The notes under the pieces are model-generated. The model was not told the origin of the DNA. It ran no database searches and saw only the letters and a program-made list of their open reading frames with translations. From Actinomycetes bacterium (GTDB lineage: Bacteria > Actinomycetota > Acidimicrobiia > Acidimicrobiales > RAAP-2), in the NCBI GenBank assembly GCA_021831125.1, contig JAKBNI010000013.1, forward strand, positions 1 through 35,741: DNA of 35,741 nucleotides, given 5' to 3'. Shown here one piece after another: positions 1 through 35,741 of this stretch. Numbering within the stretch: position 1 is the stretch's first letter; each line of letters opens with the position of its first letter. Both the position numbers and the translations under genes were made by a program.

Positions 1-1113
1 GGCCACCGCGCCGGCCCGGCGCCGTCGGGCGCGCGGCTCCGGGGCCGCCACGGCGTGGGGGGCGATCACGTGGACGTCGAGGTCGCGGCTGAGCGCCACG
101 AGCCGCTCGACGAATCCCCCGCGGGGTCGGCGCCAGGAGCGCCCGTGACCCGCGCTCACCACGACCTGGGTGGCCCGCTCGCTGCGGGCGAAGGCCACGA
201 GGGCGCCGGCGACGTCGTCGTCGACGAGCTCGCGGAAGCGCCCCCCGAGCTCCTCGGTGAGCTCGCGCAGCGCCCGCAGGTCGGCCCCCGCCGACGCCGC
301 GTCGCCGCCCACCACGTGCACGGCCACGAGCTCGGCCCCGGCGCGCGCGGCCATGCGCGCGGCCCGGCGCAGCAGTCCCTCGTCGGTCGCCCGGCCGGCC
401 AGGCCCACCACGAGGCGCTCGCGCGTCTCCCAGGCCCGCTCGATCTCGTGCTCCTCGCGGTACTTCGTGAGGGCCTCGTCGACGCGGTCGGCGAGCCACA
501 GGAGGGCCAGCTCGCGCAGCGCCCCGAGGTTGCCGACGCGGAAGTAGTTGGCGAGGGAGGCGTCGATGCGCTCGGGGGGGTACACGTTGCCGTGCGCCAT
601 GCGCCGGCGCAGGGCCTCGGGCGTGATGTCCACGAGCTCGACCTGCTCGGCCCGGCGCACGAAGGGGTCGGGGACGGTCTCGTGCTGGGTGACCCCGGTG
701 ATCGCCTCGACGACGTCGTTCACCGACTCGAGGTGCTGGATGTTCACGGTCGTGATCACGTCGATCCCGGCCTCGAGCAGGTCCTCGACGTCCTCCCAGC
801 GCTTCTCGTGACGCCCGCCGGGCACGTTGGTGTGAGCCAGCTCGTCGACGAGGGCCACCTGGGGGGCGCGCGCCAGGACCGCGTCGAGGTCCATCTCGCT
901 CAGGCGCGCGCCCCGGTACTCGCGGGTCACCCGTGGGACGACCTCGAGGTCGCGCAACTGGGCCTCGGTGAGGGCGCGTCCGTGGGTCTCGACGTAGGCG
1001 ACCACGACGTCCGTGCCGCGCTGGCGACGCCGCCAGCCCTCGTCGAGCATGCGGTAGGTCTTGCCCACGCCCGGCGCCGAGCCCAGGTAGACCCGCAGCG
1101 TCCCGCGGCTCAC
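1..1113 (-). CDS. kdpD: KdpD N-terminal domain protein (sensor subunit, Walker A + USP), partial at window edge
   Basis: The reading frame starts at GTG 1113 and stays open to base 1 (371 codons, no stop), so the 3' end lies outside the window. It begins MSRGTLRVYLGSAPGVGKTY; the Walker A motif GSAPGVGKTY is at residues 11-20 and VDELAHTN at about 86-93, both hallmarks of the KdpD N-terminal domain. A universal-stress-protein fold follows (about 225-355), ending near DVHVIAPH. In full-length KdpD (about 900 aa) the DUF4118 membrane region would come next. Here the frame continues into a short Arg/Ala-rich tail, and the DUF4118 region is encoded separately just upstream, so I infer a short-form KdpD that ends soon after the window. 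The GTG overlaps the TGA of the upstream gene (GTGA), implying translational coupling. Known family role: ATP- and ligand-responsive control of KdpD kinase or phosphatase activity for K+ sensing. Confidence 0.9.
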   Translation of the reverse strand, partial: MSRGTLRVYLGSAPGVGKTYRMLDEGWRRRQRGTDVVVAYVETHGRALTEAQLRDLEVVPRVTREYRGARLSEMDLDAVLARAPQVALVDELAHTNVPGGRHEKRWEDVEDLLEAGIDVITTVNIQHLESVNDVVEAITGVTQHETVPDPFVRRAEQVELVDITPEALRRRMAHGNVYPPERIDASLANYFRVGNLGALRELALLWLADRVDEALTKYREEHEIERAWETRERLVVGLAGRATDEGLLRRAARMAARAGAELVAVHVVGGDAASAGADLRALRELTEELGGRFRELVDDDVAGALVAFARSERATQVVVSAGHGRSWRRPRGGFVERLVALSRDLDVHVIAPHAVAAPEPRARRRRAGAVA

Positions 1114-1856
1114 GGCCCTCCGGGCACGCTCGCGCCGGGGAGCGATCCCGCCACCGCCTCGGCGAGCGCCACGGCGGCGACGCGGCGCTCGAGGGTGACC
1201 GGGTGGGCCGTGTGCGGGGTCAGGACGAAGCGGCCCCGGACCCGCCCGCGCCAGGTGACGGCGATCTCGGTCTCGGGCCCGGGCAGCCCCCACTCCTCGA
1301 CGGGCCAGAGCATCCCCGCGTTCTCGACCTCGCCGTCGGGGAGGAGGCGGGCCCGGGGGGGCTCGAGGTCGCCGGGCACGTAGCGGCAGGCCCTCAGCTC
1401 GAGCACCTCGACGAGCAACTCCTCGGCGCGCTCGACGACCGTCCTCGCCGGCTCGCTCGAGGCGCCGAGGGCGGCCCCCTCGGCGACGGCGCCGACCAGG
1501 CGGGCGCTCTCGTCGTGGCGTCGCCGGCTCCGCCGGCTCCACTGGGCGAGCTCGGTCACGCCCACCCCGACGGCGAGGAGCGCGACGAACGTCTCGAGGT
1601 CGGGTCGGTGCCCGATGGTGAAGCGCCCGTAGGGCGGCGCCCAGTAGAAGTCGTACCAGGCCGCGGCCGAGACCGTCGCGACGTAGCCGGCGCCTCGATC
1701 AGCGACCACGGCGACGGCGGTCACGATCGCCACGAGGAGGAGCGCCATCGCCGAGCCGGCGAACTCGGCGCGCACCGGGATCAGCGCGACGGCGACGACG
1801 AGCGGCGCCGCGAGCGACCCGACCCAGAGGACGAGGCGGTGCCGCGACACGCTCAC
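1110..1856 (-). CDS. DUF4118/GAF membrane protein without kinase domain (KdpD middle region)
   Basis: 248 aa from GTG 1856, overlapping the kdpC stop by GTGA. Residues about 8-104 hold four hydrophobic segments and the DUF4118 signature WYDFYWAPPYG (67-77), as in the KdpD transmembrane sensor. An Arg-rich stretch (108-114) and a GAF-like cytoplasmic part follow. The protein stops before any HisKA or HATPase_c domain: there is no phospho-accepting His box and no N or G box. It is the last but one gene seen in the kdp operon and is coupled to the KdpD N-terminal gene. Together the two look like a KdpD split into parts without a catalytic core. I infer a K+/turgor-sensing membrane partner for the separate kinase at 6480-7937. 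A decayed kinase is the alternative, but the clean start, stop and overlaps argue against random decay. Confidence 0.8.
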   Translation of the reverse strand: MSVSRHRLVLWVGSLAAPLVVAVALIPVRAEFAGSAMALLLVAIVTAVAVVADRGAGYVATVSAAAWYDFYWAPPYGRFTIGHRPDLETFVALLAVGVGVTELAQWSRRSRRRHDESARLVGAVAEGAALGASSEPARTVVERAEELLVEVLELRACRYVPGDLEPPRARLLPDGEVENAGMLWPVEEWGLPGPETEIAVTWRGRVRGRFVLTPHTAHPVTLERRVAAVALAEAVAGSLPGASVPGGP

Positions 1857-2464
1857 TTCGAGAGACCGCGCAGCCGTGCGAGTCCCTCATTGAGGCTCAG
1901 GACGTCGACGTAGGACGAGCCCAGGAAGCCCCACTCGGGGCCGTGGGTCTGGCTCGCGATCAGCCGCCGCAGCCGGACGGGGGCGATGCCGGTCGCCTCG
2001 GCCACCATCGGGATCTGGACGAGGGCGTCGGCCGGCGAGATGTCCGGATCGTACCCACTGCCCGAGGTCGTCACCAGGTCCGGGGTCGGGTGCGCGACGC
2101 CGAGGCGGTGCCAGTAGGCGACGAGCGCCCTGGTGTCGGCGAGGAGGGTCTTGGAGCGTGGGCCGAGGTTGGTCGCCCCCGACTCCCCGTGGACGCCGTT
2201 CGCCACGAGGGGGTTGTCCCCGCCGCTGACGTTCGCCTTGGGGTTCGCGGCGTAGGGGCCGGCGTCGTCGGGCCGGCCGTGGAACCAGTCGCGACCCGTC
2301 CAGTTCTGGCCGATCAGCGTCGAGCCGTTCGGACCGATCGAGCCGTCGGCCTGGCTCTTGAAGAGCAGCTGGGCGACCCCGGTCCCGGCGAGGGCGTAGA
2401 GGAAGCCGAAGACCAGCGTGCAGATCACTGCCATCACGAAGGCTCGGCGGAGGTGCGTCCACAT
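1853..2464 (-). CDS. kdpC: K+-transporting ATPase subunit C
   Basis: 203 aa from ATG 2464 (MWTHLRRAF). One N-terminal transmembrane helix (about 9-31) precedes an extracytoplasmic domain with family motifs: SQADGSI, LIGQNWTG, FHGRPDDAGPYAANPKANVSGGDN, GSGYDPDISPADALVQIPMVA and a C-terminal domain ending VLSLNEGLARL. KdpC stabilises the KdpA-KdpB complex. Its stop overlaps the next gene by GTGA. The gap to the kdpB stop (2473) is 8 nt, so the genes are co-transcribed. Length is near the family norm (about 190-205 aa). Confidence 0.97.
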   Translation of the reverse strand: MWTHLRRAFVMAVICTLVFGFLYALAGTGVAQLLFKSQADGSIGPNGSTLIGQNWTGRDWFHGRPDDAGPYAANPKANVSGGDNPLVANGVHGESGATNLGPRSKTLLADTRALVAYWHRLGVAHPTPDLVTTSGSGYDPDISPADALVQIPMVAEATGIAPVRLRRLIASQTHGPEWGFLGSSYVDVLSLNEGLARLRGLSK

Positions 2465-2472
2465 GATGGCTC

Positions 2473-4518
2473 CTAGTAGGCGTGCAGGGCGACCAGGATC
2501 AGGTCGATCAGCTTGATGAAGACGAACGGCGCGACGACCCCGCCGACCCCGTAGATGAGCACGTTGCGTCGCAGGATCGCCGCCGAGCTGGTCGCGCGGA
2601 ACCGCACCCCCCGCAGCGCCAGGGGGATGAGGGCCACGATGACGAGCGCGTTGAAGATCACCGCCGAGAGGATCGCGCTCTGGGGGCTGTGCAGGCCCAT
2701 GACGTTGAGGGACTTGAGCTGCGGGTAGGCGGCGTAGAACATCGCCGGGATGATGGCGAAGTACTTCGCCACGTCGTTCGCGATCGAGAACGTCGTGAGG
2801 GACCCTCGGGTGATCAGGAGCTGCTTGCCGATCTCGACGACGTCGATCAGCTTCGTCGGGTTCGAGTCGAGGTCGACCATGTTGCCGGCCTCCTTCGCGG
2901 CCATGGTCCCGGTGTTCATGGCGACCCCGACGTCCGCCTGGGCCAGGGCCGGCGCGTCGTTCGTGCCGTCCCCGGTCATCGCCACGAGCTTGCCGCCCTC
3001 TTGCTCCTGGCGGATGAGGGCCATCTTGGTCTCCGGGGTCGCCTCGGCGAGGAAGTCGTCGACCCCGGCCTCTTGGGCGATGGCCGCCGCGGTCAGCGGA
3101 TTGTCCCCGGTGATCATGACGGTGCGAATGCCCAGACGGCGCATCTCGTCGAACTTGTCCTTGATGCCGGCCTTGACGACGTCCTTGAGCTCGATGACGC
3201 CGAGCACGTCGGTGCCGTCGGCGACGACGAGGGGCGTGGAGCCGGCCCGGGCGACCCGCTCGACGATCTCGTCGAGGTCGGTGGGCACCGTGCCGCCCTC
3301 CTCGACCACCCAGCGCTTGACGGCGTCGGCCGCCCCCTTGCGGATGCGCCGGCCGTCCACGTCGAGGCCGGACATCCGTGTCGTGGCGCTGAAGTGGACG
3401 AACTCGTGGGGCTGTTCCAGCGTGCGCTCGCGAATCTGGAAGCGCTCCTTGGCGAGGACCACGATCGAGCGGCCCTCGGGGGTCTCGTCGGCGAGGGAGG
3501 CCAGCTGGGCCACGTCGGCGACGTCGGCCTCCGCGTGGCCACCCACCGGGTAGAAGGCGGAGGCCATCCGGTTGCCGAGCGTGATGGTGCCGGTCTTGTC
3601 GAGCAGGAGCGTCTGGACGTCGCCCGCGGCCTCGACGGCCCGGCCGCTCATCGCGAGCACGTTGCGCTGGACCAGCCGGTCCATCCCGGCGATGCCGATC
3701 GCCGACAAGAGTGCCCCGATGGTCGTGGGGATGAGGCACACCAGCAGCGCCACCAGGACCACGACCGGCACGGACGCCCCGGAGAAGCGGGCGAAGGGGA
3801 CGAGGGTGACGACGACCGGGAGGAAGACGATCGTGAGGACCGAGAGCAGGATGGTCAGGGCGATCTCGTTGGGCGTCTTCTGGCGGTCGGCCCCCTCGAC
3901 GAGGGTGATCATGCGGTCGAGGAACGTGTGGCCGCGCTCGGCGGTTATCCGCACCACGATGCGGTCCGAGAGGACCCGGGTGCCCCCGGTGACGGCCGAG
4001 CGGTCCCCTCCCGACTCGCGGATCACCGGGGCCGACTCCCCGGTGATCGCCGACTCGTCCACCGAGGCGATGCCCTCGGTGATCTCGCCGTCGGAGGGGA
4101 TGACGTCGCCCGGCTCGCAGACGACGAGGTCGCCCACGGCGAGGTCGGCCGCGGCGACGCGCTCCTCGACGCCGCCGGGACCCAGGCGACGCGCCTCGGT
4201 CTCCGAGCGCATCTTGCGCAGGGTGTCGGCCTGGGCCTTGCCGCGGCCCTCGGCCATCGCCTCGGCGAAGTTGGCGAAGATGACGGTGAGGAAGAGCCAG
4301 ACCGTGATCGACCAGCTGAAGACGCCCGGGTGGGCGATCGCCTCGATGAGGCTCACGACCGTTCCGACGAGCACGACGAACATGACCGGGTTGCGCACCT
4401 GGACGCGCGGGTCGAGCTTGGTGACGGCGCCCGCCAGGGCTTCGCGCAGGATCTCGGGGTCGAACAGGCTGCGGGCCTGGGCGACGCCGTGGGGCGCGGT
4501 CGGCTCGGCGACGCTCAT
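2473..4518 (-). CDS. kdpB: K+-transporting ATPase ATP-binding subunit B
   Basis: 681 aa, the family's normal length. This is the P-type ATPase (P1A) subunit that energises K+ uptake. Visible motifs: TGES at 159-162, CLIPTT in the M4 region (261-266), the phosphorylation loop DKTGT with Asp307, the nucleotide-binding region, and [18 protein letters not shown] in the hinge, then [17 protein letters not shown]. Six or seven membrane segments are apparent, the last at the C-terminus. ATG 4518 was chosen because it begins MSVAEPT, aligns with the family N-terminus, and overlaps the kdpA stop by one base (TGATG). The frame stays open upstream through kdpA but that part is not protein-like. Confidence 0.98.
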
Positions 4519-6203
4519 CAGAAGAACCCCCCGTGGCTCAGCTGCTCGACGATCGGCCCGAGGGCCAGCGCCGGGAAGAAGGTGAGGCCCCCGATGATCA
4601 CGACGACGCCCGTGGTGAGCCCCACGAACATCGTGTTGTCGGTGCGGAACGTCCCGAGGGACTGGGGGACGACGTCCTTGCCGGCGAGGACGCCGCCGAG
4701 GGCGATCGCCGGGATCATGATCGCGAAGCGGCCGAGGAGCATGTCGATCGCTCCGATCACGTTGTAGAAGGGGGTGTTGCCGGTGAGCCCGCCGAAGGCC
4801 GACCCGTTGTTGTTGCCCTGGCTGGTGAGCGCGTAGAGGATCTCGCTGAACCCGTGGGGGCCGTGGTTGAGGGGCCCGGCCCGCCCGGCGGCGACCGAGA
4901 CGGCGATCGCGGTCACGACGAGCACGGTGACCGGCATCACCAGGGCGCCGAGTCCCGCGAGCTTCACCTCGGTCGCCTGGATCTTCTTGCCGAGGAACTC
5001 CGGGGTCCGCCCGATCATCAGCCCGCCGATGAACACGGCGATGACCGCGTAGAGCAAGAGCGTGTAGAGGCCGCTGCCCGTGCCGCCCGGGGACACCTCC
5101 CCGAGCATCATCCCCACGAGCAACCCGAAGCCGCCCATCGGGGTGAACGAGTCGTAGGCCGCGTCGGCCGAGCCGGTCGAGGTCGAGGTGGAGGCCACGC
5201 CGAACAGCGCGCTCGTCGTGTCGCCGAAGCGCACCTCCTTGCCCTCGGTGTTGCCCACGCTGGAGTGCACCCCGGCCGCGGCGACGGCCGGGTTGTTCTG
5301 GTGCTCCGCGGTGGCCGTGACCGCGAGGACCGAGCCGAAGAGGATCGCCATCACCGCGAGCAGCGCCACCCCGTGGCGCCGGCTGCCGACCATCTTGCCG
5401 AACGTGTAGGTCAGTGACACGGGGATGCACAGAACGAGGAAGATCGAGAGGAAGTTGGTGAGCCCCGTCGGGTTCTCGAAGGGCGTGGCCGAGTTGGCGT
5501 TCAAGAAGCCGCCGCCGTTGGTGCCCAGCTGCTTGATCGCCTCCATGAAGGCGATCGGACCGCGCGCGATCGTCTGGGTCACCCCGTTGAGGGCGTCATG
5601 GAAGGTCGCGGGGCCGGCCAGGGTCTGGACGGCCCCCTGGGCGACGAAGACGATCCCCGCCGCGAAGGCGATGGGCAACAAGACGTACAGAAGGCACCGG
5701 GTGAGGTCGACCCAGAAGTTGCCGACGGCCGTGGCCTTGCGCCGGGCGAAGCCCCGCACGACGACGATCGCGGCCACGATGCCCACCGCCGGGGTGACGA
5801 ACTGCTGGACCATGAGCGTGATCTGGGAGAAGTACGACATCGTCGTCTCGCCCCCGTAGTTCTGCCAGTTGGTATTGGTCACGAACGAAACGGCGGTGTT
5901 GAAGCTAAGGGCGTTGCCGACGTCACCCAGGTGCTGGGGGTTGAGCGGCAGGTGGCCCTGGAGGCGCAGGACGAGGTAGGTGAGCAGGATCGACATCCCC
6001 GAGAACACGACGAGGGCCCCGGCGTAGCGCTTCCAGGACTGCTCCTTGTCGGGCGAGGTGCCCAGGAGCCGGTAGATCGGCCGCTCCACCCACCAGAGCC
6101 AGCGCACCCGTCCCTCGAAGACCGCGGCCATGTAGGACCCGAGGAAGCGCCACGCGACCGCGAGGGCCACGACGAGCGCCACGAGGGTGAGCAGGAAGCC
6201 CAT
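4518..6203 (-). CDS. kdpA: K+-transporting ATPase subunit A (K+ channel-like)
   Basis: 561 aa from ATG 6203 ([20 protein letters not shown]). About ten to twelve hydrophobic segments carry KdpA family stretches: [72 protein letters not shown], and [14 protein letters not shown]. The glycine-rich loops correspond to the selectivity-filter regions of the K+-transporter superfamily. The start overlaps the kdpF stop by one base. KdpA takes up and selects K+; KdpB hydrolyses ATP. Length matches the family (about 557 in E. coli). Confidence 0.98.
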
Positions 6204-6292
6204 CAGAACCTCTCGGGCTTGAACATCGCGTAGCCGAGGTAGAGGAACATCACCACGCTCACGACGAGCAGGACGAGATCGGTGGCGCTCAC
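6203..6292 (-). CDS. kdpF: KdpF small membrane subunit
   Basis: 29 aa from GTG 6292. A single hydrophobic helix is followed by the conserved KdpF ending YAMFKPERF (compare the usual ...P-E-R/K-F terminus). KdpF is a lipid-like stabiliser of the KdpABC complex. The stop overlaps the kdpA ATG by one base and the start overlaps the stop of the preceding 27-aa ORF (GTGA). The longer open frame back to 6595 has no protein-like character upstream of this GTG and crosses the divergent promoter region, so the short form is correct. Confidence 0.92.
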   Translation of the reverse strand: MSATDLVLLVVSVVMFLYLGYAMFKPERF

Positions 6293-6372
6293 AGTCGGCC
6301 CAGGGCCGCGATGAGGCCGAGCATCGCCGCGGTGAACGCCACGACGCCGACGACGACAAGGAGGTCTGCCAT
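6289..6372 (-). CDS. 27-aa single-helix membrane peptide at the head of the kdp operon
   Basis: ATG 6372 to TGA 6289, 27 codons plus stop. It begins MADLLVVVGVVAF and ends AALGRL: one transmembrane helix with a short charged tail. Its TGA overlaps the kdpF GTG (GTGA), the same coupling seen along this operon, and it is the first ORF after the divergent promoter region. Short hydrophobic ORFs ahead of kdpF are found in some other bacteria. I cannot assign a function; a second KdpF-like stabiliser or a coupling leader is plausible. A GACGAT hexamer 6 nt upstream suggests a leaderless start. Confidence 0.65.
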   Translation of the reverse strand: MADLLVVVGVVAFTAAMLGLIAALGRL

Positions 6373-6378
6373 GGGTCC

Positions 6379-6384
6379 ATCGTC
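6379..6384 (-). promoter_or_regulatory. Putative -10 (GACGAT) for the kdp operon
   Basis: On the minus strand GACGAT lies 6 nt before ATG 6372, placing the transcript start at or next to the start codon (leaderless). The proximal GTTCTGAAC palindrome would then sit at about -32 to -41. Inferred from spacing only. Confidence 0.4.
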
Positions 6385-6403
6385 GCGGCGCCGGGCTGAA
6401 GCG

Positions 6404-6443
6404 GTTCTGAACGGTCCCCCCGGGCACTGTAAAAGTTCTGAAC
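6404..6443. promoter_or_regulatory. Paired GTTCTGAAC palindromes, candidate KdpE-type operators
   Basis: GTTCTGAAC (GTTC-T-GAAC, a perfect odd palindrome) occurs at 6404-6412 and 6435-6443, both followed by G. The starts are 31 bp apart, close to three helical turns. The pair lies between the divergent kdp operon and kinase/regulator genes, each copy just upstream of one putative -10 element. The sequence does not resemble the E. coli KdpE box. Confidence 0.6.
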
Positions 6444-6467
6444 GAGCCCACGGGCCGGCGGCTCGGC

Positions 6468-6473
6468 GATACT
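6468..6473 (+). promoter_or_regulatory. Putative -10 (GATACT) for the histidine kinase gene
   Basis: GATACT ends 6 nt before GTG 6480, and no Shine-Dalgarno sequence precedes that start, indicating a leaderless transcript. The GTTCTGAAC copy at 6435-6443 would lie at about -45 to -37, a usual activator position. Confidence 0.5.
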
Positions 6474-6479
6474 GAGAGC

Positions 6480-7937
6480 GTGAGGCGTCGCTGGTGGGGA
6501 GTGGCCGCGGGACTCGGCAGCCTCGCGGTGCTGGCGACGCTCCTGGTGCCGCTGCGCAGCGCCCTCGCGATCTCGACCGACGCCCTGGTGCTCATCGTGC
6601 CCGTCGTCCTCGGGGTCGCCGTCGGCGGGTTCGTCGCGGGCGCCGTGACCGTCGTCGCGGGGTTCCTCGTCTACGACTTCTTCTTCATCCCCCCGTACGG
6701 CACGCTCCAGGTCAGCTCGGGCCAGGACTGGGTGGCCCTGGCCGTCTACGCGGTCGTGATGCTGCTCGTCGCCCAGATCGTCGACGCCCTCGACGTCACC
6801 CGCACCGAGGCGCGCCACGGGCGTGAGGTCATGCGCCAGATGGCGGCCGTCTCGGAGAGCCTCGTCGCCGACGAGCCCGTCGAGACCCTGCTGCGCTCGA
6901 TCGTCGCGACCGCCCGCACCGTCTTCGGCGTGTCCGGAGCCGCCCTTCTCCAGTTGCGCGAGGGCCGCCTCGTCGTCGTCGCCAGCTCCGGCGAGCCCCT
7001 CAGCCCCGAGGACCTCGCCCGCCTCGACCCGGCGTCGGGTCGGCCGGTCCGGGTCGGCCCCGACGTCCTCGACGAGGGAGGGCTGCGGGCCGTCGCCCTC
7101 TCGTCGTCGGGGCGGGCGGTCGCGATGCTGGCGCTGCGTGGCCGGCCGCAGACCTCAACCGAACGCGAGGTCCTCACGGCTTTCGCCAACGACGCCGCGG
7201 TCGCCCTCGAGCGGGCGAGGCTGCGTGAGGAGGCCCTGCGTGCCCAGCTCCTCGAGGAGGCCGACCGGTTCCGTCACGGCCTCATGGGCGCCGTGAGCCA
7301 CGACCTGAGGACCCCGCTCGCCACCATCAAGGTCGCCTCGTCGACGCTGCTCGGACGCGGCGCGTCGCTCGCCGCGCCCGACGCCGAGGAGCTCCACCGG
7401 CTGATCGACGTCGAGGCCGACCGGCTGACCCGGATGGTCACCAACCTCCTCGACCTCTCCCGGCTGGAGGCCGGAGTCTTGACCCTGCACCACGAGTCGA
7501 TGACGGCCGATCAACTGGTGGACGACGCCCTGGCGGCCGTGCGGACCTCGCTCGCTCGCCAGCGGGTCGTCGTGGAGGTCGAGCCCGACGTGCCGACCCT
7601 CGCCGTCGACCCCGGGCTCATGAACCAGGTGCTCGTCAACCTCCTCGACAACGCCTCACGCCACGGTCCGCCGACGGGAACCGTCACCGTCACGGTGGCC
7701 CGAAGGGGCCCCGAGGTGGTCCTCTCGGTGGACGACGAGGGTCCGGGCGTGCCCGAGGACCAGCGCGAGGCCGTCTTCAACCGCTTCACCCAGTTCGACA
7801 CCGGGGGGCGCTCGGGGCTCGGCCTCACGATCGCACGAACCTTCGTCGAGGCCCACGGCGGGCGCGTCTGGTGCGAGGCCGCGCCCGGTGGTGGCGCTCG
7901 CTTCAGCCTGACGCTCCGCCTGGCGAGGGGCGTGTGA
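6480..7937 (+). CDS. DUF4118-GAF sensor histidine kinase (KdpD-like, lacks the KdpD N-terminal domain)
   Basis: 485 aa from GTG 6480. Four hydrophobic segments (about 7-100) contain the DUF4118 signature YDFFFIPPYG (65-74). A GAF domain (about 125-240) follows, then a dimerisation/phosphoacceptor box with SHDLRTPLATIK (His274), an N box NLLDNASRHG (about 388-397), and G boxes DEGPGVP and GRSGLGLTIA. This is the C-terminal two thirds of KdpD; the Walker A/USP part is missing here and is encoded at the far end of the divergent kdp operon. The stop overlaps the regulator start by one base (TGATG). Predicted role: autophosphorylation and phosphotransfer to the KdpE-type regulator in response to K+ or turgor. 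Confidence 0.93.
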   Translation: MRRRWWGVAAGLGSLAVLATLLVPLRSALAISTDALVLIVPVVLGVAVGGFVAGAVTVVAGFLVYDFFFIPPYGTLQVSSGQDWVALAVYAVVMLLVAQIVDALDVTRTEARHGREVMRQMAAVSESLVADEPVETLLRSIVATARTVFGVSGAALLQLREGRLVVVASSGEPLSPEDLARLDPASGRPVRVGPDVLDEGGLRAVALSSSGRAVAMLALRGRPQTSTEREVLTAFANDAAVALERARLREEALRAQLLEEADRFRHGLMGAVSHDLRTPLATIKVASSTLLGRGASLAAPDAEELHRLIDVEADRLTRMVTNLLDLSRLEAGVLTLHHESMTADQLVDDALAAVRTSLARQRVVVEVEPDVPTLAVDPGLMNQVLVNLLDNASRHGPPTGTVTVTVARRGPEVVLSVDDEGPGVPEDQREAVFNRFTQFDTGGRSGLGLTIARTFVEAHGGRVWCEAAPGGGARFSLTLRLARGV

Positions 7938-8623
7938 TGGCCCGAATCCTCGTCATCGACGACGACCGCTCGCTCCAGCGAGCGCTGCGCCTGGGGCTCG
8001 AGGCGAGCGGCCACGAGGTCATCGCGGCTCCCGACGGCGAGACGGGGGTCGTCCACGCAGCGACCGACGACCCCGACGCCGTGATCGTCGACCTCGGACT
8101 CCCCGACCTCGACGGTCTGGAGGTCTGCCGGCGAATCCGCCAGTGGAGCGACGTGCCCATCATCATCCTCTCGGCGACCGGGGCCGAGTCCACGAAGATC
8201 GCCGCCCTCGACGGCGGAGCCAGCGACTACGTGACCAAGCCCTTCTCGATGGGCGAGCTCGACGCGCGACTGCGCGCGGTGCTGCGCGACCGCCAGGTCG
8301 GCACCCCGCCGCTCGGCCCGACCGAGATCGACCTGGGCGCGCTGGAGGTCGACCTCGTCCACCACGAGGCCCGACGCCTCGGGCGACGGGTGGACCTGAC
8401 GGCCAAGGAGTTCTCGGTCCTCGCCTACCTCGCGCGCCACGCCGGGCGCACCTGCACCTACCAGATGATCCTGCGCGAGGTGTGGGGACGGGGCTACGGC
8501 GGAGAGGCCGCCTACGTCCACACGTACGTCCACCGGCTGCGCCAGAAGCTCGACGACGAGGAGGGCCGGCTGATCCAGACCCTGCCCGGGGTGGGCTACA
8601 CCCTCACCGGGGGCCCTCGCTGA
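7937..8623 (+). CDS. kdpE: KdpE-type OmpR-family response regulator
   Basis: 228 aa. Receiver domain: acidic pocket DDD (8-10), phosphoacceptor Asp52 in VDLGLPD, Ser79/Ala80 and Lys101 in YVTKPFS. The C-terminal OmpR winged helix (about 130-226) includes LTAKEFSVLAYLARHAGR, LREVWG and YVHTYVHRLRQKLDDE, ending LIQTLPGVGYTL as KdpE proteins do. ATG 7937 overlaps the kinase stop by one base. By location it should control the divergent kdp operon, probably through the GTTCTGAAC pair. The last 20 bp overlap the convergent marR gene. Confidence 0.93.
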   Translation: MARILVIDDDRSLQRALRLGLEASGHEVIAAPDGETGVVHAATDDPDAVIVDLGLPDLDGLEVCRRIRQWSDVPIIILSATGAESTKIAALDGGASDYVTKPFSMGELDARLRAVLRDRQVGTPPLGPTEIDLGALEVDLVHHEARRLGRRVDLTAKEFSVLAYLARHAGRTCTYQMILREVWGRGYGGEAAYVHTYVHRLRQKLDDEEGRLIQTLPGVGYTLTGGPR

Positions 8624-9023
8624 CCTCCAGGCCCCTGGTGAGGCCCCGTAACAGGGGCGCCAGTCGCTCGATCTCCTCGAGGTGCTGGGCTGAGAGCCGC
8701 TCGAGGCGCCGGGCGCCGTCAGTGGTGAGGGCGAGGCGCACCACCCGGTGGTCGTCGTCGGTGCGCACCCGGCGCACGAGCCCCGCCTCGACCGCCCGGT
8801 CGACGAGCCCGACGGCGCTGTGGTGCTGGAGCAGCAGGTAGTCCGCCACGTCGCCGATGGTCGGGCCCCGCGGGTCGTCGTGGCCGCGGACCGCGAGCAT
8901 CAGCTGGTGCTGGGCCGGGGTGAGCCCCTGGGCGCGCGCCTGCTGCTCGCTCCAGTGCTGGAAACGACGCAGGCCCGTCCGTAGGGCCAGCAGGCGCGCG
9001 TAGGTCGAGGCAGAGAGGGTCAC
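8604..9023 (-). CDS. MarR-family transcriptional regulator (ClC-associated)
   Basis: 139 aa from GTG 9023 (VTLSASTYARLLALRTGLRRF). Typical MarR winged helix: helices around LTPAQHQLMLAVRGH, DVADYLLLQHHSAVGLVDRAVEAGLV, and the wing RRVRTDDDHRVVRLALTTDGARRL. The open frame extends upstream to 9233, but a promoter and operator lie at 9031-9051, so the internal GTG is the start. TATAGT (minus strand, 9036-9031) ends 7 nt before it, suggesting a leaderless message. It is divergent from the ClC gene and shares the palindrome with it, implying that it represses itself and that transporter. The ligand is unknown. Confidence 0.87.
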   Translation of the reverse strand: MTLSASTYARLLALRTGLRRFQHWSEQQARAQGLTPAQHQLMLAVRGHDDPRGPTIGDVADYLLLQHHSAVGLVDRAVEAGLVRRVRTDDDHRVVRLALTTDGARRLERLSAQHLEEIERLAPLLRGLTRGLEVSEGPR

Positions 9024-9030
9024 TCGACCT

Positions 9031-9051
9031 ACTATAATATCGTAGTACGAT
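9031..9051. promoter_or_regulatory. Overlapping divergent promoters with MarR-type palindrome
   Basis: A perfect 13-bp palindrome ATCGTAGTACGAT lies at 9039-9051. It abuts a plus-strand consensus -10 TATAAT (9033-9038, for the ClC gene) and a minus-strand TATAGT (9036-9031, for marR). A second inverted pair, TACTA/TAGTA, surrounds the -10 region. This AT-rich patch stands out in very GC-rich DNA. Confidence 0.65.
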
Positions 9052-9075
9052 GTTTCTAGCCGCGACCGTCCACCC

Positions 9076-10875
9076 GTGACCGAGGGGCCCACCCCCGCCA
9101 CCGTCGAGGACCGCCTCGGCGACTTCACCACCACCGTCCGGGTACTGACGCTCCTGCCCATCGCCCTGGCCATCGGCGTCCTCGCGACCGGCATCGCCCT
9201 GGCGCTGCTCGACATGATCGGGCTCTTCACCAACCTCTTCTACTTCCAGCGCGTCGGGGTCTCCCTCGTGGCGCCCGGCACCGAGAGGCTCGGCGCCTGG
9301 ACGATCCTCGTCCCGGTCGTCGGCGGCCTGATCGTCGGGCTCATGGCCCGCTTCGGGTCCGAGCAGATCCGCGGTCACGGGATCCCCGAGGCGATGGAGC
9401 GGATCCTCATCAACGGCAGCACGGTCCAGCCACGCCTCGCGATCCTCAAACCCATCGCCAGCGCCGTGAGCATCGGCACGGGCGGGCCCTTCGGCGCCGA
9501 GGGACCGATCATCCTGACCGGTGGTGCCGTGGGGTCGATCGTCGGCCAGCTCTTCCACCTCACGGCCGCCCAGCGCCGGAGCCTGCTCGTGGCCGGTGCC
9601 GCCGCGGGCATGGCGGCGGTCTTCGGGACGCCGGTCGCCGCCACCCTCTTCGGGGTCGAACTACTGGCCTTCGAGTTCCGCCCCCGCTCGATGATCCTCA
9701 TCGGCACGGCGGCCGCCACGGCCGACGGCCTGCGCCTGGAGCTCGCCCACGCCGGCCTGATATCGCCCCAGCCCCTCTTTCCCCTGGCGGCGCACGTTCC
9801 CGCGGGTGGCCCCGCGCTCTTTGGGGCGGCGGCCGTCGGGGTCGCGTGTGGCCTCTTGGCCTGGGTCATGACCCAGGCGGTCTATCGCAGCGAGGACCTC
9901 TTCTTGCGCCTGCGCGCACGGCTGCACTGGATGTGGTGGCCCCTCATCGGCGGGCTCGTCATCGGCGTGGGCGGGCTCGTCGACCCGAGGGCCCTGGGCG
10001 TCGGCTACGGGACCATCCACGCGACCCTTCTCAGACAACTGGGCGTCGGCGCCCTCTGCGCCCTCCTCGTCGTCAAGACCGTCATCTGGGCGGTCGGCCT
10101 CGGTTCGGGGACGAGTGGGGGCATCCTCGCACCAATCATGACGGTGGGCGCGGCGCTCGGCGGTGTCCTCGGCCACGTCCTTCCCGGGGCCACCCCGGGC
10201 AGCTGGGCCCTCATCGGGCTGGGCGGCGCGCTCGCCGGCGTGACCCGCTCTCCGTTCACCGCGATCGTCTTCGCCTTCGAGCTGACCCACGACCCCAACA
10301 GCCTGTTGCCACTGCTCGTGGCGGCGTGCTGCGCCCACCTGGTGAGTGTGCTGATCCTCAAGCGCTCGATCCTCACCGAGAAGGTGGCGCGCCGGGGCTT
10401 CCACGTGATGCGCGAGTACGCCGTCGACCCGCTCGAGGCGACCTTCGTTCGCGAGATGATGACCCGTGAGCCCGTCACCGCCCGGCCCGACCAGCTGGTC
10501 GCCGACTTCTACGCGGCCCTCCCGGAGGGCTCGGCGGGCCGGCGCCAACGGCTCTACCCCGTCCTCGACCGTGACCGCCTCGTCGCGGTCGTGCCCTGGT
10601 CGACGGTCAGGGCCCGACGCGAGGAGACCGGGGCGCGCGTCGGCGACGTAGCGACGCCCGCGCGGGTCGTGGCCCACCCCGACGAGATCCTCCGCGCGGT
10701 GGCCGACCGGATGGTCGACCAGGAGGTGGGTGTGGTCCCGGTCGTCGAGCGCGCGGCACCCGAGCGGCTCGTGGGCCTGCTCAGTGAGTTCGACCTGTTG
10801 CGCGCGCGCCGCCGGCTGCTCGAAGAGGAGCGTCGGGCCGAGCGGGTCCTCGACCTGTGGCCGAGGCGCGCCTGA
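9076..10875 (+). CDS. ClC-family chloride channel/antiporter with C-terminal CBS pair
   Basis: 599 aa from GTG 9076. The membrane part (about 25-440) carries the ClC signatures GHGIPEAM (100-107), GTGGPFGAEGP (134-144; Glu142 at the gating glutamate position) and GLGSGTSGGILAP. A CBS-domain pair fills about 450-590 (VREMMTREPVTARPDQLV ... VGVVPVVERAAPERLVGLLSEFDLL), which in this family binds adenine nucleotides or regulates gating. The first motif has His in place of the Ser of GSGIP that contacts the central chloride, as in several bacterial ClCs with CBS domains. The divergent marR gene and shared palindrome indicate inducible expression. Chloride/proton exchange is the default prediction; another anion is possible. 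Confidence 0.93.
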   Translation: MTEGPTPATVEDRLGDFTTTVRVLTLLPIALAIGVLATGIALALLDMIGLFTNLFYFQRVGVSLVAPGTERLGAWTILVPVVGGLIVGLMARFGSEQIRGHGIPEAMERILINGSTVQPRLAILKPIASAVSIGTGGPFGAEGPIILTGGAVGSIVGQLFHLTAAQRRSLLVAGAAAGMAAVFGTPVAATLFGVELLAFEFRPRSMILIGTAAATADGLRLELAHAGLISPQPLFPLAAHVPAGGPALFGAAAVGVACGLLAWVMTQAVYRSEDLFLRLRARLHWMWWPLIGGLVIGVGGLVDPRALGVGYGTIHATLLRQLGVGALCALLVVKTVIWAVGLGSGTSGGILAPIMTVGAALGGVLGHVLPGATPGSWALIGLGGALAGVTRSPFTAIVFAFELTHDPNSLLPLLVAACCAHLVSVLILKRSILTEKVARRGFHVMREYAVDPLEATFVREMMTREPVTARPDQLVADFYAALPEGSAGRRQRLYPVLDRDRLVAVVPWSTVRARREETGARVGDVATPARVVAHPDEILRAVADRMVDQEVGVVPVVERAAPERLVGLLSEFDLLRARRRLLEEERRAERVLDLWPRRA

Positions 10876-10879
10876 CGCC

Positions 10880-11356
10880 CTAGCCGTCCGCGGCGGCGGC
10901 CTCGCGGGCGCGGCAGGCGGCGCAGTGGCCGAGCACCGCGAAGTGGCGGGGGTCGATCTCGAAGCCGAGGGACTCACGCGCCGCCTCGGCGAGCCCGTCG
11001 AACAGCCCGAGCGGCGCCTCGAGGGTGGCCCCGCACGACTCGCACGAGAGGTGGCCGTGGGTCTCGGTGGCCAGGTGGTAGGTGGCGGGACCGTGGCCGA
11101 GGTGGGCGTGGGTCACGACCCCGAGGCGCTCGAGCTCCTCGAGGTTGCGATAGATCGTCGAGAGGTGCACGTCGGGGGCGACGGCCTGGACCTCGTGGGC
11201 CAGCTCCTCGGCGGTCTTGTGTGAGCCCTCGGCGAAGAGCCGCTCGAGCAGGATCCGCCGGGAGGTCGTCGCCCGACCACCGGCCTCGCGTACTCGGGCG
11301 AGGACCTCGTCGACCCCCACGGGGGCGCGGGGGGCGGGACGGTGCTCCACGGTCAC
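10880..11356 (-). CDS. Fur-family metalloregulator, probably nickel-responsive (Nur-like)
   Basis: 158 aa from GTG 11356. Winged helix (about 15-82) with the Fur-family stretch HLSTIYRNLEELERLGVV, then a metal-binding half rich in His: HAHLGHG (83-89), YHL (93-95), HGHLSCESC (100-108), RHFAVLGHCAAC (137-148). The two CxxC pairs (105/108 and 145/148) form the structural Zn site of Fur proteins. The HxHxxH cluster resembles what I recall of Streptomyces Nur. The divergent neighbour is a nickel/cobalt permease, which supports a nickel role; Zur or a peroxide sensor are less likely alternatives. A TAGGCA hexamer 8 nt upstream suggests a leaderless transcript. Confidence 0.88.
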   Translation of the reverse strand: MTVEHRPAPRAPVGVDEVLARVREAGGRATTSRRILLERLFAEGSHKTAEELAHEVQAVAPDVHLSTIYRNLEELERLGVVTHAHLGHGPATYHLATETHGHLSCESCGATLEAPLGLFDGLAEAARESLGFEIDPRHFAVLGHCAACRAREAAAADG

Positions 11357-11358
11357 AG

Positions 11359-11372
11359 AGTAGTTGCCTACT
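11359..11372. promoter_or_regulatory. Inverted repeat AGTAG-N4-CTACT ahead of the Fur-family gene
   Basis: Perfect 5-bp arms (11359-11363 and 11368-11372) lie immediately upstream of GTG 11356 and overlap the putative minus-strand -10 TAGGCA (11370-11365). Candidate autoregulatory site. Confidence 0.4.
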
Positions 11373-11392
11373 GCTCACACCACGTTGTTGCG

Positions 11393-11405
11393 AATGGTTC
11401 CCATT
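11393..11405. promoter_or_regulatory. Inverted repeat AATGG-N3-CCATT ahead of the Ni/Co permease
   Basis: Perfect 5-bp arms with a 3-nt spacer, 55 bp upstream of ATG 11461 and just 5' of a possible -10 (TACGCT, 11410-11415). Candidate operator for the divergent Fur-family regulator. It does not match the published Nur box as I remember it. Confidence 0.4.
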
Positions 11406-11460
11406 ACCCCTACGCTGGGCCGCGTCGGGCCCACCCCGGGGGCTCGCGCCAAGGAGAGGA

Positions 11461-12609
11461 ATGGACGCCACGCCCCCCGCGGTCGGTCGCCTCCGGGCGA
11501 TGCGCGCCACGTTCAGCCCCGCCGAATGGCGGCGGGTCAAGTGGATGTTCGGCTCGATCGCGGCCCTGCACGTCATCGGCTTCGGGATCTTCTTCGCCTT
11601 CGTCGTGCCGGGTCACTACAAGGGCCTGGGCATCGGGGTGAGCATCCTCGCCTACACCCTCGGAGCACGCCACGCCTTCGACGCCGACCACATCTCGGCT
11701 ATCGACAACACGACCCGCAAGCTGATGAACGACCGCCAGGGCGACCCGCACGCCCGCCGCCCCCTCAGCCTCGGCTACTTCTTCTCGCTGGGCCACTCGA
11801 CGATCGTGGTGGCGATCGGGGCCGGGCTCGTCGTGGCCGAGAAGGCCGTCTACGGCGCGGTGAGCCACTCGAACTCGGGCCTCTCGCAGTTCGGCGGCGT
11901 CTTCGGCACCGTGGTCTCGGCGACCTTCCTCTACCTCATCGCGCTGATGAACCTCGTCATCCTCAACGGCATCGTCCGAGTCTTCCGCTCGATGCGCGAG
12001 GGCCGCTACGACGAGGCCGAGCTGGAGCGCCAGCTCAACAACCGGGGTCTGATGTACCGGTTCTTCGGGCGCTGGATGCGTTCGATCACCAAGGAGTGGC
12101 AGATCTACCCCGTCGGGGTGCTCTTCGGGCTGGGCTTCGACACCGCCACCGAGGTCGCGCTGCTCGCCACCACGGCGCTGCTCGCGAGCAAGGCCCTGCC
12201 GTGGTACTCGATCATGTGCCTGCCCATCCTGTTCACGGCCGGGATGTCCCTGCTCGACGCGCTCGACGGGGTCTTCATGAACTTCGCCTACGGCTGGGCC
12301 TTCTTCAACCCGGTGCGCAAGGTCTTCTACAACCTCGCGATCACGACCCTCTCGGTGGCGATCTGCTTCTTCATCGGCACCGTCGAGGTCCTCGGCCTCC
12401 TGCCGAGCGAGCTCCACCTCCACGGCGGGTTCTGGCGGCTGATGGAGACCTTCAACATCAACGTCGCGGGCTTCATCATCGTGGGCCTGTTCGTCGTGAC
12501 CTGGGCCGGGGCGGCGCTCTACTGGCGCTACGGCGAGGTCGAGGCGCGCTGGAGCGCGAAGCTGCGACCCGTCGCCCTCGAGCCCACCCCGGAGCCGAGC
12601 GCGGACTGA
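11461..12609 (+). CDS. NiCoT-family nickel/cobalt permease
   Basis: 382 aa. ATG 11461 is preceded by the Shine-Dalgarno sequence AAGGAGAG (11451-11458). About eight hydrophobic segments carry the NiCoT signatures: the HX4DH metal motif RHAFDADHI (His71, Asp76, His77), SLGHSTIV, and LGFDTATEVALL in the second half. The family takes up Ni2+ or Co2+ with high affinity for enzymes such as urease, hydrogenase or Ni-SOD, or for cobalamin. None of these enzymes is in the window. The divergent Fur-family gene is the likely repressor. A short stem (GCGGA/TCCGC, 12601-12616) spans the stop codon. Confidence 0.95.
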   Translation: MDATPPAVGRLRAMRATFSPAEWRRVKWMFGSIAALHVIGFGIFFAFVVPGHYKGLGIGVSILAYTLGARHAFDADHISAIDNTTRKLMNDRQGDPHARRPLSLGYFFSLGHSTIVVAIGAGLVVAEKAVYGAVSHSNSGLSQFGGVFGTVVSATFLYLIALMNLVILNGIVRVFRSMREGRYDEAELERQLNNRGLMYRFFGRWMRSITKEWQIYPVGVLFGLGFDTATEVALLATTALLASKALPWYSIMCLPILFTAGMSLLDALDGVFMNFAYGWAFFNPVRKVFYNLAITTLSVAICFFIGTVEVLGLLPSELHLHGGFWRLMETFNINVAGFIIVGLFVVTWAGAALYWRYGEVEARWSAKLRPVALEPTPEPSAD

Positions 12610-12621
12610 GATCCGCCTGGC

Positions 12622-12627
12622 TAGGGT
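12622..12627 (+). promoter_or_regulatory. -10 element TAGGGT, leaderless start at 12635
   Basis: TAGGGT ends 7 nt before GTG 12635 with no Shine-Dalgarno sequence between them. The same hexamer precedes GTG starts at 14016, 23972 and 27143. Confidence 0.55.
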
Positions 12628-12634
12628 CGGTGCC

Positions 12635-13009
12635 GTGGCTCGAGCGAGCACGGTCTCGACGGGGCGCGTCTACGACCCGCCCCCATCCGACGGGGCGACG
12701 GTCCTACTCGTGGACCGCCTCTGGCCCCGGGGGGTCGCCAAGGCGAGCGTCCCGTTCGACCGGTGGCTGAGAGGCGTCGCCCCCTCGCCCGCTCTGCGGA
12801 CCTTCTACGGCCACCGGCCGGAGCGCTTCGCCGAGTTCGCGCGGCTCTATCGCGAGGAGTTGCGCGCCGACCCGTCCGGCGCGCTCGCCGAGCTCGTGGC
12901 GCTCGCGCGGTCGGGTCCGGTCGTCCTGCTCACCGCGACCCGCGACCTCGAGCACTCGAGCGCCCACGTCCTCGCCACTCACCTGCGCCGTCGCCTGGCC
13001 CGACGATGA
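12635..13009 (+). CDS. DUF488 family protein
   Basis: 124 aa from GTG 12635. Family stretches are VYDPP, VLLVDRLWPRGVAK, FDRWLRGVAPS, LRTFYGHRPERFAEFARLYREEL, and VVLLTATRDLEHSSAHVLATHLRRRL, matching the YeaO-like DUF488 group. The biochemical role of this family is not established. The stop overlaps the ATG of the cupin gene (ATGA), so the two are translated together. Leaderless expression from TAGGGT at 12622 is likely. Confidence 0.85.
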   Translation: MARASTVSTGRVYDPPPSDGATVLLVDRLWPRGVAKASVPFDRWLRGVAPSPALRTFYGHRPERFAEFARLYREELRADPSGALAELVALARSGPVVLLTATRDLEHSSAHVLATHLRRRLARR

Positions 13010-13347
13010 ACCCCGAGCCCCTCCCCCTCCCCGCGGTCGTCGCGGGAGCCACCGGCTCGGGCGTGGTGTGGACCCTCCCCGCGGGTCGCGGCGTGAACGT
13101 CAACCTCGTGCGCCTCGAGCCGGGCGAGTCGATCCGCGAGCACGTCAACGACGCCCTCGACGTCGTCCTCCTCGGCGTCTCGGGGACGGCCTCGGTGACG
13201 ATCGACGGGCTCGAGGTCGCGCTCGAGCCCGGGGCCCTGCTGGTGGTGCCCGCCGGCGCGCGGCGCGCCGTCGCCGCGCGCGGCGGCGCCGTGGGCTATC
13301 TCACCGTCCACCGCGAACGTGGCGGACTCATGCCCCGGGGGACTTGA
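13006..13347 (+). CDS. Small cupin-domain protein
   Basis: 113 aa from ATG 13006, overlapping the DUF488 stop by 4 bp. It is a single cupin barrel: NLVRLEPGESIREHVNDALDVVLLGVSGTASVTIDG gives cupin motif 1, with only one of the two usual His kept (His45), and LEPGALLVVPAGARRAVAA gives motif 2, where the usual His is Arg. The metal site is therefore probably incomplete, which suggests a binding or sensory role rather than an enzyme. The overlap ties its expression to DUF488. Substrate unknown. Confidence 0.8.
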   Translation: MNPEPLPLPAVVAGATGSGVVWTLPAGRGVNVNLVRLEPGESIREHVNDALDVVLLGVSGTASVTIDGLEVALEPGALLVVPAGARRAVAARGGAVGYLTVHRERGGLMPRGT

Positions 13348-13518
13348 CAGGAGCGAGAGGGGTTCGAGTCGGCGGCGCGGTTCCTCCCGTCGAGGGCGCC
13401 ACCATCGCCCCGCGCCAACCCTCTGCCGCGACGCCGCCGAGTGCTGCGAGCGCGCCGGGCGCGATGCCCGGGCCCGGAGGGCCCCCTCGGTAGGATGACC
13501 GCAACGGAGAGGGGGGCC
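13348..13518. other. Intergenic region with usp promoter
   Basis: No gene seen. TAGGAT at 13491-13496 is a plausible -10 with a start near 13503, followed by the purine-rich Shine-Dalgarno stretch GGAGAGGGGG (13506-13515) before ATG 13519. The open frame upstream of that ATG is low-complexity Arg/Pro/Gly and crosses the promoter, so it is not coding. Confidence 0.5.
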
Positions 13519-13944
13519 ATGTTCAGCACCGTCGTAGTGGCAGCGGACGGGTCGGCGACCGCCAAGCGCGCCGTCGAGGCCGCGGCCGACATCGCGCGGA
13601 CCTTCGGTGGGACGCTGCACATCGTCTCGGCCTTCGAGGCCAAGGCCGTCCCGGCGTCGGAGCGCCCGGCGGAGTTCCGTAACCTCTCCTCCGAAGGCGA
13701 CGTGGACGTCCTGCTCCAGGACCTCGCCTTTGTGGCCCAGCGCCACGACGTCACCCCCACGGTGCACAGTGCCAAGGGCGACCCCGCGGAGGTCATCGTC
13801 AAGTTCGCCCAGGACCTCGACGCCGACCTCGTCGTCGTGGGAAACCGGGGGATGAAGGGCGTGCGGCGCGTCCTGGGGAGCGTGCCGAACTCGGTCGCCC
13901 ACGGCGCGCCGTGCTCGGTGCTCATCGTCGACACCACCGAATAG
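13519..13944 (+). CDS. Universal stress protein (UspA family)
   Basis: 141 aa from ATG 13519 with a strong Shine-Dalgarno sequence. Starts MFSTVVVAADGSATAKRAVE and ends with the ATP-binding signature G-x2-G-x9-G-(S/T): GNRGMKGVRRVLGSVPNSV, then AHGAPCSVLIVDT. Such proteins bind ATP and dimerise under stress. It is a single-domain member and is separate from the USP domain in the KdpD N-terminal protein. It appears monocistronic, with its own promoter and a short GC stem after the stop. Confidence 0.93.
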   Translation: MFSTVVVAADGSATAKRAVEAAADIARTFGGTLHIVSAFEAKAVPASERPAEFRNLSSEGDVDVLLQDLAFVAQRHDVTPTVHSAKGDPAEVIVKFAQDLDADLVVVGNRGMKGVRRVLGSVPNSVAHGAPCSVLIVDTTE

Positions 13945-13949
13945 CGACC

Positions 13950-13963
13950 CGGGCCACGGCCCG
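13950..13963 (+). terminator. Short GC hairpin after the usp gene
   Basis: Perfect 6-bp arms CGGGCC/GGCCCG start 5 nt after the stop codon. No T-run follows, so it is at best a weak intrinsic terminator. Confidence 0.3.
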
Positions 13964-14003
13964 TCGGTGACCTTGGCCCCTAGGACCGATTCATGGGCGC
14001 CCG

Positions 14004-14009
14004 TAGGGT
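14004..14009 (+). promoter_or_regulatory. -10 element TAGGGT, leaderless start at 14016
   Basis: TAGGGT ends 6 nt before GTG 14016, with no Shine-Dalgarno sequence. Confidence 0.55.
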
Positions 14010-14015
14010 CGAGGC

Positions 14016-14696
14016 GTGACCGGAAGTCGGCGCGCGCTGGTGATCGTGGTGGTGGTGGTCGTCGTCGCGCTGGGCTCCTGGGCCCTCGTCGCGAACAGCC
14101 ACTCCCCCGCACCCACCACCACGACGACGACCCCGGCGCCGGTCACCACGACGACCGCTCCGCCCTCGAGCGCGGTGTGGCCACTCGGCCGCTCGGGCTA
14201 CACCGACCCGGTCGCGGTGGCGCGGGCCTTCGCGCTCCGCTACCTCGCGATGCCCACCGTCGTCACGAGCGCCTATCGCGCGGGCGACAGCCGCTCGGGC
14301 GAGGTCGACGTCCGCCCCAGCGACCGCGGGCCGGTGACGACGGTCCTCGTGCGACAGTTGAGCGGCACCGAGACCTGGAGCGTGCTCGGGGCCGTGGGCC
14401 AGGACCTCACGATCACCACGCCGCCGTCGCTCTCGGTCGTGCGCTCCCCACTCACCGTGACCGGCACGAGCACGGCCTTCGAAGGCGTGGCGAACCTCGA
14501 GCTGCGCGCGGACGGCCAGTCGGCGCCCGTCGCCAGTGCGATCGTCCACGGCGGCTCGATGGGGGTCGTGGGGCCGTTCCACGGGGTCCTGAGCTTCACC
14601 ACGCCCACCGCGCGAGCCGGCGCGCTGATCCTCTTCACCCGGTCCGCCAAGGACGGGTCGCTGCTGGTCGCGTCGGTCATGCGCGTCTGGTTCTAG
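14016..14696 (+). CDS. Membrane-anchored protein with Gmad2-like immunoglobulin domain
   Basis: 226 aa from GTG 14016. A Val-rich N-terminal helix (about 7-25) is followed by a Thr/Pro-rich linker (about 30-52), then an extracytoplasmic region. The C-terminal part (about 130-225) reads LTITTPPSLSVVRSPLTVTG ... FEGVANLELR ... HGVLSFTTP ... GALILFTRSAKDGS, which resembles the Gmad2 (spore-germination-type Ig-like) domain. No Cys lipobox is present, so it is a signal-anchor protein rather than a lipoprotein. Role in envelope binding is inferred; no partner is encoded next to it. Confidence 0.75.
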   Translation: MTGSRRALVIVVVVVVVALGSWALVANSHSPAPTTTTTTPAPVTTTTAPPSSAVWPLGRSGYTDPVAVARAFALRYLAMPTVVTSAYRAGDSRSGEVDVRPSDRGPVTTVLVRQLSGTETWSVLGAVGQDLTITTPPSLSVVRSPLTVTGTSTAFEGVANLELRADGQSAPVASAIVHGGSMGVVGPFHGVLSFTTPTARAGALILFTRSAKDGSLLVASVMRVWF

Positions 14697-17127
14697 GCCC
14701 GCGCGCGAGTGGGCGGTCGGGCCGAGCCCGCCGGGCCGCGACCGGTGCAGGATGGGCCGGTGGAAGGGCCGACTGAGCTTGCCGAGCCGGCGGCGACCGG
14801 GCTGAGCGACCAGGAGGTCGCCGCACGGCTCGCCGACGGCCGCTCCAACCGTGCCGAGGTCGACTCCTCCCAGACCTGGGGCCGGATCCTGCGCCGCAAC
14901 GCCCTCACCCGCCTGAACTTCCTCCTGCTCGTGCTGGGCGCGGCCACGCTCGCCACGGGCGCCCTTCCCGACGCCACCTTCCTCGCGGTCGCGGTGATCA
15001 ACACCGTGGTGGGAGCGGTCGAGGAGTCCCGCGCCAAGCGCCAGCTCGACCGGCTCGCCGTGGTGAGCGCCCCGCGCGCCCGAGCCGTGCGCGCCGGCGC
15101 CGTGGTGGAGCTGGCCGTGGAGGACCTGGTGCTCGACGACCTGCTCGAGCTGCGCCCGGGCGACCAGCTGGCCGTCGACGCGGTCGTCGTCGGGGGGACG
15201 GCCGAGGTGGACGAGTCGCTCACCACCGGGGAGTCCGAGCCCGTGGCCAAGGGCGCGGGCGACGACCTGCTCTCGGGCACCTGGGTCGTCGCCGGGGTCG
15301 TGCGCGCGCGGGTGACCCGGGTCGGGCGCGACTCGTACGCGAACCGTCTCGCGGCCGAGGCCCGCCGGTTCAGCCTGGCCGGCTCGGAGCTCGTCACCGC
15401 CGTGAACCGGGTCCTGCGCTGGGTCACCTGGGCGATGGTCGTCGTGGGCCCCGTGCTCTTCGTTCGACAGGTCCAGCACGAGCCCTGGCGGGTCGCGGTG
15501 CGCCTCGCCGTCGCTGGGGTCGTCGGGATGATCCCCGAGGGGCTGGTCCTGCTCACGACGCTCGCCTTCCTCGCCTCGGCGGTGCGCCTCACCCGCGTGC
15601 GCACGCTCGTCCAGGAGCTCCCGGCCATCGAGACCCTCGCTCGCGTCGACGCCCTGTGCGTCGACAAGACCGGCACCCTCACCGAGGGGCGGGTTGCCTT
15701 CTCCGCGCTCGAGGCCCGGGGCGCGGGCCCCGACGAGGTCCGCGCGGCCCTCGCCGCCATCGCGAGGGCGACCGGGGCGAACGCGACCCTGGCGGCGATC
15801 GCCGAGGCCACCGGCGTCACGACGTCGTCGTGGGCGGTCGAGGCGTCGGTGCCCTTCAGCTCGGCGCGCAAGTGGAGCGCGGTGCACGCCGCCGACCACG
15901 GGACCTGGGTCCTCGGGGCGCCCGAGATGGTCACGGCCGCCGACCCCGACGGCCTGGCGGCGCTCGCGACGACGTGGGCCGAGACCGGCTCGCGGGTCCT
16001 CGCTCTCGCCCGCGGTGACGAGCGCCTGGAGGGCGACCGGCTCCCGGGCGACCTGCGGCTGGTGGCGCTCGTCGCGCTCGCCGAGCGGGTCCGCCCGACC
16101 GTGGCGACGACGATCGCCTACTTCGGCGACCAGGGCGTCACGTTGCGGGTGATCTCCGGTGACGCCGTGGCGACCGTGCGCGCCATCGCGCGCGCCGTGG
16201 ACGTTCCCGACGCCGAGCGCGCGCTCGACGCGCGCGACCTGCACCCCGAGGCGCCGGGCTTCGCCGCGGCCGTCGAGGCCTCTCGCGTCTTCGGGCGCAC
16301 CACCCCCGAGGTGAAGCGCGAGATGGTCGCGGCGCTGCGCGCGCGGGGCCACACCGTCGCGATGACCGGCGACGGGGTCAACGACGTCCTGGCCCTCAAG
16401 GCCGCCGACCTCGGGGTCGCCATGGGCTCGGGCGCGGCCATCACCCGGGGCGTGGCCCAGCTGGTGCTGCTCGACGACGACTTCGACGTGATGCCCTCGG
16501 TGGTGGCTGAGGGCCGTCGGGCGCTGGCCAATATCGAGCGCGTGGCGGCGCTCTTCTTCACCAAGAACGTCTACTCGCTGGTGCTATCGATCGTCGTCTC
16601 GATCGTCGGCTCGGCGTATCCCCTGCTGCCGCGCCAACTCACCCTCGTCGGGTCGGTGGCGATCGGCATCCCGGGCTTCTTCCTCGCCCTCGGGCCCAAC
16701 GACCGGCGCTTCGAGCCGGGCTTCTTGCGCCGGGTCTTGACCCTGTCGGCGATCGCCGGGGTGATCTCGGCCGCGGCCATCCTCGGCGCGTACGCGCTGG
16801 CGCGCGCGAACGGCGCGCCGGCCGCCACGGCCCGGGTGTCGGCCGTGACGGCCGCCGCGGTGGTCACTCTGTGGCTGATCGCGGTGGTCGCCCGTCCGGT
16901 GACCCGGGGCCGGCTCGCCCTCGTGGCGGCGATGGGCGCCCTCTTCCTCGCCGCCTACGCGTGGGGGCCGGTGGCGCGCTACTTCGACCTGGCGTCCCAC
17001 CCGAGCGGATCCGTCGAGCTCGGTGCGCTCGCCGTGGGGGTCGCCGGCGCCCTCCTCGTCGAGACGGTCACCCGCGTGGCCCCGCTGCGCGAGCGCATCC
17101 TGCCTCCCTCGGTCGCGGCCGGCCCCG

Positions 17128-19499
<2,372 letters not shown>

Positions 19500-19503
<4 letters not shown>

Positions 19504-20018
19504 GGCGCGGTGTCGTCAGAGACCACCTTCCACCCTGCGGGCAACAGGGCGAGCGTGGCGTAGGTGGTCGCCGAGCCCGTCACCGGGTACGGACGGTGCG
19601 TCACGCGGACCATGACGGCCATCCGGGCGTTCTTGGGGACCACGCCGACGTAGCCGGCCTTGCCTCCGTCGGGGTTCGCGCACCAGTGGGTCCCGACGCG
19701 CTCCAGCGCGAGGTTGAGCACCCACATGCGGTTGCGGTAGACACTGAGCGGGGTGAGGTGCCGAGCCCGGTAGTAGTAGACGAGGGTGGCCTTCACGACC
19801 GGGGTGATCGGTTTGAAGGGCCAGGTCGCGAGCGTCGGGCACGGCGGGAGCGTCGAGGCCGAGGCCACCGACGGGCCACCGACGCCCGCGGGGCCCATGG
19901 TGGCGAGGGCCCCGGACGCGCTCAGCCCGAGGGTGAGCGTCGCGACGAGCCCCCTCAGGCACCGCCGGGCCCGCGTGACGGGCCACCGCCCCGAGTTCGA
20001 ATCCCGGATAGCGCGCAC
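19500..20018 (-). CDS. Small secreted protein of unknown function, coupled to the metal ATPase
   Basis: 172 aa from GTG 20018, chosen because AGGAGGGAG (20032-20024) stands 5 nt upstream; GTG 20042 is an alternative. A signal peptide is clear: basic N-terminus (RARRCLRG), hydrophobic core (LVATLTLGLSASGALA) and a likely cleavage near ASA. The mature part has two Cys (PPCP and HWCANPDG) and stretches such as ATLVYYYRARHLTPLSVYRNRMWVLN and ARMAVMVRVTHRPYPVTGSA. I recognise no family. Its stop overlaps the ATPase start, so it may serve that pump outside the membrane, for example by binding metal. TAGGGT on the minus strand (20063-20058) is a likely -10, giving a leader of about 33 nt. Confidence 0.75.
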
Positions 20019-20057
20019 GGCGACTCCCTCCTGCCGTCGCACGGCCCCGCGAGGACG

Positions 20058-20063
20058 ACCCTA
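20058..20063 (-). promoter_or_regulatory. -10 element TAGGGT for the secreted protein/metal ATPase operon
   Basis: TAGGGT on the minus strand predicts a start near 20051; the Shine-Dalgarno sequence AGGAGGGAG follows before GTG 20018. No other promoter is evident for the ATPase gene. Confidence 0.45.
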
Positions 20064-20128
20064 GGGCCCGCGCGTCTGGTCCCCCTAGAGGCGAAGGTCA
20101 TCGACTCCCCTCGTCGCGCCGACGCACC

Positions 20129-20134
20129 TAGCGT
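20129..20134 (+). promoter_or_regulatory. -10 element TAGCGT for the GNAT gene
   Basis: TAGCGT ends 7 nt before ATG 20142 (4 nt before GTG 20139), with no Shine-Dalgarno sequence: probably leaderless. Confidence 0.45.
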
Positions 20135-20141
20135 GACGGTG

Positions 20142-20633
20142 ATGAGCGTGCGCGAGCTGCGACCCGAGCAGGCCGAGGCGCTGCGGGGACCACTCCGCGA
20201 CCTCGCGTACCGGGCCAAGGCCTCCTGGGGCTACGACCAGCACTTCCTCGAGGCCTTCGCCCTCACGCTCCCGACGTCCCTGCTCCAGCCCGGGCGCCGG
20301 ACCCTGCTGGCGGAGGACGACGGGGTCGTCACGGGATTCGCGGTCGTTGACGATCGCGGCGACGGCGCCTGGCTCGAGGACCTGTGGGTGGAGCCGACCC
20401 ACCAGCGCCGCGGCGTCGGGCGCCGCCTCTTCGAGGCGGCGACGGCGACAGCCGCGCGACTCGGCCGGACCCGCCTCGAGTGGGAGTCCGACCCCCACGC
20501 CGAGCCCTTCTACGTCGCCCTCGGGGCACGACGCATCGCCCTGATTCCCTCGACCCTCGCCGGGGAGAGGCTCATCCCGGTGATGCGCGTCGACCTCGAC
20601 GGCGCCTACGTGGCGAGGTCGCGACGGTCGTAG
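20142..20633 (+). CDS. GNAT-family N-acetyltransferase
   Basis: 163 aa from ATG 20142 (MSVRELRPEQAEALRGPLRD). The acetyl-CoA site is clear: LEDLWVEPTHQRRGVGRRLFEAATATAARLG, that is the beta4-alpha3 motif with Q/R-x-x-G-V/x-G. The C-terminal strand reads EPFYVALGARRIALIPS. The substrate cannot be predicted. The open frame continues upstream to 19596, but that part is the antisense shadow of the secreted protein gene. It converges on the ABC permease gene with a 28-bp overlap. Confidence 0.85.
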   Translation: MSVRELRPEQAEALRGPLRDLAYRAKASWGYDQHFLEAFALTLPTSLLQPGRRTLLAEDDGVVTGFAVVDDRGDGAWLEDLWVEPTHQRRGVGRRLFEAATATAARLGRTRLEWESDPHAEPFYVALGARRIALIPSTLAGERLIPVMRVDLDGAYVARSRRS

Positions 20634-21436
20634 CTCCACAGAGAGACGGCGAGGAGCACCACCACCACCACGCCGAGCACACTGAGGTTCGCCGGGCGTA
20701 GTCCCGTCGTCAGCGGCTGGTGGCCGAGGGCCTGGTCCCACGGGGAGAGCCACACCACGCGCTGGAACGCGCTCACCAGGGGGGCGAGCGCCGAGAGCAG
20801 GTAGCTCGCCACGGCGAGCGCCGTGGCGACCCCCCGGGCCAGCCCGCGTGACCCGCTCGCCGCGCCCACCGCGAGGGCCGCGGTGGCGAAGGCGATCGCG
20901 AAGGCCGACGAGCCGAGGACCGCCGCGCTGAGGCCCGCCCACCCGACCGAGAGCGAGAACAGCGGGCCCAAGAGACCGAGGGTCCCCTCGAGGACGGCAC
21001 CGAGCCACAGGGTCCCGAGAACGAGGGCTGACCACTTCTCCAGCACGACCCGACGCCGCGACACCGGGTTCGCGAGCAGGAGGTCGATGGTGCCGCGATC
21101 CTCCTCGCCCGCCGCGAGGTCCGAGCCCCACAAGATGGCGAACAGCGCGAGCAGCATCGGGGCGATCACCGAGAAGATCTCGGCCCCCAGGTAGCCGGGT
21201 CCCGTCGTGAAGTCGGTGACGTTGAAGAGCTTGCGGAAGACCTCGGGATAGGCCTCGAAGATCTTGGCGAAGGACTTGTTGTCGTGGATCGAGGGGAAGA
21301 CCGAGAGCATCACCACGCAGTACGTCGCGATGCCCATCGACCAGCCGACGAGGCCGCGTCGCTCCTCGCGTAGCGAGCGAGCGAGGACCCCGCGGCGCGG
21401 CCAGGGCCGACGCCCCCTAACGCGCGATGCCGTCAT
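20606..21436 (-). CDS. ABC-2 type transporter permease
   Basis: 276 aa from ATG 21436. Six hydrophobic segments follow an Arg-rich N-terminus. The family pattern FAILWGSDLAAGEEDRGTIDLLLANPVSRRRVVLEKW is typical of ABC-2 membrane proteins of the NatB/drug-export type. The start lies 20 bp inside the ATPase gene, so the two are coupled. It should form the pore of an exporter with that ATPase. Substrate unknown; antibiotics, lipids or a peptide are usual candidates. Confidence 0.9.
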   Translation of the reverse strand: MTASRVRGRRPWPRRGVLARSLREERRGLVGWSMGIATYCVVMLSVFPSIHDNKSFAKIFEAYPEVFRKLFNVTDFTTGPGYLGAEIFSVIAPMLLALFAILWGSDLAAGEEDRGTIDLLLANPVSRRRVVLEKWSALVLGTLWLGAVLEGTLGLLGPLFSLSVGWAGLSAAVLGSSAFAIAFATAALAVGAASGSRGLARGVATALAVASYLLSALAPLVSAFQRVVWLSPWDQALGHQPLTTGLRPANLSVLGVVVVVLLAVSLWSYDRRDLAT

Positions 21437-22391
21437 AGTAGGAGAGGAACACTTCTTCGAGGCTGGGCTCGTGCACCGACAGGTCGAGCACGTCCAGTCC
21501 GGCCAGTGCGGCGAGGATCGGGTTGAGGCTGCCCACGACCTCGAGGCGCAGCCCGTCCTCGATCCGCTCGCGCACGGTGACGCCCCCGAGCCCCTCGAGG
21601 GCCGCGAGGCCCGCGCCCGCGCCGACGCGCACCTCCACCGCGTGCACGGCGCGGGCTCGGATCTCCGAGACCCTCTCGATCGCGATCAGTCGGCCGTCTC
21701 TGATCAGTCCCACTCGGTCGGCGACCTCGGCCACCTCGCTCAACACGTGCGAGGAGAGGAAGACCGTCCGGCCCGCGGTGGCGGCCTCGCGCAAGCGCCG
21801 GTGCACCGTGCGCTGCACCAGCGGGTCGAGGCCGACCGTGGGCTCGTCGAGGACCAAGAGGTCAGGCTCGTTCATCATGGCCCCGATGAGCCCCACCTTC
21901 TGCCGGTTGCCTCTCGAGAGCACCCGGACCGGCCGGTCGAGCTCGAGGTCGAGCTCTCTCGCCCAGTTCTCCACGGTCGCCTCATCGGGTCCGCCGCGCA
22001 GGCGAGCGAAGTGGGCGAACGTCTCTCGTGCGCTGAGCCGTTCGTAGAGCGCCAGCTCGCCGGGCAGGTAGCCGAGACGCCGGTGCGCCGCGACCGCGTC
22101 CGTGCGCGCATCGAGGCCGAAGAGGCGTACCGACCCGCTCTGGGGGCGGATGAGGTCGAGCAGCATCCGAATCGTCGTGGTCTTGCCTGCACCGTTGGGG
22201 CCGAGGAAGCCGAACACCTCGCCCCACCCGACCTCCAAGGAGAGGTCGCGCACTCCGCCCCCGCCGCGGTACACCTTGGTGACGCCCGTGAGGGCTATCG
22301 GCGCCTCGCTCCGCGTGGCGTCGGTGCCGGCCCTCCTTGCTCGGGACGGGTCGGGCGCCTCGGCGCGCGTCGCCAGGGTCGATGGACGCAC
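21417..22391 (-). CDS. ABC transporter ATP-binding protein (ABC-2 exporter)
   Basis: 324 aa from GTG 22391. Walker A GPNGAGKTT, Q-loop LIRPQSGS, signature LSRGNRQK, Walker B LLVLDEP with TVGLDPL, and switch His in LSSHVL are all present. A C-terminal extension of about 90 residues resembles DUF4162 found in NatA/DrrA-type exporters. The first 30 or so residues are low-complexity, so the true start may be a little later. No promoter-like hexamer precedes it; the gene 51 nt upstream (44 aa) has one, so I infer a three-gene operon. Confidence 0.93.
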   Translation of the reverse strand: MRPSTLATRAEAPDPSRARRAGTDATRSEAPIALTGVTKVYRGGGGVRDLSLEVGWGEVFGFLGPNGAGKTTTIRMLLDLIRPQSGSVRLFGLDARTDAVAAHRRLGYLPGELALYERLSARETFAHFARLRGGPDEATVENWARELDLELDRPVRVLSRGNRQKVGLIGAMMNEPDLLVLDEPTVGLDPLVQRTVHRRLREAATAGRTVFLSSHVLSEVAEVADRVGLIRDGRLIAIERVSEIRARAVHAVEVRVGAGAGLAALEGLGGVTVRERIEDGLRLEVVGSLNPILAALAGLDVLDLSVHEPSLEEVFLSYYDGIAR

Positions 22392-22442
22392 GACTCCCGA
22401 CTCGGGACCGGTGCCGACGGTGCGAGCCGCGGGGCCGATCGC

Positions 22443-22577
22443 TCACCGCTCCTTGTGGCGATCCCAGTAGCGGTGGGGTCGGTGGGGGTTGTGGTGCGAC
22501 TGGTACTGGAAGAGCCCGCGCGTGCGTCCCCGCACGCGCCGCCACCGGCGGACCCAGTGCGTTGCGTTGTTGGCCAT
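22443..22577 (-). CDS. 44-aa basic, aromatic small protein heading the ABC exporter operon
   Basis: ATG 22577 to TGA 22443. It begins MANNATHWVRRWRRVRGRTR and continues with LFQYQSHHNPHRPHRYWDRHKER, so over half the residues are Arg, His, Lys, Trp or Tyr. GAGGAGG lies 5 nt before the ATG and TAGGTT (22601-22596) is a well-placed -10, which is stronger start evidence than for most genes here. I recognise no family. It may bind nucleic acid or anionic lipid, or be a short leader or substrate connected with the exporter. These are guesses; only the gene itself is supported. Confidence 0.65.
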   Translation of the reverse strand: MANNATHWVRRWRRVRGRTRGLFQYQSHHNPHRPHRYWDRHKER

Positions 22578-22595
22578 GGCGACCTCCTCACCCCG

Positions 22596-22601
22596 AACCT
22601 A
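22596..22601 (-). promoter_or_regulatory. -10 element TAGGTT for the 44-aa gene and ABC operon
   Basis: Minus-strand TAGGTT predicts a start near 22589; the Shine-Dalgarno sequence GAGGAGG follows before ATG 22577. Confidence 0.45.
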
Positions 22602-22670
22602 GGGCGGTCCCTCCCACGCCGACGAGGGACGTAGGTCCTCACGGCGCCGCACCGAGTCGCACGTCTCACG

Positions 22671-22676
22671 TAGCCT
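22671..22676 (+). promoter_or_regulatory. -10 element TAGCCT, leaderless start at 22683
   Basis: TAGCCT ends 6 nt before GTG 22683 with no Shine-Dalgarno sequence. Confidence 0.45.
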
Positions 22677-22682
22677 CCAGAC

Positions 22683-22967
22683 GTGGAGTTCGCCTTCGAC
22701 GCCGAGGTCTGGTACTGGCGGGGCCCCTCGCCGTTCCACTTCGTCACGGTGCCACTCCAGGACGCCGAGCTCATCGTCGCCCTCGCGCCCACCCTCTCCT
22801 ACGGCTGGGGGTGCGTCCCGGTGCGCGCACGCGTGGGCGCGACCGCGTTCACGACGTCGCTCATCCCCCACGACGGCGGCTACGTGGTGCCGCTCAAGGC
22901 CGCCGTGCGCGCCGCCGAGGGCATCGGGGTCGGCGACGTCGCGTCGGTAGCGCTCGAAGTGGGCTGA
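22683..22967 (+). CDS. DUF1905 domain protein
   Basis: 94 aa from GTG 22683. It covers a complete DUF1905 small beta-barrel: FAFDAEVWYWRGPSPFHFVTVP, YGWGCVPVRARVGATAFTTSLIP, GGYVVPLKAAVRAAEGIGVGDVASVALE. DUF1905 proteins are small, often paired with a YdeI/OmpD-associated domain that is absent here. Function unknown. It is transcribed alone from a leaderless promoter. Confidence 0.85.
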   Translation: MEFAFDAEVWYWRGPSPFHFVTVPLQDAELIVALAPTLSYGWGCVPVRARVGATAFTTSLIPHDGGYVVPLKAAVRAAEGIGVGDVASVALEVG

Positions 22968-23004
22968 GGCGCATCCGGCGCCCGTCGTCTGTAACGCTGG
23001 GATG

Positions 23005-23916
23005 GTGGCCGACCGCCTCTCCCGCCTGCTCGACCCCCTCGATCGACTTCAGCGCCGCACACCCGTCCTCGCCTTCGCGGTGGCGGTCGTGCGCAAGATG
23101 TCCGACGACCGCGGGGGAGACCTCGCGGCCCTCGTCGCCTACTACGGCTTCCTCTCGGCGCTGCCCCTGCTTCTCGTCTTCGCCTCGGTGGTGGGCTTCG
23201 TCCTGCACGGTGACCCCGGCCTGCGCGCACGGGTCCTCTCGAGCGCCGTGCGCAACTTCCCGACCCTCTCGGGGGTCCTCGACCCGTCGGTCAACGGCAA
23301 CGGGGTCGCCCTAGGGTTCGGCGCCCTCTGGGCGGTCTGGGCGGGACTCGGCGTGACGCGAGCGCTCGAGCGGGCGATGAACGCGATCTGGGCCGTGCCC
23401 CGAGCCGAGCAGCCGGGTCTCGCGCGATCGAGCGCACGTGGGCTCGCGATGCTCGCCGCCCTGGGACTGCTCACCGTGGCCTCCACCGCCCTCGCGGGAC
23501 TGCCGCTCGCCCACGCGCTCTCCCCGCTCGTCTCCGCGGTCCTCGGGCTGGCCGGTGCCCTGGTGGTGAACGGGGCGCTCTTCTTGCTCGCCTTCGAGCT
23601 CTTGACCAACCGCCGCCTCGGCCCTCGGGTCACCTGGCCCGGCGTCGCGATCGGGGCGATCGCCTGGACCGCGTTGCAGGCGGTGGGCACGTTCTACATC
23701 GGCCACGTGGTCGCCCACGCCTCGCGGTTCTACGGGCCGTTCGCGGCGGTGGTGGGACTTCTCGCCTGGGTCTACCTCGGCGCCCAGCTGCTCGTCTACT
23801 GCGCCCAGGTCAACGTCGTGCGCGACGAGCACCTCTGGCCGCGGAGCCTGCGGGGTCGCACGACGGCCGCCGACGAGCGCACGCGTCGGCGCGCCCGACG
23901 AGCCCCGGAGCCCTAG
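23005..23916 (+). CDS. YihY/BrkB family inner-membrane protein
   Basis: 303 aa from GTG 23005; ATG 23002 is one codon earlier, but TAACGC at 22992 is spaced better for 23005. Six hydrophobic segments with the family pattern DRGGDLAALVAYYGFLSALPLLLVFASVVGF, LWAVWAGLGVTRALERAMNAIW, and SRFYGPFAAVVGLLAWVYLGAQLLVYCAQVN. The family (once annotated ribonuclease BN or BrkB) has no firmly known role. The C-terminus is Arg-rich. Transcribed separately from DUF1905. Confidence 0.93.
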   Translation: MADRLSRLLDPLDRLQRRTPVLAFAVAVVRKMSDDRGGDLAALVAYYGFLSALPLLLVFASVVGFVLHGDPGLRARVLSSAVRNFPTLSGVLDPSVNGNGVALGFGALWAVWAGLGVTRALERAMNAIWAVPRAEQPGLARSSARGLAMLAALGLLTVASTALAGLPLAHALSPLVSAVLGLAGALVVNGALFLLAFELLTNRRLGPRVTWPGVAIGAIAWTALQAVGTFYIGHVVAHASRFYGPFAAVVGLLAWVYLGAQLLVYCAQVNVVRDEHLWPRSLRGRTTAADERTRRRARRAPEP

Positions 23917-23960
23917 ACCGAGCCCGTCGTCCCGGGCGCCCGACCGGGGTCACGACGACC

Positions 23961-23966
23961 TAGGGT
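23961..23966 (+). promoter_or_regulatory. -10 element TAGGGT for the MFS gene
   Basis: TAGGGT lies 5 nt before GTG 23972 and 8 nt before GTG 23975; no Shine-Dalgarno sequence. Confidence 0.5.
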
Positions 23967-23971
23967 TCCCG

Positions 23972-25510
23972 GTGGTGTCCGACACGGTCCCGACTCCCCC
24001 CGATCGCGCGGCCCGCACCTCGCGTGCGGACTCGGGCGACATCGCGCCACAGCGACCCGACGGCTCCGACGCCGTGACACCGCGCGGGACGCGCGCCTCG
24101 AGCGCCTGGGCGATCGTCGTGGTGATGGTCGGGGTGATGATCACCGCGGTCGACACCACGATCGTGGTGCTGGCCCTGCCCGAGATCGAGCGCAGCCTGC
24201 ACGTCGCGCTCGACTCGGTCATCTGGGTCGTGATCGGCTACCTCCTCATCATCACCCTGCTCGCCACCCAGGTCGGACGTCTCGGGGACATGTTCGGTCG
24301 CGTGCGGATGTACGAGGCCGGCTTCGTCGTCTTCATCGTCGGCTCGGCCCTGTGCGCACTGGCCTGGGACGAGGCCTCCATCGTCGCGTTCCGCCTCCTC
24401 CAGGGGGTGGGCGGTGCGCTGGTGACGGCCAACAGCGGCGCCATCATCGCCGAGCTCTTCCCCAAGGAGCAACGCGGCAAGGCCTACGGCTACAACGGCG
24501 TCGGCTTCAGCGCGGGGGCCGTGCTCGGGATACTCCTCGGTGGGGCGATCGTCACCTACGTCTCGTGGCGCTGGATCTTCTGGATCAACGTCCCGATCGG
24601 TCTGGCCGGGGTGGGACTGGCCCTGCGGATGCTGCGCGAGCACGGGACCCGGGTCCGCCACCGGCTGGACCTGGCGGGCATGGCCACCCTCGGCCTCGGA
24701 CTCTACGGCGTCTTGTGGTCGGTGACCAAGCTCGCCACCGACCCCCTCGACGCGGAGATACTGGGCTACCTGATCGGTGGCGTCGCGCTCCTCGCCCTCT
24801 TCGTGCTCGTCGAGCGTCGCGCGGCCGAGCCGATGCTCCCCCTCTCGCTCTTCGCGGTGCCCACGATGACCCCGTCGCTGCTCGCCTCGTTCTTCCAGGG
24901 CCTCGCGAACTACGCCGTCTTGTTCCTCGTGATCATGTACCTCCAGGGGGCGCGGGGCCTCACGCCGATCCACGCGTCGCTCCTGCTCATCCCGGGCTAC
25001 CTCGTCGGCGCCGCGGTAGGTCCCGCGGCGGGCCGCCTGGCCGACCGGGTCTCGCCGGTCGTGCCGGCCACGATCGGCCTCGCCGCCCAGGTGGTGGCCC
25101 TGTTCATCTACGCCCACCTCTCGGTCTCGACGGGCCTCTGGGTGGTGGTCGTGGGCAGCGTCGTCAACGGGCTCGGCGCCAGCTCCTTCTTCCCCGCCAA
25201 CAACTCGGCGGTCATGAAGGCCTCCCCGCCCCAGTCCTTCGGCATCTCGTCGGGGATGCTGCGCACGTTCGCCAACGTCGGCATGGTCTTCTCGTTCTCC
25301 CTGGCGATGCTGATCGCCTCGCACAGCATCAGCCGGCGCCTGGCCTTCGCCATCTTCGTCGGCTCGACCAGCCTGACCCACGGACTGGCCACCGCCTTCA
25401 CCGCGGGGCTCCACAACGCCTTCTACGCCTCGATGGGGCTCATGGTCCTGGCGGCCCTCTTCTCGCTGAGCCGAGCCCGCCCGGCGGGCCGGGCGGGCCG
25501 GGGACGGTGA
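23972..25510 (+). CDS. DHA2-family MFS multidrug efflux transporter (EmrB/QacA type)
   Basis: 512 aa from GTG 23972 (or 23975). About 45 polar residues precede 14 hydrophobic segments. MFS markers include the helix 1 stretch MITAVDTTIVVLALPEI, the motif A region RLGDMFGRVRMYEAG, RLLQGVGGALVTANSGAII, and the antiporter motif C-like GVGFSAGAVLGILLGGAI. Proton-coupled drug or metabolite export is predicted; the substrate is not evident. It appears monocistronic, and the thioredoxin gene has its own promoter. Confidence 0.93.
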   Translation: MVSDTVPTPPDRAARTSRADSGDIAPQRPDGSDAVTPRGTRASSAWAIVVVMVGVMITAVDTTIVVLALPEIERSLHVALDSVIWVVIGYLLIITLLATQVGRLGDMFGRVRMYEAGFVVFIVGSALCALAWDEASIVAFRLLQGVGGALVTANSGAIIAELFPKEQRGKAYGYNGVGFSAGAVLGILLGGAIVTYVSWRWIFWINVPIGLAGVGLALRMLREHGTRVRHRLDLAGMATLGLGLYGVLWSVTKLATDPLDAEILGYLIGGVALLALFVLVERRAAEPMLPLSLFAVPTMTPSLLASFFQGLANYAVLFLVIMYLQGARGLTPIHASLLLIPGYLVGAAVGPAAGRLADRVSPVVPATIGLAAQVVALFIYAHLSVSTGLWVVVVGSVVNGLGASSFFPANNSAVMKASPPQSFGISSGMLRTFANVGMVFSFSLAMLIASHSISRRLAFAIFVGSTSLTHGLATAFTAGLHNAFYASMGLMVLAALFSLSRARPAGRAGRGR

Positions 25511-25534
25511 GGACCAACCGCCCCGTCACGGGCG

Positions 25535-25553
25535 ATACCCCAGGGGGTATAAT
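25535..25553 (+). promoter_or_regulatory. CsoR/CstR-type operator overlapping a consensus -10
   Basis: ATACCCC (25535-25541), AG, GGGGTAT (25544-25550) is a perfect 7-bp inverted repeat of the C/G-tract form bound by CsoR-family repressors (CsoR for Cu(I), CstR for persulfide). The plus-strand -10 TATAAT (25548-25553) overlaps its right arm, so a bound repressor would block the promoter of the thioredoxin gene. No CsoR-family gene is in the window. Confidence 0.75.
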
Positions 25554-25586
25554 GGGAGACAGCCGCCCGACCACCGAGGAGAGACC

Positions 25587-25958
25587 GTGGCCACCGTCCA
25601 ACTGACCCAAGAGAGCTTCGAGTCCACCGTCGCGAACAACGACATCGTCCTGATCGACTTCTGGGCGAGTTGGTGCGCGCCGTGCCGCATGTTCGCCCCC
25701 GTCTACGAGGCCGCCTCCGAGACCCACGACGACGTCGTCTTCGCCAAGGTCGACACCGAGGCCGAGCAGGCTCTCGCCGCGGCCTTCGGCATCATGTCGA
25801 TCCCCACCCTGATGGCCTTCCGCGACCAGATCCTCCTCTACGCCCAGCCCGGGGCCCTGCCCCAGGCCGCCCTCGAGGAGCTGATCGGCAAGGTGAAGGC
25901 GCTCGACATGGACGAGGTGCGGAAGTCCATCGCCGAGCAGGCCCCGGCCCAGGCCTGA
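25587..25958 (+). CDS. Thioredoxin
   Basis: 123 aa from GTG 25587, preceded by GAGGAGAG (25576-25583). Thioredoxin fold with active site WCAPC (Cys30, Cys33), FAKVDTEAEQALAAAFGIMSIPTLMAF (with the cis-Pro) and a C-terminal helix slightly longer than usual (ending MDEVRKSIAEQAPAQA). It reduces disulfides or persulfides in the cytoplasm. A CsoR-type operator controls it, so it is not the constitutive housekeeping copy. It is followed after 14 nt by a DUF302 gene. Confidence 0.95.
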   Translation: MATVQLTQESFESTVANNDIVLIDFWASWCAPCRMFAPVYEAASETHDDVVFAKVDTEAEQALAAAFGIMSIPTLMAFRDQILLYAQPGALPQAALEELIGKVKALDMDEVRKSIAEQAPAQA

Positions 25959-25972
25959 GCGAGGCTGGAACC

Positions 25973-26371
25973 GTGAAGGCCATCGACCGGACCCTGGCAC
26001 TCCCCTTCGCCGAGGCCGCGGCGAGAGTCCGCGCCGCGCTCGCCACCGAGGGCTTCGGCGTGCTGAGCGAGATCGACGTGGCCGCGACCTTCAGGGCCAA
26101 GCTCGACCTCGAGCGCCCCGCCCTCACGATCCTGGGCGCCTGCAACCCGGCCTTCGCGCACCGGGGCCTCAGCGCCGACCCGTCGCTCGCCCTCGTGCTG
26201 CCGTGCAACGTCGTGCTCGAGGACGTCGGTGAGGGGCGCACGCGGGTCTCCATCGCCGACCCGCGCGCGATGTTCGCCCTGGGGGACCCCGCCCGCACCG
26301 CGGCCGACCTCGCCCTCGCCGACGAGGTCGCCGCCGCGCTCGCCAGGGTCGCGGACCGATTCGGCGCCTGA
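25973..26371 (+). CDS. DUF302 domain protein
   Basis: 132 aa from GTG 25973. DUF302 signature: IDRTLALPFAEAAARVRAALATEGFGVLSEIDVAATFRAKL ... ILGACNPAFAHRGLSADPSLALVLPCNVVLED. The Cys in GACNP and the one in PCNV are the conserved positions of this family. Function is not established; members are common in organisms handling sulfide or metals. It lies 14 nt after the thioredoxin gene and 2 nt before the PIG-L gene, so it shares the CsoR-controlled transcript. Confidence 0.92.
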   Translation: MKAIDRTLALPFAEAAARVRAALATEGFGVLSEIDVAATFRAKLDLERPALTILGACNPAFAHRGLSADPSLALVLPCNVVLEDVGEGRTRVSIADPRAMFALGDPARTAADLALADEVAAALARVADRFGA

Positions 26372-26373
26372 GC

Positions 26374-27096
26374 GTGAGCGCACCGGTCGACGACCTGCCC
26401 GCGGTGGCGTCGGTCCTCGCCGTCTGCGCCCACCCCGACGACGAGAGCTTCGGTCTCGGGGCGGTCCTCACGCGCTTCACCGGCGCCGGCGCCACGGTGT
26501 CCATGCTCTGTCTCACCCACGGGGAGGCCTCGACCCTCGGGCGCACCGACCGACCCCTCGGCGAGGTTCGTCGTGAGGAGCTCACCGCCGCCGCGGCCGT
26601 CCTCGGCGTCGACCGCGTCGAGCTCCTCGACTACCCCGACGGTGGCCTCGACCACGTCGAGCCCGGGCGCCTCGCCCGCGACGTGGCGAGGGCCGCTCGC
26701 GAGGTGGGCGCCGACCTCCTGGTCGTCTTCGACGAGGGCGGGATCACCGGGCACCCCGACCACGTGCGCGCCACCGAGGCCGCGCTCGAGGGGGCGCCGC
26801 TCACCCCGGTGCTCGCCTGGAGCCTGCCACGCCCCGTCGCCGACACGCTGAACGCCGAGTTCGGCGCCGGCTTCGTCGGCCGCGGCGCCGACGACGTCGA
26901 CCTCCGGCTGACGGTCGACCGGTCCGTCCAGCGCCAGGCCATTTCCTGCCACGCGAGCCAGGCCACGGACAACCCGGTTCTGGCCCGCCGGCTCGAGCTC
27001 CAGGGCGACGCCGAGTCCCTGCGGTGGCTGCGGGCCCCGGCGACGGGTCCGGTGCGCGAGCCCGGTCCGGGTGCACCGGCGGACGTGGTTCCCTGA
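26374..27096 (+). CDS. PIG-L family deacetylase (LmbE-like)
   Basis: 240 aa from GTG 26374. Zn-site motifs AHPDDE (19-24) and GHPDHV (about 129-134) are intact. The fold matches LmbE/PIG-L enzymes, which remove N-acetyl groups from GlcNAc-type substrates; MshB and Mca in mycothiol metabolism and BshB in bacillithiol metabolism are relatives. The linkage to thioredoxin and DUF302 suggests thiol or conjugate metabolism, but the substrate is only inferred. The last 15 residues or so are Pro/Gly-rich and probably disordered. Confidence 0.92.
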   Translation: MSAPVDDLPAVASVLAVCAHPDDESFGLGAVLTRFTGAGATVSMLCLTHGEASTLGRTDRPLGEVRREELTAAAAVLGVDRVELLDYPDGGLDHVEPGRLARDVARAAREVGADLLVVFDEGGITGHPDHVRATEAALEGAPLTPVLAWSLPRPVADTLNAEFGAGFVGRGADDVDLRLTVDRSVQRQAISCHASQATDNPVLARRLELQGDAESLRWLRAPATGPVREPGPGAPADVVP

Positions 27097-27129
27097 GCCA
27101 CCGGCCGACGCACCCGCGTCGGCACTCGA

Positions 27130-27135
27130 TAGGGT
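27130..27135 (+). promoter_or_regulatory. -10 element TAGGGT for the leader ORF and PiT permease
   Basis: TAGGGT ends 7 nt before GTG 27143, the first codon of a 12-codon ORF that overlaps the permease start. Confidence 0.5.
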
Positions 27136-27142
27136 GCTCCAC

Positions 27143-27181
27143 GTGTCGAGCGCTCCGTCGGAACCCGACGCGCGCCGTTGA
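27143..27181 (+). CDS. 12-codon leader ORF coupled to the PiT permease
   Basis: GTG 27143 reads MSSAPSEPDARR and stops at TGA 27179-27181, which overlaps the permease TTG start (27178-27180) as TTGA. The GTG sits 7 nt after TAGGGT, the spacing of leaderless genes in this window. The permease has no Shine-Dalgarno sequence and its frame is closed upstream by TAG at 27130, so translation of this peptide probably delivers ribosomes to the weak TTG. No attenuator is evident in 39 nt. Confidence 0.5.
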   Translation: MSSAPSEPDARR

Positions 27182-28158
27182 CCGCCCTCCTCGTCGTCGT
27201 CGCCGTGGGCTTCGCCTACTCGATGGGCGCCCACTACACCGGGGCGTGCATGGGCATGCCCCACGCCCTCGGTGCCGTCTCGGTCCGGCGGGCCCTGCTC
27301 GTGATGGCGCCCCTCGCCCTGCTCGGGGCGGCCCTCGCCTCGCACGGCGTCGAGCGCACCGTGGGCGAGGGTCTCCTCGAGGGTCGCGGGCTCACGGTCC
27401 TGGGCATGGTCATCGTCCTCGCGGTCGCCTTCGGTCTCACCAGCCTCTTCACCTGGCGCCGACTCCCCACCTCGACCATCCAGATCCTCGTCTTCAGCGT
27501 CGTTGGGGCCGGCGAGGCGGCCGGGGTGTCGGTCCGCTGGGCCCACGTGGCGACCCTCGCGGTCCTCTGGGTCCTCGCGCCCTTGGTGGCGGTAGGGCTC
27601 GGCTTCGTCCTCACCCGGCTGGCCGACCACGTGCCCGGGGTGCGCGTCACCCCGGGGACCGACCCGACCGGCGGCGGACTCGGGATGGGCCTCCTCGCCG
27701 TCGGGGCGGTGGCGTCGTTCACCATGGGCGCGAACGACGTCGCGAACGCCACCGGCTCGCTCGTGGGCACCCACGTCCTCGGGCCGCTGGCGGCCGGGAC
27801 CCTCGGGGGGCTCGGTCTCGCGGCCGGCGTCCTCACCTGGGGGCGGCCGCTCCTCACCCGGATCGCCTTCGAGGTGGTCGAGGTCGACCGGCCCATGGCC
27901 ACGGCCGCGCAGCTGGTCCAGGCCCTCGTCGTGCTGATCGCGGTCGCCAACGGCTACTTCACCTCCATGAACCAGGCGCTGGTGGGCGCGATGGCCGGGG
28001 CGGGGCTCGCCCGTGGGCGCGCGACGGTGCGCTCCTCGACCCTGGCGGCGATCGCGAGGGGGTGGGTCGTCGGGCCGGGGGCCGGAGTGACGCTGGCCTT
28101 CGCGCTGACCCGGCTCGCCGTCGCCCTCGGGGGCGCCCACGCGGTCGCGGCCCCCTAG
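27178..28158 (+). CDS. PiT-family inorganic anion permease
   Basis: 326 aa from TTG 27178. About ten hydrophobic segments. The C-terminal half has the PiT signature SFTMGANDVANATGS (about 181-195). The matching N-terminal repeat, normally also GxNDxANA, is changed to YSMGAHYTGACMGMP (14-28). PiT proteins carry phosphate, and in CysP sulfate. The altered first motif and the position behind thioredoxin, DUF302 and PIG-L genes leave the anion open. No other in-frame start exists upstream before the TAG at 27130. Confidence 0.85.
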   Translation: MTALLVVVAVGFAYSMGAHYTGACMGMPHALGAVSVRRALLVMAPLALLGAALASHGVERTVGEGLLEGRGLTVLGMVIVLAVAFGLTSLFTWRRLPTSTIQILVFSVVGAGEAAGVSVRWAHVATLAVLWVLAPLVAVGLGFVLTRLADHVPGVRVTPGTDPTGGGLGMGLLAVGAVASFTMGANDVANATGSLVGTHVLGPLAAGTLGGLGLAAGVLTWGRPLLTRIAFEVVEVDRPMATAAQLVQALVVLIAVANGYFTSMNQALVGAMAGAGLARGRATVRSSTLAAIARGWVVGPGAGVTLAFALTRLAVALGGAHAVAAP

Positions 28159-28161
28159 GTC

Positions 28162-28192
28162 GGGACCATCGGCCCTGGGAGGGGCCCCGTCC
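28162..28192 (+). terminator. Nested GC stem-loop after the PiT gene
   Basis: GGCCC (28171-28175) pairs with GGGCC (28182-28186) around a 6-nt loop, and flanking GGAC/GTCC can extend it. No T-run, so termination strength is uncertain. Confidence 0.35.
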
Positions 28193-28224
28193 ACGGCGAA
28201 GACTCGCACCGAGGAGGGCACGAC

Positions 28225-28731
28225 ATGAGAGAGACCCTGACCGAGACGCGCGACGACGAGGCGCGCGAGCCGACCCTCGACGAGCTCGCCGCGGCGCTCA
28301 GCGCGTCCGTCGGGGCCGACGGGGCCCTGCCGGGCGGGGTCGGTGAGCGCCTCGCGCTCGAGCACCGGTGGTGGGGCCGGACCGTGGAGGTGCTCGCGAT
28401 CCTCACCGAGGACCCCGAGCGCCTGGGCTACCTCGTGGGGGGCACGCGACCCGATGAGGTGATCGCCTGGCTCCCCTCCTGGGTGGCGACACCGCTCACG
28501 CTCGAGGAGATCCGCGAGGTCGTCCTCGCGGGGGGCTGGGACCCCGAGCCCTTCGTCACGATCGCGGCCCACGGGCTGCTCGACGCGCTCTTGCGCCGCC
28601 CCGACGGATCGCTGCGGCGCGTGCGCGGAGAGCGCGCCGGCGCCTGGCTGAGCGACCGCTTCGCCCTCGCCGAGAGCGAGGACGAGGTCGTGGCGGCGGT
28701 GCGCGAGCTCCTGGCCGAGGACGGGGCCTGA
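28225..28731 (+). CDS. Hypothetical protein, 168 aa
   Basis: ATG 28225 with Shine-Dalgarno GAGGAGGG (28211-28218). A soluble, acidic protein with no signal peptide or membrane segment. The N-terminus (about 1-30) is Asp/Glu-rich. The middle contains LEHRWWGRTVEVLAILTEDPERLGYLVGG and PDEVIAWLPSWVATPLTLEEIREVVLAGGWDPEPFV; the end is helical (LLDALLRRPDGSLRRVRGERAGAWL). I do not recognise a family. The RPDGSLRRV...GAWLSDRFALA pattern faintly recalls helix-turn-helix output regions but is not diagnostic. It lies 66 nt after the PiT gene with a stem-loop between, so it is probably a separate unit. Confidence 0.75.
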   Translation: MRETLTETRDDEAREPTLDELAAALSASVGADGALPGGVGERLALEHRWWGRTVEVLAILTEDPERLGYLVGGTRPDEVIAWLPSWVATPLTLEEIREVVLAGGWDPEPFVTIAAHGLLDALLRRPDGSLRRVRGERAGAWLSDRFALAESEDEVVAAVRELLAEDGA

Positions 28732-28766
28732 CGCGGCGTCGAGCCGTGACCTTCTCCCCTACCGCC

Positions 28767-28788
28767 TCACCCTGGTGACCTCTACGTT
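28767..28788 (+). promoter_or_regulatory. Operator-like dyad and -10 of the peroxiredoxin operon
   Basis: TCACC-CT-GGTGA (28767-28778) is a perfect inverted repeat just upstream of TACGTT (28783-28788), a plausible -10. A second imperfect dyad, CTCTACG/CGTGGAG, overlaps the -10 and start region. Together they suggest a repressible promoter. Confidence 0.4.
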
Positions 28789-28819
28789 TCGTGGAGACGG
28801 TTGGTGCGAAGGAGGCACG

Positions 28820-28993
28820 ATGGGCTGTTGGTGCGCGCGCCGGACGCGCCGACACCACGGTGAGCACGATCGGCCGGCGCCGTCGCCCTCGCACGTCGAG
28901 GCTCTCGCGCGCCGCCTCGAGGCCCTCGAGCGAGAGGCCGCCGGGATCCGTACGGAGCTCGAGCTTCTCGCCACCCGCCCCGAACACGCCTGA
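28820..28993 (+). CDS. 57-aa CxC small protein with C-terminal coiled coil
   Basis: ATG 28820 with GGAGG (28811-28815). It starts MGCWCARRTRRHHGEHDRP: a CxC pair near the N-terminus followed by Arg and His. Residues about 24-52 form an amphipathic helix with heptad-like spacing (VEALARRLEALEREAAGIRTELELLA). I know no family. The CxC and position 40 nt before the peroxiredoxin gene suggest a thiol or metal-linked helper, which is inference. The open frame upstream to 28775 crosses the promoter and is excluded. Confidence 0.65.
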   Translation: MGCWCARRTRRHHGEHDRPAPSPSHVEALARRLEALEREAAGIRTELELLATRPEHA

Positions 28994-29033
28994 GGGCCCG
29001 CGGTCGGCGCGGGTCCACGACGAGAGGAGAGAG

Positions 29034-29723
29034 ATGGACGCGACTCACGACGACGCGAACGGGGGCGCCCGCCTGCCCCGGCTGAACGAGCCGGCCCCGG
29101 ACTTCGAGGCCACCACCACTCACGGGGTGGTCCGCCTGGCGGACTTCGCGGGCGGCTGGTTGGTGCTCTTCTCGCACCCGGCGGACTTCACCCCGGTGTG
29201 CACCACGGAGTTCCTCGCCTTCGCGGCGATCTACCCCGAACTCCAACGGCGACACACCGAGCTGCTCGGCCTGTCGATCGACAGCGTCTCGTCGCACATC
29301 GCCTGGGTGCGCAACATCGAGGAGAAGACCGGCGTGGCGATCCCCTTCCCGATCATCGCCGACCTCGACCGCGCGGTGGCGACCGCCTACGGGATGGTGA
29401 TGCCCGGCGAGTCGACGACCGAGACTTCGCGATGCGTCTTCGTGATCGACCCGATCGGCCGGGTGCGCGCGATGATCTACTACCCCCTCACCACCGGGCG
29501 CAACACCGAGGAGATCGTGCGCCTCGTCGACGCCCTCCAGATGACCGACGCCCGCCAGGTCGCCACCCCCGCCAACTGGCGGTCCGGGGACAAGGTCATC
29601 ATCCCGACCCCCTCGACGATCGAGGTCGCGGCCGAGCGCATGTCCGAGGAGTTCGCGGCCCGCACCGAGGGTTTCGAGCGGGTCGACTGGTACCTGTGCA
29701 AGAAGTCGGTCGAGGCCCTCTGA
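29034..29723 (+). CDS. 1-Cys-type peroxiredoxin (Prx6 family)
   Basis: 229 aa from ATG 29034, with a purine-rich GAGAGGAGAGAG just upstream. Peroxidatic motif PADFTPVCTTEF (Pro49, Thr53, Cys56). The length and C-terminal domain (PANWRSGDKVIIPTPSTIEVAAERM) place it in the Prx6/AhpC-TSA C-terminal group. Further Cys lie in SRCVFVIDP and near the end in WYLCKKS, so a resolving Cys is possible. It reduces H2O2 and organic peroxides using a thiol donor. The frame is open upstream into the preceding small gene, but the conserved N-terminus starts here. Confidence 0.96.
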   Translation: MDATHDDANGGARLPRLNEPAPDFEATTTHGVVRLADFAGGWLVLFSHPADFTPVCTTEFLAFAAIYPELQRRHTELLGLSIDSVSSHIAWVRNIEEKTGVAIPFPIIADLDRAVATAYGMVMPGESTTETSRCVFVIDPIGRVRAMIYYPLTTGRNTEEIVRLVDALQMTDARQVATPANWRSGDKVIIPTPSTIEVAAERMSEEFAARTEGFERVDWYLCKKSVEAL

Positions 29724-29918
29724 GTGGCCTGTCTCAACTCCGACGGGACCCTCAGCCCCTCGGGCCGCGCGTTGGTGGCCGCCGTCTCGAGCCCGGTGAC
29801 GCCCGAGGAGGTGGCCGGCGTGACCGGGCTGGCCCTCTTTCGGGTTCGCGCCGGGCTGCGCGAGCTCGCGGCGGCGGGCCTCGTCGTCGTCGACGGCGAC
29901 ACGTACCGCGCGGCCTAG
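29724..29918 (+). CDS. Small winged-helix protein, 64 aa
   Basis: GTG 29724 directly follows the peroxiredoxin stop (no gap), so translation is coupled. It is one compact winged helix: SPSGRALVAAVSSPVTPEEVAGVTGLALFRVRAGLRELAAAGLVVVDGDTYRAA, with the recognition helix around LFRVRAGLREL. One Cys lies at residue 3 (MACLNSDG). Such small helix-turn-helix proteins can be regulators; it may sense peroxide through the Cys or control the operon dyad, but neither is shown. Confidence 0.8.
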   Translation: MACLNSDGTLSPSGRALVAAVSSPVTPEEVAGVTGLALFRVRAGLRELAAAGLVVVDGDTYRAA

Positions 29919-29964
29919 GGGTGGGCCCCGCGCGTCCGGTGAGCGAAGGACCCGGGAGTGACGG

Positions 29965-30585
29965 CTAGGCGCCCTCGCCAGCGAGCGGGTCCGTCGTCGG
30001 CGGCGGCAGCCTCGTGCCGAGCTGGTCGATCCCGTCGCTCACCGTGTCGTCGAGGGCCCTGAGGGCCTCCTCGCTGCGGCCGACCTCGAGCATCCAGCGC
30101 GCCGCGGCGACCCGTTGGACGATCGAGTCGCTCGTCTCGAGATCGGCTCGGCGGGCCCGCTCGGCCTCCTCGTACTCTCTCAAGTGGAGCCGTCGCGCGG
30201 CGTCGTTGCGTGCGGCGGACTCGCTCAGGTGTCCCACCAGCCCGCCCATGAGGGCCATCGCGAGCAGGGGCGCCACCCAGCCCGTGAGGTCGGGGTCGCC
30301 CTTGGCTCGGATGAGCTCGAGCACGACGAAGGCGGTCATCGCGAAGCCCGCCGCGTAGGCGCCACCGCGGCGCCCGAAGCGCACGGCGCTGAGCGCGATC
30401 GGCACGACGTAGAGCAGCGCGGCGCTCTGGCCCGCACCGTCGACGAACCAGCGCAGGATCGTCACGACCACCATGAGCATCACGATCACCCCGAGCGCCC
30501 GCGACTTGGTCTTGGGCGCGTAGCGACGAGACAGACTCCATCCAGCGCTCCACAGCCGAACGGCGCGCCCCCATTCACCGACCAT
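29965..30585 (-). CDS. Orphan membrane protein with sensor-kinase-like architecture, no catalytic domain
   Basis: 206 aa from ATG 30585 with GGAGGG upstream; ATG 30672 is possible but its extra residues overlie a likely -10 (GACAAT). Four hydrophobic segments (about 32-47, 54-70, 76-93, 102-120) precede a charged coiled coil (122-150) and a helical C-terminus, SIVQRVAAARWMLEVGRSEEALRALDDTV. The last part resembles the dimerisation helix of some actinobacterial sensor proteins, but no ATPase domain follows. Unknown function; it may sense membrane state or pair with a kinase elsewhere. Confidence 0.7.
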   Translation of the reverse strand: MVGEWGRAVRLWSAGWSLSRRYAPKTKSRALGVIVMLMVVVTILRWFVDGAGQSAALLYVVPIALSAVRFGRRGGAYAAGFAMTAFVVLELIRAKGDPDLTGWVAPLLAMALMGGLVGHLSESAARNDAARRLHLREYEEAERARRADLETSDSIVQRVAAARWMLEVGRSEEALRALDDTVSDGIDQLGTRLPPPTTDPLAGEGA

Positions 30586-30746
30586 CCACAACCCTCCACG
30601 CGACCCCAGCCTTCGAGGCCACGTCCCATTGTCGTGGACCGTGGCGCCCCGAAATCTCGGGACCATCGTCACGTTCCTCGCGAGGGGCCGCCCCGTCAGG
30701 GCGAACCCGGCCCGCCCCCGGTGGCGGACCGATCCGCCCCAGGGGC

Positions 30747-32630
30747 TCAGGCGCCCGGGCGCAGGACGGGCTTCAGCGCGTCGAGGACGGTGGGGTCGTC
30801 GATCGTGGAGGGCACCGGCTCGTCGCGCCCGTCGGCGATCGCGCGCATCGTCTTTCGCAGGATCTTGCCCGAGCGGGTCTTGGGCAACGCCGAGACGACG
30901 TCGGCCTGTCGGAGGCTCGCGACGTTGCCCAGCTGGTCCTTGACCCGCTGGACGAGCTCGGCGCCGATGGTCGCGTGGTCGCGGGTGACCCCGCCCTTCA
31001 AGACCACGAGGGCGCGGGGCACCTGGCCCTTGATCTCATCGGCCACCCCGATGACGGCGCACTCGGCGACGTCGGGGTGACCGGCGATGATCTCCTCCAT
31101 CTCCCCGGTGGAGAGTCGGTGGCCCGCCACGTTGATGACGTCGTCGACCCGGCCCATGACGAAGAGGTAGCCGTCCTCGTCGAAGTGGCCGCCGTCGCCG
31201 GTGAGGTAGTAGCCCGGTACCCGCGAGAGGTAGGTCTGGACGAAGTTGTCGTCGTTGCCCCAGAGCGTCTTGAGGGTCCCGGGGGGCAGCGGGGTGCGGA
31301 TCATGATCGCCCCCTCGGCCCCCGTCGGGACCTCCTGGCCCGTGGCGTCGAGCACGCGCACGTCGTAGCCCGGCACCGGCACCGTCGGCGAGCCGGCCTT
31401 GAGCGGCATCGGGTCCATCCCCATCAGGTTGGCCACGATCGGCCAGCCCGTCTCGGTCTGCCACCAGTGGTCGACCACCGGGACCCCGAGGTGCTCGCTC
31501 GCCCACTTGTACGTCTCGGGGTCGAGGCGCTCGCCCGCGAGGAAGAGGTAGCGGAACCCCGACAGGTCGTAGTCGGCGATCAACGTGCCCTCGGGGTCGT
31601 CGCGCTTGATGGCGCGAAAGCCGGTCGGGGCGGTGAAGAGCGTCTTGACCCCGTGCTGGGCGATCACCCGCCAGAAGGCCCCCGCGTCGGGCGTGCCCAC
31701 GGGCTTGCCCTCGTAGAGGACCGTCGTGCAGCCCGTGAGGAGGGGGGCGTAGACGATGTAGGAGTGGCCCACCACCCAGCCGACGTCCGACGCTGCCCAG
31801 AAGACCTCCCCGGGGTGGGTGTCGTAGACGTTGGCCATGGACCAGCGCAGGGCCACGGCGTGGCCGCCGTTGTCGCGCACGACCCCCTTGGGCCGGCCGG
31901 TCGTGCCCGAGGTGTAGAGGATGTAGAGCGGGTCGGTCGCGGCCACCGGCACGCACTCCGCCGGATTGGCGCGCGACACGGCGTCGGCCCAGTCGACGTC
32001 GCGCGGCGCCTGCAGGCTCGCCGCCGCCTGAGGGCGCTGGACGATGAGGCAGTGCTCGGGCTTGTGGCCCGACTCGTCGATCGCCGCGTCGAGGAGGGGC
32101 TTGTACTCGATGACCCGCTTGACCTCGATGCCGCACGAGGCCGAGACCACGACCTTGGGCTGGGCGTCCTCGATGCGCAACGCCAACTCGTGGGCCGCGA
32201 AGCCCCCGAAGACGACCGAGTGCACCGCGCCCAGGCGCGCGCAGGCCAGCATCGCCACGACGGCCTCGGGGACCATCGGCATGTAGATGACCACCCGGTC
32301 GCCGCGCGTGACGCCGAGGTCGCGCAGCGCCCCCGCGCAGCGCGCCACCTGGTCGCGCAGCTCGCTGAACGTGAGCGAGGTGATCGTGCCGGTCACCGGG
32401 CTGTCGTAGACCAGGGCCGCCTGGTCCCCACGGCCCTCCTCGACGTGGCGGTCGACGGCGTTGAAGCACGTGTTGAGCTCGCCGTCGGGGAACCACCGGA
32501 AGAAGGGTGCGTTCGCGTCGTCCAAGACGACCGTCGGCTCCCGGTCCCACCGGATGGCTTTGGCCGCCTCCCCCCAGAACCCCGTAGGGTCCTCGATGCT
32601 CCTGCGCCACGCCTCTTGGTACGCGCCCAT
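30747..32630 (-). CDS. prpE: Propionyl-CoA synthetase (AMP-forming acyl-CoA synthetase)
   Basis: 627 aa from ATG 32630 (MGAYQEAWRRS), with GGAGGG 7 nt upstream; this matches the E. coli PrpE length (628). ANL-superfamily motifs: YTSGTTGRPKGVVRDNGGHAV (AMP loop), WWQTETGWPI, YYLTGDGGHFDEDGY, GRVDDVINVAGHRLSTGEMEE and C-terminal Lys in RSGKILRKTMRAIA, the site acetylated or propionylated by Pat. It makes propionyl-CoA (or acetyl-CoA) from the acid, ATP and CoA. No methylcitrate genes are nearby. A 21-bp dyad at its promoter suggests a dedicated regulator. Confidence 0.93.
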   Translation of the reverse strand: MGAYQEAWRRSIEDPTGFWGEAAKAIRWDREPTVVLDDANAPFFRWFPDGELNTCFNAVDRHVEEGRGDQAALVYDSPVTGTITSLTFSELRDQVARCAGALRDLGVTRGDRVVIYMPMVPEAVVAMLACARLGAVHSVVFGGFAAHELALRIEDAQPKVVVSASCGIEVKRVIEYKPLLDAAIDESGHKPEHCLIVQRPQAAASLQAPRDVDWADAVSRANPAECVPVAATDPLYILYTSGTTGRPKGVVRDNGGHAVALRWSMANVYDTHPGEVFWAASDVGWVVGHSYIVYAPLLTGCTTVLYEGKPVGTPDAGAFWRVIAQHGVKTLFTAPTGFRAIKRDDPEGTLIADYDLSGFRYLFLAGERLDPETYKWASEHLGVPVVDHWWQTETGWPIVANLMGMDPMPLKAGSPTVPVPGYDVRVLDATGQEVPTGAEGAIMIRTPLPPGTLKTLWGNDDNFVQTYLSRVPGYYLTGDGGHFDEDGYLFVMGRVDDVINVAGHRLSTGEMEEIIAGHPDVAECAVIGVADEIKGQVPRALVVLKGGVTRDHATIGAELVQRVKDQLGNVASLRQADVVSALPKTRSGKILRKTMRAIADGRDEPVPSTIDDPTVLDALKPVLRPGA

Positions 32631-32684
32631 GGGCCGACCCTCCTCACCCCCGAGGGGCGGTCGGGCCACGGTGGCTCCGGCCAC

Positions 32685-32690
32685 TCCCTA
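32685..32690 (-). promoter_or_regulatory. Putative -10 (TAGGGA) for prpE
   Basis: Minus-strand TAGGGA gives a start near 32678 and a leader of about 48 nt with a Shine-Dalgarno sequence before ATG 32630. Confidence 0.4.
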
Positions 32691-32696
32691 CACCTT

Positions 32697-32717
32697 TTCT
32701 GAGAGTACACCTCAGAA
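32697..32717. promoter_or_regulatory. 21-bp dyad, candidate prpE operator
   Basis: Perfect 7-bp arms TTCTGAG (32697-32703) and CTCAGAA (32711-32717) surround a 7-nt spacer containing GTAC. It covers the expected -35 position of the prpE promoter, as expected for a repressor or class II activator. Confidence 0.6.
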
Positions 32718-32959
32718 TCCGCGTCCCCGAGGGGACCACCCGCGTGTCGCCCCTGGTCGACTCGCCCTCCGGCCCGCGGGGCGCGAGCCCCGTTTGCTTA
32801 GGAGCGGGTTCGCGGAAGGAGACCGGGACTGGGCTCCCGGAGGTGCGCCGTCACCTCGAGCCCGGCCCAGGAAGAGCACCGCCATCTATCCCCTGTGCCC
32901 ATCCGCGGGGTCTCGGCGCGACGACCGCCCCATACGAGTGGGACGAGTCCCGGCGTGGG

Positions 32960-33448
32960 TCAGAAGAGACGCCGATACATCACGTGCAGACCCACCAGGC
33001 CGTAGTCAGAGTGATTATAGGCCTCGGGGACGGTTCCGATCACCTCGAAGCCGAGTGACTTCCACAGGTGCACTGCGGCGTCGTTCCTCTCGACGACCGC
33101 ATTGAACTGCATCGCGCGGAAGCCTTGTTCGCGGCTCCACTCGATGACCTCGTGGGCGAGTGCGCGGCCCACGCCTTGGCCCTGAGAACGTGGGTCGACC
33201 ATGAAACTGGCCGTCGCGACGTGCTTGCCACGACCCGGGCGGTTCGGGCCCATCTTCGCACTGCCCACCACGACACCATCGATGGTCGCAACCGCGACGC
33301 GGTCGGGCGGACCGACCATCCACCAGGCGCGGGCCTCGTCGAGGGAGAGCTCCTCGGGGTAGGCGTACGTTCGACCGGCCGCCACGATCTCGGAGAAGAA
33401 AGGATAGATGGCGGGCCAGTCCGAATCGATCGCGTCCCTGATGATCAC
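32960..33448 (-). CDS. GNAT-family N-acetyltransferase (phosphinothricin/amino-acid type)
   Basis: 162 aa from GTG 33448 (VIIRDAIDSDWPAIYPFFSEIV). The acetyl-CoA motif SFMVDPRSQGQGVGRALAHEVIEWSREQG is followed by MQFNAVVERNDAAVHLWKSLGFEVIGTVPEAY, typical of the Pat/RimI-like group. The substrate is not predictable. TAGTGT on the minus strand (33460-33455) ends 6 nt before the GTG, so expression is probably leaderless. Third-position G/C is visibly less strict than in the first 32 kb. Confidence 0.88.
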   Translation of the reverse strand: MIIRDAIDSDWPAIYPFFSEIVAAGRTYAYPEELSLDEARAWWMVGPPDRVAVATIDGVVVGSAKMGPNRPGRGKHVATASFMVDPRSQGQGVGRALAHEVIEWSREQGFRAMQFNAVVERNDAAVHLWKSLGFEVIGTVPEAYNHSDYGLVGLHVMYRRLF

Positions 33449-33454
33449 AGCAGC

Positions 33455-33460
33455 ACACTA
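33455..33460 (-). promoter_or_regulatory. -10 element TAGTGT, leaderless start at 33448
   Basis: TAGTGT on the minus strand ends 6 nt before GTG 33448; no Shine-Dalgarno sequence. Confidence 0.5.
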
Positions 33461-33469
33461 CGTAAGTAG

Positions 33470-33964
33470 CTCGTCAAATGGTGGGGCGTTCACGAAATTC
33501 GTCCAGTCTGGTCGCGTCGGCCCGCCAACGACAGGGATTCACAACGCCAACTGTGAATGGCCGTCTCGCCAACTGTCGAATCTACCCAGCGAGGGCGCCG
33601 GCGACGGAATGTCGCCTCAAGAGATACACGACCTCCCCGATGCGGAACCTATGGTGCCCGGCCCGATAGGGAATTCGAGGCCGACTGCGGTCATGGCGAG
33701 CGAGGGACCGGCCCAAGCGACGGCGATCGCCCATCGTCGATAATCGGCGGGCAAGGCGCGTGGCACGGGTTGAGTCTGCCATCAGGGCCCGAACTCAACA
33801 GAAGAAGTGGGGACTATCCGTGGGGCAGGTCACACCTACGTTTCCCGCTGGCAACAGGGACCGGGGACGCGATTCTCCGGCGCGCCCAATTCCTCGACCA
33901 CTCCAACTCGCGAGAACTGAATCCGGAATCATGCCGCGTTTCGCCGGCGAGCGGCGAGGACGCG
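33470..33964. other. Gene-poor stretch of about 500 bp
   Basis: All six frames give only short, low-similarity peptides and I recognise no domain, RNA or transposase remnant. The one clear structure is a dyad, ATTCACA (33537-33543) and TGTGAAT (33552-33558) with an 8-nt spacer. Base composition is less GC-rich than in the main body of the window. Confidence 0.5.
33537..33558. repeat. 22-bp inverted repeat ATTCACA-N8-TGTGAAT
   Basis: Perfect 7-bp arms. It could be an operator or a small hairpin; no adjacent start codon explains it. Confidence 0.4.
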
Positions 33965-34426
33965 CTATGCGCCGTCGGCGCCGTCGCGCAGTGAGTGGAT
34001 CATCGTGCGCAGGATGGCGAACGCGTGGATCCGCTCGGACTCGTTCAGGCCGGACAGCATTGTCAGTTCGACGGAGCGGACCGCGGCGGAGGCCATTGCC
34101 AGTCTGCGGCGGCCGCGGGGCGTCAAGCGGGTGGGCAGGACTTTCCCGACTGGAGCCTGAGTGGGCCTCGTCACGTAGCCGTCTCGCTCGAGGGCTTGGA
34201 GCAGGACGTTCATCGATTGCCGGGTCACGAACGCGCCTCGCGCGAGTTCGGAGTTCGACAGGCCTGGGCGTTGAGCCAGGAGTTCGAGGCAGGAGTAGTG
34301 GGTGACGGTCATCCCGAGCGGTCGCAGTACCTCCTCCATCGCCACCCGCAGCGCGCTGGAGGCCTGTTTGAGCAGGTAGCCCAGCGATGTCTCCAGGTCG
34401 ATGCCGCCCGCTCCGTGTTGACTCAT
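33965..34426 (-). CDS. MarR-family transcriptional regulator
   Basis: 153 aa from ATG 34426. MarR winged helix: LGYLLKQASSALRVAMEEVLRPLGMTVTHYSCLELLAQRPGLSNSELARGAFVTRQSMNVLLQALERDGYVTR, wing RPTQAPVGKVLPTRLTPRGRRRL. It is divergent from the VOC protein gene, and two identical 6+6 palindromes lie between them, the first touching its start codon. That arrangement indicates autorepression and control of the VOC/NmrA unit. The ligand may be an aromatic or electrophilic compound, by analogy only. Confidence 0.93.
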   Translation of the reverse strand: MSQHGAGGIDLETSLGYLLKQASSALRVAMEEVLRPLGMTVTHYSCLELLAQRPGLSNSELARGAFVTRQSMNVLLQALERDGYVTRPTQAPVGKVLPTRLTPRGRRRLAMASAAVRSVELTMLSGLNESERIHAFAILRTMIHSLRDGADGA

Positions 34427-34447
34427 GTCAGTATTCTGACATATAGT
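34418..34447 (+). promoter_or_regulatory. Promoter for the VOC gene (TTGACT-N18-TATAGT)
   Basis: -35 TTGACT (34418-34423) and -10 TATAGT (34442-34447), the most consensus-like promoter pair in the window. Operator 1 occupies the spacer and operator 2 the early transcribed region. Confidence 0.6.
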
Positions 34448-34469
34448 GGCCTGTGTCAGAAGACTGACA
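34426..34469. promoter_or_regulatory. Twin MarR operators TGTCAG-N4-CTGACA
   Basis: TGTCAG-tatt-CTGACA (34426-34441) and TGTCAG-aaga-CTGACA (34454-34469): identical perfect arms, different spacers, 28 bp apart. They flank the -10 of the VOC gene and the start of marR. Confidence 0.8.
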
Positions 34470-34488
34470 TCACCCCTAGGAGCACCGC

Positions 34489-34866
34489 ATGCCCGCCACC
34501 GGCCCCGACTTCATCTCCCTGCAAGCGCGTGACCTCGACGCGTCGCAGGTGTTCTACGAGCGCTATCTCGGCCTGGTCCGCTCGCCGGCCGGGCCTCCGC
34601 ATGCCGTCGTTTTCGACACCAAGCCCATCGCCTTCGCGTTGCGCGATGTCATTGCCGGCATTGATCTGGACTCGGTGCCTTACCCGGGCGTCGGCGCGGC
34701 CATCTGGTTGCATGCCACTGACGTCCAAGCGATCCACGACGCACTGGTGGCCGACGGGCACACCATCGTGTCGGCACCGGTTGATGGGCCGTTCGGGCGG
34801 ACGTTCACCTTCGCCGACCCCGACGGTTACCAGATCACCCTCCACGACCGTGCCGACCGTGGCTGA
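34489..34866 (+). CDS. VOC (glyoxalase/bleomycin resistance) family protein
   Basis: 125 aa from ATG 34489 with AGGAG upstream. One complete VOC repeat pair: FISLQARDLDASQVFYERYLGLV, HAVVFDTKPIAFALRD, and C-terminal GRTFTFADPDGYQITLHD with the usual DPDG-x4 ending. The family includes dioxygenases, glyoxalases and drug-binding proteins; the substrate is unknown. The gene is controlled by the divergent MarR and overlaps the NmrA-like gene by 8 bp. Confidence 0.9.
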   Translation: MPATGPDFISLQARDLDASQVFYERYLGLVRSPAGPPHAVVFDTKPIAFALRDVIAGIDLDSVPYPGVGAAIWLHATDVQAIHDALVADGHTIVSAPVDGPFGRTFTFADPDGYQITLHDRADRG

Positions 34867-35716
34867 GCCGGCCATCCTGGTCTTCGGTGCCACGGGCTCG
34901 CTCGGCCGCCACGTCCTGGACGGGCTCCTCGAACGAGGGACACCGGCTGCGGCGGTGACGGCGGCCGGCCGCAATGAGGGCCGGTTGGCCGAACTTGCCT
35001 CGGCCGGGTTCGCCACCGTGCGCGTCGATCTGACTGACCCAGCCGCCGTCGCCGAGGTGGTCGCGAGGCACGCCTAGGTGGTGTTGATCTCTGGCCAAGA
35101 CGCGGATCGTCTGGCACAGCACATGTCGGTGATTCGGGCCGCGATTGATGCAGGGGTCCGGCACGTCTACTACACCAGTGGTGTTCGGGCTGACGATGAG
35201 CGGTTCGCGATCAACGCCGACCATCGGGGCACCGAGCAAGCGCTGATCACCTCTGGCCTGGACTTCACGATCCTGCGTAACACCTGGTACATCGAGAACT
35301 ACATCCAGGCCATGGCCGGCCCTCGCCATACCGGCGTGTTGGCTGCGGCCGTCGGAGGCGCCGTGGTGGCGGCGGCCAGCCGGAGAGACCTGGGCGAGGC
35401 ATTGGCGACAATCGTGGCCACAGACGGGCACGACAACGTCACCTACAGCCTGTCCGGGGACACCGACTTCAGTTACGGCGATATCGCCGCCGCGATGTCG
35501 GTGGTGTTGCGGCCAGAGGTCGCCTACACGCCCGTCTCCTCAGACCACTTGCGGGCCATACTCACCGGTTCAGGGATGGGCGCCAAGATGGCCGGCTTCT
35601 TGGTCGGCCTGGACGAGACTATCGCCGCCGGAGTGTATTCCCGGGTGGGTGACGACCTCACCCGGCTGATTGGCCGGCCGACGACCAGCCCTTTCGACGG
35701 CCTGACCGCGATGTGA
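34859..35716 (+). pseudogene. NmrA-like NAD(P)-binding protein gene interrupted by an in-frame amber codon
   Basis: From GTG 34859 (VAEPAILVFGATGSLGRHVLD, Rossmann GxxGxxG; GTG 34850 is an alternative) the frame runs to TAG 35075-35077, then continues in the same frame as VVLISGQDADRLAQHMSVIRAAIDAGVRHVYYTSG to TGA at 35716. Read through, it is 285 residues, normal for this SDR/NmrA family, and conserved segments join smoothly across the stop (VDLTDPAAVAEVV... then VVLISG). There is no frameshift or deletion. So a single nonsense change, a sequencing error, or stop read-through explains it. The GTG at 35078 could restart a truncated protein lacking the nucleotide-binding site. It is co-transcribed with the VOC gene. 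Confidence 0.8.
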
Positions 35717-35741
35717 GTGAGAACTGGGGCGCGCGGCGGCG
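35717..35741. other. Window end after the NmrA-like gene
   Basis: 25 bases with no gene or structure that can be supported. Confidence 0.5.

Follow-up and report, generated by a model that had tools for sequence, protein, structure and literature searches.

The window, i.e., the whole stretch of DNA analysed (35,741 nucleotides), was one entire contig, C3, of an assembly with 139 contigs that was 2.0 Mb in size and 87% complete, and base 1 of the window was the end of this contig. A Kdp locus was located at that end, and its features were collected in Table 1. The pump genes kdpC, kdpB, kdpA and kdpF were situated between the sensor genes, as stated in a preliminary description of this DNA, and 4-nt overlaps were found at kdpC/orphan and at orphan/kdpD. 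The kinase and the regulator assigned to the plus strand were verified by Pfam, which recognised a DUF4118-GAF-HisKA-HATPase protein (hereafter the trans histidine kinase, or trans HK) and an adjoining KdpE with Response_reg and Trans_reg_C matches. The orphan gene was confirmed to encode a DUF4118 protein with no kinase match by Pfam. The 29-aa ORF was presumably kdpF, named by its KdpF-type sequence. An ORF similar to the 27-aa one before kdpF was present in 20 of 31 loci, as judged by a rough pattern. Another DUF4118-like membrane protein with a long charged tail was indicated by a weak match (22.5 bits) at 29965-30672 (-) of the window, and weak DUF4118 matches of this kind occurred in several genus genomes.

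Table 1. Features of the Kdp locus (positions in the window unless a contig or locus is named) and three KdpD genes with the reverse loss
Feature	Position	Strand	Basis or remark
kdpD, 5' part (ASK domain + Usp)	1..1113	-	PF02702 319 bits, Usp 20.4 bits
kdpD, remainder (DUF4118, GAF-like, pseudo-DHp, pseudo-CA)	contig C75 27-1379		26-nt overlap + open frame
Orphan DUF4118/GAF-like membrane protein, 248 aa	1110..1856	-	DUF4118 58 bits; AlphaFold pLDDT 85; own family
kdpC	1853..2464	-	frame; homologues adjoin kdpB in relatives
kdpB, TGES motif, Ser at residue 162	2473..4518	-	
kdpA	4518..6203	-	
kdpF (presumed), 29 aa	6203..6292	-	frame
Small membrane ORF, 27 aa, MADLLVVVGVVAFTAAMLGLIAALGRL, directly before kdpF	6289..6372	-	
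CTGAA-N6-CTGAA direct repeat, putative KdpE box, shared control region	6396..6411		11-bp spacing
Trans histidine kinase, DUF4118-GAF-HisKA-HATPase, intact catalytic motifs	6480..7937	+	
kdpE response regulator	7931..8623	+	Response_reg 96.5 bits, Trans_reg_C 82.4 bits
L072 KdpD	3206-5785	-	GTT for GKT, no Asp-Glu
L073 KdpD	3375-6020	-	Walker A retained, Walker B altered
L074 KdpD	1127-3757	-	GTT for GKT, no Asp-Glu

According to Silberberg et al. (PMC11018627), KdpD carries at its N-terminus an atypical serine kinase (ASK) domain that phosphorylates Ser162 of KdpB, whereby the pump is inhibited, and the motifs of this domain are a Walker A G-x5-GKT and a Walker B Asp-Glu. This domain was recognised in the KdpD piece adjoining base 1, and Usp stayed below the Pfam cut-off of 24 bits; both had been described before, but the piece was not the separate, complete gene it had been taken for. 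A DUF4118 search of its own genome gave a match at bases 51-365 of contig C75, the first 26 bases of which were the exact reverse complement of the first 26 bases of the window. The kdpD frame remained open through C75 as far as the stop codon at C75:1379, the protein being 821 aa long when counted from the GTG at 1113, and Pfam placed DUF4118 (65 bits) on the same chain as the ASK. The chain did not stop after Usp, as a short KdpD of ASK/Usp only does. No kdpE-like gene was detected on C75 at 1e-40. The evidence for the join was the 26 nt shared by two contigs of a draft assembly, and unbroken kdpD orthologues, 81-85% identical, were found in four relatives (L055, L057, L061 and L093).

Because of the contig overlap and the whole gene in the relatives, it was concluded that KdpD is not split and that its split appearance is a contig-end effect. 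Neither a KdpD ending near base 1 nor three separate pieces as the native order could be upheld: the extended ORF ran on into its own DUF4118 and kinase-derived domain, an outcome that the preliminary description itself had named as refuting the split, and the genome search gave kdpD as one gene in the four relatives. Since kdpD continues from C3 into C75, the locus encodes three DUF4118 modules, two of them without a working kinase core, and not two modules with one lacking a catalytic core, as previously thought.

A competent DHp-CA, with H, N, G1 and G2 boxes, was absent from KdpD. When aligned with the trans HK, the KdpDs of the window clade lacked the H-box histidine, the N-box, G1 and G2. 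HisKA had no Pfam match, and HATPase_c, at 16.6 bits, fell short of its cut-off (26.4). In the AlphaFold model of KdpD (pLDDT 82.6, 34 aligned sequences) a pair of long helices and a domain resembling CA were retained, and the kinase half matched DHp-CA structures in Foldseek at E ~1e-9, including DivL (4q20). The GAF-like region of KdpD had no Pfam match, and its helix/strand order was GAF-like in the model only. It was concluded that the kinase half of KdpD is dead as judged by its sequence, with its fold predicted to be retained. In each of the five genomes of the window clade that were compared, the kdpD frame was intact up to the stop codon. Across the same five genomes, omega within KdpD was 0.10 for ASK, 0.16 for Usp, 0.21 for DUF4118, 0.28 for the GAF-like region, 0.58 for the pseudo-DHp and 0.30 for the pseudo-CA; for the trans HK it was 0.09 (HisKA) and 0.22 (HATPase). 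According to these values, constraint within KdpD was strongest on the serine kinase, and it persisted on the dead CA. At locus L094, the motif loss in the KdpD kinase tail differed from that in the window clade.

The survey sample comprised 61 genomes of a larger genus, relatives from the order and named contigs; PF02702 was over the cut-off in 37/61 in the order-relative search. Class I loci had a KdpB approximately 67-71% identical to that of the window, a kdpD mostly adjoining kdpE, and intact kinase motifs. Class II loci had a KdpB 77-100% identical to that of the window and a divergent HK-KdpE pair where it was in view, and their KdpDs formed one group in the tree of the ASK + Usp region (support 100/99). 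Full-length class II KdpDs numbered 41, 34 from genus genomes and 7 from named contigs of Acidimicrobiales kin; this number leaves out KdpDs below 700 aa (L049, L050, L054, L098, L101 and L114 among them, cut by contig ends or frame-broken) and L166 (frame-broken, Streptacidiphilus). Five loci in which neither a pump gene nor an orphan was in view (L065, L067, L070, L072 and L100) were assigned to class II by hand and grouped with it in the tree, L072 on a long branch; L106, with a short KdpB piece of 77% identity, was set outside class II by hand.

The kinase core was degraded in 35 of the 41 KdpDs, where "degraded" refers to strict motif patterns: the histidine was replaced or gone in 18 and retained in 17 of them, and some G2 regions kept Leu-Gly-Leu. 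A canonical H-box was present in 19 of 20 control KdpDs outside class II. In the other six of the 41 the H-box and G2 were intact, and a second kdpE (kdpE') was located directly downstream in each case. Among the 35 degraded KdpDs, three still had a kdpE 179-203 nt downstream. A downstream kdpE' was also found at L098, excluded for length. L064, counted as degraded, was borderline, with LRNPL, N, G1 and G2 intact and no kdpE' within 3.3 kb, and by its motifs it may well be an active kinase. Kinase decay and kdpE' loss were associated in Fisher's test (p 2.6e-5, uncorrected) over 39 of 42 rows, the window, L039 and L053 being dropped as having no downstream DNA and L166 still being included. 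The tree required at least two H-box state changes, and five at the histidine. When phylogeny was taken into account the association was not significant, and because just two independent pairs on the tree bear on it, the tie between kinase decay and kdpE' loss is only suggestive.

The serine-kinase half has been kept. Both of its motifs were present in KdpD of the window, and the window KdpB carried TGES with Ser162. The Walker B Asp-Glu was retained in 35/35 degraded KdpDs and Walker A in 32/35, the ORF start being cut or frame-broken in the other three. TGES was present in 60 of 65 KdpB pieces, some contigs being represented twice, and the other five were cut or broken before that region. 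The reverse loss was observed in L072, L073 and L074, in which the HK motifs were intact and the ASK was degenerate (Table 1); a KdpD with the opposite loss, L039, came from the same genome as L072. The KdpD of L065 had a single change, Asp for Glu in Walker B. No pump genes were found on the retrieved stretches of L072, L073, L074 and L065, three of which were bounded by contig ends.

Control of the ASK by c-di-AMP was considered and rejected. Diadenylate cyclase (PF02457) was matched in 0/61 genus genomes, 37 of which had a completeness of 90% or more and contamination of 5% or less, and in 11 of 14 control genomes. Because of this result, c-di-AMP is unlikely as the input, and the retained membrane sensor is likely to serve as such.

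Of the 35 loci with a degraded KdpD, 28 had a trans HK that matched all four motif patterns. In the remaining seven the trans HK was not found (four loci), cut (L051), frame-split (L058) or retained three of the four patterns (L135). At L079 (genome G080, outside the 41) the trans HK itself departed at G1. At L094 the HK-KdpE pair was ~8 kb away from kdpA. In a tree of 53 rows, class II HKs and the HKs of short-KdpD systems formed one group (97/98); its kinases were from Kdp loci only, so this grouping holds among the rows offered. Repeats of the CTGAA-N6-CTGAA type were matched 29 times, in 23 of 31 loci, where resampled sequence led one to expect 0.05 matches; the pattern had been picked after inspection of the loci. 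Because the kinase half of KdpD has decayed and the adjacent kinase appears to substitute for it, the two known tasks of KdpD look divided between proteins. The earlier proposal that tasks were shared among proteins was borne out to the extent that an intact HK is encoded by a separate, divergent gene and KdpD is without the HK residues, but not as regards the division of KdpD itself.

The orphan was constrained as well (omega 0.25-0.28 across the five window-clade genomes). Its model comprised a helical membrane part, followed by a long helix and a GAF-like domain, with VIA Z 8.2 to 3cit (model residues 109-248) and 7.5 to the E. coli KdpD GAF 4qpr (model residues 120-248). The GAF domain proposed for it earlier was suggested by this predicted fold but had no Pfam match, and in Foldseek no match below 1e-3 was obtained (best E 0.039). 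In the DUF4118+GAF tree of 53 chosen rows, a branch with 100/100 support separated the class II orphans from KdpD and HK, and stand-alone orphans of Kribbella, Streptomyces, Pseudonocardia, Actinopolymorpha and Cellulomonas lay with them. The regions of the orphan, KdpD and HK fell into three separate groups; on this tree it was rejected that the orphan is a piece or a copy of KdpD or of the HK, and likewise that one gene was broken in three. Judging by these sequences, the orphan belongs to a separate Actinomycetota family.

The orphan was found in 32 of the 41 class II loci. No orphan was detected in the interval from kdpC to kdpD of L053, L089, L094 and L101, and a 1.8-kb gap in L091 might conceal one. 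A role specific to Kdp was rejected, as many loci outside Acidimicrobiales had no kdp gene on the retrieved stretch among the best 80 of 176: this held for all Kribbella orphan loci and several of Streptomyces and Pseudonocardia, and some Streptomyces and other loci in this set did have kdp genes nearby. Three loci of stand-alone relatives were examined near base 10000, where a Nramp gene (L155), CorA and amino-acid permease genes (L165) and a BaxI gene (L147) were present.

From the gene order, the intact and lost motifs, the selection and the tree groupings, we infer the activities, sensor inputs, partnership and order of events as follows. We proposed, with a probability of roughly 0.7, that the full-length KdpD is dedicated to inhibiting the pump as a serine kinase, its histidine-kinase core being a pseudokinase, that the trans HK runs transcription, and that the orphan is an accessory sensor. 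Low K+ would activate the trans HK, which would phosphorylate KdpE; KdpE-P would act at the shared control region with the 11-bp-spaced repeats, and kdp would be induced. At sufficient K+, the ASK of KdpD would phosphorylate Ser162 of KdpB and the pump would be shut off. The ASK would be governed by KdpD's own DUF4118/GAF-like sensor, and the orphan would be an accessory sensor subunit. The window KdpB was 79-81% identical to those of short-KdpD systems versus 67-71% to class I. Because of this identity and the HK grouping, a mosaic origin was proposed: kdpB and an HK like those of short-KdpD systems would have been combined with a full-length KdpD at the position otherwise held by the short form; its redundant kinase core would then have decayed.

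Plain decay was one alternative; under it, the kinase half of KdpD would be a remnant without function, and the protein would be heading for truncation to the short form. The loss was graded across the genus, with various residues at the histidine site, omega was raised in the DHp, and some KdpDs had frame breaks (L049, L050 and L098), all of which would be expected of such a remnant. However, the frame was kept to the stop in the five window-clade genomes and the pseudo-CA was constrained (0.30), and we regard mere decay as somewhat unlikely. It is unlikely that the trans HK has the dead DHp-CA of KdpD, the orphan, or both as partners and that both outputs are thereby set by a single K+ signal. 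The constraint on the pseudo-CA, with its fold predicted to be kept, the constraint on the orphan and the presence of three homologous DUF4118 modules at one locus are consistent with such pairing, but the pseudo-DHp, the would-be dimerising part, was the least constrained (0.58). Its fuller form, a three-receptor K+ sensor in which the dead KdpD half, the orphan and the trans HK share one membrane complex and the pseudokinase couples the ASK to transcription, seems rather unlikely.

The arrangement originally suggested, a KdpD split into ASK/Usp, DUF4118/GAF and DUF4118-GAF-HK proteins that form one hetero-oligomeric sensor, agreed with the gene order inside the window alone. ASK-only KdpDs accompanied by a separate HK are indeed present in related genomes (L063, L066, L068 and L069) and described in the literature (PMC11018627). 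Nevertheless, the crossing of the contig end, the whole gene in the relatives and the three distinct groups of modules make it very improbable. That the C3/C75 join is an assembly coincidence and KdpD does stop near base 1 might be supposed of separate contigs in a draft assembly, but given the exact overlap, the correct frame, the same domain order and the 72-79% identity of the C75 part alone to the unbroken genes of the four relatives, it is extremely improbable.

With the dedicated serine kinase as the preferred reading, the locus bears on a question from 2024, when KdpD was described as carrying two kinases on one chain and the control of its serine kinase was left to further work (Silberberg et al., PMC11018627). 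Here, one kinase was removed by evolution and the membrane sensor was kept in a genus with no detected c-di-AMP synthase, and the other kinase was removed in other KdpD copies of the same order. Such KdpDs would permit study of the serine-kinase branch without the histidine-kinase branch.

Compared with the full-length KdpD of E. coli, as presented in PMC11018627, the ASK motifs, DUF4118, the predicted DHp-CA fold, the location of the gene in the pump operon and the KdpB TGES target were the same, with a putative, weakly matched Usp and a putative GAF-like region as further likenesses, whereas the HK catalytic residues were lost and the HK came from another gene. Split ASK/HK Kdp systems, with a short KdpD/Usp and a TM/GAF/DHpCA kinase, are described there as commonest in Acidobacteriota and Chloroflexota. 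The locus resembles them in that the ASK and an HK with DUF4118/GAF are on separate chains, the HK is accompanied by KdpE, and the trans HK groups with the HKs of such systems among the rows offered. In contrast to them, the ASK chain carries TM/GAF/DHpCA-type domains, i.e., its own DUF4118, a GAF-like region and a dead DHp-CA, and an extra orphan DUF4118/GAF gene is present. KdpDs with a truncated DHpCA are described in the same paper for Campylobacterota and Archaea; the kept ASK and the loss of HK activity, apparent here, are common to both, but the present KdpD is untruncated, and KdpE and a trans HK are present. Among the matches listed in a search of open-licence full texts (title and start of the abstract), none concerned a KdpD whose kinase is dead or a DUF4118 orphan as its partner. 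DivL of Caulobacter is a signalling pseudokinase, and it has in common with the KdpD half the HK fold (4q20 among the Foldseek matches) and a presumably non-canonical function; the likeness is in fold only, and a partner role is putative here. Separate ASK and HK chains, and a KdpD made HK-less by truncation, were already published (PMC11018627); a full-length KdpD in which a dead kinase is conserved, together with a trans HK and an orphan DUF4118/GAF gene in the operon, was not among the matches listed in the search of open-licence full texts.
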